A stretch of 64,000 nucleotides of DNA. Source: Candidatus Zipacnadia bacterium (GTDB lineage: Bacteria > Armatimonadota > Zipacnadia > Zipacnadales > Zipacnadaceae). Under the pieces are notes generated by a model. It saw only the letters and a program-made list of their open reading frames with translations, was not told the DNA's origin and made no database searches. The translations under genes and the position numbers were made by a program. The DNA is taken from positions 17,758-81,757 of the forward strand of contig JALGUR010000012.1 of the NCBI GenBank assembly GCA_029820565.1. Direction: 5' to 3'. Positions 1-64,000 of this stretch are shown here, in pieces (the stretch's first letter is position 1; the number at the start of each line of letters is the position of its first letter).

Positions 1-1412
1 AAAACCGGAATCGGTACTCCCCAACTGCGCTGACGACTGATACACCAATCGGGACGGCTTTCCACCATCCCCGCGATGCGCCGCTGGCCCCAAGCTGGGA
101 TCCAATGAGCCTGGTCAATCTGTTCCAGTACTGCCGGACGCAGTTTATCAATGTCCATGAACCACTGCTTGGTGGCGCGGTATATCACCGGCAGATGGCA
201 CCGCCAACAGTAGGGATACTCGTGTTCAACCTTGCCCCGAGCCAGCAATGCGCCGACCTGGTCCAACAACTCCAGCACCTTTTCATTGGCTTGCTCACAG
301 ATTTGCCCCGCCAATTCGGGCCCAGCCTCCTCGGTGAACCTACCATAATCATCCAGCGGACTGATTATTTCCAAGTCGTACTCCAGGGCCACCTGATAGT
401 CTTCCAGGCCGTGGCCTGGAGCGGTGTGGACGGCGCCTGTGCCCTGGTCCAGTAGTACGTGCTCGGCCAGGACAATCGGCGAAGGGCGATTATAAAGCGG
501 ATGCCGGGCCACCAGCCCCACCAACTGCTCGCCCTGCCGCTGCTGGATCACCGCATATTCGTCAATGCCAACTGCCTGCATAGTCGGCGCGAGGAGCTCT
601 TTTGCCGCCACATAATACTTGCCCGCGGCACGCACCAGCACGTATTCGGCAGAGGCGGCCAGAGCCGTACCGGTATTGCCTGGTATTGTCCAGGGCGTAG
701 TAGTCCAGATGATAATGCAAGTCTCGGCGTCCTCAGGCAGTTCACTGAAATAGTCAGCGGCGTTCTGCAGGTCAAAAGCGACGTAGATGCTGTCGGAAGT
801 CTTGGTCTGATACTCAATTTCGTCCTCGGCCAGAGCCGTCTCACAGTGATAGCACCAGTAAACCGGCCGCAGGCTGCGGTAGACCAGACCCTCCAGCGCG
901 ATCTTACCGAAGGCCTCAATCTGGCGCGCCTGGTACTCTTTGTCCAAAGTCAGATACGGATTAGCCCAGTCACCTCGTACGCCCAGGCGCTGGAACTGCT
1001 CGCGCTGGACGTCCACATATTTAAGCGCCAACTCGTGGCACTTTGCCCGCCACTCCAGCACCGGTACCTCGTGCCGGTCTATCCCGTATTCAGCCTGCAC
1101 CGCTTGCTCGGTGGGCAGGCCCTGGGTGTCCCAGCCGGGCACATACGGACAATCATAGCCCCGCATTGTCTTATACTTAATGCTAATATCTTTAAGAATT
1201 TTGTTCAGCGCCTGGCCTAAGTGAATATTGCCATTAGCATAAGGCGGGCCATCGTGTAGCACCCACTTGGGCGCCCCAGCGCGGAACTGGCGCACTTTCT
1301 CATAGATATCAATCTGCTGCCACCACCGTAGTATCTGAGGCTCTCGCTCAGGCAGGTTGGCCCGCATGGGAAAATCAGTCTTCAGCAAATTCAAGGTTGG
1401 GCGATAATCCAT
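1..1412 (-). CDS. ileS: Isoleucyl-tRNA synthetase, N-terminal part (runs off the left edge)
   Basis: Minus strand from 1412 reads MDYRPTLNLLKTDFPMRANLPEREPQILRWWQQIDIYEKVRQFR, then LHDGPPYANGNIHLGQALNKIL (class I HIGH motif). Absent from the ORF track because it is open at the edge. Confidence 0.95.
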   Translation of the reverse strand, partial: MDYRPTLNLLKTDFPMRANLPEREPQILRWWQQIDIYEKVRQFRAGAPKWVLHDGPPYANGNIHLGQALNKILKDISIKYKTMRGYDCPYVPGWDTQGLPTEQAVQAEYGIDRHEVPVLEWRAKCHELALKYVDVQREQFQRLGVRGDWANPYLTLDKEYQARQIEAFGKIALEGLVYRSLRPVYWCYHCETALAEDEIEYQTKTSDSIYVAFDLQNAADYFSELPEDAETCIIIWTTTPWTIPGNTGTALAASAEYVLVRAAGKYYVAAKELLAPTMQAVGIDEYAVIQQRQGEQLVGLVARHPLYNRPSPIVLAEHVLLDQGTGAVHTAPGHGLEDYQVALEYDLEIISPLDDYGRFTEEAGPELAGQICEQANEKVLELLDQVGALLARGKVEHEYPYCWRCHLPVIYRATKQWFMDIDKLRPAVLEQIDQAHWIPAWGQRRIAGMVESRPDWCISRQRSWGVPIPV

Positions 1413-1633
1413 AGTAACTCCCGTCAAGTTTTGAATTAGTAGAATATTGTAGCAGCACAAGGGGCAACAAGTCAAGTGGGGTCACGGCCCGTGGGCCAGG
1501 TAGCCCCCTGCGGCCTATGTAGAATCTCTTGACCCGTCGCCTGGATCTATCTATGATACTGCTACCAGTTTAGAGAGCACCGTAGCCACCCAGCAAGGGG
1601 CAGCATCAGTTAAAGGGAGGGCTATGACCATTA

Positions 1634-2764
1634 ATGACACCCCGAGAAAGATTCTTACAAGCAATATTGTTTGGCCGACCGGATAAGGTGCCTCTACAGC
1701 CGGGCCACCCGCGTGAGTCCACACTAACAGCGTGGCACCAGCAGGGCCTACCCGAAGACGCAGACTATTATAAGTATCTGCTGGAAATCTTGGGAATTCA
1801 GCAGGAACTCGCCGGACCTAAAGTGGACTTGGGCGTTTCATTCCGCATGATTCCCGAATTTGAGGAGAAAGTCCTGGAGCACAAAGATGGCCACTATATC
1901 GTACAGGACTGGATGGGTGCTGTTACCGAGATTTCCGATGAGTATGACTATACGTATATTCGCAGTGCCAAAGATTTCGTAACGCGACGCTGGCACAAGT
2001 TTCCGGTGGAAAATCGCGCCGACTGGGAAGGAATGAAAGCCCGCTATGACCCGCAGAGCCCAGAGCGCTATCCGGGCGATTTCGCTCAGCGTTGTGAAGC
2101 CTTGCATAATCGGGACTATGAAGTCGGCGTTTGTTTTAACGGGCCTTTCTGGCAGTTGCGCGAATGGTTGGGATTTGAGAATTTATGTGTGATGATGATG
2201 GACGCCCCCGACTTCGTTGGCGAGATGATTGATTTCTGGATGGAGTTCGTCTCCCAGACAATGACACCTGTACTGGATGCTGTGGTAGTTGACTACGTAT
2301 TGATTGGCGAGGATATGGCCTTCAAAGCCCACAGCATGATTTCGCCCGATATGGTGCGCCGATTCCTCGTGCCTGCTTATCAGCAGTGGGGCCAGCAGAT
2401 CAAGCAGAGCGGCTGTCCCATCTATGCTATGGACTCTGATGGGTACGTGGGCGAGTTACTGCCCATTTGGGTTGAATGCGGCATGAACTACTCTTTTCCT
2501 ACTGAGGTGGCCGCGGGCAACGATATTGTCCAGTATCGCCGGCTATATGGGAAGAACATGGCATACTGGGGCGGCATTGATAAACGGGCCATTGCTCAGG
2601 GCGGCACGATTATGGAAAATGAGGTAATGCGGGTGGTGCCCCCACTACTGGAGGATGGCGGCTTCATCCCCGGCTGTGACCACGGCGTCCCCCCCGACAT
2701 CTCCTGGCCTGATTTCGTACAGTATTCGCGCCTCCTGGCTCAACTGCTGGGCTGGCTGGAGTAG
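1634..2764 (+). CDS. Uroporphyrinogen decarboxylase (URO-D) family protein, probably methyltransferase-like
   Basis: MTPRERFLQAILFGRPDKVPLQPG start and C-terminal GGFIPGCDHGVPPDISWPDFVQYSRLL are typical of the URO-D superfamily; no heme gene context. Confidence 0.85.
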   Translation: MTPRERFLQAILFGRPDKVPLQPGHPRESTLTAWHQQGLPEDADYYKYLLEILGIQQELAGPKVDLGVSFRMIPEFEEKVLEHKDGHYIVQDWMGAVTEISDEYDYTYIRSAKDFVTRRWHKFPVENRADWEGMKARYDPQSPERYPGDFAQRCEALHNRDYEVGVCFNGPFWQLREWLGFENLCVMMMDAPDFVGEMIDFWMEFVSQTMTPVLDAVVVDYVLIGEDMAFKAHSMISPDMVRRFLVPAYQQWGQQIKQSGCPIYAMDSDGYVGELLPIWVECGMNYSFPTEVAAGNDIVQYRRLYGKNMAYWGGIDKRAIAQGGTIMENEVMRVVPPLLEDGGFIPGCDHGVPPDISWPDFVQYSRLLAQLLGWLE

Positions 2765-2811
2765 CCAGTGTGGCAGTTGGAGAAGATCCCCAGCCACCAC
2801 CAGGCCCTTAC

Positions 2812-2939
2812 AGACCTATAAGTCCCAACAGCGCCACGAATCAGCGGCGTAAAGGAGCGTCCTATCTAACACGCGCGATTCTAGCCCGTGCGTCCCAGGT
2901 TACCCTTCGTCCGAACGTCTCGGCCACGAAGCGCAACGG
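2812..2939. repeat. 128-bp direct repeat copy 1 (stalk C-terminus plus downstream DNA)
   Basis: AGACCTATAAGTCCCAACAGCGCCACGAATCAGCGGCGTAAAGGAGCG... matches 5829..5956 with about 4 mismatches by eye. Confidence 0.9.
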
Positions 2940-4412
2940 CACTAACGCCTCCCCACCCATGACCAGTGGGGGTACGGGCAACCTTATTGACTTACCGTTC
3001 AGTATCCCTTGCTTCGAGCCGGGACACATTACAAGGGCGTGAGTGGCCGATGAAACCTCCACTTGCTGCGTCCCTCCGTACCAGATGACCTCAGCCCCCA
3101 GCAGCCGTCCGAGCTCGCAGGCTCCTACCAACAGCCGCCCGCTCGCGTTACTTATCTTCCCGCGAAAGTCTCTGTTCCCTACGATGACCGCTACCCCGGT
3201 CCGAAGGTTCGCTGACCCTCGGACCTGACTTTCAGCCCTTTTTTCCAGAATGGTAAACGTAAGCTTATTTGATTCGATGACTCCTGACCAAGAGGGAGAT
3301 TGCCATGGTATTGAACCATCAGCACGTATCCCTTCGTAAAGACACAGACCGAAACGAACCTGTACCGTATAGGTACCCGCTTTGTTTAGCAAGCGAAAAT
3401 GTTCCCTTAGGTCCAAAAGCGATACACTCCTTGTCCAATCAGGTCCGATGACCTCCGGCCGGCCATCGGGAGGACGAGGAGCATCCGTTGGGTACATAGG
3501 TGACAGGCGATCGCCAGCGGAATCCCTAACATAGATAGCGTAGCAAAACTTGTCTATCCTTTCCGTTCCTTGCTTGAATGGTTGATCTGTGATTAGTGTT
3601 GTGTCGCTTACATTTGTCATCTTGATAGTTACAGGGATGAGTTCACCACCCAGAAATGTCCGCTTCTCCATAACTAATTCAATGCGAATCGCTTTCTCTG
3701 GGGCCTCTGGTAACTTTCCCAGCTGGGGAAGAGCCGCCCCAGCCGCTTGTATCACTATCGTGATGGGCTCAGTCGCTAACTCGAAACGGGAGGTAGCCAA
3801 CCGGGGCTGTGCCCAGGTTTTATAGCCCCAGCCTTCCTCCTCCGGCCTAATAATGACGGATCCCTGATCGTACATCCGAAGGGAGGCCACCGGAACTAGG
3901 GTATAAGTTCCTGCAGGCAAGGGGTGGTAGCGTTCGATTGCGTCGTCCAGAGTTTCGCCGAGTTCCTCGTCTGGTTTCAGCTCTGCTACGGGCACAACGT
4001 GCACCCGTTCTCCATCTACACCCATGTAGACCCCCGGATCGTTAGGCTCTGGAACCGGGCCCACGGGCAGCATCAGGTAGCCTTCTGCATTGGTAAGCCG
4101 GACACCGCATGAGAACGTCAAATAGGCGGTTTCCGTACCCTGATTGCGCAGGGTAAAGGTGAGCGGGATCGCCTGGTTGGGCCGAAGCTGTAGTGACCTG
4201 GGGGCGCTGACCGTCAGATACAAATCCTTGTAATTATCCGGGGCCCCCTCCCAGTCATCAGGAATGCCACCGGTTCTGCCCGCTGGCTCCGCAGTGACAG
4301 TGGTGGCCTGGCTGCTCGATTCAGCAGCAGTGCCTCGTTGGTAGACGGCCGTTGGCAGCCATCCTCCTGCCCCTATCAGTAAGACCAAGCTGATGACCCA
4401 CTTTGCCCTCAT
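2862..4412 (-). CDS. Secreted protein with Ig-like regions and C-terminal copper-amine-oxidase-like stalk domain
   Basis: N-terminal signal peptide; C-terminus ALVPLRFVAETFGRRVTWDARARIARVR matches the PF07833-type stalk motif. Confidence 0.75.
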   Translation of the reverse strand: MRAKWVISLVLLIGAGGWLPTAVYQRGTAAESSSQATTVTAEPAGRTGGIPDDWEGAPDNYKDLYLTVSAPRSLQLRPNQAIPLTFTLRNQGTETAYLTFSCGVRLTNAEGYLMLPVGPVPEPNDPGVYMGVDGERVHVVPVAELKPDEELGETLDDAIERYHPLPAGTYTLVPVASLRMYDQGSVIIRPEEEGWGYKTWAQPRLATSRFELATEPITIVIQAAGAALPQLGKLPEAPEKAIRIELVMEKRTFLGGELIPVTIKMTNVSDTTLITDQPFKQGTERIDKFCYAIYVRDSAGDRLSPMYPTDAPRPPDGRPEVIGPDWTRSVSLLDLREHFRLLNKAGTYTVQVRFGLCLYEGIRADGSIPWQSPSWSGVIESNKLTFTILEKRAESQVRGSANLRTGVAVIVGNRDFRGKISNASGRLLVGACELGRLLGAEVIWYGGTQQVEVSSATHALVMCPGSKQGILNGKSIRLPVPPLVMGGEALVPLRFVAETFGRRVTWDARARIARVR

Positions 4413-4428
4413 GTTCTTTGCTCCTCTC

Positions 4429-5697
4429 CTAGTTGTTGTGAATCAGTATCTTAGCGCGGCAATCATCACAAAAATGCCCGTCCCGCTGCCAATTGGGTGA
4501 CAGGTAATACATTACACACGTCTCGTCCTCGCAGTGACCGTCATGCTGCGGGTAAGTTATCCCCACCGCATGCCCCATCTCATGGGTGATAGTGTGTCGC
4601 ACTACTTCTGCTTTAGTATACTCGTCATCTCCGGGTACTGGCACCTCATTGTCCATGGGAAGTTCAACCAGCCCGTCATTGTCTATGTCCATGGGACTGA
4701 GGTCGTGATTCCATTCCCAGGGAGCATCTTTTACAGGATAGTCTCCGTCGAAGTCGTTATCACCGTCATCGGTAGGAGGTGACGTTGCCCCGTCCTTTTC
4801 GTTGGCGTCAAGTACGCCGTTGTCATCGGTATCTTCAACTTTCTCAGGGTTGACAGGATCGAGTACACCGTTCGGGTCACCATTCCACTCTCCTACCGCA
4901 GTCCAGGTGTTTTCGTCGGAATGGGGCTTGTCATCAAAGTAGTAATTTGTGGCTAGCTTGTTGACCTGCGGCGAACCGTAATTATTGGCAGTACCTATGG
5001 TGCTTGATCCCTTGGTGCTCCAAGTCCACCTCCGACGGCCATCGGGTCTCGGGTCACCATAACGCTCTATATGCCCCCCAACATTCTCTAATGTCACTAC
5101 CAGGACGTCAATGTTGTTGTCGTCCGTCCCCACCGTCCCGACGAAGTCGTGCACGTTAATCTGTGCCTCACCGAAGGCTTCACCATAGGCGAAGTCTGGG
5201 AAATCACCCCCCAATCCACTCCCTTGCACAAACAGATCCTTCTCGTTAGGATTAAGCCTCTCACTGGCGTCGGATATCAAATCGTCGTTGTTTATGTCCA
5301 CACCCCGATACTCCTCGTAACGGGTCAGCCCGTCCCCGTTATGTTGGTTGTCGAGGCTGGTGTCATTGTCATCACCCTCGTTGCCCGTATTGTACGTCCA
5401 GGCATCCGCAATATGGTTGTCGTCATCATCGCGCGGGATGTCGACGCGCTCTACCTCGCTACCCACCAGATGGGCGGTCTTCGTAGTGCCTGCTACCGTG
5501 CCCTGTGCCTCTATCTCGCCATAGGCGCCATAGTCGTAAGAGTTAACCCACACTCTGGCTGAGTTGACTTCCATAAATTCGCCTTCTTCATCAACTGTAT
5601 AAGCATCTTCGTTATAAGGGCCAGCGATTAGGAAGCCATCCTGGGGGTTTTTAAACTGCAGGTCCCGATCGGTCGTCAACTCGCTTCCGGCATTCAT
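4429..5697 (-). CDS. Metzincin-like zinc metalloprotease with Asp-rich Ca-binding repeats; 5'-truncated paralogue of 6766..8319
   Basis: C-terminus HEMGHAVGITYPQHDGHCEDETCVM-x13-CDDC; repeats such as DTDDNGVLDANEKDG and DIDNDGLVELP; no signal peptide. In-frame homology to the paralogue (TFSLSGVSSEPGYCMNAG) continues upstream of the called ATG to an in-frame stop at 5746-5748. Confidence 0.7.
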   Translation of the reverse strand: MNAGSELTTDRDLQFKNPQDGFLIAGPYNEDAYTVDEEGEFMEVNSARVWVNSYDYGAYGEIEAQGTVAGTTKTAHLVGSEVERVDIPRDDDDNHIADAWTYNTGNEGDDNDTSLDNQHNGDGLTRYEEYRGVDINNDDLISDASERLNPNEKDLFVQGSGLGGDFPDFAYGEAFGEAQINVHDFVGTVGTDDNNIDVLVVTLENVGGHIERYGDPRPDGRRRWTWSTKGSSTIGTANNYGSPQVNKLATNYYFDDKPHSDENTWTAVGEWNGDPNGVLDPVNPEKVEDTDDNGVLDANEKDGATSPPTDDGDNDFDGDYPVKDAPWEWNHDLSPMDIDNDGLVELPMDNEVPVPGDDEYTKAEVVRHTITHEMGHAVGITYPQHDGHCEDETCVMYYLSPNWQRDGHFCDDCRAKILIHNN

Positions 5698-5828
5698 ACA
5701 ATAGCCCGGCTCGGACGAGACGCCCGACAGACTAAATGTCCGCCGCTATGACGAACGCCGCTTGCAGGAGGTCAAAAACGACATTCAGCACGAACTGAAG
5801 AAATTCCCCGCCTCGCAGCAACCCGCCT

Positions 5829-5956
5829 AGACCTATAAGTCCCAACAGCGCCACGAATCAGCGGCGTAAAGGAGCGTCCTATCTAACGCGCGCGATTCTA
5901 GCCCGCGCGTCCCAGGTTACCCTTCGGCCGAACGTCTCGGCGACGAAGCGCAACGG
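5829..5956. repeat. 128-bp direct repeat copy 2 (stalk C-terminus plus downstream DNA)
   Basis: See copy 1; same orientation, about 3.0 kb away. Confidence 0.9.
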
Positions 5957-6736
5957 GACCAGGAGCTCGCCCTTGACCATGACGGGAGCGACGGGCAGAG
6001 CGATTGTTGCCCCATCCAGCACTGCTTGCCGCGAACCGGCGGAAAGCACAAGCCGGCGTTCGTCCGAAGAGATCTCCAACTGCTTGTTGGATTTGGGAGT
6101 CACTATCACTCCTAGCCGCTGGGCAAGCTTGCGAGCCGACACCAGCAGTGTGTTGCTGCCCGTCGTTACCGAGCCCCGGACATAGTGGTCCCTGGCCACT
6201 ACCATGGGCCCCGCAGTAAGCATGCCCGCCTGCCCCAACTTGCGTCGGGCCTCTTCCGCTATGAGCATCATTACATCGGCGTCGGGGTTTTGCTCTAAGC
6301 GCCTTTCTGCCCATTTGAGAACAGCATCCCAGTCCCGCTTGGCTCGGTAGCAGTTGGCAAGGCCGCTCGCTGGGTTTAAGCCTTCAAGACGGTACTCCGG
6401 GAAACTTGCCTCGAAGTCGGGCCGATAGTCAAACACAGCTTTGTAGATGGCAATCGCTTTATCGGTCTGACCGGTCCATCGGTAGGCCAGACCCAGCAGT
6501 AGATTAATCTCGGCCCGCTCGGCGGGAGCGTCTGTTCGCCGCAGTGCCTCCTCCAGATTGACTACAGCACTTGGAATATCTCTCTGTCCAAAAGCGTCCA
6601 GGCCGGCGGTGAAGGCGGGGTCCCTTTCTTCAGCCGCCACCAGAACGATGTACGCACCGGCTGCTGTCATGACGCATATCGCGAGTATACACCAGTCACG
6701 CCAGGAAAAACCTCGGAAACCTTTCATTGAAGCCAA
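5879..6736 (-). CDS. Membrane-anchored TPR protein with C-terminal copper-amine-oxidase-like stalk domain
   Basis: N-terminal TM segment, TPR-like repeats, C-terminal LLVPLRFVAETFGRRVTWDARARIARVR identical over the last 26 aa to the 2862..4412 product. Confidence 0.75.
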   Translation of the reverse strand: MASMKGFRGFSWRDWCILAICVMTAAGAYIVLVAAEERDPAFTAGLDAFGQRDIPSAVVNLEEALRRTDAPAERAEINLLLGLAYRWTGQTDKAIAIYKAVFDYRPDFEASFPEYRLEGLNPASGLANCYRAKRDWDAVLKWAERRLEQNPDADVMMLIAEEARRKLGQAGMLTAGPMVVARDHYVRGSVTTGSNTLLVSARKLAQRLGVIVTPKSNKQLEISSDERRLVLSAGSRQAVLDGATIALPVAPVMVKGELLVPLRFVAETFGRRVTWDARARIARVR

Positions 6737-6765
6737 CCTCCTCTTAAGAATAGCACAAGTGTGGA

Positions 6766-8319
6766 CTAGTGCACCTTGAACGAATGGAGACAGTCCTCCA
6801 GCTCATCACCACAGTACGTGTGAGCTATCTGCTCCGGGTCGTCGTACGGATCCTGGTTCGCCGGCCCCCACCTATGCATGACACAGTCCGCCGCGGCGCC
6901 AGCCTCATGGTGAGCAAGGTTGACGTCGTGTCCACACTCATGGCCAATGACCCATTTCTTCACATCGATATCCTGTGGGTCCCATGTAGTCCAGTTATCA
7001 GTGGGCGCGTAGTACTCTCTGATCTTCTCAGTATAGATCTTGACCCAATCGCAAACGTTCGGGGTACCTACCTGCTCTGCCAGGCCGAAATAATCCTCGT
7101 GATAACCTCCATCATACATCCGTATCCCTTTCTGATTAGTATGTCCGCCCGGGCTGCCCCCACTCCCATTGAAGTTGACCACCCGGCTGCCGCTGTATTC
7201 CGAGCCATCGCTTGCCAGCATGTGAATAGTCAACCCGGTGGCATCAAAGTCCTCGTTGCCCAGGCCGTCTTCGTCGCACAGGAAGACGTCCTTGGTCGTG
7301 ATGGGATCGTTGCGCACCAGCGTACCGTCGACCACAAAGCCGCGATATTCTTCGTAGCGAGTGAAGCCATCACCAGCAGTACCGTCACCTGCCGGGCTCG
7401 TTTCATTGTCGTCCGAGGCGTTGCCCGTCTCCGCGCCGAATTCCGTCCACCCGTCCGCAATGTAGTTATCATTGTCATCGCGCGGTATGTCCACGACTGT
7501 GTCTGTGCTGCCGGGCACATGAGCCCATTTGGTGACCTCTTCTATTGTTGTCCTGGCTTGTATGGTGCCATAGCTGCCTTGGTCGTAGCTATTTACCTTG
7601 ACAGTGGCGCTATTCTCTTCGCTCTTGGTCGTTCCCCAATAGAGGGAACCGATAGAAGTGACGTCAAAGTCGGGATTCTCGCCGGCGAGTATCTGGAGAT
7701 CGTTAGTATACGCGTCACCGGCATTCATGCAGTAGCCCTTCTCGTTCGAGGAGTCGAGCTCAAAGGTGATATAGCCCGCCACACCGGTGGGTAGTATCGT
7801 GGCGGTGATACTTGTCTGGTTATTGTGCGTCGGATGCCAATCGGCAGCGCACTTGGCAATCTCTATGTCCCAGGCGGTCACATAGATGGTGTCCGTCACC
7901 GGATCGTCGTCCCGGGTGCCACCGCCCGGCGGGTCCTTCTCAGCGGGCAGGTCGTCAACCGTAACTTTTATCCAAATATCGTTCGCTTGAGCCGAAGGCG
8001 TATCCGGTGCTTGCCACACCACATCGCTTCCCGTATTACCATTGGGGAAAGTCCCGCGCGATGCTGACCAGGTGATGTTGTCTTCAGGGATAGTATCGGG
8101 ATACTGGTTTCCGTCCAGTGTGTCCATATCCATGGATGCGCAGCGGGCGTCTACCTGCGTCCCTACATATATCTTAGCCCCCTCGTCGGGTGTGTAGAGA
8201 TCTACGAAAATGGCGGGGTTTGGGCTCCAATCGGCCGCCTCAGCCCCCGGCAGACTGAGCCCGGCCAGGAGGATTAATCCTGTGGATACTACCAATCCAA
8301 ACCGTCCTGCACTCTTCAT
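6766..8319 (-). CDS. Secreted metzincin-like metalloprotease (full-length paralogue)
   Basis: Signal peptide; HECGHDVNLAHHEAGAAADCVM near the C-terminus; RDDNDNYIADGW/GDGFTRYEEYRG calcium-binding-like repeats shared with 4429..5697. Confidence 0.7.
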   Translation of the reverse strand: MKSAGRFGLVVSTGLILLAGLSLPGAEAADWSPNPAIFVDLYTPDEGAKIYVGTQVDARCASMDMDTLDGNQYPDTIPEDNITWSASRGTFPNGNTGSDVVWQAPDTPSAQANDIWIKVTVDDLPAEKDPPGGGTRDDDPVTDTIYVTAWDIEIAKCAADWHPTHNNQTSITATILPTGVAGYITFELDSSNEKGYCMNAGDAYTNDLQILAGENPDFDVTSIGSLYWGTTKSEENSATVKVNSYDQGSYGTIQARTTIEEVTKWAHVPGSTDTVVDIPRDDNDNYIADGWTEFGAETGNASDDNETSPAGDGTAGDGFTRYEEYRGFVVDGTLVRNDPITTKDVFLCDEDGLGNEDFDATGLTIHMLASDGSEYSGSRVVNFNGSGGSPGGHTNQKGIRMYDGGYHEDYFGLAEQVGTPNVCDWVKIYTEKIREYYAPTDNWTTWDPQDIDVKKWVIGHECGHDVNLAHHEAGAAADCVMHRWGPANQDPYDDPEQIAHTYCGDELEDCLHSFKVH

Positions 8320-8474
8320 TGTCCTGCCCCGTCATTGCGACTCACTATGCTGGCAGGCTACTCACAAACCAGAGGTGTACTCCTTGCGGTACTTGGTATT
8401 GGTGTCTTAATAGACGCCTGAGGGTGGTTAGAGGTTCCGTTTCTGCCCACGGTTTTGATGGCCGCGCGGCGATG

Positions 8475-9044
8475 TCACCGCCGGCGGCCGCGGGTGAAGA
8501 CCAGCACCCCTAACAGCATTATCAGCCCGATCAGCAGCAGCACATTGGGCACGGTGGCTCCCGGCACAGCGCCCTGGATGGTTGCGTACCAGATTATGCC
8601 CGCGCCGATGGCGCAGCAGGCCAGCAAGGCGGTGACCCAGATAAACAGCCACTGGAAAGCCGAGGCCGCCGCCTCTACGTCAAAGGCACCGGCCTCTCGC
8701 CGACGGCGGATGTCCACTCCATCCTCCAAGCGGCTCTCGTAGTGGTCGGCCAACTCGCCCAGGATTATGTCCAGTTCTCCCTCCAACTCGCCCTGGCGAA
8801 CCATACTGATGAAGAACGGGGAAAAGGTCTGGGGATAGCGGCTGAAGGCAACCGCTAAAGTCACGCCCATCTCCACTGCCTCGCGCACTGAATCAATTAT
8901 CTCACGTAAAAACGCGTTATTGCCCTGTTCGCGCAGCGCGGTGAAGATGTCCAGGATATTGACCTGGGCGTGCATCAGGGTGGCGAATTGCCGACAGAAG
9001 GCGGCTAACTCCGCGTTAGTGATTTCTCCTTGATTTTCAGCCAT
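8475..9044 (-). CDS. Single type II secretion F (GspF/PilC)-like domain membrane protein
   Basis: FCRQFATLMHAQVNILDIFTAL ... GVTLAVAFSRYPQTFSPFFISMVRQGELEGELDIILGELADHYE is the T2SSF pattern; C-terminal TM helices. Confidence 0.75.
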   Translation of the reverse strand: MAENQGEITNAELAAFCRQFATLMHAQVNILDIFTALREQGNNAFLREIIDSVREAVEMGVTLAVAFSRYPQTFSPFFISMVRQGELEGELDIILGELADHYESRLEDGVDIRRRREAGAFDVEAAASAFQWLFIWVTALLACCAIGAGIIWYATIQGAVPGATVPNVLLLIGLIMLLGVLVFTRGRRR

Positions 9045-9083
9045 CTGCTGACTTGCCTCCGGTGGTGTTGCCGCTAACTTCGG

Positions 9084-9572
9084 CTAAATATATTCGTTTC
9101 TGATTTTGGCCAGTAGTTGACGGGCCTGGTGGTGACGGGGACGAGCTGCCAATTCTAATTCCAACTGAGCCATTGCCGCCAGCAACTGGCCGCGGCGCAG
9201 TTTAACCAGAGCCATATTGTAGTGGGCATCGGGGTGGTCAGGGGCGATACTCATTACTTCGTCCAGCGCTTCTTCGGCCGGTGTTAGGTGCCCCAGCGCA
9301 GTATGCGCGGCCGCCGAGTTCAGCCACGCCTTGGCGTTGTTTGGATCAAGAGCGATAGCCTGTTTGAACTGCTCAATAGCCTTGCTATACTGCTCGAGAT
9401 GGTAATAGGCCGTGCCCAGATTCAGGCGAGCGACCAGGCTACTGGACTCCTCTGCCAGTACTTCAGAGAGCAGAACCACTGCCGTCTGATAATCGCCGCG
9501 GGCCACCGCCTTGGTGCCGGCCCGTAGCCTCGCTTTCGCCGATCGCGGTTTTCGCCTGGCAAAAAGGCCCAT
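9084..9572 (-). CDS. TPR repeat protein
   Basis: Repeats such as NLGTAYYHLEQYSKAIEQFKQAIALDPNNAKAWLNSAAAHTALG. Confidence 0.85.
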   Translation of the reverse strand: MGLFARRKPRSAKARLRAGTKAVARGDYQTAVVLLSEVLAEESSSLVARLNLGTAYYHLEQYSKAIEQFKQAIALDPNNAKAWLNSAAAHTALGHLTPAEEALDEVMSIAPDHPDAHYNMALVKLRRGQLLAAMAQLELELAARPRHHQARQLLAKIRNEYI

Positions 9573-9757
9573 CAGTTTGCTCTTACTGAGAGGGATTGCT
9601 ATAATAGTAACAGTATATCAGAGGCCAACTCCGGGTGTCAACAACAGTAAGAGGAATAGGCACACAGCGGAGGAACCTACACTATTGATTAGTGAATTTG
9701 TCGCCCCGTAGCTCAAGGTACCAATGCGAGTCTGCTCCAACTAACAGGGAGGCTATT

Positions 9758-11062
9758 ATGCACACACAATGGCTATTGCCAGTATCGCTATTGCTGCTTA
9801 TCTGGTTGACCGCAAGCGCCACTGCGGAGGGCCAACTAACTCCCCAACAGTGTGCCCGGGTACTGGTTAGCGGAGTATTAGGTGCAGAAGTCAACCCGCC
9901 CGACCCCTTCCCCGGTTATGGTGGTTTCAACGGTTGGCAGGATATTGTGCGGTGTAAAAATGGCGACCTGTTAGTGGCTTTCTGTTGCGGCTACTGGCAC
10001 GTCTCCTTCCCGACGCCCTTCACCGCGCCGGAAGAACTCAAGCAACAATACTGGCCAGATACCGGCGGCAAGCCGCCGGTGGAAGCGCCCCGGGGCGGGC
10101 GCATAATGTACATCCGCTCAACCGACAACGGCGTGACTTGGTCGAAGCCCGAGACGCTTATTGATACCCAGTGGGATGACGAGGAACCTTCGTTTACACT
10201 GCTGGCGGACGGGACACTGGTGTTTAACTTCTTTGTGATTCCCGGCTGGTATGGTCTGTCCGAACCACCGCCAGGCCAGATTATGAACTCCAAATGCGGT
10301 GTGATTCGCTCGTTTGACAATGGCCACACCTGGGAGGGCCCGGACGAAGTCCACTGGATCGGGCCGTCGTTCACATACTATGAGCGCATCTCCACCGAGG
10401 CCATCGTATTGCAGGACGGCGGCTTGCTACTGGCCACTTATGGGATGGATACCGATGAGCAGAAGTTGCACGGCGCCATCTACCGCAGCGATGACAAAGG
10501 CGCCACCTGGCACCTCATCGCCAAGATTACCGACCCGCCGAAAGCCATTGACGAGCCCGCTATCGCGCAATTGCCCAGCGGCCGCATCGTACTGATAACA
10601 CGGTCCGACGGCTCGGTGTTCTTCTCGGATGACAACGGGTATACCTGGTCAGAAGGCCATCCCAGCGGGTTCGAGATGTACGCGCCCGATTTGGTCTGTC
10701 TGCCTGACGGGACGCTGATTTGCATCTACAGCCAGGGCAAGGTCATCATCTCCACCGACGGCGGCCAGAGCTGGAGCGACGCGGGCCAGCTCTATCCGGT
10801 CTATGGCTACCCCGGCGCCTTTCTTATGCCGGACGAGACCATTTACACTGTGCTGTATGATACGGTGGACAGTACGCAGTTTCACACTCGGGTCTTAGCC
10901 ACTGCCTTCCGAGTGCGCCCCGACCGTGAGGGTATTGAGTTAGTGCCCTTCCCTGGCTCGCCCGAATATGAGGCCCCTCAGGCCGGTGCAGGAGGTGCCC
11001 CGACTGGCGATACTGAGCAAATCATCTACGACATAGACGCTATGGGTCAGCAAGATCAATGA
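9758..11062 (+). CDS. Secreted sialidase-family (BNR repeat) protein
   Basis: Signal peptide MHTQWLLPVSLLLLIWLTASATAEG; Asp-box-like STDNGVTWS, SDDKGATWH, SDDNGYTWS, STDGGQSWS. Confidence 0.85.
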   Translation: MHTQWLLPVSLLLLIWLTASATAEGQLTPQQCARVLVSGVLGAEVNPPDPFPGYGGFNGWQDIVRCKNGDLLVAFCCGYWHVSFPTPFTAPEELKQQYWPDTGGKPPVEAPRGGRIMYIRSTDNGVTWSKPETLIDTQWDDEEPSFTLLADGTLVFNFFVIPGWYGLSEPPPGQIMNSKCGVIRSFDNGHTWEGPDEVHWIGPSFTYYERISTEAIVLQDGGLLLATYGMDTDEQKLHGAIYRSDDKGATWHLIAKITDPPKAIDEPAIAQLPSGRIVLITRSDGSVFFSDDNGYTWSEGHPSGFEMYAPDLVCLPDGTLICIYSQGKVIISTDGGQSWSDAGQLYPVYGYPGAFLMPDETIYTVLYDTVDSTQFHTRVLATAFRVRPDREGIELVPFPGSPEYEAPQAGAGGAPTGDTEQIIYDIDAMGQQDQ

Positions 11063-11147
11063 CGGCCAATATCAGCAACTGGCCTTGAAACCACAGTAAC
11101 AAACCTGCACTTTAGTGCAGGCGACTATCTTAGAGAGGAGCAAGTCA

Positions 11148-11819
11148 ATGTCCCAAGAACAAAGAGTACCCGGCTATGAGAATGATCCGGTACAGGAGAA
11201 GAAGAGGCTGGTCTTAGAAACCTATGAGTACATATTTCCGTTTAACTACCCCAATATCCAGGTGAATCGCCACCAGTATCATGGAAGTGAGCCCCACGGA
11301 GTGGAACTGTTCCCCATCAATACCGCTGCGGATAAACTGGGGCAAGTGCCGGCCGACAGCATCGTCGTTCACGAGGATTATCCCATTGTGCGGGTGGCAG
11401 TAATCGGCAGCGCCTGCACCCCACCTGGGTATGTGACGGTGGAGGCCGAGCCTACCGAGGATTTCCGCCGCTATGACGAAATCCCCGAAGTGATGCCGGT
11501 GCGGTTTCGCATTTCCAATCTGTGGGGGATGCACCTGCGTTATGACCAGTGGTACAACAGCAGGCCGGACGCGGGCAACCCATTGCCAGAAAACTTCCTT
11601 GAGCATTCTCCTGGCTTTGAGGATGGCAGCTTGCGCTGCACCTCGCGGGAGATGCCGCTGGCGGGAATGAGTTGTGCTATCTTTGAGATACCGCGCTCCG
11701 GGAAAGTAAGTATCTCCGGCGGGGCGGAAATACCCGGATGGGCTTCGGACTTTGCCCCGGATGATAACAACTACTCGTTCCGCATCATCCGCACCACTGT
11801 GGCCGTCGAGCAAGAATAA
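11148..11819 (+). CDS. Hypothetical protein
   Basis: ORF with AGAGAGGAG ribosome binding site upstream of MSQEQRVPGYENDPVQEKKR; no family recognised. Confidence 0.6.
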   Translation: MSQEQRVPGYENDPVQEKKRLVLETYEYIFPFNYPNIQVNRHQYHGSEPHGVELFPINTAADKLGQVPADSIVVHEDYPIVRVAVIGSACTPPGYVTVEAEPTEDFRRYDEIPEVMPVRFRISNLWGMHLRYDQWYNSRPDAGNPLPENFLEHSPGFEDGSLRCTSREMPLAGMSCAIFEIPRSGKVSISGGAEIPGWASDFAPDDNNYSFRIIRTTVAVEQE

Positions 11820-12105
11820 GACTGCAACGCCAGATCGGGGGACGATGAGCCTTCGACGTGCTCAGGGTGGTGAGCGTCCCGAACCACCAACAATGAAATG
11901 GTGCCCGTCACATCTCGATTAGAAAGCACCTCAACCACAACTAAACGCAAGAACTGAGTGTCTTATCCTCTCAGTGGTGAGAGGTAGGTTTTACAACAAT
12001 CTCGGATAACCAGTTTTCAGGCGGGCTGACGTCGAGTAAAACAGCGATGGCGAGAAGCCGTTCTCCCCAGAGTCTGTTCCATACATTAAAAAGGAGAGAT
12101 AACAA

Positions 12106-14415
12106 ATGATGTCTATGCATTCGGTGATTAACTGCACGGTGTGGGGGATAGTGCTTGCTGTTTTGGGTAGTCAACTTATCGGCGGTGTATCTGAGGCTCA
12201 ACCGGTTTCCGTAGACCATGTTGCCAATCTGGATCAGACCAGGAGCGCAGAGAATGTGGTGCCGGTGCGCGTGTTTCCCCGTATTCCTGACGAACCTGAC
12301 GTGCGAATTGACGAGGGCGAGCACGGTCAGGGGCCCAATGTCATCAGGCTGGCCAACGGTGAATTGCTCTGCGCCTACGGCAGTCCTCGGGCCGAGCCCG
12401 AGGGTGGTAACACCCTGCTTCGCTATTCCGGTGACGAGGGCAGAACGTGGAGCGACCCGATTATCCCTCTACCACGTCCCAACTCCGTGTCGACGTACTT
12501 GGCCCGCACTAATGATGGTCGTGTCTGGTTGAGCGCCATTGTGCCCTCCGGACCGCCGCACCCCCAAGCCGTTATCTACTCCGAGGACAGCGGCCGCACC
12601 TGGACTGACCCCATTCCGCTGGCTGATGAGAGGTTTTACAGCACGGGCGTAGGCAAACCCGGGGGCGAATACAGCCTGTTCATACCCATTGGCGAGCTCA
12701 GCAACGGTGATTTCCTGTGGAGTGCGTGGGCCAACTTCCCGCCTGAGGACACGTGGCTTGATCCGGAACACCTGGAGGGCACCCCTTGGCGCAACTACAC
12801 CAAGGTAGTACCCCCCCAAATCGGGAGCTGGTTTCCACCCGACCGCATGCGGCAGGGGATGATTCAGCAGAAGGCTACTGCTGTTCTGGAGCGCATCGCG
12901 GACGGCAAGGCTTACATGGCCGGCCCGTTCGTCCATCCGCAACTGGGCAGCCTCGACGAATTCCACATGGTCGAAACGGACGTGCCCGGGCGGATAGTAG
13001 CGATCCTGCGTATGCAGGCAACCGGCGACTACTACTACACCAGCGTCTCGACCGACTACGGGCGCACCTGGGAGATGGCTTATCCCTCTCCTATCTGGCA
13101 CAGCCCTGTCCAAAGTCGAGCGATGATGAGCAAACTGGATGACGGTACACTGGTCGTCGTTTACCAGGAACGGTACAACGGCCAGCGGATGATGGCGGTG
13201 GCCAGCTTTGACCATGGCCAGAGCTGGGAGACCCACCGCAAGCTGGTGATCTGCGACTACCAGAATCTGAACCCGGATCACGGCTATCCTGACGCCTGTC
13301 AGTCCGGTCCTGACGAACTCATCGCTGTCTGGAGTCATGTGCACAGCCCCCACGAGGTCTATGGCGGCTTCGTGGACACGCGCTTTTTCCGCGACCTCTA
13401 CGGTGGGGTCAAACTCGCCGATACCGGCTTGTCGCTGGACGAGCGGTGCATTGCGCGGTGGAGTTTTGACGAAGAGTCCGGGGAGGTAGCCCACGATCCG
13501 GCCCGCTACAACTACGGATACGTGGTCGGGGCCGAGCGAGTCCCGGGCAGGGTGGGCCGGGCGCTGCGTTTTGACGGACAGCGCGACCACGTGATGGTCA
13601 TGGACGCCGATATCCTGCGCGTCCCGCAGTACTACACCCTGGAGGCGTGGGTCAATACCGAGGACGCATCACGGCCTCAGACCATCTTCGACAAGACTTT
13701 CGGCGACACGGTCAAGTTCACGCCGTACCGGCTGGAACTGATCAAAGGCCAACTGCGCTTCACCACCGGCATCGACTCGTTTACCAGCGAGCAGACTCTC
13801 GAATCGGGACAGTGGTATCATGTGGCGGTAGTGGTCTGGCCGTACCGCGAGTACGATATGGTCTCTTTGTTCATAAACGGCGAACGAGACGGGGACCCAC
13901 GCTCGTTGGGGGCAACCGGGGGGGCAGACGCCTACCTGAACGCATTGCGCCGCAATGACAGGCGGGTTGACACCCAGCCGTTCTTCCAGAAATACCAGCC
14001 CGCCCCGCGCCGTCCTGGGCCCCACGCTCTGACCATCGGAATCAGCAAAGATTACTCGTCGCAGCCGTTTGTGGGCATGATTGACGAGCCGGCCATCTAC
14101 TGTGAACCGCTGAAGGTCGCCGAGATCCGCCAGCAGGCCGCTCGCCGCTTCGTCAACTCCGGCCGCATTGTCTCGCAGGACATCAAGCGTCCTGAGGGCA
14201 AGAAGTGGGGCACCTTCACTGCTGAGGTGGGCGCACCAGCGGGAAGCACGATTACGTTCACGGTGTTAGACCCGGCGACGCCGGAGCTTCGCCGGGAGGT
14301 CGCGCCAGGCGCCGACCTATCATCCCTGTCGGCGACCACCATTAATCTGTGCGCCGAATTGCGCAGCGCGGATGGCACCCAGACACCGGTGCTGAAAAGC
14401 TGGGGGATGAAGTAA
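12106..14415 (+). CDS. Sialidase-like propeller fused to a LamG/concanavalin A-like domain
   Basis: Signal peptide; YSGDEGRTWSDP, YSEDSGRTWTDP, STDYGRTWEM, SFDHGQSWETH; then CIARWSFDEESGEVAHDPARYNYGYVVGAERVPGRVGRALRFDGQRDHVMV (LamG). Confidence 0.88.
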   Translation: MMSMHSVINCTVWGIVLAVLGSQLIGGVSEAQPVSVDHVANLDQTRSAENVVPVRVFPRIPDEPDVRIDEGEHGQGPNVIRLANGELLCAYGSPRAEPEGGNTLLRYSGDEGRTWSDPIIPLPRPNSVSTYLARTNDGRVWLSAIVPSGPPHPQAVIYSEDSGRTWTDPIPLADERFYSTGVGKPGGEYSLFIPIGELSNGDFLWSAWANFPPEDTWLDPEHLEGTPWRNYTKVVPPQIGSWFPPDRMRQGMIQQKATAVLERIADGKAYMAGPFVHPQLGSLDEFHMVETDVPGRIVAILRMQATGDYYYTSVSTDYGRTWEMAYPSPIWHSPVQSRAMMSKLDDGTLVVVYQERYNGQRMMAVASFDHGQSWETHRKLVICDYQNLNPDHGYPDACQSGPDELIAVWSHVHSPHEVYGGFVDTRFFRDLYGGVKLADTGLSLDERCIARWSFDEESGEVAHDPARYNYGYVVGAERVPGRVGRALRFDGQRDHVMVMDADILRVPQYYTLEAWVNTEDASRPQTIFDKTFGDTVKFTPYRLELIKGQLRFTTGIDSFTSEQTLESGQWYHVAVVVWPYREYDMVSLFINGERDGDPRSLGATGGADAYLNALRRNDRRVDTQPFFQKYQPAPRRPGPHALTIGISKDYSSQPFVGMIDEPAIYCEPLKVAEIRQQAARRFVNSGRIVSQDIKRPEGKKWGTFTAEVGAPAGSTITFTVLDPATPELRREVAPGADLSSLSATTINLCAELRSADGTQTPVLKSWGMK

Positions 14416-14621
14416 GCGAGGACGAAGTCCTCTGCCGCCGGACCCAGCCTATGAACGCTTGACGCTGGCCCAACCGTGCGGTAAGCTATGCAAGGGATGC
14501 CAGTGTACGGAGGACTTGAGAGGCAACGATTGACCTTCTTTGGTGCACCTGCGGTGCGTGACACTGTCCCAATGCGGGGCCAGCCTATATCACTGACCGG
14601 GATATTGAGAGGTATGCTGCT

Positions 14622-16505
14622 ATGAGCAGTCCGGCGCGGCGAAAATTAGTTATAATCGGCCTGGACGCTTTCACGCCGACAATCCTCCAGCGGCTTGCCG
14701 GCGAAGGGGCCCTGCCCACAATCGCCAGGTTTATGAGACAGGGCTGTTACGCCCGTGCTACGCCCTTCTTCACCTGTGACACCGGGGTCAACTGGGCCAG
14801 CATTGCTTCGGGAGCGCCGCCCGCGGTGCATGGTTGCCATTTTCACCTCCGCCTTCCTGGCCGTCCGCTGGATGAGCCATTGCTTGGCTTCCCTTCGCAA
14901 TATTGTCAGGCCGAGATGCTATGGCAAACCGCCAGCAAATTGGGTCTAAACTCCGTTGTATTTGACTACCCGCACTCCCATCCGGTAAATGCCGAGCGCG
15001 TGATTCACGTTGGAGAAGATGGCTGCCCGGACAATAGCGTGCGCGAACTGTCCGGTGCCCGCGGCTATGTAAACCACCCTCTGACAGGTCACGAACCCGA
15101 GGTGCTCACGCGGGTGGAGGTACGGCCGGCGACCGGATGGCAGAATCTACCCAGCAATGCTAAAGTTTCCGAAGTTGTTCTGCCCTTAGTGCCAGGGCCC
15201 CGCTCGGAGAAAGTCACGACAGGAACACTGCTGGGGTTGTTAGAAAAGGCACCTGGCGGCAACCAATACGAGAAGATTAGTTTTTTCGCCGACCGCGATT
15301 ATGGCTCCAAACTGGGCGAAGCCCGGGCTGGTCATTGGACCGACTGGATGAAATGTCCGTTGCCCACCGATCAGGGACCCGTGGAGGTCGCCTTTCGGGC
15401 CAAAGTATTTGAACTGACGCCTGATGGCTCGCGAATTCACATTCTTCTTACCCAGACTTATCCGACGAGCGGATTTACCCACCCCGCCAGCCTCTCGGAG
15501 GAACTGGTGGCTCACTGTGGCCCGTACCATTACCAAGCCCACACCCAGGAATGGGTCTTCTTCGGCGCTTGTGATATTGAGACGACTCTGGAAGAAATGG
15601 AATACCATATACAATGGTACCAGAAAGCTGCCGAGTATGTCTTGAGCAAATATGACTGGGACCTGTTTATGATGAAATGGCATGATCCCGACACCTTCCA
15701 ACATATTTGCTGGAATATGATTGACCCGGTCCATCCGCTCTATGACCCTGATACAGAGGCCAAAGGATGGGACCTGTTCCGCCGGGCCTACGGCCTGGGA
15801 GACCGTCTGCTAAATGCTATTGAACAGATCGTGGGTGACCAGGCCATAATCGCTGTAGTCTCAGACCATGGTCAGTTCGCCAACACATATTCTCCGGACT
15901 TCCGCGAGGCCCTGGTGGCCTCGGGCCTGACCGCCTATAATGCGGACGGCAGCGTTGACTGGACCCGAACCAGGGCCTATTTCGCTAATGATGGCGTTTG
16001 GGTTAATCTGAAAGGCCGAGAGCCTCAGGGCATCGTAGAGCCTGGGGAGGAATACGAGCAGGTACGGGAAGCGGCTATTCAACTGCTGCTTGATGTCAAA
16101 CACCCAGAAACCGGCCAGCACGCCTTTAACCTGGTCTGCACAAAGCAGGACGCGGCCTTTATGGGTGTCGGCGGCGAGCGGGCCCCGGATGTTGTATTTG
16201 CCCTGCAACCGGTAGATGTGGAACGGCGCTACACAGCCGAAGAGTATGAGAAGATGTGCAGCAAGGGAATGTGGCGCTTCTCCCGAGGCACTCATGGCAC
16301 CCAACTGCCCTCCACCCGCTTTTCTCTGGGCGGGACCGAGGGGATTTTCATAGTACGCGGTCCTGGCTTCAAAGAAGGTGTCAGTAGAGCGCGTCCTGTT
16401 TCTATGGGTGACATCGCCCCGACGCTGTGTCATGCGTGGGACGTCCCTGCGCCTGCCGACAGCCAGGGTGCTATCCTGCACGACCTATTGGTCACTGAAA
16501 GGTGA
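14622..16505 (+). CDS. Alkaline phosphatase family / type I phosphodiesterase-nucleotide pyrophosphatase
   Basis: KLVIIGLDAFTPTILQRLAGEGALPTIARFM, AIIAVVSDHGQF, SRGTHGTQLPSTRFSLGGTEGIFIVRGPGF ... GDIAPTLCHAWDVP. Confidence 0.88.
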   Translation: MSSPARRKLVIIGLDAFTPTILQRLAGEGALPTIARFMRQGCYARATPFFTCDTGVNWASIASGAPPAVHGCHFHLRLPGRPLDEPLLGFPSQYCQAEMLWQTASKLGLNSVVFDYPHSHPVNAERVIHVGEDGCPDNSVRELSGARGYVNHPLTGHEPEVLTRVEVRPATGWQNLPSNAKVSEVVLPLVPGPRSEKVTTGTLLGLLEKAPGGNQYEKISFFADRDYGSKLGEARAGHWTDWMKCPLPTDQGPVEVAFRAKVFELTPDGSRIHILLTQTYPTSGFTHPASLSEELVAHCGPYHYQAHTQEWVFFGACDIETTLEEMEYHIQWYQKAAEYVLSKYDWDLFMMKWHDPDTFQHICWNMIDPVHPLYDPDTEAKGWDLFRRAYGLGDRLLNAIEQIVGDQAIIAVVSDHGQFANTYSPDFREALVASGLTAYNADGSVDWTRTRAYFANDGVWVNLKGREPQGIVEPGEEYEQVREAAIQLLLDVKHPETGQHAFNLVCTKQDAAFMGVGGERAPDVVFALQPVDVERRYTAEEYEKMCSKGMWRFSRGTHGTQLPSTRFSLGGTEGIFIVRGPGFKEGVSRARPVSMGDIAPTLCHAWDVPAPADSQGAILHDLLVTER

Positions 16506-16597
16506 GCCGCAGCGGGCCGGGCCACTTGGCTGCCTAATCGGAATTGTGCGCGAGTAGCGAAAATGAATAGACGCTCATAAGGTACGGGTGAATTAAC

Positions 16598-17773
16598 GTG
16601 ATATACCTGGACCATGCCGCGACCACCAAAGTTGACCCGCACGTCCTGGCGGCCATGATGCCGTTTTTACAGAATGAGTATGGCAATCCCTCCAGCCTGT
16701 ACCAACTGGCCCATCGTGCCCGGGCGGCTGTGGAGGAGGCCCGCGAGCAAATAGCCCGATACATAAATGCCTCGCCCCGACAGATTATCTTCACCGGCTG
16801 CGGCTCGGAGGCTGATAACCTGGCCATAAAGGGCAGCGCCTGGGCTAATCGCGATAAAGGACAGCATATCATCACTTCCGCCATTGAGCACCACGCCGTG
16901 CTACGCTCCTGCCAGGCTCTGGAGAAGGACGGTTGTGAGGTTACCTATCTGCCTGTGGACAGCACGGGCCTGGTCAATCCTGCCCAGGTAGCTGACGCTA
17001 TCCGCGATGACACCATCCTGGTCACCATAATGCACGCCAACAACGAGATGGGTACTATCCAGCCGATTGCGGAAATAGGCGCAATATGCCGCGAGCAGGG
17101 AGTATTGTTTCATACCGATGCCGTCCAGTCTCTGGGCAAATTGGCCCTTGATGTGGATGGGCTGAACGTGGATATGCTGGCCCTGTCAGGCCATAAGGTG
17201 TACGCCCCCAAAGGAATTGGTGCCCTGTATATCAGGCGTGGAGTGAGATTGCGGTCACTGCTTGATGGTGGTGCTCAGGAGTTCAAAATGCGGGCAGGCA
17301 CTGAGAATGTGGCCGGCATCGTCGGCTTTGGCAAGGCCGTTGAACTGCTGGAGCAGCGGGCTACAGAGGACAATCAACGTATTACGGCCCTGCGCGACCG
17401 GCTCATTGCTGGCATCCAGCAGAACATAGCTCACGTTATCCTCACCGGTCATCCCGAAGAGCGCCTGCCCCATATCGCCAGTTTCTGCATCCGCTACATT
17501 GAAGGCGAGGGTATTCTGCTGTCCTTGGATATTGAGGACATCTGTGCCTCCAGCGGCTCAGCGTGCAGTTCCGGCTCTCTGGAGCCTTCGCACGTCCTAA
17601 TGGCTATGGGCTATAGCCACGAGGTGGCTCACGGCTCACTGCGTCTGAGCCTGGGTCGTGAGAACACCGAGGCCGAGATTGACCATGTCCTGGAAGTGCT
17701 GCCGGGCGTTGTGGCACGGCTGCGCGAGATGTCCCCGCTCTGGGCCGATGCTCAGCGCCGCGGGGAGGTCTGA
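16598..17773 (+). CDS. Cysteine desulfurase (NifS/IscS-like)
   Basis: MIYLDHAATTKVDPHVLAAM, FTGCGSEADNLAIKG, ALSGHKVYAPKGIGALYIR, SSGSACSSGSLEPSHVLMAMG. Confidence 0.93.
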   Translation: MIYLDHAATTKVDPHVLAAMMPFLQNEYGNPSSLYQLAHRARAAVEEAREQIARYINASPRQIIFTGCGSEADNLAIKGSAWANRDKGQHIITSAIEHHAVLRSCQALEKDGCEVTYLPVDSTGLVNPAQVADAIRDDTILVTIMHANNEMGTIQPIAEIGAICREQGVLFHTDAVQSLGKLALDVDGLNVDMLALSGHKVYAPKGIGALYIRRGVRLRSLLDGGAQEFKMRAGTENVAGIVGFGKAVELLEQRATEDNQRITALRDRLIAGIQQNIAHVILTGHPEERLPHIASFCIRYIEGEGILLSLDIEDICASSGSACSSGSLEPSHVLMAMGYSHEVAHGSLRLSLGRENTEAEIDHVLEVLPGVVARLREMSPLWADAQRRGEV

Positions 17774-17828
17774 GCGCGAGTCCAGCGAAGTGTGGTAGGA
17801 ACACACTGGGACCAAAGGAGAGCGTAAA

Positions 17829-18815
17829 ATGACTGAGACGAGAGTGCGAGAATTCAGGCCCACAATCTACCATTGCACTGTGGGGCCGCACGAACCAGTA
17901 CTAAGGCTACAACCCGGCGAGACGGTGGTGACCTGGTGCATAGATGCCGCCGGCAAGGACGAGCAGGGCGAGCAGATAAGCCTGGCGCAGCTCGCCGGGC
18001 CTTGGGGGGCGCAGCAGAACATCGCTAACCCCCTGACTGGCCCCTTCTTTGTAGAAGGGGCTGAGCCGGGTGACGCGCTGGCAGTGCGCATAGCACAGAT
18101 TGACCTCACTCGCGATTGGGCCTGGTCGGCTAACCGGGATTATTTCGGCTTCTTCAGCACTGAGGAACTCTATGGTCCGACCACTTTCACACCACCCCAG
18201 TGGTCTCCCGCCGAGCAGCGGGATTTCCGCTGGGAACTGGACACCGATCAGGGCGTAGGGCGTCTGGCGCTGGCCCACAGCCGCCAGGAGCAAGTGGAGA
18301 TTCCGCTGCATCCTTTTCTCGGCTGCCTCGGAGTCGCTCCGGAGCATGGCGAGACCAGAACGACAATGACTCCCGGCCGCCACGGTGGGAATATGGATTG
18401 CCCAGTCGTGCACGCAGGCGTTACCGCCTATTTGCCAGTCTTCGTGCCCGGCGGACTGCTGGTCATGGGCGATTGCCACGCCGCCCAGGGAGATGGCGAG
18501 TTGTGTGGCGTAGCCCTGGAGGTCCCCTGTCAGGTGCGCTTTACCGTGGATGTAGTTAAGCCCGGGCACATCCGCTGGCCTCGTGTGGAGGATGAAGAGC
18601 ACATAATGACCATCGGTAGCGTCCGTCCCTTATCTGCGGCTTATGCTGCCGCCCATGTGGAACTAATCAACTGGCTGGTGGACGACTACGGCTTTGATAG
18701 ATTTGAGGCACTGCAGGTTCTCTCCCAGGTGGGCTCGGCCCGGATCGGGAACGTCGTGGACCCTAATTATTCGGTCGTCGCGCGTTTCCCAAAATGCTAT
18801 CTGCCTAATCTATGA
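17829..18815 (+). CDS. Acetamidase/formamidase family protein
   Basis: NPLTGPFFVEGAEPGDALAVRI, GGNMDCPVV, VPGGLLVMGDCHAAQGDGELCGVALEVPCQV. Confidence 0.9.
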   Translation: MTETRVREFRPTIYHCTVGPHEPVLRLQPGETVVTWCIDAAGKDEQGEQISLAQLAGPWGAQQNIANPLTGPFFVEGAEPGDALAVRIAQIDLTRDWAWSANRDYFGFFSTEELYGPTTFTPPQWSPAEQRDFRWELDTDQGVGRLALAHSRQEQVEIPLHPFLGCLGVAPEHGETRTTMTPGRHGGNMDCPVVHAGVTAYLPVFVPGGLLVMGDCHAAQGDGELCGVALEVPCQVRFTVDVVKPGHIRWPRVEDEEHIMTIGSVRPLSAAYAAAHVELINWLVDDYGFDRFEALQVLSQVGSARIGNVVDPNYSVVARFPKCYLPNL

Positions 18816-18871
18816 CACTTCCGAACACGTCGCGGGCGTAGTGGCAGGCGCATCAGTTCGCTCTCTGTATT

Positions 18872-18940
18872 CCCGGTACGACAGGCGTCTCGCCTGTCGG
18901 CGACAACAGTAAGAAGGGACAGCCGGGACGGCTGTCCTAC
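18872..18940. repeat. Palindromic (REP-like) repeats ACAGGCGTCTCGCCTGT and GGACAGCCGGGACGGCTGTCC
   Basis: Two adjacent short inverted repeats in the intergenic region. Confidence 0.7.
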
Positions 18941-18958
18941 CAGGAGGACGAGGGAAAG

Positions 18959-19063
18959 TTGGCTCAGGTGGAGAAGGAAATTGATGAGACGGCGGCGAAA
19001 CTGTGGGCGCTGATGGACGAGGAACTGGCCGCCATTAAGCAGACTTTGCAGGATTTGCCATAG
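18959..19063 (+). CDS. Micro-ORF copy 1 (34 aa, TTG start)
   Basis: LAQVEKEIDETAAKLWALMDEELAAIKQTLQDLP*, AGGAGG about 11 nt upstream; closely related to the 20471..20590 ORF. Confidence 0.45.
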   Translation: MAQVEKEIDETAAKLWALMDEELAAIKQTLQDLP

Positions 19064-19183
19064 GGGAAAGTCGGGGCACCCTTCGGCAGGCTCCGGACAA
19101 GGCGGATGCCCCTCCTACAGTGGTCGGGAAGGGCGATCGGGCCGAGAACGGCCCGCCCACAGTAGTTGATGCTCGACTATATC

Positions 19184-19209
19184 GTAAAAGCGGCGTCCCC
19201 GCCGCGACC
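19184..19209. repeat. Palindromic repeat GTAAAAGCGGCGTCCCCGCCGCGACC (copy A)
   Basis: GCGGCG-TCCC-CGCCGC hairpin, near-identical to 20646..20671. Confidence 0.8.
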
Positions 19210-19244
19210 AATTACCCATCCAAAACAAAAACAGGAGGTCAATA

Positions 19245-20400
19245 ATGGAGATCGCAACACGCCAACACGTGCGAATGCTGAGTGGGGAGGTAGCGAGAAT
19301 GTTGAGCCGCTTTCATTGGCACTGGCAGTTCGTTGACGCCAGATGTCTGATGAAGAACGACGATCACGGGCCCCAGGGCATAACTCCGCCCGTCATACCG
19401 TACGCGTCTTACACGCGAGACAGGGTCGTTCAACCACCACTCTCAGATAGCCAAATGCCAGGACCGGTATTATTTCGCCTGGTCGAACGGGCGGGTGGAT
19501 GAAGAGGCTGAGGGACAGAGAGTGATGATTGCATCCTCGGATAATGCCCGCCACTGGAGCGAGGCAGCAGTGGTAGTGGGCGGAGAGGCGGACAGTACGC
19601 TGGCCCACAACTGCGTAGCGCTGAAGGTCATTGATGACACTATGTACCTGGTCGCGATGTCGGAGGATTGCACCAGAGATGCGAGTTCAGTGGGGATGCG
19701 CCGCATTGACCCGGAGAGCACGCGTATGGACATCTATGCGTCGCAAGATGGCGCTAACTGGGAGGTGGTCTATTCGTTCGGCGACAAGTTCAAGTGGATA
19801 TTTGAGGCCCCCCGGCTGACGGCGGAGGGGCGGCTGATGTGTGTTTGCTGTACCTTGAGGAGTGGACCGGCCATCTTGCTGTGGCCCGGGAATGATATCT
19901 GCCAGGACCCGGAGGTCGTGTCGGTGCCCCAGCCCGAGGGGGCGCAGTTCCCATACGGGGAGGCCAGTTGGTATCAGAGAGATGACGGGCGCATCGTCAT
20001 CTTCTGGCGCGACGAAGGTGGTTCCTGTAGGCTTTATGTGAACTACAGTGACGATAACGGCCACACTTTTGCGCCCCCCATGATATCCGATATCCCTGAC
20101 TCGATGAGCCGCGTTCACGCCGGGCGGCTGCGGGACGGCCGGTACTATCTATGTAATAATGCCTTTCCCACTCTTCTCAATCGCCACCACCTGATGCTGA
20201 TGTTGAGCGACGATGGGGACGAATTCAACAAAGTATACGTCCTGGTTGATGATCCCACCTCGCAACGACTGAAGGGACTTCTCAAGGCGGACGGTTATCA
20301 GTATCCCTGCTGTCTGGTAGAAGAAGACAGTCTGGTGGTGGGCTATTCCGTCAACAAAGAGGACATTGAGTGCGGCATTGTAGACCTGGCGCAGATATGA
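19245..20400 (+). pseudogene. Sialidase-like propeller with disrupted 5' end (ORFs 19245..19502 and 19495..20400)
   Basis: The 19495 frame reads YYFAWSNGRVDEEAEGQRVMIASSDNARHWSEA upstream of its GTG but hits an in-frame stop at 19381; the ORF with the ribosome binding site (19245) is in another frame and ends at 19502. Confidence 0.5.
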
Positions 20401-20470
20401 GTCTGAGTCGCCCGCCACAGGCAGCCTAATCTGAATAGCAGAGCGCATATTCTGCACATTAGGAGGCGAG

Positions 20471-20590
20471 GTGAAGAAGAAGGAATTAGCCCAAGTCGAG
20501 CAGGAGATTGATAAGGTGGCGGCGAAATTATGGGGCCTGACAGAGAAGGAACTGGCTACCATTAAGTGGACCTTAGCAGATTTATCCTAA
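20471..20590 (+). CDS. Micro-ORF copy 2 (39 aa, GTG start)
   Basis: MKKKELAQVEQEIDKVAAKLWGLTEKELATIKWTLADLS*; AGGAGG just upstream of the GTG. Confidence 0.5.
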   Translation: MKKKELAQVEQEIDKVAAKLWGLTEKELATIKWTLADLS

Positions 20591-20645
20591 AGGCGAGATC
20601 GGGGCAAGGATGCCCCTCCCACAGTAGTTAATGCTCCACCATGCC

Positions 20646-20671
20646 GTAGGAGCGGCGTCCCCGCCGCGACC
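20646..20671. repeat. Palindromic repeat GTAGGAGCGGCGTCCCCGCCGCGACC (copy B)
   Basis: Same hairpin as 19184..19209. Confidence 0.8.
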
Positions 20672-20698
20672 GATTTCATAGCCTAAGAACCTAAGGAG

Positions 20699-21838
20699 AT
20701 GTCAATGATGTCAGTGTGTGAAGAAGGCAATATAATCCAGGTCAACGCCGGCCCCCATAGCCGCAAAAATGCGATCGTACAGGTGATGTGCGAAGAAGTA
20801 CGCGACTGTGTCGGCGGGCATACTCTGCACGAGATTGATGAAGGGGGCGATACCGTTGCCCAATTGCCAGTCCAGTGCCAGGCTGATGAGATGACCTTCA
20901 TCATTCCGCAGATGGACGCCGGGGAGGTCAAGCAATATAAGATTGGCCCCACTGCTGAAACGAAATCGGGCGTAACCATTGAGGAACAGGAAGGGCAGCT
21001 TGATTTCCTCATAGACGACCAACTATTCACCAGTTATGTGATAAAGGAAGGCATCGCTCGGCCTTACTGCTACCCGGTTTATGGTCCTGACGGTGTGGAG
21101 ATAACCAATTTCGCACCCCAAGATCATATTCACCATAAATCACTTTATGTAGCTCAGGGCGAGGTAAATGGCTATGACAACTGGAGCGAACTGGAAGGGC
21201 ACGCCTACACGGTCAACCAAGATTATCATATAGTTGGCGAGGGTCCAGTCTATGCCGAGTTGCTGGCTCTAAATGACTGGCAGACCGCTGATGGTGAGAA
21301 ACTGTTAGCCGAAGAAACCAGTATCCGGGTGTACAATCTGCCCGACAGCGGTCGGTTTATGGATTTGACCACCACGTGGATAGCGGCCTATCAAGGAGTA
21401 CTCCTGGGTGATACCAAAGAGGCCGGTAATATATCAGTACGTGTGGCGGAAAGTATGGAGGAGCGCCATGGCGGCACCATAGTCAACGGCTATGGAGGTA
21501 TTGGTGAGGCAGAATGCTGGGGCCAGCGCGCCCCCTGGGTGGACTACTATGGCCCGGTAGAGGACCGGACGGTAGGCATTGCTATCTTTGACCACCCCCA
21601 TAACTTCCGCCATCCCACCTGGTGGCACGTGCGCGGCTACGGGCTATTCACCGCCAACTGCTGGGGCCTGCACGACTTCTATGACGATTGGTCACTGCGC
21701 GGCGACCACAGTATGCCCCAGGGTGATATACTCCAGTTCACCTTCCGCCTGTATCTGCATGCCGGCGATGTTACTCAGGCCAATGTGGCTGGGCGATACT
21801 TAGACTACGCCCATCCACCCACAGTATTAGAGCAGTAA
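20699..21838 (+). CDS. DUF6807 / PmoA-family protein
   Basis: RPYCYPVYGPDGVEITNFAPQDHIHHKSLYVAQGEVNGYDNW and IAIFDHPHNFRHPTWWHVRGYGLFTANCWGLHDF. Confidence 0.8.
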   Translation: MSMMSVCEEGNIIQVNAGPHSRKNAIVQVMCEEVRDCVGGHTLHEIDEGGDTVAQLPVQCQADEMTFIIPQMDAGEVKQYKIGPTAETKSGVTIEEQEGQLDFLIDDQLFTSYVIKEGIARPYCYPVYGPDGVEITNFAPQDHIHHKSLYVAQGEVNGYDNWSELEGHAYTVNQDYHIVGEGPVYAELLALNDWQTADGEKLLAEETSIRVYNLPDSGRFMDLTTTWIAAYQGVLLGDTKEAGNISVRVAESMEERHGGTIVNGYGGIGEAECWGQRAPWVDYYGPVEDRTVGIAIFDHPHNFRHPTWWHVRGYGLFTANCWGLHDFYDDWSLRGDHSMPQGDILQFTFRLYLHAGDVTQANVAGRYLDYAHPPTVLEQ

Positions 21839-21907
21839 GACTAATTTCTGAGGCGAGCGCACCACCGGAAGCGGATTTGGATTGGACGGTAGCTATTGAT
21901 TGCTAAT

Positions 21908-22930
21908 CTACTCGCCAACTGCAGCTGGAAGAGGTAGGGTGTAACCGCATTGGTTTCCTCTGCCTCTTATGGACAGTTTGTGTAAGGAGTGTGATATGGC
22001 CACTTTGGCATAACTGCCCCCATAATGCTCTGCGGCCAGAGTAATATAGTTCACACCGCCGTAGACCGTCCACCGGTTGCGGTGTTTGTGGCCAAAGAAG
22101 CAAGCTATCACCTTCCCGTCAGCGGCCAACATCTCCCTTACCTGCCATCCATTGCCCACGTGTGATACCTCTTTCCCCACCGGCGGGAAAGGCACATCGC
22201 CTCCTTCGCCGGAGCCCTCAGGCGGGGTGTGGTGCAACTCCTCGTGACAGAAGACTACTTTCATCTTGCCCCGGTTGGTCGCCAAGTCCTGCGCCAGCCA
22301 GGCCCTCTGTGCCTCATCAATGGCATAGTGCCCGCATACTCCATCATGGTCGGGCTGGTCCTCTGCTCGGGGCTTGTTATTCCCATCCAGAACAATGAAA
22401 TGATATCCCTTTACGTCAAAGGAATAATACCGCCCCGGCATCTTTGTCACGGCCAGAAACTCGGCTTTGGTAATATCTTCTCCGCTGTGAGATCGTCTAT
22501 ACAGGTCCTCGGGCTCAGTGACCTCATCGCCGCCCTCAATCCATCCTACGTCATGGTTGCCTATTACGATGTAGGCCGGGCAGGGGACGCTGGAAAAAAG
22601 AGCCCAGTGAAGTTTGAGGTATTCTAGCTGACAGTCATGCAACTGCGGAGTCGTTTGCCCTTCGGCGCACTGACAGGCGAAGTCTCCCAAGTCAATGACA
22701 AAGTCGGGCTGCCACTGCTGCATTGCTTTGACGAAGTTCTGAGTGAAAGATAGATGACCGGGTGTACGCCCGCCTATCAAATGGTCATCGGCGCTTATTC
22801 CAAATCGAACTACCGGCATTACGGATTCGGCAGTTGGCTTCACGGGGTTTTCGGTTGCCCGTGTATCTCCCCACCTCCCCAAAGACCCCAAGAGGAAAAG
22901 GGACATACTTAGCACCATAACTATCCGCAT
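21908..22930 (-). CDS. Secreted calcineurin-like metallophosphoesterase
   Basis: VRFGISADDH, FVIDLGDF, YIVIGNHDVG, VVFCHEELHHTP, FFGHKHRN. Confidence 0.88.
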   Translation of the reverse strand: MRIVMVLSMSLFLLGSLGRWGDTRATENPVKPTAESVMPVVRFGISADDHLIGGRTPGHLSFTQNFVKAMQQWQPDFVIDLGDFACQCAEGQTTPQLHDCQLEYLKLHWALFSSVPCPAYIVIGNHDVGWIEGGDEVTEPEDLYRRSHSGEDITKAEFLAVTKMPGRYYSFDVKGYHFIVLDGNNKPRAEDQPDHDGVCGHYAIDEAQRAWLAQDLATNRGKMKVVFCHEELHHTPPEGSGEGGDVPFPPVGKEVSHVGNGWQVREMLAADGKVIACFFGHKHRNRWTVYGGVNYITLAAEHYGGSYAKVAISHSLHKLSIRGRGNQCGYTLPLPAAVGE

Positions 22931-22962
22931 AAGGTAACCTCCTCTTAGCAAGTATGGTCTGG

Positions 22963-23487
22963 TCACGTCTGTTCCTCTTTTTGAGGATTGGATACAGATA
23001 ACTTAGGCGCCTGGTGTCTGAACACTATCTGACAGACCTCAGCCCCGCTGCACAGACTCTGAGGAATTTCAAACTCAAATTCGTCCCCAAACTCAGCGCA
23101 CCACCCCCGGCATTCGGTGGGGCAGATGCGGCCGCTTATCTGCTCGGCGAGGTGCTCGCGGCCGCTGCTGCGTAGCAGTTCCAGCCACTGGCAGCGAAGG
23201 ACCGTGAACCGTATGCTTTCAGGCTGCTGGTGGACTTCAAATTCATGACCGTCGGCCCGCAGCTTGAGGCCGAAGCAGGCGGCCAAATCCGCAATGGAAT
23301 TGCCGGTAATGCCCAGAACCTCCCGGGCCTTACGGGCCTGAATCTTGGGCATAACCTCCCATATCTTCTCATCCAGTTGCAGCGCCTGCTGGAAACCGTA
23401 GGCTTCCTCTACCATCACGAACCACAGGCCGTCCAGCGCCGTATATGACCGCCGCAGGTATTCGCTTAGCGCCTTATCGTCACTCAC
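22963..23487 (-). CDS. Hypothetical protein, possibly DUF6125-like
   Basis: YTALDGLWFVMVEEAYGFQQALQLDEKIWEVMPKIQARKARE ... CPTECRGWCAEFGDEFEFEI (Cys-rich). Confidence 0.55.
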   Translation of the reverse strand: MSDDKALSEYLRRSYTALDGLWFVMVEEAYGFQQALQLDEKIWEVMPKIQARKAREVLGITGNSIADLAACFGLKLRADGHEFEVHQQPESIRFTVLRCQWLELLRSSGREHLAEQISGRICPTECRGWCAEFGDEFEFEIPQSLCSGAEVCQIVFRHQAPKLSVSNPQKEEQT

Positions 23488-23510
23488 TGTCGGTCACCTT
23501 CCTGCGCTCC

Positions 23511-26129
23511 TTAATACAGATCAATCATACTGCCTTCACCGGGGGCCAGCCAGATATCAAATACCTGGCCCGTACCCTCTTCCCGCAGGGGTATAGGGAA
23601 GCCGCCCTCAATGCCGCGGTCCACAGCCTGTGCGTAACGGTTGGCCAGCCGAATTGTCGCCTGGCCCATTTCCTTAACGTTTGGGTTGATGAGCGTCACA
23701 TGCAGGGCCTTATCTCCCCGGCGCAGGACCATCTCCAACTCCGCCCCGTCGGACCAGACCGCCCGCGGCGCCGCCTGGTCCAGCAGTTCGTAGAACATTT
23801 CGGCCCCCGGCCCCCCGACCCGTAGGTCATCGACCCGAGCGGCCATAAGCACGTGCCCTTCACCATAATCAGCCAGAAAGGTCTGCGCATAATCAGGGCT
23901 AATGTCCCGTATGCCCGCTCGCAGCTTCCCAACGTTTATCTTCCAACCTAATTCACCCCAGGGCCGATATTGAATTGCCCCGAAGACTTCAGCCATCAAG
24001 GCGTCATCTTTGACCCCATACGGCGTGAAGCCACCGGCGATGCCAGCGCTAATCAGCGTGCCGCCTGACTTGACCCACGGCAGAATCTTCTCCGTGAGAC
24101 CCGGAGGGAAGTGGGTCGCACACGGCAGTATCAGCACTTGATAACGGTCAAGGTTGTCCTGACCTGCAAGGAAATACTCTTCGGGGACGAATGCGTAATG
24201 GTAGTTGCGCTTGTAGAGCAGGTCGTGCAGGTTACGAGTGGCTGTGGTGACCGCATCCTCAGGTCCAGTTGGCCAGCCACAGATTTGCGAAGCCGAGGGC
24301 TTCAGCATCGCAATCTGCGGCTCTACTACGGGTGCACTGAGCCAGACGTCTTCCATTGAGCGCAATTTGCGCTTGAGTGGGCCGATGATGCCGGCCGAAC
24401 GGCGCAGCAGGCTGTATCCGCTCTCAAAAACCAGCATATTGTTGTAGGCGGCGCCGCCGTAAGTGTCGGCACTACCATAGAGCCTCATGAGCGTCCGCCC
24501 CCAGCCCACCATGCGCCACAGGTTGCGGCGCGCCACAGCCCGCACCACCTCCTCGGGTGGGTCAGACCAGTTCTCCGGGCTATTCCAGATACATTCGCAG
24601 ATGCCCGTAGTCCGGTTCAGGGCGCGGTGGATTGACCAGTTGAACACCTCCTCCAGAGGACTCTGGTCTTCGCTGCCATATACGTCACAGCAATCGGCCG
24701 CCCAACGAAAGCTGTCGCGTCCCCCACACAGGTAGCCGTCCAGCCAGCCGTAGCTGGGCGAGACGGAAATCGGGTGGTTGGGGTCAGCCGCCTTGAGCAG
24801 ATCGTAGCACCAGGCCAGATAGTCGGCGTAACTATCCTTGAGAAAGCGGTTGAACTCATAGTATAGCGGCGGGCAGGCGCCCGTGGATAGACTCTTAAGC
24901 AGTTCAGAGCGCTCCGGTTCAGGACCATGCCATACATCGGGTGGCGGCTGGATGCTTGCGAAATCCTCGTATGCGCTTCGCCAAGCCTCGTTGAGCCTTT
25001 CAATGGTCGCAAACTTCGTCCGCAAGTACTCCCGGAAGGCCTGCGCAGCGGCCGGGGTGCGCCCGCCTGTGGGCCACCTGCCCCACAGCCCCTCGTGCGT
25101 ATCGTTCAGTTCCGGCTCCCAGGCCGTCGTATACATCAGCACGTTCGGGTCGTCCCGGAACCGTTCCCCGACATGTTTGAGGTAATCCGCAAACATCTCG
25201 CGGACAGTCGGGTTGTAGAAGTCCAGGATTGCGCCCCAATAGGCGTCCCACCCCCGGAACGGCCCGGGCCGGGTGATGCCCTCGCCGCGGTGCTCCAGAA
25301 ACCAATCCCGCGGGCAGTACATCCGCTGGTGCACGGCGCAGGGGACCAGGATCTGGGTCTGCCGGCCGCGGGAGGCGGCCGCGGCTATGGGTGATACCTT
25401 GTAGGTCCCATACAACCCCGGGAAACCGGCCCTCTCGAAGTCGCTGCCCAGAAGCTCTAAGGCGGGATGGTCCTTCTCATGGGGGGAGCCGATGCTCAGA
25501 ATAATCCCGATAGGTGTCCCGTCGGGCTCCAGTGTCGCTGAGGGCTTGTCTGCGAAGCGTGGCGTACGTGCCAAGCGGGGAATACCTCGTGCGCTGTCGG
25601 TCCTCTCTTGAAGCCTGGCGAGCGAAGAACGGTATGACTCAAGCGCCTGCTGAGCGGCCACCCGTGCTGCCTGGCAATCCGCTATGAAGCGCTCCCGCGC
25701 AGTCGCCCTCGCTGCCGCGTCGGCCGCCAGCCGCTGCGCCTCAGGAGTTAGGGCAATCACCTGCTTTTTCCGGTCCTTGGTCTCGCCGAAATGTGCCTGG
25801 TAAAGGTGAAAGAAGCGGTCCTGCAGCACTTGTAGCTTCATGCTGAGAGCCTTCAGGTCGGCGGGGAACAAATGGGGCGCGCCGCGGCCCTCACCTCGCC
25901 ACCCCTGAAGATGGCCCCGGGCCCGGCGTGCGGCTTGGGCTGTCATCAGTGCCTCATTAAAGGCCACGACGGCTTCCGCCTGCACTAAGCGCACTTCCAG
26001 CAGGGCGGCCTTTTCCTCCTCGGAGGCTACGGCCTCCTGCGCCTGAGCGCTGCAACTCAACCCCAACAGCACTAAAACCAGTAGCAGTCCGCTGAATATC
26101 TGGTGCCCGCTGATACGCTTTGGCGACAT
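23511..26129 (-). CDS. Secreted GH42-like beta-galactosidase/trimerisation-domain protein
   Basis: Signal peptide MSPKRISGHQIFSGLLLVLVLLGLSCSAQAQ; FADYLKHVGERFRDDPNVLMYTTAWEPELND, FREYLRTKFATIERLNEAW. Confidence 0.75.
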   Translation of the reverse strand: MSPKRISGHQIFSGLLLVLVLLGLSCSAQAQEAVASEEEKAALLEVRLVQAEAVVAFNEALMTAQAARRARGHLQGWRGEGRGAPHLFPADLKALSMKLQVLQDRFFHLYQAHFGETKDRKKQVIALTPEAQRLAADAAARATARERFIADCQAARVAAQQALESYRSSLARLQERTDSARGIPRLARTPRFADKPSATLEPDGTPIGIILSIGSPHEKDHPALELLGSDFERAGFPGLYGTYKVSPIAAAASRGRQTQILVPCAVHQRMYCPRDWFLEHRGEGITRPGPFRGWDAYWGAILDFYNPTVREMFADYLKHVGERFRDDPNVLMYTTAWEPELNDTHEGLWGRWPTGGRTPAAAQAFREYLRTKFATIERLNEAWRSAYEDFASIQPPPDVWHGPEPERSELLKSLSTGACPPLYYEFNRFLKDSYADYLAWCYDLLKAADPNHPISVSPSYGWLDGYLCGGRDSFRWAADCCDVYGSEDQSPLEEVFNWSIHRALNRTTGICECIWNSPENWSDPPEEVVRAVARRNLWRMVGWGRTLMRLYGSADTYGGAAYNNMLVFESGYSLLRRSAGIIGPLKRKLRSMEDVWLSAPVVEPQIAMLKPSASQICGWPTGPEDAVTTATRNLHDLLYKRNYHYAFVPEEYFLAGQDNLDRYQVLILPCATHFPPGLTEKILPWVKSGGTLISAGIAGGFTPYGVKDDALMAEVFGAIQYRPWGELGWKINVGKLRAGIRDISPDYAQTFLADYGEGHVLMAARVDDLRVGGPGAEMFYELLDQAAPRAVWSDGAELEMVLRRGDKALHVTLINPNVKEMGQATIRLANRYAQAVDRGIEGGFPIPLREEGTGQVFDIWLAPGEGSMIDLY

Positions 26130-26139
26130 CGAATTTCTC

Positions 26140-27504
26140 CTATCTATGCTGAGTCTGATGCACTCGGCCCTTGAGTTCTTCACCAATGCGGTCACGGACC
26201 TCGGGGGTCTGGCCTTCCCAGCGCATGACCAACTCTGGCCCGGTATTGGAAGCCCTAATCAGCGCCCAACCGTCCGGAAACTGGATACGCGCTCCATCCA
26301 CCTCCAGCAGGGGATACTGACTCCGGTAAGAAGCGGCCACCTGCTCTACCATCTGAAACTTCACCTCGTCCGGGCAGTCCAGGCGCTCTTCGGGTGCCGT
26401 GGAGTACTCGGGCAGGGAATCCACTATCTCCCGGAGGGTCATCTTCTGGCGAGAAAGGCTGCTCACCAGGCGGGCGGCGGCGAAGGCCGCGTCATCAAAC
26501 TTGATATGAGGGTTGTCAAAATAGCAATGGCCGGTGGTCTCAAAGCCCATGGGGGCCTTCAGCCGCCGCATAGCCTCTAATATGAAGGGATAGCCGCAGG
26601 CCACCATCTCCACCTGGCCGCCCCGCGCCTGGACGTCATCAATCAGTGCCTGAGAGCAGCGCACCTCGGTAACAAAGGTAGCCGGGCCTTGAGCCAAAAT
26701 CTCCCGGCACAGAGGGGTAATATAGCGGTCAGGCCAAATCATCTGCCCCTCGTCGTCCACCACCGCTATTCGGTCGCCGTCAGCATCAATGGCGATGCCC
26801 AGGTCCGCACCTGTCTCACGCACTTTTTGAGCGCACGGCTCGATGGCGTCTAATTTCAGGGGATCGGGAGAGCGATTGGGAAATGTCCCGTCAGGTTCCG
26901 CAAACATCGTTATGACGTCGCAGCCGATTGACTGCAGTAGACGGGGCGCATTAAAAGTACCACAGCCATTGCCCAGGTCCAGGACTATTTTTGGGGCGCG
27001 GTCGGCGCTGACCTGCTGCTCGGCGATTTCAAAATACTCGGGCCATATATCCCGCTCCTCATAACTCCCCTTACCCGTGGCGAACTCACCCTTGACGGCC
27101 TCATCATGCAACTGCTTAAGTTGCTCGCCATAAAAGGGCCATTCGCCCTCGCGGATCTTGATACCGTTGAACTGCGGAGGGCGGTGAGATGCCGTCACTC
27201 CCATTCCGCCGTCGCCCGCCCAAATACCGATGGCAAAGTACAGCACCGGCATAGGGACCTGGCCAATGTCAATTACATGGCAGCCGCAGCTCATCAGTCC
27301 TTCGACCAGAGCAGCACATAATTCCCCTGAGGAAGGACGCAGATCCCGGCCTACTACTACAGTAGCCTGGGCTGGTTGGGAGAAGTGGCTGCCGTAGGCC
27401 GCAGCGATACGGCGGACAACTTCGGGAGTTATCTCCGTGCCTACTTCCCCGCGGATGTCATAAGCGCGAAAGATGTCATCAGAAATCTGGCGGGCAGCAG
27501 TCAT
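26140..27504 (-). CDS. Phosphomannomutase/phosphoglucomutase
   Basis: IFRAYDIRGEVGTEITPEVV, GVTASHRPPQFNGIKI, IAIDADGDRIAVVD, GFETTGHCYF. Confidence 0.92.
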   Translation of the reverse strand: MTAARQISDDIFRAYDIRGEVGTEITPEVVRRIAAAYGSHFSQPAQATVVVGRDLRPSSGELCAALVEGLMSCGCHVIDIGQVPMPVLYFAIGIWAGDGGMGVTASHRPPQFNGIKIREGEWPFYGEQLKQLHDEAVKGEFATGKGSYEERDIWPEYFEIAEQQVSADRAPKIVLDLGNGCGTFNAPRLLQSIGCDVITMFAEPDGTFPNRSPDPLKLDAIEPCAQKVRETGADLGIAIDADGDRIAVVDDEGQMIWPDRYITPLCREILAQGPATFVTEVRCSQALIDDVQARGGQVEMVACGYPFILEAMRRLKAPMGFETTGHCYFDNPHIKFDDAAFAAARLVSSLSRQKMTLREIVDSLPEYSTAPEERLDCPDEVKFQMVEQVAASYRSQYPLLEVDGARIQFPDGWALIRASNTGPELVMRWEGQTPEVRDRIGEELKGRVHQTQHR

Positions 27505-27555
27505 GGTATACCCCTTGTCCTTGAGCACATTTTCACTGGGCGGATATGCATTTGG

Positions 27556-28350
27556 CTATAGGAACGTCCACTCATATGCCGCATCTAGAAATTCCACGGG
27601 AATTGCTTCGGGCAGACGTTCGCGCAGCAGGCGGGCGAAATTCCTCATGCCAGGGTTTTCACTACCAATATGACTGGTCTCAATGAAAGCGATATTGGCA
27701 TCCAGCGCCCCGCGAATTGCGTAATCCACCGCCTCGCCAGCGATTACCACATCGGCGCCATTCATAGCGAATTCGTCCACGAAATTGAACGCCTGCGCCA
27801 GCCCCCCGTAACCAAGCCCGACCCGCGAGACCACACGGGCCAGGTCACCGCCGACGCGAACTTGCGGGACTCCCAGCCGTCTCTTAATGTGTGTAGCCAG
27901 CTCTGCCAGTGTTACTGGGGTGATTTCATAGACCCGGACGAAGCGAGAAGTGTGGACTACCTCGGTTAATCCGAGTACCCTGGCCAGAGAATCGGCCACT
28001 CCTTCGCCGGGAGCACAGTCCCAATTGGAGTGACAGCGACAGATGACCATCCCATACCGATCCAGCAGGGCTCGGCGGGCGACGTTGGCTGGTGCTTGTG
28101 CCTCGTCGCCATAGGTTGCAAACCACTCGCTGTCTGCCTCAGGGATAAAGGGCAGCTCATGGGTAAGAATAAAGTTAAGCTTTTGGGCAGTCGCCTGGTG
28201 CAGGACTCTGAGGTTGGGTGTCCAGGTGACTGCTACTCCGGTCACCTCGATTTGCGGACTGCCGTAGATCAGACCGGTAGGGTCACCCAGAAGAGCCTGC
28301 TCCCGAGGTGCGATTTGCAGGACTATCTGTTCAATCTCTTCGGCCGTCAT
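27556..28350 (-). CDS. NIF3-like dinuclear metal centre protein
   Basis: LLGDPTGLIYGSPQIEVTGVAVTWTPNLRVLHQATAQKLNFILTHELPF; GADVVIAGEAVDYAIRGALDANIAFIETSHIGSENPGMRNFA. Confidence 0.7.
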   Translation of the reverse strand: MTAEEIEQIVLQIAPREQALLGDPTGLIYGSPQIEVTGVAVTWTPNLRVLHQATAQKLNFILTHELPFIPEADSEWFATYGDEAQAPANVARRALLDRYGMVICRCHSNWDCAPGEGVADSLARVLGLTEVVHTSRFVRVYEITPVTLAELATHIKRRLGVPQVRVGGDLARVVSRVGLGYGGLAQAFNFVDEFAMNGADVVIAGEAVDYAIRGALDANIAFIETSHIGSENPGMRNFARLLRERLPEAIPVEFLDAAYEWTFL

Positions 28351-28398
28351 GGGCTCGGCGCTCCTCTCTCGTCGCGCAATCCGGCGTCAATTAGTCGG

Positions 28399-29403
28399 TC
28401 AGAATTCATTGCGCACCTTAACGGGCTGGCCCGTGCGCATAGATTCAATTGCTGCCCAGGCGGTGGCGACGGTCTTAGCCCCGTCTACGCCATCAATCAG
28501 TGGGACGTGGTCATTGATGATGCAATCTACGAAGTGGTCAATCTCGGCGGCGATGGCCTTCTCCATAGAGGGCTTGGGCAGTTGCATCCACCTGTGGCTG
28601 TCTACTTGGCGCAAGCAGAGCCTGGCCTGTGGCGAGGTGTTGTCTGCGGCCAGCGTTCCCTTCGTGCCCCACAGTTGCAGATCAATGTTGTAAGGACGCT
28701 GACAGCCGCTGGAGTTCATAATCCTACCCACCGCGCCCGAGTAGAACTTCACGTTCATAATAATGTGGTCTTCCCACTGCTGCTGCGGGATGTTGAAGTG
28801 ATTGCCGTAGGCGCTGACCTCCGCCACATCGCCGGCCATCCAGCGAGCCAGGTCAATAGCATGGCAGCCACCGCCGACCAGTGGATGACGCTTGTCAGGA
28901 TCAAACCGCCACCCACCAATGCCGCCGATTTGCTCGTAGTTGTGGATATAACTGGTTTCCACGAAATATATATCGCCTAAGGTGCCATCCTCGCTCCATC
29001 GCTTGGCCTGCTCAAAGAAGCTATAAAAGCGACAGATTTGACCAACCATCAGTTTACGCTCGGCCTGCCGGGCAGCCGCAATCATATTCTCGCATTCTGC
29101 TACTGTGCGAGCCATCGGCTTCTCCACCAGCACATGCTTGCTGGCCTCCAGGGCGGCGATGGTCTGCGGTTCGTGGAAAGGGTCAGGTGTAGCGATGGAG
29201 ACAATATCTACCTCGTCACAGCCGACAATATCCTCATAATTAGTGCTGACCACAGGCACATCCCACTCCGTCGCTGCCCGGTCCACGGTCCGCTGGTCAA
29301 TATCACACAGACCCACCAGACGCAGATTAGGATTGTCGCGCACCGCCTGAAAATATCCATAACCCATGCGCAGACCGATGACGCCGATTCCTAACTTGCT
29401 CAT
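28399..29403 (-). CDS. Gfo/Idh/MocA family oxidoreductase
   Basis: LGIGVIGLRMGYGYFQAV, VDIVSIATPDPFHEPQTIAALEASKHVLVEKPMARTVAEC. Confidence 0.93.
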   Translation of the reverse strand: MSKLGIGVIGLRMGYGYFQAVRDNPNLRLVGLCDIDQRTVDRAATEWDVPVVSTNYEDIVGCDEVDIVSIATPDPFHEPQTIAALEASKHVLVEKPMARTVAECENMIAAARQAERKLMVGQICRFYSFFEQAKRWSEDGTLGDIYFVETSYIHNYEQIGGIGGWRFDPDKRHPLVGGGCHAIDLARWMAGDVAEVSAYGNHFNIPQQQWEDHIIMNVKFYSGAVGRIMNSSGCQRPYNIDLQLWGTKGTLAADNTSPQARLCLRQVDSHRWMQLPKPSMEKAIAAEIDHFVDCIINDHVPLIDGVDGAKTVATAWAAIESMRTGQPVKVRNEF

Positions 29404-29495
29404 AATTGCCTCCTGCCGCACAAGTGCATTGAATCCCAATACGCGCACACAAGGGCTACTTCTGCGCCAGCCGCCTATCTTCCTTCTCGGCATTC

Positions 29496-29939
29496 TTACC
29501 GGAACCAGCCGGGAGTATAGGGCGCTGGGTTTCGCGAGGATGTACCGGAACTGGTGGGGTTGTGCGACATATTTGTGCGGGGCTGGTAGTAGCGGGCGCG
29601 GAGGTATTGGAGGGCCAGGGCAGCTTCGTTGTAGTAGCCCAGGTTGCCAACGTACCGGAAGGGATTGATGGTAGAGCCAGAACTGGTCAGGGTTTCGCCG
29701 AAGGCATAGAACCTATAAGTGTCAGTTATAGCCTCATTCCCGTCAGTTAGAGCCAGGGTCGAACCCAGGGCATCATGGTGATAGAAGCTGGTGGTGGTGC
29801 TGCGGCGCTGGCTGACCATATCACCATATATATCCGGCGTCTGGGTGTAAGTTACCTGGGTGTTGTTGCTGACATCGGTCTCCAGCAGTACATCCTGCCC
29901 GTCCCAGATGAAGTTGGTGGTACCTGCAGAGGTCACCAT
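29496..29939 (-). pseudogene. RHS/YD-repeat core fragment (orphan)
   Basis: FYHHDALGSTLALTDGNEAITDTYRFYAFGETL ... FRYVGNLGYYNEAALALQYLRARYYQPRT is the RHS-associated core; no upstream YD repeats. Confidence 0.75.
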
Positions 29940-29973
29940 TCCCCCATCTTATTCTATTAGATTATAGGCCGAT

Positions 29974-31077
29974 TCACCGCCGTCGCAGGAAGGCGGGGAT
30001 GTCTATATCGTCTTCGTCGTAGGTGGGCAGTTCTTCGGCAAAGGGTGATTCTTCGGATGGAGTTGGTTCAGGGGTTTCTTCTTCGGCTGCTGCTACGCGC
30101 CGGCGGGGACGAATGGGGCGGGGCTGGTCGAATCCGGTGGCCAACACGGTCAGGCGAATCTGGCCCTCCATCTGCTCGTCAATCACCGCGCCTAAGGTCA
30201 AGTCGGCCGGCTCGCCTTCGCCTTGGGCGGCTTCCTGGATTATTTCGGCGGCCTCGTGGACTTCCTTCAATGATAGGTCAGGCCCGCCGGTAATATTGAG
30301 CAGTATGGCGCTGGCCCCTTCAATAGTGCTCTCCAGCAGAGGGCTGGTGATGGCGCTGCGGGCCGCTTCAGCCGCCCGGTCGTCGCCGGAGGCTTCTCCA
30401 ATACTCATCATCGCCGTGCCAGCATTCTTCATCACCGTGCGCACGTCAGCGAAATCCAGGTTTATCAGACCAGGTATGACAATGACCTCGCTGATACCGC
30501 GCACGCCGTGATGCAGTATGGCATCGGCCAGACCGAAGGCCTCTTGGAGGGTAAGATTCTCATCAGTAAGTTGCAGGAGTTGGTCGTTGGGTATTACAAT
30601 CAGAGTGTCAACCTGCTCTTTAAGTCGTTTGATGCCTTCCTCAGCAATTTGCGCGCGCCGATGTCCTTCAACACTAAACGGCTTGGTTACTACTCCTACG
30701 GTTAAGGCATTCAATTCGCGGGAAATCTCAGCGATTATGGGGCTGGCTCCAGTGCCCGTTCCGCCACCCATACCACAAGTGATGAAAACCATATCCGAGT
30801 TATCCAGGGCCATCATCAACTCCTGGCGACTCTCCTCCGCGGCCTGCCGACCGATGTCCGGATTGCCACCGGAACCCAGACCTTGAGTGAGGTTCTCACC
30901 GATCTGCAATTTCTTGTCGGCGGCCGACAACTCCAGCACTTGCATGTCGGTGTTTATCGCCAAGTATTCCACACCCATCAGGCCGGCTTCAATCATCCGG
31001 TCTACCGCATTGGAGCCCCCGCCGCCGGCGCCTATTACTCGGATTTTGGCATAGTCTTCTACATTTGCCCTCAGCAT
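29974..31077 (-). CDS. ftsZ: Cell division protein FtsZ
   Basis: IRVIGAGGGGSNAVDRMI, CGMGGGTGTGASPIIAE, C-terminal peptide DDIDIPAFLRRR. Confidence 0.97.
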   Translation of the reverse strand: MLRANVEDYAKIRVIGAGGGGSNAVDRMIEAGLMGVEYLAINTDMQVLELSAADKKLQIGENLTQGLGSGGNPDIGRQAAEESRQELMMALDNSDMVFITCGMGGGTGTGASPIIAEISRELNALTVGVVTKPFSVEGHRRAQIAEEGIKRLKEQVDTLIVIPNDQLLQLTDENLTLQEAFGLADAILHHGVRGISEVIVIPGLINLDFADVRTVMKNAGTAMMSIGEASGDDRAAEAARSAITSPLLESTIEGASAILLNITGGPDLSLKEVHEAAEIIQEAAQGEGEPADLTLGAVIDEQMEGQIRLTVLATGFDQPRPIRPRRRVAAAEEETPEPTPSEESPFAEELPTYDEDDIDIPAFLRRR

Positions 31078-31217
31078 GATGAAGGATTCCTCCTTGGAAG
31101 CCTTTTCGACATCAGTGCTCAAAATCCTTCCTGATGTCGCTATTATATTCTGCCCGCTATCCGCTGTCAAACAGAGTACTACTGGCCAGTTTCGTCACTT
31201 TCGGCCTAATAGTTATT

Positions 31218-31886
31218 CTACTCTGTAGTATTCGCCTCCGCGGCCACTCCCACCTTCACCTGTGCCGGGCGCAGTACCCGTTGGTGGAGTTGGTAGCCTC
31301 GCCGCAGTTGCTCAATGACTTTTCCCTCCTGGGGGTCGCCGGCTACAACGGGCTGGCGCTGTACGGCCTCATGCCGGTCTGGGTTGAACTGCTCGCCAGC
31401 CGCCTCAATCGGCTTCAGGCCGAATTCGGCCAGAGTATCCATAAGTTGCTGATAAATCATTCGTACACCAGTAGTCAACTCGACCGCCGACTCCTCGGCT
31501 GGGGCCGACTGGAGAGCCAGTTGGAAGTGGTCTAACACTGGTAGTAGTTCGGTCAGCAGCGCCTCATTAGCATACTGCAGCTGTTGAGCCTGTTGCTGGG
31601 CGACGCGGCGCTGATAGTTTTTCAATTCAGCCACGGCCCGCAGGTGCAAATCATGCTCTCGGTCATATTCTTCCTGCAACTGGGCGACCTGCTCCTGCAG
31701 CTGCTCAATCGTCGGCTCAGTCTCGGCCGTCTCTTCGTCGCTGTTTACCTCCACTGCAGTCTCTTCTGCTGTCTCCTGTTTGGAGGTTTGTTCAGGGGAA
31801 TCAGATTCGTCACCTGCGGCGAGTCGCTCGGGTGCCTCGGTTTCCAGGGATAATTCGTCTCCGTCAGGCTTGCGACCTTCACTCAT
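31218..31886 (-). CDS. grpE: Nucleotide exchange factor GrpE
   Basis: ELKNYQRRVAQQQ ... LLPVLDHFQLAL ... GVRMIYQQLMDTLAEFGLKPIEAAGEQFNPDRHEAVQRQP. Confidence 0.93.
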   Translation of the reverse strand: MSEGRKPDGDELSLETEAPERLAAGDESDSPEQTSKQETAEETAVEVNSDEETAETEPTIEQLQEQVAQLQEEYDREHDLHLRAVAELKNYQRRVAQQQAQQLQYANEALLTELLPVLDHFQLALQSAPAEESAVELTTGVRMIYQQLMDTLAEFGLKPIEAAGEQFNPDRHEAVQRQPVVAGDPQEGKVIEQLRRGYQLHQRVLRPAQVKVGVAAEANTTE

Positions 31887-32005
31887 TCACGTCAACCTCC
31901 GAAGTATAGACCTCTTCTGATGCTATCTGATGCACCGGGCGACACCAGCCCCCGACGGCAGGCCTGTGCCACTGGTAAATCTCCAAAGTCAAGCCTGAAT
32001 TGTAC

Positions 32006-33046
32006 TCAGGCCTGTTGACTTAGAACCTGGTCGGCGTGGTCGGCCACATAGGCCACGGCCGACATTATCTGGCCATAGGGCATGCGCATTGGCCCTAACA
32101 CCCCGACCGTACCGCTTGGGTTATCATCGGGCGGTGGACTCCCGAACCGCTTGGCTACCAGACTGCAATCGGCTAACGCCGGGTCAGCGTGTTCGGAGCC
32201 GATAAGCACAGTTACCTGTGAGGTCTGACCTATTGCGTGCAGCAGGCGCTGCACTGCCGCTTCTTCATTCAGTGTCTGTATTATGCCGCGCAGCCGCTCT
32301 TGCTTTTGAAACTCGGGGTAGTTAAGAATATAAGCTGTCCCCTCCACATATACCCGGCTGTGCCAGCCACTGGTCAGACTCGCCGCTATGGACCGTAACA
32401 CGGAGACGGGCACCGGTGCGTCGTCTCGCTCGCACAGTGTCAGTAAGGGGCCAGTCTCGGTAACCTTAGTTCCCCTCAGTCGCTCATCCAGCACCTGGTC
32501 CAATCGGCGAATCTGCTGCGCTGTCATCGGTTGGCTTGACTTTATCACCACTTCCTGGCTGGAGCCATCAGAGCACTCATAACTGATGCGAATGGCCCGA
32601 GCACTTATCGGGGTGGTGTGCACCTCGGTGAAATGAGGTTGACTATGGGTATGTTCCATCGTCAAAGCCGGTCGCTGAGTAAGTTGAGCCAGGATTCTGG
32701 TAGTAGTGCGCATAACCGTGTCTACATCCGGGCGCATATGCCGATATTGGCTGCGTACCCAACCCACTTGGGGCATCGGTGGCAAGGGAGCACTTGTCAG
32801 TGTGTTGATATGAAAGCGATACGCCTTTTCCTCGGGCAGTCGGCCGGCCGAGGTATGGGGCTGACTGAGATAGCCCTGGTCAGTGAGTTGGGCCATTTCA
32901 TTGCGAATAGTAGCCGTACTCACCGGCAACCGGTGTTTCTCCTGGACGGCTTTGGAGGCCACTGGCTGTCCTGTCGCCACATACTCCCGAACGATAGCCG
33001 ACAGCACTTGCTGCTGCCGAGGAGTCAACTCTTCGGTCGTAGTCAT
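32006..33046 (-). CDS. hrcA: Heat-inducible transcription repressor HrcA
   Basis: LTPRQQQVLSAIVREYVATGQPVASKAV ... STATIRNEMAQLTDQGYLSQPHTSAGRLPEEKAYRFHIN; C-terminal GVLGPMRMPYGQIMSAVAYVAD. Confidence 0.95.
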   Translation of the reverse strand: MTTTEELTPRQQQVLSAIVREYVATGQPVASKAVQEKHRLPVSTATIRNEMAQLTDQGYLSQPHTSAGRLPEEKAYRFHINTLTSAPLPPMPQVGWVRSQYRHMRPDVDTVMRTTTRILAQLTQRPALTMEHTHSQPHFTEVHTTPISARAIRISYECSDGSSQEVVIKSSQPMTAQQIRRLDQVLDERLRGTKVTETGPLLTLCERDDAPVPVSVLRSIAASLTSGWHSRVYVEGTAYILNYPEFQKQERLRGIIQTLNEEAAVQRLLHAIGQTSQVTVLIGSEHADPALADCSLVAKRFGSPPPDDNPSGTVGVLGPMRMPYGQIMSAVAYVADHADQVLSQQA

Positions 33047-33093
33047 CGGACCCTACTCCTTAGGCACCTCTATCACCCACCTACCATTTATTC

Positions 33094-33124
33094 TGACAAT
33101 ACCACCATCCGCTGGTATTGTCAA
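33094..33124 (-). promoter_or_regulatory. hrcA-grpE promoter with superimposed perfect inverted repeat
   Basis: Minus strand TTGACA-N17-TATTGT; TGACAATACCA-N8-TGGTATTGTCA is an 11-bp perfect inverted repeat. Confidence 0.65.
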
Positions 33125-33199
33125 GAGTGCCCAACGCCGCGCAGCAGCGGCCCAGGAAGGATAACACATAACCAGGTGGAAATTGTAAAGTTACAGAGT

Positions 33200-33499
33200 A
33201 TGACTATCAAGCAGTTTCAACAGTTGATTGAGTGCATATACTACGACAAGGACAGTGGGCGGGGCTTGGCGGCCACATTTATGTGGTTCACCGAGGAGGT
33301 CGGCGAATTATCTCGCGCACTAAAGAAGGCAGATAGAAAGCACATGGCTGAAGAATTCAGTGATGTGTTAGCGTGGCTATGCACGATGGCCTCCATCGCT
33401 GGCGTAGACCTCCAGGAGGCGGCGGTCAGCAAGTATGCCCAGGGTTGTCCCAAGTGTCATCAGACGCCGTGTATCTGTCCGGAACCCGGTGAGCATTAA
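33200..33499 (+). CDS. MazG-like nucleotide pyrophosphohydrolase
   Basis: FMWFTEEVGELSRALKKADRKHMAEEFSDVLAWLCTMASIAGVDLQEA; Cys-rich tail CPKCHQTPCIC. Confidence 0.88.
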   Translation: MTIKQFQQLIECIYYDKDSGRGLAATFMWFTEEVGELSRALKKADRKHMAEEFSDVLAWLCTMASIAGVDLQEAAVSKYAQGCPKCHQTPCICPEPGEH

Positions 33500-33631
33500 C
33501 CCGGCTCGTTGCCGCCTAACCTAACTGCCCTCAATATCCTTGCTTACTGCCGTCAGGTCAAGAAGGTATGCAGCCAGGAATTGTTCAATATCATTGTAGG
33601 TAGGTGTCGCCTAAACTGGGAGGTGGATTGA

Positions 33632-34285
33632 ATGAAAAAGACAGTTTGCTTGGTCAGTGCTGCATTGCTGGTGGGCCTGACTGTGGGAGCCTGCCGCACA
33701 TCTGAGCCGCCTGCGTCCCCGACCCCGCCGCCTGCGCCTACCCCGCCACCGGCTGTGTCAACTGAGGAATCCTTGGAGGGCAAGGCGGTGCTAATGGTGG
33801 TAGCGCCCGAGAACTTCCGCGACGAGGAATTGGCCCAACCCCAGCGGGTTCTCGCCGAGGCGGGCGTGAAGGTTACGGTTGCGTCGTTGCGCAAAGGTAC
33901 GGCTGCGGGAGCCGGTGGCCTGACGGTAGAGGCAGAACTTACGCCTGAGGAAGTTGTGGTGGACGATTATGACGCTGTGGCCTTCATAGGCGGGCCGGGT
34001 ATGATTCAGTATTTAGATAACCAGAAACTCATTAACCTGGCTAAGAGATTCCATCAGGCTGAAAAGGTGATAGCGGCTATCTGTGTGGCGCCGGTGATTC
34101 TGGCCAACACGGGGCTACTGGCAGAGAAGCCGGCCACGGTCTGGTCAGGCAAGCGGGCTGCGCTGGAGGCGAAAGGCGCTGTGTACAAACATGAGCCAGT
34201 AGTCGTCACCGACAAAGTGATTACAGCCAACGGGCCAGCGGCAGCGGAGAAATTCGGCCAGGCAATTGTAAAGGCCCTGCAGTAG
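33632..34285 (+). CDS. DJ-1/PfpI family lipoprotein
   Basis: Lipobox VGLTVGAC; VLMVVAPENFRDEELAQPQRVLAEAG ... YDAVAFIGGPGMIQYL ... VIAAICVAPVILANTGLL. Confidence 0.88.
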   Translation: MKKTVCLVSAALLVGLTVGACRTSEPPASPTPPPAPTPPPAVSTEESLEGKAVLMVVAPENFRDEELAQPQRVLAEAGVKVTVASLRKGTAAGAGGLTVEAELTPEEVVVDDYDAVAFIGGPGMIQYLDNQKLINLAKRFHQAEKVIAAICVAPVILANTGLLAEKPATVWSGKRAALEAKGAVYKHEPVVVTDKVITANGPAAAEKFGQAIVKALQ

Positions 34286-34298
34286 TTTTAGCAGTTAT

Positions 34299-36230
34299 GT
34301 GTGGTGTCAGCAATTGATGAGCACATCACAGAGAGGTATCCTACTGATTGTCCTACTGGCGGGTCTGGGTGCTGCCGCCTATGTAGGGGTACTTCGCATC
34401 TTTGGTGAGCAGGCCAATTATACGGTAGCGGTGGCCGTTGACTATGATGACGTACGCCGCGCGGCCAGCCTGGTGGGCAAAACTCCTCAGGCTCTCCTAA
34501 CTGACCTGAAAGCCGCCGGGGCGACCCACGTTGCCATCACCGAGGTAACCCTGGGAGAACTGGCTGAGACCAATAAACTACTGAGCGCGACCCCGGCGAG
34601 AATTATTCCCGTTATCTCACTGTCGGCCCAGGCTCGTCAGCGGGTCATCCACCAAGTAGAGGCGAAATTGCCCCCGCTGTCGGCGGAGAGTTACCGCCGC
34701 TACGGCCAGCTGCGTGACATTTCGCCCCGCCTGCGTGACTTGGGCGTCGGCTATGATGAGGGCGTCGAGGTCGCCCAGGCTGCTGGTTTGAAAATCATTG
34801 CTCGGCCAAGGCCGGATTTTGTCAGCACCGCACAAGCAGTGGACGCCTCAATCAATGCGGCCAAGGAGATTGGCGCGGAGGCAGTGGTGTTTGCCGGTAC
34901 TCGGGTGTTGGGCTACAAAAGTCTGCTGGAGTATGTGGCGGACAAACTACAAGCCAAGCGGCTGCAATTTGGCCTTATTGAACTGGCTGCTCAGGATGGC
35001 GAGCACGCTCTGGCCCGTCATCTGGATTATGAATTCGTTCGGGTGCACAGCATCAGTGAGCAGGAACTGGTCGGAATGAGCCCGCAACGAGCCGTTGACC
35101 GCCTCAGCCTGGCGGTTAGAGAACGCAAGGTGCGCTTATGCTATCTGCATCTGTTCTTCACTCACGGGGATCCGGTTGCTACCAATGCCGACTATCTCCA
35201 GAGCCTGACTCGCCGCCTACGGGCCGACGGCTTTACACCAGGCAGCCCGCGCCCCTTTGCAGTGGTTACCACTCCCGACTGGGCCTTGGCAGTGATATTT
35301 GCTGCCCTCGGCGCCGCCTTGATGTGGCTGATTCAACCCATTATAGGCTTATCCGGCCGAGCCTTTTGGCTTATTACTGCTCTACTATTTGCCCTCGGCG
35401 CCGTTGGAGGACTAATCGCCGGGGATATAGCCCGTCCACTCGCTGCCCTCCTGGCCGCCCTCATATTTCCCATTTGGGCGCTGCTGACCACTCGCTTTCG
35501 TGAACGGCCGGCCGCGCGGCCAGTCCTGGCTGGTGTCGGTACCTTCCTGCGAATTTCAGTTATCACCGCTGCCGGTGGACTCTTGGTAGCCGGCTGCCTG
35601 ACCGAGACCTCCTATTTAGTGAAGATACAGCAGTTCCGAGGGGTGAAGTTGGCCGAACTGTTCCCACTGCTTGTAATCGCCGCAATTCTCGCCGCGCGGT
35701 CAATGCCCCACTACTGGGAAGTGCGCACGGAATTGGGCGAAGACAGCCGAGAAGAGCCGGCCCTACGGGCGGGGCTGGGGCAGGCCTTCAGTTGTGTGGT
35801 ACGCTACTGGCATGCGCTGGTAGTTATCTTGGCCTTGGCGATCGTGGCTATATTGCTGCTGCGTTCCGGTAATGAACCGGGTCTGGGCATATCAGGTGTG
35901 GAAATGAAGGTACGGGCCTTGCTGGACCAAGTGCTCGTAGTCAGACCGCGCAGTAAGGAAGTTTTCTTTGCTCACCCGCTTATGATGGTGTCTCTGATAC
36001 TACTGGCCTATGGAGCGCGCCGCGGATTGTGGGTTGGTCTGACCGCGGGGGCTATTGGCCAGGTCTCGCTAATGAATACCTTCTGCCACTTGCATACGCC
36101 ACTGCTGGTCTCGTTGCTTCGTGTGGCAAATGGTCTGTGGCTTGGAATAGTCGGCGGATTGGTTTTGTGGGTGATTGTGCAGGGAATAGGCAAGATGAAT
36201 CGGCAGATGCCACCTGGGTCACGGGAGTGA
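34299..36230 (+). CDS. DUF5693-like polytopic membrane protein
   Basis: Large periplasmic N-terminal domain plus multiple TM helices, directly upstream of csaB. Confidence 0.7.
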   Translation: MWCQQLMSTSQRGILLIVLLAGLGAAAYVGVLRIFGEQANYTVAVAVDYDDVRRAASLVGKTPQALLTDLKAAGATHVAITEVTLGELAETNKLLSATPARIIPVISLSAQARQRVIHQVEAKLPPLSAESYRRYGQLRDISPRLRDLGVGYDEGVEVAQAAGLKIIARPRPDFVSTAQAVDASINAAKEIGAEAVVFAGTRVLGYKSLLEYVADKLQAKRLQFGLIELAAQDGEHALARHLDYEFVRVHSISEQELVGMSPQRAVDRLSLAVRERKVRLCYLHLFFTHGDPVATNADYLQSLTRRLRADGFTPGSPRPFAVVTTPDWALAVIFAALGAALMWLIQPIIGLSGRAFWLITALLFALGAVGGLIAGDIARPLAALLAALIFPIWALLTTRFRERPAARPVLAGVGTFLRISVITAAGGLLVAGCLTETSYLVKIQQFRGVKLAELFPLLVIAAILAARSMPHYWEVRTELGEDSREEPALRAGLGQAFSCVVRYWHALVVILALAIVAILLLRSGNEPGLGISGVEMKVRALLDQVLVVRPRSKEVFFAHPLMMVSLILLAYGARRGLWVGLTAGAIGQVSLMNTFCHLHTPLLVSLLRVANGLWLGIVGGLVLWVIVQGIGKMNRQMPPGSRE

Positions 36231-36233
36231 GCG

Positions 36234-37355
36234 ATGCGGCTGGTGATTTCAGGCTACTATGGCTTTGGCAATGTCGGTGATGAGGCGATTCTGGCCGCGA
36301 TACTTGATAGGGTACAGGTGCGATTACCGGACGCTGAGATAGTCGTATTGTCTGGGAATCCGCAACATACCACGGCCCAGTACACTGTCCGTGCGGTGCA
36401 GCGATGGTCTCTGAGGGATGTGTGGCGACAGTTGCGCGCGGCTGACCTGCTCATATCGGGCGGGGGGGGACTAATTCAAGACAGCACCAGCGCACTGTCG
36501 CCACTGTATTATCTGGGCGTGCTCGCCTTGGCGCGGCGGGCGGGCACACCCTCTATGATATTTGCCCAAGGTTTGGGGCCACTGCGCCGGCGGCTGATCC
36601 GTCGCTTGACAGCCTCTGCTTTCCGCAGCGCTGCTGCCATAACCTTGCGTGATGAGCAGTCAGTCCGGTTTCTGGAAGATGAGTTAGGAGTAACCAGCCC
36701 GCCGGCCCAGGTTACGGCGGATCCGGCTATGCTCTTAGCGCCGTGCCCGACGGAACGCACTGAGCATCTCCTGAGAAACTGCGGACTATCTATGCACGCA
36801 CCAGTCGTCGGCCTAAGCCTGCGAGGTGGGTTAGAGGAAGGGCTGGTGGAGACGGTTGTGCCACTCATTGGCCACTTGCGCCGAGCACTTAATGCCCAGG
36901 TATTGCTTATTCCCTTTCAACCCTCCGAAGATGCACCTGTGGCCTGCCAATTGGCCACTGCCTCGGGCGGCGCGGCTGTGCTGCACGGCGTTACCGACCC
37001 CCGTGAAATCCTCGGCGTTATATCTTCTCTGGACCTGCTAATCTCTATGCGGCTGCACGGGCTGATTCTTGCTGCAGCGTCTGCCGTGCCAGCGCTGGGA
37101 ATATCCTATGATCCCAAGGTGGCTCGCTTTGCCCGCACTGCCGATCAACCGACAGTGAATCTGGACGAATTATCCACGGAGTGCCTCATACAAGAGGTTG
37201 ACGACCTGTGGGCTACTCGTCAGCAGCGTGCTGCTGAACGCCAGCAGGTGGCCACCCGGCTGGCAGACGCCGCCCAGCGCAACTTTGATGTCCTGACTGC
37301 ACTCGCTGAGGCCTTGTCTGGTAGCGCCCTGCGTTCTAACAGTAGCGGGAGTTAA
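36234..37355 (+). CDS. csaB: Polysaccharide pyruvyl transferase CsaB
   Basis: LVISGYYGFGNVGDEAILAAIL, ISGGGGLIQDSTSALSPLYYL, ISMRLHGLILAAASAVPALGISYDPKVARF. Confidence 0.92.
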   Translation: MRLVISGYYGFGNVGDEAILAAILDRVQVRLPDAEIVVLSGNPQHTTAQYTVRAVQRWSLRDVWRQLRAADLLISGGGGLIQDSTSALSPLYYLGVLALARRAGTPSMIFAQGLGPLRRRLIRRLTASAFRSAAAITLRDEQSVRFLEDELGVTSPPAQVTADPAMLLAPCPTERTEHLLRNCGLSMHAPVVGLSLRGGLEEGLVETVVPLIGHLRRALNAQVLLIPFQPSEDAPVACQLATASGGAAVLHGVTDPREILGVISSLDLLISMRLHGLILAAASAVPALGISYDPKVARFARTADQPTVNLDELSTECLIQEVDDLWATRQQRAAERQQVATRLADAAQRNFDVLTALAEALSGSALRSNSSGS

Positions 37356-37879
37356 CTTGCGGCGGCTGAAGGGGTAGCGGCAGTTTGCTGTTGCCAGTAC
37401 GCCTTCTGGTACTCGTAGACCCACAGATGATGATGATAAACCAGGGTGCGGGCCCACAGAACATTGACCGCTACCACAGCGCCTCCAATAGGGGGAAACA
37501 GCCAGAAGTATCCGATTAGATAACCGACCGCGGCCATCGCGAACCACGGAATTGTGGTGATAACGCCAACTTCGGGGCTACTCAGGACGGTCGGCACATC
37601 TGCCCCTCGCTGTACTCGGGCTAATCGGTCACGCAAGAATGCAATCTGGCAGCCAGCCACGGGCAGCCCCAAACCTATGCCGATTAGGATAGTGAATAAC
37701 AAGCCCGCCCCACCCCAGGAAATGGCAATCAGCATCCCCGAAGTCCGCAGCATTAGCAGCGGCGAATCAGGAGTGAAATAAGGCAGAAACATTACTAAAT
37801 GAGTGTCTAACACTAAGGGCACCAGCAAGTATGCCGCTAGTTTGAAGGCTGGATGTTCATATATCCCCGGCTTGTTCAC
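37352..37879 (-). CDS. Hypothetical membrane protein
   Basis: Hydrophobic segments; no family recognised. Confidence 0.55.
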   Translation of the reverse strand: MNKPGIYEHPAFKLAAYLLVPLVLDTHLVMFLPYFTPDSPLLMLRTSGMLIAISWGGAGLLFTILIGIGLGLPVAGCQIAFLRDRLARVQRGADVPTVLSSPEVGVITTIPWFAMAAVGYLIGYFWLFPPIGGAVVAVNVLWARTLVYHHHLWVYEYQKAYWQQQTAATPSAAAS

Positions 37880-37969
37880 GATTGCGGTTCCTCGCCGGAT
37901 GACTCTTCTTCCGCCGTTGTCTCTCTGTGCCTGCTGGACCGTAGGTCCTAATAATGCCCATCCCCGTTT

Positions 37970-38200
37970 TTAGAATGGGGGAGCGGGAGGCCCACCGTTG
38001 GATGGTGGTGAAGGCTGGGGCGGCGAAGGTGGTGATGGGTACTCTCCACCTCCCGGGTCTGGGGACGGCTCATATGCGCCCCCGGGTCGCTCCTGGGCTC
38101 CCGGATCATCCTGCAATATGCCAGGTCCGGCGCTGCCTCCACAGCCGATCAGGTATACTACCAACATAATTGCGATTATAACTACTACATATTGTCTCAT
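37970..38200 (-). CDS. Small Pro/Gly/Ser-rich lipoprotein
   Basis: MRQYVVVIIAIMLVVYLIGCGGSAGPG (lipobox LIGC), then low-complexity PPSPPQPSPPSNGGPPAPPF. Confidence 0.5.
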   Translation of the reverse strand: MRQYVVVIIAIMLVVYLIGCGGSAGPGILQDDPGAQERPGGAYEPSPDPGGGEYPSPPSPPQPSPPSNGGPPAPPF

Positions 38201-38273
38201 AATCTATTCAACCTCCTGGTGCTCCGATAGATGTCTTTGCCTGAATCAAGAACAATCCATCTCTATTATATCA

Positions 38274-38915
38274 TTATTTTAGTTTTTCGTCAAACTCCGC
38301 CAGGCGTTGCTCCAGACGGGCCTGGCGCAGGGCGTTGGTCAAGTCCCCCCGGGTTCGTTCTACCATCCCCCGCAGAGCATCGCCCCGCCGTCGCAGACCT
38401 TGGCTGATAGCGTTGGGATAGTCAAAGCCGATGATAGTATGGTAAGTCTCATCCATAACGCTGAGAAACTGCTCAGCACGATCCAATTCATCTCGTCGTA
38501 TCAAGTCCAGAACATGCCGGCGAAACTCCCCGCCGGCTTCGCCCAGGCCATTCAGCCACGGAGCATAATCAATCCCCAACTCTTCGGGTGTGGGTAGTGC
38601 TTCGCGGGTTATCACCGCCAGAGTAATAGCCGCCTCGGCGTATTCCTTCTCAGCATCACCTACGAACCCCCCGTAGCGCAAGGCTGGAGTCTCACCCAGG
38701 GCCGCGAGCATCTCGCTGGTTAGCCGGGCAGTCTCATCAAGCAACTGACGGGCTTGGTCAATCTCCTGACGATGGATGCTCTTTATGGTTGTTGAAGCAT
38801 TCCGCACCACTTGCCGCGACAGGTTATAGGCTTTCTCCCGCGCGGTATCCTGGCGGTCAAAATGCTGCCGTATACGCTCACATATTTCATCAAGTCCACT
38901 TAGAATGATAATCAC
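38274..38915 (-). CDS. Translin family protein (GTG start inferred)
   Basis: ICERIRQHFDRQDTAREKAYNLSRQVVRNASTTIKSIHRQEIDQARQLL ... SQGLRRRGDALRGMVERTRGDLTNALRQARLEQRL. Confidence 0.8.
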   Translation of the reverse strand: MIIILSGLDEICERIRQHFDRQDTAREKAYNLSRQVVRNASTTIKSIHRQEIDQARQLLDETARLTSEMLAALGETPALRYGGFVGDAEKEYAEAAITLAVITREALPTPEELGIDYAPWLNGLGEAGGEFRRHVLDLIRRDELDRAEQFLSVMDETYHTIIGFDYPNAISQGLRRRGDALRGMVERTRGDLTNALRQARLEQRLAEFDEKLK

Positions 38916-38916
38916 C

Positions 38917-39471
38917 TCATGATATTTGATTTGTTGCGCATTGCGCGCCGCGTTGCAGTGCGGCCACGTTGACGGGCAGGAATGAATGATGCCGCTGGGG
39001 GATGACCTCACGCAGAGCCTGCTCAGTAGCCTCCAGCGTCACCAGCTCGGTCACTTCTACATAACCGCCCAACAATACCATATTCACTGCCCGTTCGCCG
39101 CCCAATTCGGTGGCGATATCGTTGGCGGGGATGGGTACTATGCGGAGGTCATCGCGACTGAATTCTTCTCCGGCCAGGGAAGAATTGACCACCACCAAGC
39201 CTCCGGATTTCACCCTGCCCAGGTGGTTGTCCACGGCTATTTTGTCCATCAGAATCATAGCGGCGGGATGGCCGGCGGCTGGGCTACCTACTTCCTCGTC
39301 CGCTGCGACTACCGTACAAGTAGCCCGTCCCCCACGCACCTCGGGACTGTATAGAGGAAACCAGGACACCTCCAATCCGGCTAACATCGCCGCCTGGGTA
39401 AGTATCTGTCCGGCCAATAACACCCCTTGCCCGCCCATCCCGGCCATATAGACTTCTTCACGCATGAACAA
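38917..39471 (-). CDS. 2-oxoacid:acceptor oxidoreductase gamma subunit
   Basis: VYMAGMGGQGVLLAGQILTQAAMLAGLEVSWFPLYSPEVRGGRATCTVVAADEEVGSPAAGHPAAMILMD. Confidence 0.92.
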   Translation of the reverse strand: MFMREEVYMAGMGGQGVLLAGQILTQAAMLAGLEVSWFPLYSPEVRGGRATCTVVAADEEVGSPAAGHPAAMILMDKIAVDNHLGRVKSGGLVVVNSSLAGEEFSRDDLRIVPIPANDIATELGGERAVNMVLLGGYVEVTELVTLEATEQALREVIPQRHHSFLPVNVAALQRGAQCATNQIS

Positions 39472-39519
39472 CCTTCTTTCTGTGGGCTGCTATTGTCCCT
39501 TTCCTATCTGCTGGCCAAT

Positions 39520-39780
39520 CTAAGAGTACACACGCCCGCGAGGCCCTATACGAATAACCCTGATGACTCGGTGCTCATCAGCCGCCTCAAAGATAGCTCG
39601 AAGATTTCCGACTCGCAGGCGGTAATAGCCCGCTAATTTGCCCTTTAGGGGTCTCACGTCTGCCTGCGGCCGGGGCCAATGGGCCAGTGCCCTAAGAGCA
39701 TTAGCCATTCGAGGCTGCTGTTCCGATGGCAGCTGGCGAAGTGCATTTGCCGCCGCTTGGCTAAGCAAAACGCGATACAT
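39520..39780 (-). CDS. RelE/ParE-family toxin-like protein
   Basis: YRVLLSQAAANALRQLPSEQQPRMANALRALAHWPRPQADVRPLKGKLAGYYRLRVGNLRAIFEAADEHRVIRVIRIGPRGRVY. Confidence 0.88.
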   Translation of the reverse strand: MYRVLLSQAAANALRQLPSEQQPRMANALRALAHWPRPQADVRPLKGKLAGYYRLRVGNLRAIFEAADEHRVIRVIRIGPRGRVYS

Positions 39781-39783
39781 GGT

Positions 39784-40032
39784 CTATTCTATTTCACGAT
39801 TCTGTAAGCCATGGAGCACCTCGTCAAGTTCTATCAAACTGTCGCCATCTTGGGCGGTCTTGAAGTCGGCCAGTATCTGGGCAGCATTGGCCTCCGCCCA
39901 GGCATCCTCCTCCGCTTCTTCCAAGGCTCTAAGGTAAGAGGCAAATAACCCCACAGCCGACAGGTGCGGTTCGCTGAGGTCTTCTATGACCTGCTTTATT
40001 TCCTCTGGGGATAGCGCTTTTGTCCTCGTCAA
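39784..40032 (-). CDS. Cognate antitoxin-like protein
   Basis: Small acidic protein; start overlaps the beta-subunit stop by 4 nt and stop lies 3 nt before the toxin start. Confidence 0.7.
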   Translation of the reverse strand: MTRTKALSPEEIKQVIEDLSEPHLSAVGLFASYLRALEEAEEDAWAEANAAQILADFKTAQDGDSLIELDEVLHGLQNREIE

Positions 40033-40814
40033 CTTCTCTCCTCCTTGCCAGCTGCTGCCTTGTCCACGAAAACCTTTAGTGGATACTGGGGCAGCATATT
40101 CTGTTCAATATGGGCAAAGGCCTCCAGCGGCTTCATCCGCCACCAGGTCGGACAACTGCTTACCAACTCTACCAGGGAGAATCCCAACTGTTGCATCTGG
40201 GCTTGGAACGCCTTTTTGATGCTCCGTTTGGCTGCCCTGACATATTTGGGGGAGGTCATCGTCTCCCGCGCCAGGTATGCGACTCCGGGTATCGCAGCCA
40301 GCAATTCGCAGATATTCAGCGGATACCCGCCCTGCTCAACCGTGCGGCCGCGGGGCGTGGTAGTGGTCTTCTGGCCCATTAGGGTCGTGGGGGCCATCTG
40401 TCCTTGAGTCATACCAAAAACTGCATTATTGATGAAAATTACAGTGAAGTTTTCGGCGCGCGCCGCCGCGTGCATAACTTCGGCCAGACCAATAGAGGCC
40501 AGATCACCGTCACCCTGGTAAGTGAAAACTATGGTATCAGGCCGGGTGCGCTTGATACCGGTCGCCACCGCCGGGCCGCGGCCATGAGCCGCTTGCACGG
40601 CGTCAGTATTGAAGTACTCGTAGGCGAACACTGAGCAGCCCACGGTAGCGATAGCCAGCGTACGGTCACGAATACCCAGTTCATCAATCACTTCAGCTAT
40701 CAGCCGGTGGGCAATGCCGTGAGTGCAGCCGGGGCAGTAACGCATTCGCGTCTCAGTGAGGCTATCCGGGTAAATGTACAGCGCCTTGGCGTGCTCAGTT
40801 ATCGGTGCCGACAT
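40029..40814 (-). CDS. 2-oxoacid:acceptor oxidoreductase beta subunit (TPP-binding)
   Basis: YCPGCTHGIAHRLIAEVIDELGIRDRTLAIATVGCSVFAYEYFNTD ... GDGDLASIGLAEVMHAAARAENFTVIFINNAVFGMTQGQMAPTTLMGQKTTTTPRGR. Confidence 0.94.
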   Translation of the reverse strand: MSAPITEHAKALYIYPDSLTETRMRYCPGCTHGIAHRLIAEVIDELGIRDRTLAIATVGCSVFAYEYFNTDAVQAAHGRGPAVATGIKRTRPDTIVFTYQGDGDLASIGLAEVMHAAARAENFTVIFINNAVFGMTQGQMAPTTLMGQKTTTTPRGRTVEQGGYPLNICELLAAIPGVAYLARETMTSPKYVRAAKRSIKKAFQAQMQQLGFSLVELVSSCPTWWRMKPLEAFAHIEQNMLPQYPLKVFVDKAAAGKEERS

Positions 40815-40826
40815 CCTGTGTTCTCC

Positions 40827-41888
40827 TCAATCGCTCTGGGCCATCTGCACGATTCTATCGGTAACTTCCTCCGGCATCATCATCATTCCCCCAGTGCGGC
40901 TCATCAACTCTACCGGGCAGCGGCCCTCCACCGCCAGGCGCACATCTTCCACAAACTGTCCCATAGACAGTTCCACGACCAGTATCTTTGCCACACGATC
41001 GGCCCACTGAGCGATTATGTCCGTAGGGAAGGGGAAGAGACTTATGGGCCGTACGAGCCTGGTGGGCACACCGGCCTCAGTAGCCCGCTGCACCGCTGTC
41101 TGGCAGATACGGGCAGAGATGCCGTAGGCACAGACTAATATTTGCGGCTCTTCGTGCCCGTACTCAGCAAAGTGTACCTCCTCGGTGGCGGCTTGTTCAT
41201 ATCGCCGGGCGATGCGTAAGTTGACCTGTTCTTCCTCGGGCAGGTCAACATACAGGGAATTGATAATATGGCGAGGTCGGCCCTCGCGCACCCCGCCCAC
41301 CGCCCAGTCCGGCGGCTGCTTGGGATGCTCCCGGCGTTCGTGCATCCGGCAAGGCTCAATCATATTGGCCAGCACGGCATCGGCCAGGATCATCACCGGG
41401 TTGCGGTACGTTTGGGCGATAGTAAAGGAGCGCCCGGTCCAGTCATATAGTTCCTGGACACTGAAGGGCGCGAAAGTCAGGCAACGGCCATCGCCATGAC
41501 CGGCGCCGCGCGTAGCCAGCCAGTAATCAGACTGAGCCGGGCCAATATTACCCAGGCCCGGCCCGCCCCGGACCATATTCACCACTACACCGGGCAACTC
41601 GGAGCCAATCATATAAGAAAGGCCCTCCTGCATCAGCGAGATCCCTGGGGAAGAGGAGGTAGTCATTACATAGGCCCCAGTGCTGGCGGCCCCATAAACC
41701 ATATTGATGGCGGCTACCTCACTTTCAGCCTGGACATATACCCCGCCGACCTCGGGCAAATGCTCAGACATGTACTCCGGAATCTTATTCTGCGGTGTTA
41801 TGGGATAGCCGAAGAAATACCGGCAGCCGACGGCGATCGCGCCCTCCGCTGTGGCCTCGTTGCCGCTCATTAACTTACGCTCATTCAT
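40827..41888 (-). CDS. 2-oxoacid:acceptor oxidoreductase alpha subunit (VorB/KorA-like)
   Basis: MSGNEATAEGAIAVGCRYFFGYPITPQNKIPEYMSEHLPEVGGVYVQAESEVAAINMVYGAASTGAYVMTTSSSPGISLMQEG. Confidence 0.94.
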   Translation of the reverse strand: MNERKLMSGNEATAEGAIAVGCRYFFGYPITPQNKIPEYMSEHLPEVGGVYVQAESEVAAINMVYGAASTGAYVMTTSSSPGISLMQEGLSYMIGSELPGVVVNMVRGGPGLGNIGPAQSDYWLATRGAGHGDGRCLTFAPFSVQELYDWTGRSFTIAQTYRNPVMILADAVLANMIEPCRMHERREHPKQPPDWAVGGVREGRPRHIINSLYVDLPEEEQVNLRIARRYEQAATEEVHFAEYGHEEPQILVCAYGISARICQTAVQRATEAGVPTRLVRPISLFPFPTDIIAQWADRVAKILVVELSMGQFVEDVRLAVEGRCPVELMSRTGGMMMMPEEVTDRIVQMAQSD

Positions 41889-42121
41889 TTGGCTTTTGCC
41901 TCGGCGACTTGCTCATATATCTCAATGCATACATCGGGACACATCAGCACACACCTCTGACAGCCGGTGCACTCATCGTTGGAGACGATCTGCGCCGGAT
42001 GGTATCCAGCCTCATTAAGTTGCGGGCTGAGTTGAATAATATCTTTAGGGCAGAAACTCACACACAACCCGCAGCCCTTACACCGGCTGGCATCTATAAT
42101 TACCTTAAACAACAGTTGCAC
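41885..42121 (-). CDS. 2x[4Fe-4S] ferredoxin-type subunit of the oxidoreductase
   Basis: DASRCKGCGLCVSFCPKDII ... SNDECTGCQRCVLMCPDVCIEI. Confidence 0.93.
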   Translation of the reverse strand: MQLLFKVIIDASRCKGCGLCVSFCPKDIIQLSPQLNEAGYHPAQIVSNDECTGCQRCVLMCPDVCIEIYEQVAEAKAK

Positions 42122-42189
42122 CTCGATCTAATCATAATCTGTCCATATCGGCAGATTATTGCGCCCTCCCCGTCTTCGGCGTTTTCTTC

Positions 42190-43092
42190 CTATCTTTCTG
42201 CTCCCCAGCGCAGTTTGGTGCGCAGGCGCTCATAGAAAGAGTCTGGGGCCACTGTCACCAGGGTGGCTCTACACGAGGCCTGAGTGGTTATGATAGTGTC
42301 GTTGGACAGGAGGTCCACCGTCTTCTGCCCATCAATAGTCAAACTTATTGGCTCGGGATGTTTGCCTGGGCTGGAGAGCGTGACTTCAATGATTGCCGCG
42401 GGCTGTACGATAAGAGGACGCAAGTACAAGGTATGCGGGCAGATAGGATTGATAATCAAACAGTCCAGCATGGGGCTGACCACGGGACCGGCCGCGGACA
42501 GGTTATAGGCGGTGGAACCGGTGGGCGTAGAAATAATTAGCCCGTCAGCCGGGTACACTGCCACTGGCTCGTTATCTACTTTGACTTGCAATCTAATCAT
42601 TCGCCGTGGCGAGGTCTTAGCAATCACCACGTCATTAAGGCCCAGGTAAGTCCCCGCCGTCTCACCGTTCCGCCGAATCTCCGTGCTTACCATCAATCGG
42701 GATTCAGTATAGTACTGCCCGGCTAACAAGGCGTCCAGATTTTCCAACACCGCCGCCGGCTGCTGGCCGGCCAGGAAGCCGAAACTGCCCAAGTCCACAC
42801 CCAACAGCGGCGTGTCTGCCGGAGCCGCATAGTGGGCCACTGACAGCAGGGTACCGTCTCCGCCCATGGCAATGATGAGTTCCCCCTGCGCCGCCAGTTC
42901 CGCCCGTTCTCGGATTTGGCAGTCGCCGCCACAGACTTCGGCCAGTTCCTCCTCCATTAGCGTAATAACCCCCACCGCCTGCAGCCGGCCGGTTAATTCG
43001 CGGGCAAAGTCCACCGCCCCGGGCTTGTGCAGAGCACAGACCAGGCCTACAGTATGCACTGTTTTCTCACTGGGGGACGAAGAACTATTCAT
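42190..43092 (-). CDS. nadK: NAD kinase
   Basis: ELIIAMGGDGTLLSVAHYAAPADTPLLGVDLGSFGFLAG; DGLIISTPTGSTAYNLSAAGPVVSPMLDCLIINPICPHTLYLRPLIV. Confidence 0.95.
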   Translation of the reverse strand: MNSSSSPSEKTVHTVGLVCALHKPGAVDFARELTGRLQAVGVITLMEEELAEVCGGDCQIRERAELAAQGELIIAMGGDGTLLSVAHYAAPADTPLLGVDLGSFGFLAGQQPAAVLENLDALLAGQYYTESRLMVSTEIRRNGETAGTYLGLNDVVIAKTSPRRMIRLQVKVDNEPVAVYPADGLIISTPTGSTAYNLSAAGPVVSPMLDCLIINPICPHTLYLRPLIVQPAAIIEVTLSSPGKHPEPISLTIDGQKTVDLLSNDTIITTQASCRATLVTVAPDSFYERLRTKLRWGAER

Positions 43093-44564
43093 CAGCCGGT
43101 TGCCCGTTCTGCGGTGCTGCCCCCTTCCAATTGCTGCAGGTTCTTCTTGGCCGGCTCGTAGTCCGGATCAATTTCCAGGGCGCGGCGATATTGAGCCTTG
43201 GCTTCTTCTATCTTCCCTTGCTGCTGCAGAGCGGCCCCCAGGTTATTAACAGCATAAATATAGTCAGGATTGGCCTGCAAAGCCGCTTGAAAGTGGGCCG
43301 TTGCCTCGGTCAGATTCTCTCTGTCCAGGAATATCAAACCGGCGTTGTTATGGGCCTCGGGATTATTGCTATCAATTTCCAGTACCCGGAGATACTCAGG
43401 CAGTGCCTCGGTGTGTTTGCCTTTGTTGTAGTAAGCATTCGCCAGTCCGAGGTGGATGGCGACGCTCTCGGGAAACTTGCGGGCCGCCGCCTGCCACTGT
43501 TTTAGTGCCTCATCGGTCTGTCCCGCCTGGAATAGTGCCCGAGCCAGGTTCAGGTGAGCCACTTCAAAGGCGTCCTTCAGGCTAATCGCCTTCCGGAAGG
43601 CTGCGGCGGCTTGGGAGTAGTTGCCTTGTTGGAATTGAGTCCAGCCCAGATTATTCAGACAATTGGCATCTTGGGGCTGGATATCCAGGGCCTGCTCGTA
43701 AGCAGCCTGGGCCTGGGCGTACTTACCTTGGGCCGCCCACGCCAGGCCGAGGTTATAGTGGCCCACAAAATCATCGGTCATTGTCTCGGTGGCCTTTTGC
43801 AGATGCTCAGCCGCCGCCGGATATTGGTCCAAGTTGTAAAGTGCTGTCCCCAGCCCCAGATGGGCCTCAGGCAAATCGGCATTAAGTTCCAATGCTGCCT
43901 CATAGGCCTCGGCAGCGGCCTGGTCCTGCTTGGACTGAAGATAAAGCGAGCCCAGGCTGGTAAGCACGGCCACATTTTCTGGGTCTATCTGCCGGGCAGC
44001 CTCGTATTCTCGGATAGCCTTGGCCGTCTCCCCGGTCTGCTGCAGAGCGTGGCCGAAGTTTGTATGAGCATCGGCGTCGTTGGGCGCGATAGCCAGGGCC
44101 CGGTGGTACTCATTGAAAGCGGTTACATAGTCACCCTGGCGAGCCATTAGATTGGCCAAATTGTAATGAGCATCAAAGTACTCAGGCTCGATCTCCAACG
44201 CCGCTCGGTATTCCTTGTCGGCTCGGTCAAGTTGTTCGGTGGCGGCATAAGCATTGCCCAGGTTGTTGTGAGCCACCTGAGAGTTAGGGTCTTCGGCGAT
44301 GGCCTTTTCCAGATATTCTATGGCTTCAGGGAACTGCTCTAACTGGAGAGCTACTGTCCCGGTCCAGGTTAGGACTACCGCGTCCTTTGGCGTCGTTTCC
44401 AGAGCAGCCTGGAAAGCACTTTTCGCCTCGGCCAACTTGCCTTGTTCGTAGAGACTGATTCCCCGGTGAAAGTCGTCGGGCTCAATTCCCTGGCCCGCAG
44501 CAGCAACTGCGGTTACCACTATCACTATCACACTCAACAGCATTACTACCGTATTTGTGTTCAT
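43092..44564 (-). CDS. Secreted multi-TPR protein
   Basis: Signal peptide MNTNTVVMLLSVIVIVVTAVAAAGQG followed by many TPRs. Confidence 0.92.
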   Translation of the reverse strand: MNTNTVVMLLSVIVIVVTAVAAAGQGIEPDDFHRGISLYEQGKLAEAKSAFQAALETTPKDAVVLTWTGTVALQLEQFPEAIEYLEKAIAEDPNSQVAHNNLGNAYAATEQLDRADKEYRAALEIEPEYFDAHYNLANLMARQGDYVTAFNEYHRALAIAPNDADAHTNFGHALQQTGETAKAIREYEAARQIDPENVAVLTSLGSLYLQSKQDQAAAEAYEAALELNADLPEAHLGLGTALYNLDQYPAAAEHLQKATETMTDDFVGHYNLGLAWAAQGKYAQAQAAYEQALDIQPQDANCLNNLGWTQFQQGNYSQAAAAFRKAISLKDAFEVAHLNLARALFQAGQTDEALKQWQAAARKFPESVAIHLGLANAYYNKGKHTEALPEYLRVLEIDSNNPEAHNNAGLIFLDRENLTEATAHFQAALQANPDYIYAVNNLGAALQQQGKIEEAKAQYRRALEIDPDYEPAKKNLQQLEGGSTAERATG

Positions 44565-44719
44565 GGGTTTATGCTCCTTACTGTTCAGGATTTGCTCGCC
44601 TATGGCGATGTCTGTCCTACCGTAAGTAAACAATCAGGTTGGCTTCTGCTGACTGCTTTAAATCCTCCATCGGACTACGAAAGACGGCACCGGAGCAGGT
44701 CGGGACGGACTTATTGTCA

Positions 44720-46618
44720 CTATTTCACTGTAGGACTATTCTGGGGCGAGCACAGCCTAACACCGGCCCGGACGATGGCGTCGGCATCAATCGCGCATTC
44801 GTCCCAGAGTTTGACCAGTGATCCATGGGGCATAAACTCGTCGGGTACGCCCAGTCGGACTATATTGACATTGGTTAAGCCGCTGTCCGACAACACCTCG
44901 GCCACCGCCGCCCCAAAACCTCCGGCCAGCGCATTCTCCTCCACCGTCACGATGCGACCGATCTGGCCGGCCAGATGCGTAATAAGTTGTTCGTCCACAG
45001 GTTTGACAAATCTAACATTCACTACCTCACAGTCAATGCCCTTCTCGGCCAGGCACTCGGCTGCTTGCATTGCCGCCTCGACACGCGTGCCCACGGCCAG
45101 AATTGCCAGGTCCTCGCCGTCGCGCAGCACCTCAGCCTTGCCCACGGTCAGCGGTTCCAGGGACTCATCCAGTGAGCCTCGGGGGCCGCCGCCGCGTGGA
45201 TAACGGATTGCCGCCGGTCCGTCCAGGGACAATGCGGTGGCCAGCATGCGGCGCAATTCCGCCTCATTGCTGGGAGCCATCAGCGTCATATTAGGTATTT
45301 GCCGCAGGTAACTGAGGTCAAAGACGCCGTGATGAGTCGGCCCGTCGTCACCAACGAAGCCGGCTCTATCTACACCGAACACTACCGGCAAGTCCTGGAG
45401 GGCCACATCATGAAGAATCTGGTCGTAGGCTCGTTGTAAGAAGGTGGAGTATATGGCCACCACTGGTCGCAGCCCGGCGGCCGCTAACCCAGCCGCGTAG
45501 GTAACAGCGTGGCCCTCAGTCATGCCCACGTCAAAGCAGCGGTCGGGGAATTGCTCCTTGAAGGTGTTTAACTTCGTGCCGGGCAGCATTGCCGCTGATA
45601 TCACGACGATGCGCTCGTCTTTTTCGGCTAATTCACATAAGGCCTGGGCAAACACTCGGCTATAAGTGGGGCGCTCCTCGGTGTCGTTTATCTCCCCATT
45701 GTTCACATCAAAGGGCCTAATGCCGTGGAATTTGGCCGGATTGGCCTCGGCTGGCTTATAGCCGCGCCCTTTTTCGGTTAGCACGTGCAATAGTACCGGA
45801 CCTCTGAGGCGCAAGGCGTGCTCTAAGACCTCGATTAACTGTGGTAAGTCATGACCATCAATTGGCCCCATATAAGTGAAGCCCAGGTGTTCAAAAAGCA
45901 TCCCCGGCACCACTAATTGCTTAACGCTCTCCTTAATTCGGTCCATCGCCCCCAACATCGTATCGCCCAGGGGCATACGGCGGAGAATACGCATGGCATC
46001 ACGCCGCGCCCGCTGGCTGGCCGGATGGACACTGGCCCGCAGTTTGGCCAGATAGCCGGACATTGCCCCTACGTTAGCACTAATACTCATCTTGTTATCG
46101 TTAAGCACCACTAACAGGTCGCGTTGCTGCTCGCCGGCCTGATTAAGCGCTTCCAGAGCCAACCCGCCCGTGAGGGCGCCGTCGCCGATAACGGCCACTA
46201 CTCGCTCGTCGCCTCCCTGCAGGTCGCGGGCGGTGGCAAACCCCAATGCCGCCGAGATGGAGGTACTGCCGTGACCGGCCCCGAACGCATCGTGCTCGCT
46301 TTCAGCGCGAGAAGTGAAGCCCGACAGGCCTCCGTGCTGGCGCAGTGAAGGGAAGTCCTCCCGCCGTCCGGTCAGCAGTTTGTGGGTATAGCATTGATGG
46401 CCCACATCCCAGATGATCTTATCCTTAGGCGAATTGAGTACCCGATGCAGGGCAATAGTAAGCTCAACCACACCCAGATTAGGAGCCAGATGACCTCCAT
46501 TAGTGGAAGTCGTGGCAATAATATACTCGCGTACCTCCTCAGCCAATTCCCGGAGCGTACTGACCGGCATCTTCTTGATATCCGATGGCGAGTCTATTCT
46601 ATTCAGATGTTCGCTCAT
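44720..46618 (-). CDS. dxs: 1-deoxy-D-xylulose-5-phosphate synthase
   Basis: KIIWDVGHQCYTHKLLTGRR, GDGALTGGLALEALN, HVLTEKGRGYKPAEANPAKFHGI, GDDGPTHHGVFDLSYLRQIPNMTLMAPSNEAELRRML. Confidence 0.97.
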   Translation of the reverse strand: MSEHLNRIDSPSDIKKMPVSTLRELAEEVREYIIATTSTNGGHLAPNLGVVELTIALHRVLNSPKDKIIWDVGHQCYTHKLLTGRREDFPSLRQHGGLSGFTSRAESEHDAFGAGHGSTSISAALGFATARDLQGGDERVVAVIGDGALTGGLALEALNQAGEQQRDLLVVLNDNKMSISANVGAMSGYLAKLRASVHPASQRARRDAMRILRRMPLGDTMLGAMDRIKESVKQLVVPGMLFEHLGFTYMGPIDGHDLPQLIEVLEHALRLRGPVLLHVLTEKGRGYKPAEANPAKFHGIRPFDVNNGEINDTEERPTYSRVFAQALCELAEKDERIVVISAAMLPGTKLNTFKEQFPDRCFDVGMTEGHAVTYAAGLAAAGLRPVVAIYSTFLQRAYDQILHDVALQDLPVVFGVDRAGFVGDDGPTHHGVFDLSYLRQIPNMTLMAPSNEAELRRMLATALSLDGPAAIRYPRGGGPRGSLDESLEPLTVGKAEVLRDGEDLAILAVGTRVEAAMQAAECLAEKGIDCEVVNVRFVKPVDEQLITHLAGQIGRIVTVEENALAGGFGAAVAEVLSDSGLTNVNIVRLGVPDEFMPHGSLVKLWDECAIDADAIVRAGVRLCSPQNSPTVK

Positions 46619-46635
46619 AAACTGACGCTACCCCT

Positions 46636-46688
46636 GTAGGAGCGACATTATTGTCGCACTGTAATCGCGACAAGAATGTCGCTCCTAC
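46636..46688. repeat. Palindromic repeat GTAGGAGCGACATTATTGTCGC ... GCGACAAGAATGTCGCTCCTAC
   Basis: Long inverted repeat between xseB and dxs; its TAG provides the xseB stop codon. Confidence 0.85.
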
Positions 46689-46903
46689 GAAGACTGCTCC
46701 TGGCTCTCGGACTCTACATACTGCTCAATTCGGGCCTCGGCCTCGGTCAACTTTTGCTCGCACAACTTCTTCAGTTCCATGCCCTTCTCGAATTTGTCCA
46801 GTGCTTCCTGCAAGGGAAGTTCTCCCGCCTCCAACTCGGCCACAATCGCCTCTAACTTCTCCAGAGCGTCCTCAAAGTCTAATTCGTCAGTGTCGGATGC
46901 CAT
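46685..46903 (-). CDS. xseB: Exodeoxyribonuclease VII small subunit
   Basis: LDFEDALEKLEAIVAELEAGELPLQEALDKFEKGMELKKLCEQKLTEAEARIE. Confidence 0.95.
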   Translation of the reverse strand: MASDTDELDFEDALEKLEAIVAELEAGELPLQEALDKFEKGMELKKLCEQKLTEAEARIEQYVESESQEQSS

Positions 46904-46915
46904 AACCTATCTCCC

Positions 46916-48130
46916 TTAACTCCTCTGGGGGCAAACTTCTTGGACTTGGGTCAATATATCTCCGTCGGTGACGGTTACATCCATATCCTGCCCCGGTTGG
47001 ACGGCCCCGACCGAGGCCACGACTGCTCCGTCAGCCCGGCGGCAGATGGCATAGCCGCGCTGCAGTACACTCACCGGTCCCAGGGCGGCCAGCGTCGCGG
47101 CTGACTTTTCAAACTGGCTGCGCAGGACTTGAATTAATCCGTCCAAGTGTCGCTGGAGCTGGACACCAGCGTCGTCCACCCGTTGCTGGCCGGGCTCAAT
47201 GAGCATCTGGGGCCGCGTGACTATCGGTCGCTGTTGCAGACCATAAAGTCTTTCCTGGCAAGCCCGCCAGGTGCTCTGCACGCTCGTCTTTAGCTGCCGA
47301 CCCGTTCCCTGTAGCGTTGCCCGCAATTCCCGCTGGTCGGGCACTACCATCTCTGCAGCCGCCGAAGGCGTGGCCGCGCGCACATCGGCCACAAAGTCGG
47401 CTATAGTAAAGTCGGTCTCGTGGCCTACGGCACTTATCACTGGCTTGGGGCTGGCAAAAACAGCGCGGGCCACCGCTTCTTCGTTAAAGGCCCACAAGTC
47501 TTCCAGCGACCCGCCGCCCCGGCCTACAATAATCACGTCAATGTCTTCACGGTCGCTGGCTGCCCGCAGCGAACGAATGATGCTCGGCACAGCATCTTCA
47601 CCTTGGACAACAGTAGGAAACAGCACGATCCGCACCAGAGGATAGCGGCGGCTGATAATGCTGGTCAGGTCCTGGACAGCGGCCCCGGTCGGTGAAGTGC
47701 ATACTGCAATTGCCTTGGGGAAGCGGGGCAGGGGCCGCTTACGGGAGACCTCAAATAGCCCTTCGGCATCCAGTTTCGCCTTCAGGGCCTCCAACCTAAC
47801 ATGCAAATCACCCAGGCCATCAGGGCGCATAAAGCGGATAATCAGTTGATACCGCCCCGCCCGTTCGTAAACGGTTACATTGCCTCCGGCGACTACTTGC
47901 ATTCCGCTCTCGGGGGTGAAGTTGAGCGTCCCCGCTGTCCCCCGAAAGCAGACGCAGTTTAGTTGACTTTGCTCATCCTTCAGCGAGAAGTACAGGTGCC
48001 CAGAACTGTGTTGGGTATAGTTAGAAATCTCGCCGCGCGCCACCACCTGCTGGAGTAGTTCGTCCGTATCCAGTAGCTGCTTGATATAACCAGTTAGTTG
48101 CGTAATGGTCAATATGCTGGATTCAGCCAT
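46916..48130 (-). CDS. xseA: Exodeoxyribonuclease VII large subunit
   Basis: GEISNYTQHSSGHLYFSLKDEQSQLNCVCFRG, AVCTSPTGAAVQDLTSIISRRYPLVRIVLFPTVVQGEDA, VGRGGGSLEDLWAFNEE, PVISAVGHETDFTIADFVADVRAATPSAAAE. Confidence 0.97.
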   Translation of the reverse strand: MAESSILTITQLTGYIKQLLDTDELLQQVVARGEISNYTQHSSGHLYFSLKDEQSQLNCVCFRGTAGTLNFTPESGMQVVAGGNVTVYERAGRYQLIIRFMRPDGLGDLHVRLEALKAKLDAEGLFEVSRKRPLPRFPKAIAVCTSPTGAAVQDLTSIISRRYPLVRIVLFPTVVQGEDAVPSIIRSLRAASDREDIDVIIVGRGGGSLEDLWAFNEEAVARAVFASPKPVISAVGHETDFTIADFVADVRAATPSAAAEMVVPDQRELRATLQGTGRQLKTSVQSTWRACQERLYGLQQRPIVTRPQMLIEPGQQRVDDAGVQLQRHLDGLIQVLRSQFEKSAATLAALGPVSVLQRGYAICRRADGAVVASVGAVQPGQDMDVTVTDGDILTQVQEVCPQRS

Positions 48131-48176
48131 CTCATAAACAACCCGGTATTAGTCAATCCTGCGTGCCGAGGGGCTT

Positions 48177-48725
48177 TCAGCCGACGCGGCCAGGGCTGCC
48201 TTGGGGAAGTCGGCGTGGCCCACAGGCAGTATCTTCAGTAGCTTCTCCACGAGCCACTGCCCCCAGAATGCCGTTGATAAACTTGCCTGACTCGGGGGTA
48301 GCGAATTCTTTAGCCAATTCCACGGCCTCATCAATAGTAGCCCCTACGGGAACCTCGGGTAAATACCACATCTCGGCCAGAGCCAACCGCAAGATGTTAC
48401 GGTCAACTACCGGCATTCGCGCCAGCCGCCAGCCTTCAGCCTGCTGGCTTATGATGCGGTCTATAGTTTGGGCGTGTTCCATATATCGCTGGGCCAACTG
48501 ACGACCGAAGCCCCAAATCTCATCGCTGAGTTTCGCTATTTCCGCCGGCGACATCTGCCAGCAATCTATCAGAACATTGAAGATGACTCTGGCCTGCTCG
48601 ATAACCTCGTCCAGGGGCTTGCCGGTCACGTCGGCGGCGTATAATAGAGCCAGACTGAACTGTCGCGCCCGGCGTCTGGCCCCTGCCACAGGTTTGTGAT
48701 CCACTGCGGGTCGACCTGTCTTCAT
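48177..48725 (-). CDS. nusB: Transcription antitermination factor NusB
   Basis: ARRRARQFSLALLYAADV ... VDRNILRLALAEMWYLPEVPVGATIDEAVELAKEFATPESGKFINGILGAVARG. Confidence 0.9.
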   Translation of the reverse strand: MKTGRPAVDHKPVAGARRRARQFSLALLYAADVTGKPLDEVIEQARVIFNVLIDCWQMSPAEIAKLSDEIWGFGRQLAQRYMEHAQTIDRIISQQAEGWRLARMPVVDRNILRLALAEMWYLPEVPVGATIDEAVELAKEFATPESGKFINGILGAVARGEATEDTACGPRRLPQGSPGRVG

Positions 48726-48757
48726 ATTACGGGCAGTTCTCCCTGAAGCCCCCGAGA

Positions 48758-48949
48758 CTACTCACGGGTTGCACAGTATCTGCCTGCCAGCGCTCCCAGC
48801 ACCGTCGTAACGAGCACAATCAGCCCCGCCCAAAAACCCATCACGAAGACTCTGCCGACCAGGAATCCAAAGCCTGCTCCGGCGATGGTAGCGACCATGG
48901 TCACCCAGCAGTTGATGCTGCCCTCGTTCAGTTGACTTTTTTCTTCCAT
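48758..48949 (-). CDS. Small two-TM membrane protein
   Basis: MEEKSQLNEGSINCWVTMVATIAGAGFGFLVGRVFVMGFWAGLIVLVTTVLGALAGRYCATRE. Confidence 0.6.
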   Translation of the reverse strand: MEEKSQLNEGSINCWVTMVATIAGAGFGFLVGRVFVMGFWAGLIVLVTTVLGALAGRYCATRE

Positions 48950-48951
48950 GC

Positions 48952-50307
48952 TTAACCTCCTTCGTCCAGTCCCATCCGGCGCTCCAGAAAGTGAGTGTCT
49001 ATCTCCCCGCGCCGGAAGTAGGCGTTACCCAAAATACGTAAGTGATAGGGAATAGTAGTACGAATTCCTTCCACTTTAAGGCTCTGTAAAGCGCCTTCCA
49101 TTCTGGCTATTGCTCCGGCTCGTGTCTGGTCCCAACAAATCACCTTAGCAATCATCGGGTCGTAGTGAGACGAGACCACGCTACCGGCTGACACTCCGCT
49201 ATCAACGCGCACTCCCGGGCCTACTGGAGTTTGCCACCGAGTAATCCTGCCTGGCGAGGGCGCGAAGTCCCGGTCACCATCAGCCGCCATAATGCGGCAT
49301 TCCAGGGCGTGGCCATTGAACCAAATCTGACCTTGCTCACAACTCAGTGGTTCGCCCGTAGCGATTCGTATCTGTTCGCGAACGATATCCACGCCGGTGA
49401 GCATCTCGGTGACCGGATGTTCTACCTGAATACGAGTATTCATCTCAATGAAATAAAACCGTCGCCGCTCATCGAGCAAAAACTCCACAGTTCCAGCATT
49501 GCAGTAGCCAACTGCCTCGGCAGCCTTTACCGCTGTCTCCCCTAACCGTCGCCGCAAACTACCGGAGACGACTGATGATGGCGACTCTTCCAGCAGTTTT
49601 TGATGGCGGTATTGTATGGAGCATTCTCGTTCGCCTAAGTACACAATATTGCCGTGGTTATCGGCCAGGATTTGCACTTCAATATGGCGCGGCTCTTCCA
49701 GGTATTTCTCTAAGTACAGTTCTCCGTCTCCGAAAGCATTGTGCGCCTCAGTACGCGCCTGCTCCAGGGCCTGGACCATTTGCTCGGCATTATGGATGAC
49801 CCGAATTCCCCGCCCTCCGCCTCCCCGGGCCGCCTTTATCATAACCGGATAACCTAATTGGTCAGCCACCTCTCGGGCCCCCGATAAATCCCGGATGCCA
49901 TTAGCGCTGCCGGGTACCACTGGCACTCCCGCCTCGCGCATAATGCGACGAGCCCGCGCCTTGTCACCCATTTGCGTGATCACTTCTGTGGGCGGACCAA
50001 TGAAGGTAATTTTACATGCCTCGCAAGCCTCAGCGAAATCGGGGTTCTCAGAGAGATTACCATAGCCGGGATGGATTGCTTCCGCCCCGGTGACGACCGC
50101 CGCGCTAATGATGTTAGCCACATTCAGATAACTATCCTTATTCGCGGCCGGCCCCACACACACTGCTTCGTCGGCCAAACTAATGTGCAATGCGTCAGCG
50201 TCCGCCTCGGAATAGATAGCCACTGTTTCTATCTTTAGTTCCCGACAGGCCTGTATTATGCGACAGGCAATTTCCCCGCGATTAGATACCAGAATCTTGT
50301 TGAACAT
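48952..50307 (-). CDS. accC: Acetyl-CoA carboxylase biotin carboxylase subunit
   Basis: MFNKILVSNRGEIACRIIQACRELKIETVAIYSEADADALHISLADEAVCVG; QILADNHGNIVYLGERECSIQYRHQKLLEESPSS; FIEMNTRIQVEHPVTEMLTGVDIV. Confidence 0.97.
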   Translation of the reverse strand: MFNKILVSNRGEIACRIIQACRELKIETVAIYSEADADALHISLADEAVCVGPAANKDSYLNVANIISAAVVTGAEAIHPGYGNLSENPDFAEACEACKITFIGPPTEVITQMGDKARARRIMREAGVPVVPGSANGIRDLSGAREVADQLGYPVMIKAARGGGGRGIRVIHNAEQMVQALEQARTEAHNAFGDGELYLEKYLEEPRHIEVQILADNHGNIVYLGERECSIQYRHQKLLEESPSSVVSGSLRRRLGETAVKAAEAVGYCNAGTVEFLLDERRRFYFIEMNTRIQVEHPVTEMLTGVDIVREQIRIATGEPLSCEQGQIWFNGHALECRIMAADGDRDFAPSPGRITRWQTPVGPGVRVDSGVSAGSVVSSHYDPMIAKVICWDQTRAGAIARMEGALQSLKVEGIRTTIPYHLRILGNAYFRRGEIDTHFLERRMGLDEGG

Positions 50308-50411
50308 TGACTTCCCTCTGTGATTTGCGGCTTGAAACTACCTTAACACAGACACTTGGGTTAGGTTCTCTATCTCCGCCTGAACACGCCGGTTTAGAAC
50401 CTGCCTTCGCG

Positions 50412-50441
50412 GGCCATAGCCCGCTACGGCGGGCGACGGCC
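50412..50441. repeat. REP-like hairpin with GCCCGC-TACG-GCGGGC core
   Basis: Perfect 6-bp stem with TACG loop and flanking GGCC arms, between the pseudopilin gene and accC. Confidence 0.6.
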
Positions 50442-50487
50442 TGCGCTACGCGACTAAAACTGCTGCTACCCAAGCCCGCCGCGGTTC

Positions 50488-50886
50488 TTAGTACTTCTCA
50501 TGGCCGGGAGTGGGGCAATACACCTGTCCTGAAGCCGGGTCGTACACATACGCATATCCGCTGACCGGACACTTGAGCGCCACACGCCAGTTCGGGTCAA
50601 GAGCGGGTGGGTAACTCTCGGTATCAATTGTCTCCATCTGAATCATCTGGCGCAGTTGGCTGAGATTATTCATACACTCAACGCTTTCACCCTTTTGTAT
50701 GGCCTTGCCCGGCAGGGTCTGGGCCTCTCCGGGAAATCGCGGCTCTGACTCCCCCTCCGGTCCGCCCCGGCCGCGTAGCGCAAAATACCCGCCGGCCAGC
50801 AATCCGATAAGTATGATGACTACCAGAATTTCGATCAGAGCGAACCCGCTGTGCTTACCACGTGGTGATGACCAAGCGCTCATCAC
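50488..50886 (-). CDS. Type IV pilin-like / type II secretion pseudopilin
   Basis: Prepilin cleavage/helix HSGFALIEILVVIILIGLLAGGYFAL followed by a short globular domain. Confidence 0.85.
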   Translation of the reverse strand: MMSAWSSPRGKHSGFALIEILVVIILIGLLAGGYFALRGRGGPEGESEPRFPGEAQTLPGKAIQKGESVECMNNLSQLRQMIQMETIDTESYPPALDPNWRVALKCPVSGYAYVYDPASGQVYCPTPGHEKY

Positions 50887-51329
50887 TATCCTTCACCCCT
50901 TGAGGAGTGAAGTCGCATCAGTACCTCGCCATATTGTACTGGGTGTCCATCTTCGGCTAATATCTCGGCAACCTCTCCTGTTGCCGGGCTTAGCACTTCG
51001 GTAAGCCGGCGCAGGGCGTCAATGGTGCCGACTACTTGCCCTTCCGCTATACGGTCACCGACCTCTACCAACGGCTCAGCTCCCGCCTCGCTACCTCGAT
51101 AGAACAGGCCCACCAGATTCGCCCGGACTGGTACAGTCGCCTCAGCCATTGGCCGGGCACTAACAGGTGGCTGCTCGGGGGACGGTGCGCAAGGCTCAGT
51201 CGTATTCGGCTGACCTTCGCAGCGTCTAATCCGCACCATCTGCTCGCCATCCCGCACTGAAAGTTCCTGGGCTGAGGAGGATTTCAGGATCTGAATCAGT
51301 TGTCTTATTCGGCTTCGGTCCACTTGCAT
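50886..51329 (-). CDS. AccB/BCCP-like protein lacking the biotinyl lysine
   Basis: VRANLVGLFYRGSEAGAEPLVEVGDRIAEGQVVGTIDALRRLTEVLSPATGEVAEILAEDGHPVQYGEVLMRL; EAMKM-type site replaced by DALRR. Confidence 0.88.
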   Translation of the reverse strand: MQVDRSRIRQLIQILKSSSAQELSVRDGEQMVRIRRCEGQPNTTEPCAPSPEQPPVSARPMAEATVPVRANLVGLFYRGSEAGAEPLVEVGDRIAEGQVVGTIDALRRLTEVLSPATGEVAEILAEDGHPVQYGEVLMRLHSSRGEG

Positions 51330-51354
51330 ATCTTAGCACACAGCCTTGACAATA

Positions 51355-51915
51355 CTATGCGCGACCAGCGTATTCCCTCGTACCAGTATATACGGAAACT
51401 ACCTCCCCTACTTCTATGAACAGCGGAACCTCTACAGTGACACCGCCTTCGATCACCGCCGGCTTAGTTCCCCCTTGGGCGGTATCCCCGCGCACCCCGG
51501 GGTCGGTCTTCACTACCCGCCGCTCAACCACATTGGGCAGTTCAATACCGATGAGTTTGCCCTGATAGGTAGTAAGCGTGACTGCTTCGCCTTCTTTGAG
51601 CCACTGGCGCTGTTCACCGATTTGCTCAGCAGTCAATTGCACCTGTTCATAAGTCTCATTATCCATAAAGTAGTAGTTTTCGCCGTCACTGTACAGATAC
51701 TGGTGTTCACGACGCTCGACATAGGCTTCGGCCACTTTCTCAGTAGAGCGAAATGTCTTCTCATAGACGTTGCCGTTCTCAATATCTTTGAGTTTAGTGC
51801 GTACCATCCCGGCGCCCCGGCCAACGGTCTTATGCCGGTCGGCAGAAATCACCTGCATCACACGCCCATCTAATTCAATAGTAACTCCAGGCTTGAGGTC
51901 TAAAGTCTCGATCAA
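51355..51915 (-). CDS. efp: Elongation factor P (TTG start inferred)
   Basis: LKPGVTIELDGRVMQVISADRHKTVGRGAGMVRTKLKDIENGNVYEKTFRSTEKV; KTDPGVRGDTAQGGTKPAVIEGGVTVEVPLFIEVGE. Confidence 0.95.
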   Translation of the reverse strand: MIETLDLKPGVTIELDGRVMQVISADRHKTVGRGAGMVRTKLKDIENGNVYEKTFRSTEKVAEAYVERREHQYLYSDGENYYFMDNETYEQVQLTAEQIGEQRQWLKEGEAVTLTTYQGKLIGIELPNVVERRVVKTDPGVRGDTAQGGTKPAVIEGGVTVEVPLFIEVGEVVSVYTGTREYAGRA

Positions 51916-52124
51916 TGGAGCTATGCCTCCCTGCGTAGTGAGAAACAACTGCCCCCAGCACTGCCTACCACTATGGTGAAGTCTACAACATCTGGCAGGA
52001 AAAGTCAAACCAAACGACAACCCCTCTTCGCCTTGCACCCACTACCGGCTACCTCCAAGTCCCCTGGTCTTATTGGGTTAGCGGTGATGCTCTCGACAAC
52101 TTGAGTCGGCCTCAACCACGCGCC

Positions 52125-52153
52125 TTGACTAACCAGAAGACATCTGCTATACT
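52125..52153 (+). promoter_or_regulatory. rpsR promoter
   Basis: TTGACT-N17-TATACT upstream of rpsR. Confidence 0.6.
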
Positions 52154-52226
52154 TATACACAGTTGGTCGAACCCCTTCAAGCGACTTTATCATATTCAGT
52201 ACCAGTTATTGTCATATTAAGGAGAA

Positions 52227-52478
52227 ATGGCTGTGGCTTATAGCCGACGACCTTACCGTCGCGAATACTCAGGCCGCAAGCGCCAGTGCCGGTTCTGCGT
52301 ATCTCGCGACGAGATTATTGATTACAAGGATATGAAACTACTTCAGGCGTTTACTGATGAACGGGGCCGCATCCGCAAGGCCCGTCGCACCGGGGCCTGC
52401 CGCCGCCACCAGAGTCGCGTGGCTCAGGCTATCAAGCGGGCTCGTGAGATAGCCCTGATACCTTACACTACAGATTAA
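52227..52478 (+). CDS. rpsR: 30S ribosomal protein S18 (zinc-ligand-bearing form)
   Basis: RKRQCRFCVSRDEIIDYKDMKLLQAFTDERGRIRKARRTGACRRHQSRVAQAIKRAREIALIPYTTD. Confidence 0.96.
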   Translation: MAVAYSRRPYRREYSGRKRQCRFCVSRDEIIDYKDMKLLQAFTDERGRIRKARRTGACRRHQSRVAQAIKRAREIALIPYTTD

Positions 52479-52714
52479 CGTCCCTGCTCAGCATTGTTAT
52501 GTCCACTATGTAGATGAGCAATCTTCGCCAGAAGCCTCTCATTATGGCTCTCCGCCCGTAATAGTTGGGGTAATCATAGAACAGTGCGCTGGTCTGGTCA
52601 AGACATCTCTGATCTTTCCACAAGTCAACCCAAGAACCACCTACTGACAAGAGTGAACCGCCGGCAGCAGATGAGCGTCTGTGCAGATGACTTCAACATT
52701 ATCCAAGGAGGTAA

Positions 52715-53416
52715 ATGCAGATGCGGAAGGCAGGGACGATATTGACAATGTTGGGAATAGTGGTACTCGTGGCTGTGGTTAGCCTGGCCGAGGCCCAGCC
52801 TGTTGGGGGCCAAGCCAGGGACGCCCAGGGACGCAGGGCCGGCGCTGGGTGGGGCGTATGGCGGATGGGCCAACCAGTTGGCCGTCTGGAGACCACCCCG
52901 GAGACCAAGGAATTGTGGCAGCAGTCGGGCGATTTACAGGCTAACCTGCACCAAAAGCAGTGGGAGTTGTTTGAACTGCAGAACGCCGAGCCGCTTGCTC
53001 CCGAGGCTATTGAGACCAAGCAGGCTGAGATTCGGGAGATTAACCAGCAGATGCAGCAACTTCGTCAGCAGCTTGCAGAGCATGCGACCCGGGGGCGCGG
53101 AGCGGCTGGGCAAGGGGACCAACGCCGGCAAGCCCTGCTTGCGCAGATGCGCCAACGCTGGCAGCAGGGGCCTATGGCCCAGCCCGGCATGGGTCCGGCC
53201 CCAATGGGACCGCCAGGTATGGGACCAGGCCCGATGACGCCGCCGACTATCGTGATAGACAGCGGCAAACTGTATTTGGTTTTGGGTGGGCAGTTGTGTA
53301 AGTTTGATGCTGATACTTTAGAATTGGAAAAAGCAGTGCTCCTGCCCCACATGGCGCCAGTTGGGCCCCCGCCCTTTGGTCCGCCTGGTCCCCCACCACC
53401 TCCGCCAGGTCAGTAA
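52715..53416 (+). CDS. Secreted protein: Spy/CpxP-like helical region plus Gly/Pro/Met-rich linker and one propeller-blade-like segment
   Basis: Signal peptide; ELWQQSGDLQANLHQKQWELFELQNAEPLAPEAIETKQAEIREINQQMQQLRQQ; PAPMGPPGMGPGPM; IVIDSGKLYLVLGGQLCKFDADTLELEKAVLLP. Confidence 0.6.
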   Translation: MQMRKAGTILTMLGIVVLVAVVSLAEAQPVGGQARDAQGRRAGAGWGVWRMGQPVGRLETTPETKELWQQSGDLQANLHQKQWELFELQNAEPLAPEAIETKQAEIREINQQMQQLRQQLAEHATRGRGAAGQGDQRRQALLAQMRQRWQQGPMAQPGMGPAPMGPPGMGPGPMTPPTIVIDSGKLYLVLGGQLCKFDADTLELEKAVLLPHMAPVGPPPFGPPGPPPPPPGQ

Positions 53417-53461
53417 AGGTACGCGCTAACTGGCAGCCGCGCAGTGAGAGGCGTTAAGCCA

Positions 53462-53488
53462 AAGGGACAGAGTCTATCTCCGTCCCTT
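53462..53488 (+). terminator. Hairpin AAGGGACAGAG-TCTAT-CTCCGTCCCTT
   Basis: 11-bp stem with one G-U pair just after the 52715..53416 ORF; no strong U-tract, so termination is uncertain. Confidence 0.35.
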
Positions 53489-53592
53489 CACTATGTGCTG
53501 AGCTCTTTGTCCCAATGTGGGGGAAGGAAGATAGCCGAACGAGAAGAAGTTATGGGTGACTGCGAACCCTGGGCGTACATAGTGGCTGAGCA

Positions 53593-54327
53593 ATGCGCTA
53601 CGCAATTATCTCCGACATTCACGGCAATCTGCCGGCCCTTCAGCGGGTCTTAGTAGCCCTGGATGAAGAGGACGTTGATTGTTACCTCTGCTTGGGTGAT
53701 GTCGTAGGCTACGGAGCCTCGCCGAATGAATGTTGCCAGAGGGTACGCCAGAGCGATGCGATATGTGTCCGGGGCAACCACGACGCAGCGGTAGTGCAGC
53801 CGCGCAAGGAGGACTGGTTCAATCCTGAGGCCCGCGCCTGTCTGTTGTGGACCCGCCAGCAACTCACTCCCCAAAACCGCCAGTGGTTAGCCTCCCTGAA
53901 CTCCACTGCCCAGATAGATGACGTCCTTCTTTGTCACGGTTCAATTCCTGACCCGGACTACTACATTACTACTCCTCAAGGAGCTGTCTTTAGTTTCGAA
54001 GCCATGGCCACATCGCTGGCTTTCTTCGGCCATACCCACTACGCTGAGTGGTATGCTTATGATGGGACGGAGCAGTTGCCTTCTCAGCACAGCCATCCCG
54101 ACGGCGGCATCTGCCGATTGGAGGAAGGCTACCAGTATCTGATAAATCCCGGCGCGGTCGGCCAACCTCGCGATGGCAACCCTCAGGCCAGTTTTGCTGT
54201 CTATGACGATGAGCGCAGAGAAGTAGCGATACGACGGATTGACTATGACATCCCTGCCGCCCAGCAGAAAATGTTCGCCGCGGGACTGCCGCAAAGCATG
54301 GCTTTGCGCCTTTCGTTAGGTATCTAA
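53593..54327 (+). CDS. Calcineurin-like metallophosphoesterase (YfcE-like)
   Basis: MRYAIISDIHGNLPALQRVLVALDEEDVDCYLCLGDVVGYG, CVRGNHDAAV, AFFGHTHYAEWY, YLINPGAVGQPRDGNPQASFAVYD. Confidence 0.95.
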   Translation: MRYAIISDIHGNLPALQRVLVALDEEDVDCYLCLGDVVGYGASPNECCQRVRQSDAICVRGNHDAAVVQPRKEDWFNPEARACLLWTRQQLTPQNRQWLASLNSTAQIDDVLLCHGSIPDPDYYITTPQGAVFSFEAMATSLAFFGHTHYAEWYAYDGTEQLPSQHSHPDGGICRLEEGYQYLINPGAVGQPRDGNPQASFAVYDDERREVAIRRIDYDIPAAQQKMFAAGLPQSMALRLSLGI

Positions 54328-54415
54328 GACTTGATTTTCCCGGGCCGGTGCTGGATTTGTCGGGCCTAAATGGGTATACTCGTATTAGAATGCTATTGCA
54401 GTCTTAGGCAAGAGG

Positions 54416-54670
54416 GTGAGAGTGATGCCGTTAGAGGACAAACGGACCCGTCGGCTGGTGGAGCGCGAAATAAGCAAGCGCTCCTTGGACTCCAGTCTGC
54501 TGACTGTCAGTTGTATCAACGAAGTCGTCTACCTGGGGGGAGTCGTCAAGCGTCTGCGTGGCACATTAGGCCGGGGCGTTGACGTACAACGCGAGATGGA
54601 CAAATTGGCAGAGGCTATAGAGGGTATGTCGGGAGTCAGAGATGTAGTCTGCGACTACAGAATTGGGTAA
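54416..54670 (+). CDS. Small BON-like domain protein
   Basis: SLLTVSCINEVVYLGGVVKRLRGTLGRGVDVQREMDKLAEAIEGMSGVRDVVCDYRI. Confidence 0.5.
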   Translation: MRVMPLEDKRTRRLVEREISKRSLDSSLLTVSCINEVVYLGGVVKRLRGTLGRGVDVQREMDKLAEAIEGMSGVRDVVCDYRIG

Positions 54671-54801
54671 ATATCACGCCACTCTGCTTGGAAATGAAGT
54701 TAGTGTCGGCCCTATTGCTGCTACCGAGTCGTCCTTCCGCGTGCGGCTCACAAGTCAGCAACACACCGGTGGGGACGAGTGGTTAGGCTCAAGCCAGGAT
54801 T

Positions 54802-55647
54802 ATGCGTCAAATCCAATCCTCGCTGCTAAGCGATACAGTGGCGTCCTTGTGCCAACAGGTAAACTTCGCACTACCTGAGCAGATCGCCACTGCCCTCAAG
54901 GCCGCCGAAGCTGCCGAAACCAATCCCCGGGCGCGGCAAGTCCTGGGCGAGTTACTTGAGAATGCTCAAATAGCGGGGGACCAGCATTTGCCCCTGTGTC
55001 AGGATACGGGTCTGGTGGTAGTATTCGCCGAGTTGGGGCGACAGGTTCAGATCGTCGGCCCCGACATTTATGACGCAATCAATGAAGGGGTCAGGCAGGG
55101 GTATCGGGAAGGCTATTTGCGCCCTTCGGTCCTGGCCAACCCGTTGCAGCGGAATACTAATACTGGCGACAACACTCCCGCCATTGTTCATCTCAAGACG
55201 GTGCCCGGTGAGCAACTAACCATTCATTTGATGGCCAAAGGCGGGGGCAGTGAGAATATGAGCACCCTATGGATGTTACCCCCGGCCGTGGGCCCTCAGG
55301 GCATAATCCAGACTATAACCGAGCATATTCGCCAGGCCGGTGGCAAGCCTTGTCCCCCTTTGATATTGGGGGTGGGCATTGGCGGGGATTTTGAGAAGGC
55401 CGCTCTGCTGGCTAAAGAGGCACTCCTGCGGCCCCTGGGCCAACCCAGTGCCGATGAGCAAGTGGCCCAACTGGAGCAGCAGATTCTGGAGGCGGTCAAC
55501 CGCACCGGAGTTGGGCCGATGGGCTTAGGCGGAGATACCACTGCCCTGGCTGTCCACATCCTGACTCATCCCTGCCATCTGGCCAGCCTGCCCGTGGCCC
55601 TCAACGTACAGTGCCACGCGGCTCGTCACGCTACAGTGACACTATGA
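54802..55647 (+). CDS. Class I fumarate hydratase, alpha subunit
   Basis: LPLCQDTGLVVVFAELG, NTGDNTPAIVHLKTVPGEQLTIHLMAKGGGSENMSTLWMLPP, NRTGVGPMGLGGDTTALAVHI. Confidence 0.95.
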   Translation: MRQIQSSLLSDTVASLCQQVNFALPEQIATALKAAEAAETNPRARQVLGELLENAQIAGDQHLPLCQDTGLVVVFAELGRQVQIVGPDIYDAINEGVRQGYREGYLRPSVLANPLQRNTNTGDNTPAIVHLKTVPGEQLTIHLMAKGGGSENMSTLWMLPPAVGPQGIIQTITEHIRQAGGKPCPPLILGVGIGGDFEKAALLAKEALLRPLGQPSADEQVAQLEQQILEAVNRTGVGPMGLGGDTTALAVHILTHPCHLASLPVALNVQCHAARHATVTL

Positions 55648-55668
55648 AGGAGGGGAGAAGCGACTGGT

Positions 55669-56220
55669 ATGTCCTTATCTCCACGCCGGCTTGTGCTTCC
55701 CTTATCTGAGGATGTTGTCAAGCAACTGCGTGCGGGCCAGGTGGTATCACTCACCGGCATCCTGTACACCGCCCGTGATGCCGCCCACCAGCGACTTGTG
55801 GATGCCTTGGATAATGGCGACGAATTGCCCATAGACTTAGAGGGAGCGACAATATATTACTGTGGCCCCAGCCCGGCTCCTCCGGGCCGGCCCATTGGCG
55901 CCGCCGGCCCCACCACCAGTGCGCGGATGGACCCTTTTGCGCCTCGCCTGTATGAGGCCGGGGTCAAAGTAACTATCGGCAAGGGCCCCCGTTCTTTGGT
56001 GGTGCGGGAGGCCTGTCGTCAGCACACAGGTGTCTATCTGGTCGCTACCGGAGGGGCGGGCGCTCTCCTGGCCACCCACATCCGGGAAGCGCAGGTCGTT
56101 GCCTATGAGGATTTAGGCCCCGAGGCCATCCGTCGGCTGGAAGTGGAAGACTTCCCTGCAATGATCGCGTATGATGTGTACGGTGCGACCATATTCTGTG
56201 GAGAAGAGGGTTTGGGATAG
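55669..56220 (+). CDS. Class I fumarate hydratase, beta subunit
   Basis: LRAGQVVSLTGILYTARDAAHQRLV, GPTTSARMDPFAPRLYEAGVKVTIGKGPR, PAMIAYDVYGATIF. Confidence 0.95.
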   Translation: MSLSPRRLVLPLSEDVVKQLRAGQVVSLTGILYTARDAAHQRLVDALDNGDELPIDLEGATIYYCGPSPAPPGRPIGAAGPTTSARMDPFAPRLYEAGVKVTIGKGPRSLVVREACRQHTGVYLVATGGAGALLATHIREAQVVAYEDLGPEAIRRLEVEDFPAMIAYDVYGATIFCGEEGLG

Positions 56221-56283
56221 CAATTCTCGATTCATCGATGTTGTCTGGTTTTGCCTCCCTGAACCCCTGCACCCCCGACTATC

Positions 56284-56312
56284 TTGCCTAAACTGCCCAT
56301 CTGTGCTATACT
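56284..56312 (+). promoter_or_regulatory. rpsT promoter
   Basis: TTGCCT-N17-TATACT. Confidence 0.6.
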
Positions 56313-56328
56313 ATGGATGTGAGATATC

Positions 56329-56362
56329 TGGCTACTGACAGTTTGCGCCAGTAGCCATTTTA
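56329..56362 (+). promoter_or_regulatory. Terminator-like hairpin in the rpsT leader
   Basis: TGGCTACTG-ACAGTTTGCGC-CAGTAGCCA perfect 9-bp stem followed by TTTTATT, between promoter and rpsT start. Confidence 0.6.
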
Positions 56363-56387
56363 TTCAATAGGTAGGAGACAGCATTCT

Positions 56388-56651
56388 ATGCCTCAGATGC
56401 AATCGCGTCGTAAGGACCTGCGCCAGGCCGAAAAGCAACAGGAGCGCAACCGTTCCCTGAAGAAGGCCATCAAGCTGACCACACGAGCCGTCCTGGAGGC
56501 CGCCGAGGAAGAAGACCAAGAGGTGGCCCAATCGGCACTGAGCGCGGCGCACAAGGCCATAGACAAAGCCGCCAAAGCGGGAGTGCTTCACGCCAATACT
56601 GCGGCCCGCCGGAAGTCCAAGTTAGCGCAGAAAGTGGCGGATATGGCGTAA
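56388..56651 (+). CDS. rpsT: 30S ribosomal protein S20
   Basis: MPQMQSRRKDLRQAEKQQERNRSLKKAIKLTTRAVLEA ... AHKAIDKAAKAGVLHANTAARRKSKLAQKV. Confidence 0.96.
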   Translation: MPQMQSRRKDLRQAEKQQERNRSLKKAIKLTTRAVLEAAEEEDQEVAQSALSAAHKAIDKAAKAGVLHANTAARRKSKLAQKVADMA

Positions 56652-56664
56652 TTCGGCACCACTG

Positions 56665-57204
56665 TCAATGATTGTCGCCACCGTCGGACTGCGGAGAAGA
56701 ATCCTCAGCCTCATCGCTACCCGGCGGCGGGGCAGAAGAGACGGGTATCTCCTGGACTCCCAGGGTCCGCTTAGTAGCCTTGTCCAGTTCGGCCATTATC
56801 TCCTCGGGGACTGCTATGGCAATCATTCCCCGCCGTCCCAACATCTTCATATACTCAATCAGCGAAACCTGGACTTCTTTGCGGTTCAGATTATACTCCT
56901 CACACAGGCAGCGAATCAGTTCGGCCATAGTGTAACTGCCATCACAACGTTGCCAGACGAAACTGCCCACCTCGTCTAAGACTACAGGACGGGCTTCGGG
57001 GATAGGGAAGAAGAAGGTCAGCAGTCGTCCCTTCCAATCGCGGCGACGCGGCAAGGTTACCACCACATTCCCTTCTTCATTGGTCTCCCAGTCCAGCGAG
57101 GGATTGCGAACAGGCATAACCTGCATAGCCTCCTGTCGCGAAATCGCCGGTTGTGGCTTCTTAATCTTTAACTTCGTCAGTAATCGCTGCCAAAGATTCA
57201 TCAT
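56665..57204 (-). CDS. PqqD-family protein
   Basis: NPSLDWETNEEGNVVVTLPRR ... ARPVVLDEVGSFVWQRCDGSYTMAELIRCLCEEYNLNRKEVQVSLIEYMKMLGRRGMI. Confidence 0.8.
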   Translation of the reverse strand: MMNLWQRLLTKLKIKKPQPAISRQEAMQVMPVRNPSLDWETNEEGNVVVTLPRRRDWKGRLLTFFFPIPEARPVVLDEVGSFVWQRCDGSYTMAELIRCLCEEYNLNRKEVQVSLIEYMKMLGRRGMIAIAVPEEIMAELDKATKRTLGVQEIPVSSAPPPGSDEAEDSSPQSDGGDNH

Positions 57205-57384
57205 TGTATGCCCTTTTGCTGCGCCGGCGGCTTGAACATAGTGCAGCCGGCCCGCAATGCCGTTGTGTTCGCCGTCTGTAGGGGCGGAAGCAGGCCACAA
57301 GTTCTGCCCGCCTGTCGTGAGTTTGTTGAAGTGCCGTTCAACGGTCCGGACACCTCGGGCGGATGTGCTTGCACACATTCGCCC

Positions 57385-58257
57385 TTACATTTTAGCCTCT
57401 TCCCGCATCAGTGTCATAATAACGACCTCTGGTGGACACAAGAACCGAGCCTCTACTCCGGCGCCTACGCCACGGCTGACATGACACCAGGTGTCGTCAA
57501 ACCGGATCAGTCCCGCCGCTCGCTTTCGGAAGCGCCATACCGGGGCCCAGATACTGCCCAATCCGGGCAAGCGGCACTGGCCGCCATGGGTGTGGCCCGC
57601 CAGTATCAAATCGGCCCAGCCCGCCTGGGGCAAATCAATGACATCGGGAGAGTGAGACAACAGTATTCTCAAATCAGCCGACTCGGTTCCCTCAATGGTT
57701 GCCGGTAAGTCGTCGCGGCCACAGGAAGGGTCGCCTACTCCCGCTACCACCACCACCTGGTCATTGATAGACAGTGTGCAGTGGGTATTCTCCAGTATCC
57801 GTATGTTAGTCTGCGCCAGTGACTGCTGCCAGCGCTCCCAACTAACCGCCGGCTCGGGCGTTCCATACAAATAGTCACTCAGGGTGCAGTCCCAGTCATG
57901 ATTGCCCAGCACGGCGTAGACTCCGTATTGGGCGTCCAGATCAGTTACCAGTGGTCCCACATACTCCATATTCTCGGAACCGTGAGCCAAATCTCCGGTA
58001 ATGAGCACTAAATCAGGCTGATGGTGGCGGGTTTCCCTGACGGCCCGCCGCATTCGGCGCTGGATACTGCGCTGCCGGCGGCAGTGAAAATCGGACAGAT
58101 GGGCCACTCGCAGGCCCTCTAATTGGGAAGGAAGATGAGAAAGATGCACTTCAATGTGGCGGATCTGAAGATTCTCTGGCTCAATTAAGCGCGCGTAGAC
58201 GACAAACGCCGTTGCTAATATCACTGCCCCCCAGAGTACTACAGCAGTTACAATCAT
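57385..58257 (-). CDS. Membrane-anchored metallophosphoesterase (YaeI-like)
   Basis: LRVAHLSDFHC, DLVLITGDLAHG, VYAVLGNHDWDC, ILLSHSPDVIDLPQAGWADLILAGHTHGGQCRLPGLG. Confidence 0.93.
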   Translation of the reverse strand: MIVTAVVLWGAVILATAFVVYARLIEPENLQIRHIEVHLSHLPSQLEGLRVAHLSDFHCRRQRSIQRRMRRAVRETRHHQPDLVLITGDLAHGSENMEYVGPLVTDLDAQYGVYAVLGNHDWDCTLSDYLYGTPEPAVSWERWQQSLAQTNIRILENTHCTLSINDQVVVVAGVGDPSCGRDDLPATIEGTESADLRILLSHSPDVIDLPQAGWADLILAGHTHGGQCRLPGLGSIWAPVWRFRKRAAGLIRFDDTWCHVSRGVGAGVEARFLCPPEVVIMTLMREEAKM

Positions 58258-58332
58258 TACGGTAGACCTTTTCCTCTGCCCACATCAATGCTCCTATTGG
58301 GGGCGCGACATCCTCCCCGCGACCACCGTTCG

Positions 58333-58416
58333 GAGGGGCCGTGTCGAGCGAAGCGAGCCCGGCCCACCCGGTGTTGTGAAATTCGGGCCGGGTTCACTGT
58401 GTTCAACCGGCCCCTC
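58333..58416. repeat. Nested inverted-repeat intergenic element
   Basis: Outer arms GAGGGGCCG / CGGCCCCTC enclosing inner arms CCCGGCCC / GGGCCGGG, upstream of the 57385..58257 gene. Confidence 0.65.
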
Positions 58417-58450
58417 TAAAACCAGGATCAGTGAGCCGAGGGCGGCCTTC

Positions 58451-58840
58451 CTATGGGGCGGCGGGATGAGTTGGGTCATTTTTTCTGGGAGAGGCCGGCT
58501 CCTGCAGAATATGGGCAACACGCAGGGCTATGTACAAGAGGAGCCCCAAAACCGCTACCACCTCCGCCAGCAAAGCTACCCCGTCAACACCTACTGACCG
58601 CCACCATACCTTGCCTTGACCCAAACTAACACTAAAAAGCGCGCCCCCTACCGCTGCCCGCGCCCCTATCAATACCGCTACTGCCGCCCCCAGACACAGC
58701 CAGATGATCACCAGTCCCCAGCCGATGCCCCGACTGCTATGACCTTGACTGCTGGCCTTCAGATACAGTAGATAACTGACCAGGGCCATAGCCACTGTCA
58801 AACAGATGCCCAAACCGATGCCTTCGTTGGCAGTTATCAT
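58451..58840 (-). CDS. Hypothetical membrane protein
   Basis: Several TM segments, directly downstream of tldD. Confidence 0.6.
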   Translation of the reverse strand: MITANEGIGLGICLTVAMALVSYLLYLKASSQGHSSRGIGWGLVIIWLCLGAAVAVLIGARAAVGGALFSVSLGQGKVWWRSVGVDGVALLAEVVAVLGLLLYIALRVAHILQEPASPRKNDPTHPAAP

Positions 58841-60252
58841 TGCTGATCGGGCAAGTCCTGCTGCCCGCCCACCACCACCTCACGGATGCGCAGATGGGGT
58901 CCGCCCGTATCCACCGGCACTCCCTGGCCGCCCTTACCACAAGTTCCTCCGGCTCTGAACTGCAAATCGTTGCCTACCGCCGTGACGTTCTGGAGGGTCT
59001 CCAGAGTCATCCCCGAAATACTCACATTCCGATACTGCTGGCCAAGTTGACCGTTCTCAATGGCCCAGGCCTGCTGGACATTACAGGTAAACTGGCCCCG
59101 GGCAGTAAAGACGTATCCCCAATAGCCGCCTTTCAGGTACAAACCGTGGTTGATGTCGGCAATCATCTCATCCCGACTGCAGGCTCCTGGTTCGATAAAG
59201 GTATTGCTCATTCGTACCAGGGGGGAGTGCATATGGCTCATCGCTCGGGCAGCGCCGTTGGGCTCTACACCAAAGCGGGCAGCGGTCTCCAGATTGTGCA
59301 GATACCCTTGTAGAATTCCGTCTTCAACCAGCACGTGCTTCTGGGCCGCAACCCCTTCGTGATCATATTCATACGAGCCGTTAGTATCCGGCAGAGTAGG
59401 ATCATCTACAATGTTAACCAGCTTCGCCGCGACGGGTTTGCCGATTTTGCCTTCCAGAATAGAGTTGCCCGACCACACGGCATCGGCCTCACAGTTGTGT
59501 CCAAAGGCCTCGTGCACTAATAGGCCACAAATCTGAGGGTCAATTATGACTTCAAATTTGCCGGCGGGCGGCGGGGCCGCCGTGAGCAGATCAAGGGCCT
59601 GCTGAGCAATTTGGTCGGCGAACTGGTCGGCATCAATATCGCGCATTAGCTCGTACCCGCAGGCGTTGGCCTTATATTCGGCGGCCCACTGGCGCACATC
59701 GCCCTCCTGGGCCGTGACCGCCAGCCCCACTCTACAGCGGACGGTCTCGCGCTCAATGTAAGTGCCAAAAGTATTGCCCAGATACATTTGCCCAGCGCTG
59801 TCGGCGTAACCGGCTCGGGTATTAACAACACGCTCGGGGTCTCGCGCACGAGCCTGCTGCTCCAACTCAAATATGGCCGCCACCCGCTCGGCCAGAGGTA
59901 CACCACGCGGGTCTATTTGATATTTAGTCTTGACTTGGGCTTCTACAGGTTCCACATCGGCCACTACGCCCGGCGCCGTAATGTCCCCACTGGCCGCTCG
60001 CGCCATGCCCACGGCCTCTTCGACACATTCGGTTAGTTCGTCAAAAGTGATATTGTTGGTGGGAGCAAAGCCCCACGCGCCATCTACTAATACGCGCAGA
60101 CCTGCGCCGTGAGCGGTGGCCGCTGAGATCTTGTCGGCTTGCCCATCCTGGACCTCAATACTTGTTCCCTCACCCACTGCGATGCGCAGGTCAGCGAACT
60201 CAGCCCCCTTATTTTGGGCTAATGCCAGAGTCTTCTCAATTAGTTCTCTCAT
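58837..60252 (-). CDS. tldD: TldD/PmbA family metalloprotease
   Basis: EFADLRIAVGEGTSIEVQDGQADKISAATAHGAGLRVLVDGAWGFAPTN; LLVHEAFGHNCEADAV; GAARAMSHMHSPLVRMSNTFIEPG. Confidence 0.93.
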   Translation of the reverse strand: MRELIEKTLALAQNKGAEFADLRIAVGEGTSIEVQDGQADKISAATAHGAGLRVLVDGAWGFAPTNNITFDELTECVEEAVGMARAASGDITAPGVVADVEPVEAQVKTKYQIDPRGVPLAERVAAIFELEQQARARDPERVVNTRAGYADSAGQMYLGNTFGTYIERETVRCRVGLAVTAQEGDVRQWAAEYKANACGYELMRDIDADQFADQIAQQALDLLTAAPPPAGKFEVIIDPQICGLLVHEAFGHNCEADAVWSGNSILEGKIGKPVAAKLVNIVDDPTLPDTNGSYEYDHEGVAAQKHVLVEDGILQGYLHNLETAARFGVEPNGAARAMSHMHSPLVRMSNTFIEPGACSRDEMIADINHGLYLKGGYWGYVFTARGQFTCNVQQAWAIENGQLGQQYRNVSISGMTLETLQNVTAVGNDLQFRAGGTCGKGGQGVPVDTGGPHLRIREVVVGGQQDLPDQQ

Positions 60253-60275
60253 CTACGATTAATCTTCCCTTCCGC

Positions 60276-60300
60276 GTAGGCGGGGTTCTCCAACCCCGCC
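60276..60300. repeat. Palindromic repeat GTAGGCGGGGTTCTCCAACCCCGCC
   Basis: GGCGGGGTT-CTCC-AACCCCGCC; related to 61528..61553. Confidence 0.75.
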
Positions 60301-60317
60301 CCGCATTGCCATTGCTG

Positions 60318-61388
60318 TTATCCTTTGTAGGGGCGGAAGTTCGCTATCATCTTCCGCAGGCTTCTGATCATCGGCTCACCGGTCGTGAACAATTTATACC
60401 ACACCGGTCGAAATATCAGGTCCCACTCCCCAATGTATTCCACATAACGAGCTGCAAACCCTTGCTTGAAGCGGTTCAGACCGTCCAACTTTCCCTGAGC
60501 GACGCCATCAATCTCCTGGACTACTCCCCGCATATCAAAGACCCGGCAGCCCTGGGCGCGGGCCCACTGCATCATCTCCCATTGGAGCGCGTAGTTAGGC
60601 ATCTTCTCCCGGTAGCGATTGCTGGATGCGCCGTAGACATACCAGGCCTGCTGGCGCAGTACAAAGGCGATAGTTCCGGCTACTAATTCCTCGCCGACGT
60701 AGGCCAGAAACATACGCCCCAGGCCGTGCTGAATAATCAAGTCCCACAGGTCGTAAAAGTAGGAAATATCGCGGATTAGAAAGCCGTCCCGCTGGGCGGT
60801 AATTTGCAGGATACGATAGAACTCAGCAATATCGTCACGAGTGCAGTCAGCGGTGACCACAACGCCTTTGCGCTTCGCCAGGCGAATATTGTATCTGGTC
60901 TTGGACTTGAACTGCATAATCAGGTCATCGGGGTCTGCGGATATGTCCATCTTCATCACATAGCGCGGCTGAGTAGCCCCCAACTCTCCGATGCGGGGGC
61001 GAGGTCGGAAGCCTGCGGCTCGCAGCATAGTGCCAACTCGTTCGTGCTCAATGGGTATGGCCGGATCAATCTTGAAAGCCACTGCCTTCTGTTCGTTAGC
61101 CAAGTGACGAATCTCGGCCAGCAATTCCGACCACAATGACTCATCAGTGAAATCTACAATCGGCCCCCGAGGAGCGTATAAGAGGCAGCCGCCTAACAGA
61201 GGAATGGCCCTCCGCAGCACCAGACAGGCAGCAGCAATTTGCCCGTCACGCTCTACCGCAACGCGCAGAGGCTGCCAGCCGGTGCGGGCCTTCAATTCTC
61301 CCCATTCCCAGCACTGCAGCACATCGCCGTACTTGGATGCGGCCACGAAGTCATTCCATTCTTCTCGACGTTGCTCTGGGAGAATCAC
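60318..61388 (-). CDS. FemAB-family peptidoglycan bridge/aminoacyl transferase-like protein (GTG start inferred)
   Basis: YGDVLQCWEWGELKARTGWQPLRVAVERDGQIAAACLVLRRAIPLLGGCLLYAPRGPIVDF; ALQWEMMQWARAQGCRVFDMRGV. Confidence 0.92.
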   Translation of the reverse strand: MILPEQRREEWNDFVAASKYGDVLQCWEWGELKARTGWQPLRVAVERDGQIAAACLVLRRAIPLLGGCLLYAPRGPIVDFTDESLWSELLAEIRHLANEQKAVAFKIDPAIPIEHERVGTMLRAAGFRPRPRIGELGATQPRYVMKMDISADPDDLIMQFKSKTRYNIRLAKRKGVVVTADCTRDDIAEFYRILQITAQRDGFLIRDISYFYDLWDLIIQHGLGRMFLAYVGEELVAGTIAFVLRQQAWYVYGASSNRYREKMPNYALQWEMMQWARAQGCRVFDMRGVVQEIDGVAQGKLDGLNRFKQGFAARYVEYIGEWDLIFRPVWYKLFTTGEPMIRSLRKMIANFRPYKG

Positions 61389-61420
61389 TGTATTCAGTTT
61401 CCCCTCCCGCCTTCCTTTCT

Positions 61421-61444
61421 GTAGGAGGGCCGTCCTCGGCCCGA
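61421..61444. repeat. Palindromic repeat GTAGGAGGGCCGTCCTCGGCCCGA
   Basis: Hairpin of the GTAGGAG family; lies in the leader of the FemAB-like gene. Confidence 0.7.
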
Positions 61445-61527
61445 TTATTGTCGCCCTTGCGCTACCGGTGTAGTTTGGCGGGCAAGCGCGGCGCACAGGG
61501 CGCTGCTATGGTAAGGGGCTGCGGTCG

Positions 61528-61553
61528 CGTAAGCGGGGTCCTCTAACCCCGCT
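61528..61553. repeat. Palindromic repeat CGTAAGCGGGGTCCTCTAACCCCGCT
   Basis: AGCGGGGT-CCTCT-AACCCCGCT; related to 60276..60300. Confidence 0.7.
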
Positions 61554-61565
61554 CGTGACCTCTTA

Positions 61566-62705
61566 TTATGACCTCACCCCTGGCCCCTCTCCCGCCGGGA
61601 GAGGGGAACGGGGTGAGGGGGCACTTGCTGGTCGTTGTAATAGGTTCGCCACCGCCTCGGCGACGGCTTCCGGTTTGATCTGTCTCATACACGGATAATC
61701 CGCGCAAGTAGGCTTATTCACGCACGGGCTGCAGGGTAGGCTCGAGGTCAGGACAATATGCTTATCCCCAAATGGCCCGGTTTTGTTTGGGTCAGCCGCG
61801 CCATAGAGGCCTACAACTGCTGTACCCACGGCCACCGCCATATGCAAGGGACCGGTATCGGAGGAGATTACTACTGTGCATCTACGCAGCACAGATGCCA
61901 ATTTCTTCATAGTCGTCTGACCGACGGCGCTGGTGATGTCCACTCGGGCCAGTTGTTCAATCTTCTTAGCCATGTCCACCTCTGATGGGCTTCCTATCAG
62001 CACCGTCTGCATGCCTAGGTCAGTTTGCAGTATCTCGCCGACTCGGGCGAAATGCTCTGCCGGCCACAGCCTGTGGATAGCGCGGGCCCCGATATTTAGC
62101 CCAATGACCGGTCTATTCTGGTGGCCGCCTGCCCCTCCCACTGTCAAGCGGTTTTCGACAAAGAACTCGCCGACCCATCGTTCCGCTTCCTCTCCAATCG
62201 GGAATTGATACTCTATTGGCTCGACCGGGCAGCCCAGGTATTGGGCCATCAGCAACGCGCGCAGCACTGCGTGGGTATCGCCGCTTGTGGGGATGCGTTC
62301 GTTGACAAATAACCGGCTCGCCTCCTGGTCATCAGTAAAGCCGATGCGCCGCGGCGCACCGGAGAGATAGCACATCAGGCCGCTCTTCAGCAAACCTTGT
62401 GGGTCCAAGGTCCAATCAAACGTATGCTGCTGCAACTGAGTCCTTACTCGGCATATCTCCTGCGCTACCGCAAGTGGTTGCCGCCCACTGTAACGGCGGA
62501 TAGTGATTACCTCATCCAAGCATTTGTGGCCTTCAAGCACTTCTGCGAAACGGTAATCAACCAACCAGGCGATGTACGCCTTCGGAAACCTGCGCCGCAG
62601 CGCTACCAGCAGCGGCATAGTGTGAACGATGTCACCCATAGAACTGCGGCGAACGATTAGGATGCGCTGAGGCTCAGTATTTTGGCGTGCCGCTAACTTC
62701 CTCAT
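61566..62705 (-). CDS. Glycosyltransferase family 9 (heptosyltransferase-like)
   Basis: RILIVRRSSMGDIVHTMPLLVALRRRFPKAYIAWLVDYRFAEVLEGHKCLDEVI; VISSDTGPLHMAVAVGTAVVGLYGAADPNKTGPFG. Confidence 0.94.
   Translation of the reverse strand: MRKLAARQNTEPQRILIVRRSSMGDIVHTMPLLVALRRRFPKAYIAWLVDYRFAEVLEGHKCLDEVITIRRYSGRQPLAVAQEICRVRTQLQQHTFDWTLDPQGLLKSGLMCYLSGAPRRIGFTDDQEASRLFVNERIPTSGDTHAVLRALLMAQYLGCPVEPIEYQFPIGEEAERWVGEFFVENRLTVGGAGGHQNRPVIGLNIGARAIHRLWPAEHFARVGEILQTDLGMQTVLIGSPSEVDMAKKIEQLARVDITSAVGQTTMKKLASVLRRCTVVISSDTGPLHMAVAVGTAVVGLYGAADPNKTGPFGDKHIVLTSSLPCSPCVNKPTCADYPCMRQIKPEAVAEAVANLLQRPASAPSPRSPLPAGEGPGVRS
61571..61620. repeat. Interspersed repeat ACCTCACCCCTGGCCCCTCTCCCGCCGGGAGAGGGGAACGGGGTGAGGGG
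   Basis: Palindromic; encodes the low-complexity C-terminal tail APSPRSPLPAGEGPGVRS of the GT9 gene. Confidence 0.8.
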
Positions 62706-63340
62706 TGGGCTGCCTCTAAACCGGAACCAAGACTCATTGTGAACTTTGTGAGTATATCAGGCAAGTCCTGGGCAAAAGCGCGCAGAGCCTGGCCCCGGTG
62801 ACTGACCTGGTTTTTGCGTTCTGGACTCATCTGGGCGAACGTCTGGTTATCCGGTGGATAGAAGAACACCGGATCATAGCCGAAACCGCCCGCTCCTTGC
62901 GGCTCGTGAGTAATAACGCCGTCAACCCGACCTTGCCAGGTGCCCAGGGCCTCCCCGTCGGGCGCAGCCAGAGCCGCTACGCACACAAAGTACGCCTGCC
63001 GCTGGTCGCCCTGCAATCCTGCCATTCTGCTCAGCAGCCACTGAATTCGCTCTGGGTCGGTGTCTGCAACGCGGCTGGAATGCACGCCGGGCGACCCATC
63101 CAGGGCTGGCACTACCAGGCCGCTATCATCGGCCAGTGCCAAGCGGCCGGTAGCCCGAGCGGCGATAGTGGCCTTTTCGGCGGCATTCTGGATAAAAGTG
63201 GAATGTGGCTCACTTAGTTTAGGAGGATGAGCCAAATCCTGCAATGACACCACTTCCACGGGCAAATCTTGTAACAGCCGGCGGATTTCCTCCACTTTGG
63301 TTAAGTTGTACGAAGCGACGAGTAAAGTACTACCCACCAA
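62702..63340 (-). CDS. rdgB: RdgB/HAM1-type XTP/dITP diphosphatase
   Basis: LLVASYNLTKVEEIRRLL ... NAAEKATIAARATGRLALADDSGLVVPALDGSPGVHSSR ... GGFGYDPVFFYPPDNQTFAQMSPERKNQVSHRGQAL. Confidence 0.95.
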   Translation of the reverse strand: MVGSTLLVASYNLTKVEEIRRLLQDLPVEVVSLQDLAHPPKLSEPHSTFIQNAAEKATIAARATGRLALADDSGLVVPALDGSPGVHSSRVADTDPERIQWLLSRMAGLQGDQRQAYFVCVAALAAPDGEALGTWQGRVDGVITHEPQGAGGFGYDPVFFYPPDNQTFAQMSPERKNQVSHRGQALRAFAQDLPDILTKFTMSLGSGLEAAQ

Positions 63341-64000
63341 TGTCCCCCAACACGGCCCGTTGTTGGGCAAATATCTCCTTGAGGCCCATTTGGGCCAAGG
63401 CAATCAGTTCACCTAACTGAGTCACAGTGAACGGGGCCCCCTCGGCAGTGGCCTGTACTTCGACGACCCCCCCCTGGCCAGTCATAACTATGTTCATATC
63501 TACGCTGGCCCGGGCATCCTCTTCATAGCACACATCTAATAACTGCTCGCCGGCCACCAGGCCTACCGAGACTGCGGCTACCTGGTCGCGCAGGGGCCGG
63601 CGCTTGATAAGATCATTATCCCGCAGATACTCACAGGCCTCGGCCAGGGCAACGTATCCGCCCGTAATCGCGGCGGTGCGAGTGCCCCCGTCAGCCTGCA
63701 GTACATCGCAGTCAATGCGGATAGTGCGCTCCCCCAGGGCGTGTAAGTCCACAATCGCCCGTAGCGAGCGGCCAATCATCCTCTGGATCTCCAGGCTGCG
63801 GCCGCGACGCTGTCCGACCTCGCGCTGCGTGCGCTCGGCCGTAGCGCGCGGCAGCATGCCATATTCGGCTGTAACCCAGCCCTGATTGGAGTCGCGCAGC
63901 CACGAGGGCACGCGATTATCCACCGTAGCGGTGCAGTGCACCCGCGTATCACCCATCTCAATCAGGCAGGAGCCCTCGGCATACTTGTTGACCCCGCGAG
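63330..64000 (-). CDS. rph: Ribonuclease PH (runs off the right edge)
   Basis: RGVNKYAEGSCLIEMGDTRVHCTATV ... GYGMLPRAT-like EYGMLPRATAERTQREVGQRRGRSLEIQRMIGRSLRAIVDL ... GGTRTAAITGGYVAL. Frame stays open upstream of the called ATG to 64000. Confidence 0.96.
   Translation of the reverse strand, partial: RGVNKYAEGSCLIEMGDTRVHCTATVDNRVPSWLRDSNQGWVTAEYGMLPRATAERTQREVGQRRGRSLEIQRMIGRSLRAIVDLHALGERTIRIDCDVLQADGGTRTAAITGGYVALAEACEYLRDNDLIKRRPLRDQVAAVSVGLVAGEQLLDVCYEEDARASVDMNIVMTGQGGVVEVQATAEGAPFTVTQLGELIALAQMGLKEIFAQQRAVLGDIGG

Follow-up and report, generated by a model that had tools for sequence, protein, structure and literature searches.

The efp–accB2–accC locus

The window, that is, the whole stretch of 64,000 nucleotides analyzed here, lies in contig C53 of a Candidatus Zipacnadia genome (G000; 3.4 Mb, 165 contigs, 89.5% complete). 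Candidatus Zipacnadia belongs to the Armatimonadota by NCBI placement. The locus has the order efp–accB2–pilin-like–accC–nusB–xseA–dxs (Table 1). Throughout, AccB2 denotes the copy linked to efp and accC, and AccB1 the lysine-bearing copy, which is mostly linked to hom. The efp ORF as listed is probably too long at its N terminus, and the gene downstream of accC is presumably nusB, as recognized from its sequence and the known gene order. The ribosomal protein bS18 gene (52227..52478, + strand) is divergent from the efp–accB2–accC operon, a layout repeated in the same-genus genomes G001 and G002.

Between accB2 and accC lies a pilin-like protein with a single transmembrane segment. Its C-terminal domain, CPVSGxxYxYDPxTGxVxCPTPGHE, is conserved, with 48 further Armatimonadota loci carrying it at the corresponding position, whereas several lineages have lost the prepilin motif GFxxxE. 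This protein could be a co-opted membrane anchor. The plant acetyl-CoA carboxylase (ACC) is docked to the envelope by other proteins (PMC7712654).

Table 1. Features of the accB2 locus, with positions in the window
Feature	Position	Strand	Evidence
efp, elongation factor P, upstream of accB2; locus marker	51355..52038	-	TIGR00038, 231.7 bits; syntenic in most loci
accB2, BCCP-like protein without biotinyl lysine, 147 aa	50886..51329	-	ORF; TIGR00531 match below cut-off; Biotin_lipoyl; phylum-wide synteny
N-terminal helix (residues 5–17) and β-hairpin (residues 22–27, 30–35), proposed AccC-binding/tetramer-forming element	51225..51317	-	AlphaFold pLDDT 79–91; alignment with E. coli AccB N terminus; role by homology with the C. 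aurantiacus BC1 hairpin
Disordered linker (residues 38–64)	51138..51218	-	pLDDT <50 at residues 40–53; highest column entropy, 2.82 bits
BCCP-like barrel-sandwich core (residues 65–142), thumb of normal length	50904..51137	-	Foldseek; thumb length comparison
Former biotinylation site D104-A-L-R107-R108, replacing EAMKM	51006..51020	-	R107 codon CGC, 51009..51011; alignments
VQYG signature (residues 131–134), mark of the efp-linked AccB class	50928..50939	-	Motif counts
Pilin-like single-TM protein between accB2 and accC; starts at the accB2 stop	50488..50886	-	Pfam N_methyl
accC, biotin carboxylase	48952..50307	-	TIGR00514, 664 bits against a cut-off of 626.5
nusB-like gene, downstream of accC	48177..48725	-	Sequence recognition and known gene order; used as synteny probe

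Loss of the biotinylation site

The accB2 reading frame is intact and starts with ATG. The site of AccB2 reads GTIDALRRLTEVLSP, its equivalent in E. coli CIVEAMKMMNQIEAD; within the core IDALRRLT, Arg107 (codon CGC, 51011..51009 on the - strand) occupies the position of the biotinyl lysine. K16 is the sole lysine of the window protein and the barrel is lysine-free, so that no shifted lysine is available for biotin or lipoate. Judged from its sequence, the barrel cannot be biotinylated, and it likewise lacks the lipoyl lysine at the barrel tip that defines lipoyl carriers and GcvH.

AccB2 is nonetheless a full-length homologue of AccB. The NCBIfam profile TIGR00531 (AccB) matches residues 5–140 with an E-value of 1.1e-21, at a score of 77.9 bits that falls below the cut-off of 115.2—a cut-off also missed by the lysine-bearing AccB1 of genomes G112 and G138. 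Pfam Biotin_lipoyl matches at 7.5e-12, and a profile of AccB2 orthologues aligns with E. coli BCCP (4HR7) over its full length, including the N terminus, with an E-value of 2.9e-29. Of the features of a functional AccB, the window protein thus has the barrel fold, the N-terminal region, and the thumb, and it lacks the lysine of E-A-M-K and a score above the family cut-off.

The first-pass annotation had described an AccB-like ORF with Arg for the target lysine and EAMKM turned into DALRR, beside a normal AccC. The former is borne out by the reading frame, the codon, both family profiles, and the 4HR7 alignment, the latter by AccC (48952..50307) passing its equivalog cut-off. The alignment of orthologues from relatives, which it had proposed, revealed neither EAMKM nor ORF decay in the order of the window: the same-genus orthologues are 67% and 56% identical and carry R and G at the lysine position, and lysine occurs there in none of the 25 accC-linked orthologues of this order (WS1/Ca. 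Zipacnadia, Armatimonadota).

Predicted structure of AccB2

The AlphaFold model of AccB2 features a helix (residues 5–17), a β-hairpin (22–27/30–35), a disordered stretch (40–53), and a confidently modeled barrel (mean pLDDT of 85.5). By Foldseek, the modeled barrel superposes on E. coli BCCP (4hr7_G) with a TM score of 0.93 on the target and an rmsd of 0.9 Å. The thumb segment has 18 residues, the E. coli length, in 38 of the 47 lysine-less Armatimonadota AccB2 and in all AccB1; it is shorter in some AccB2. Unlike that of AccB2, the N-terminal region of AccB1 yields a low-confidence model, a contrast that is only a hint since few sequences were aligned.

Conservation was compared in 34 genomes carrying both copies. 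For AccB2, column entropy averages 1.46 bits over the N-domain and 1.48 over the core, as against 2.82 for the linker; E22 and R33 of the N-domain are kept in 34/34 and 33/34 sequences, respectively. The hairpin is equally conserved in both copies (1.49 bits in AccB2 versus 1.50 in AccB1), so that a specialization of AccB2 as a scaffold has weak evidence here. The tip of the barrel follows its own pattern: E (31/34), A (27/34), L (34/34), R or G, K or R, any residue, T (30/34), D or E, and V (31/34), with the consensus EAL[R/G][K/R]xTDV in the order of the window. The tip is rewritten rather than eroded, and in that order it bears a new conserved motif.

A second AccB in the same genome

The genome of the window encodes a second AccB, AccB1, at G000:C14:4010-4396, which adjoins hom (homoserine dehydrogenase) and carries VEAMKLFNEV. 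The search for a second accB that the first-pass annotation had called for was thus successful, and its suggestion of a replacement of the true BCCP by the AccB-like protein is wrong for this genome, which encodes a true AccB1 and one AccC: the only full AccC match in G000 is the one beside accB2. The subunit gene accD is also present.

No birA was found in G000 with TIGR00121, in an incomplete assembly, nor in the same-genus genome G002; G001 has one. Since birA occurs in 55 of 61 Armatimonadota genomes and in 34/34 of those of good quality, its absence from G000 is most likely an assembly gap, and that from G002 probably likewise. A lineage without biotinylation was considered and rejected on the 34 good-quality relatives.

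Distribution in Armatimonadota and Chloroflexota

The Armatimonadota sample comprises 61 genomes from 24 families and 39 genera. All 61 have AccB matches, mostly two each, in two constant settings: efp–accB2–(pilin-like)–accC–nusB–xseA–dxs and accB1–hom. The lysine is kept in 59/59 AccB1 (52 found next to hom and 7 recognized from their sequence) and lost in 47 of 55 AccB2, where it is replaced by R (26), G (15), S (3), D (1), T (1), or H (1). A lysine at position +1 occurs in 20 of these 47. Nearly all genomes have AccB1, and a two-by-two test of AccB1 presence against lysine loss gives no signal in this phylum.

Eight AccB2 keep the lysine, as ESMK, ESLK, or ETLK, despite the presence of AccB1 (L047, L051, L052, L056, L057, L106, L114, and L116). 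All are outside the order of the window, in distant Armatimonadota families, which points to lineage-specific losses; their coexistence with AccB1 means that the loss is not obligatory. By sequence, they are possible intermediates.

Outside Armatimonadota, a match was found in a Ktedonobacterales MAG, which has efp–accB–xseA with EALNVLNEV and a second AccB with EAMKVFNEI. A sample of 81 Chloroflexota genomes yielded 40 efp-type AccBs and 30 others. The lysine is lost in 27 of the 40 (K 13, N 8, G 8, Q 7, R 3, and D 1) and present in 30/30 of the others, giving K in 89/89 AccB1 of both phyla together. None of the 27 has a lysine at −1 or +1. The Chloroflexota counterpart lies at the efp–xseA locus, and accC is not adjacent in the stretches read. 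One lysine-less AccB with QSLGHVSDV (L242, Chloroflexota G137) has an AccA-like ORF, not efp, as its neighbor.

All 13 lysine-keeping efp-type copies come from Chloroflexota genomes without a detected AccB1 (rechecked with the TIGR00531 profile), whereas AccB1 accompanies 26 of the 27 lysine-less copies. The Fisher p of 1.2e-9 overstates the case, because the genomes are related and afford only four to five independent comparisons; an independent-pairs test on these four to five pairs is underpowered and not significant.

Direction of change and selection

A C-terminal motif of the V-x-[YFW]-G type occurs in 88 of 95 efp/accC-linked AccBs versus 1 of 82 other AccBs (AccB1), and also in the single AccB of lysine-keeping Chloroflexota. 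This signature, common to the efp-linked copies of both phyla and to the lysine-keeping single AccB, points to the efp-linked gene as the older AccB, whose role in carrying biotin would have passed to AccB1. In a tree, AccB1 of both phyla group together (support of 92); the proteins are short, and 49 of 182 branches are starred. The tree is too weak for firm origins and leaves one versus many losses of the lysine unsettled, and at least nine changes of lysine state are required on this weakly supported topology. For close pairs, dN/dS of AccB2 is approximately 0.1 to 0.4, with AccB1 values of the same order. Across the Armatimonadota, purifying selection keeps AccB2 in place beside accC.

Proposed function and alternatives

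AccB2 has the parts for an assembly role and lacks the part for carrying, which is why a scaffold or a stoichiometry-setting subunit is proposed. On balance, AccB2 is probably a non-carrier subunit of heteromeric ACC, similar to the plant BADC proteins, that would scaffold or tune AccC. Once AccB1 had taken over biotin carrying, the older AccB would have been free to lose its lysine and may have specialized in its other job, namely holding biotin carboxylase (BC) together. Its N-terminal helix and β-hairpin would bind AccC, and its hairpins would contribute to an eight-stranded hairpin barrel joining two BC dimers. The empty barrel, seated on the complex, would set the number of biotin-bearing AccB1 arms per AccC tetramer, and this number would in turn govern assembly and activity of ACC.

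The first-pass annotation had also raised the possibility of a bacterial BADC-like regulatory or structural subunit. This fits the true BCCP elsewhere in the genome, the phylum-wide conservation beside accC, the purifying selection, the retained N-terminal region, and the lost lysine; the part concerning regulation or assembly of ACC is still an inference. The lack of an adjacent accC in the Chloroflexota stretches counts against a scaffold, and the conserved tip EAL[R/G][K/R]xT suggests a function of the tip beyond that of a pure scaffold. A bolder version of this proposal is offered tentatively: in two phyla, the locus-ancestral AccB would have been converted repeatedly to a BADC-like ACC subunit, obligate but no longer a carrier, once a second AccB had taken over the biotin, and the pilin-like protein of Armatimonadota would tether the complex to the membrane.

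The main rival, which we regard as unlikely, is an inhibitor. AccB2 would compete with biotinylated AccB1 for AccC, either by acting as a decoy or by inserting its basic tip into the BC active site as a pseudosubstrate, and thereby lower malonyl-CoA synthesis. The retained fold and N-domain and the conserved basic tip EAL[R/G][K/R] are compatible with this, as is one account of plant BADC as a competitor of BCCP for BC (PMC7712654); reconstitution and NMR of the plant enzyme, however, favor an assembly role (PMC11926652). A strict pseudosubstrate is at odds with a tip residue that varies between R and G from family to family, and the location within the accC operon speaks for a stoichiometric partner.

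Control of the efp–accB–accC operon by the N-terminal region, with no role in the enzyme, is distinctly improbable. E. coli AccB has been proposed as such an autoregulator through its N-terminal region, and a conserved locus, a retained N-terminal region, and a role for which biotin is unnecessary would all fit; but conservation is as strong in the core, with which an N-terminal regulator could dispense, as in the N-domain, and the Chloroflexota locus has no adjacent accC. We give hardly any credence to a decaying duplicate or an assembly or sequencing error: the lost lysine codon and the low AccB score are outweighed by intact reading frames, the same loss in independent genomes, and the dN/dS values, and the sister genomes refute it for the order of the window. 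Just as implausible is a carrier using another residue or cofactor, such as a lysine one position on or lipoate. The +1 lysine of 20 of the 47 lysine-less Armatimonadota copies could be read in this way, but displacing the target lysine is known to prevent modification, the lysine-less Chloroflexota copies have no lysine on either side of the site, and the window AccB2, which has none after residue 16, argues against both options.

Implications

Two bacterial phyla thus hold a second AccB without biotin capacity, kept intact by selection beside a normal carrier and resembling a plant helper subunit. No report of a bacterial BADC or of a non-biotinylated AccB was found in the literature searched, with subscription papers and preprints outside its scope. 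If the proposal is true, bacteria too evolved a non-catalytic subunit of a kind thought peculiar to the plastid enzyme of plants, in the enzyme that commits carbon to fatty acids. Whether BADC acts as a brake or as glue is disputed, and a bacterial counterpart offers small, expressible systems to settle the question, with relatives at several stages: a single lysine-bearing AccB; AccB1 with an ESMK-type AccB2; and AccB1 with a lysine-less AccB2. In both phyla, the annotation AccB may sit on a protein unable to carry biotin, with consequences for metabolic models and for the choice of accBC genes in engineering.

Comparison with known systems

E. coli AccB/BCCP (4HR7 and 1BDO) shares with AccB2 homology over the whole length, the N-terminal region, the linker, the barrel with its thumb, and a nearby accC. 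AccB2 differs by the change from biotinyl lysine to Arg, DALRR in place of EAMKM, and a score under the TIGR00531 cut-off.

The epsilon (AccE-type) subunits of actinobacterial acyl-CoA carboxylases are non-catalytic bacterial "glue", as cited in PMC11926652. By this description, they resemble the proposed AccB2 as bacterial non-catalytic subunits. To our knowledge, they are not BCCP paralogues.

In BC1 of Chloroflexus aurantiacus (8HZ4), the N-terminal hairpins of four BCCPs assemble into an eight-stranded barrel by which two BC dimers are held together; without the hairpin, BC1 forms dimers of lower activity, and removal of the BCCP core leaves tetramer formation unaffected (PMC11077971). AccB2 has the same N-terminal β-hairpin and, by analogy, would be expected to bind BC and join dimers with it. 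The BCCP of BC1 is fused to BC and biotinylated on K553, whereas AccB2 is not part of such a fusion and has no biotin.

The BADC (biotin attachment domain-containing) proteins of plants are BCCP paralogues that lack the AMKL motif, are not biotinylated, and bind BC and BCCP; in 2025 they were described as unique to the plant enzyme (PMC11926652). They are reported to aid BC–BCCP assembly (PMC11926652) or to inhibit (PMC7712654). Like the BADCs of plastid heteromeric ACCase, AccB2 is a BCCP paralogue with the BCCP fold that has lost the biotinylation motif and coexists with a true BCCP; the likeness is one of sequence, and binding of BC and BCCP is suggested by analogy. Unlike the BADCs, AccB2 is bacterial, lies at the efp–accB–accC locus, and probably derives from the locus-ancestral AccB. 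The lysine is retained in bacterial relatives at this locus, which makes an independent origin of AccB2 and plant BADC likely.
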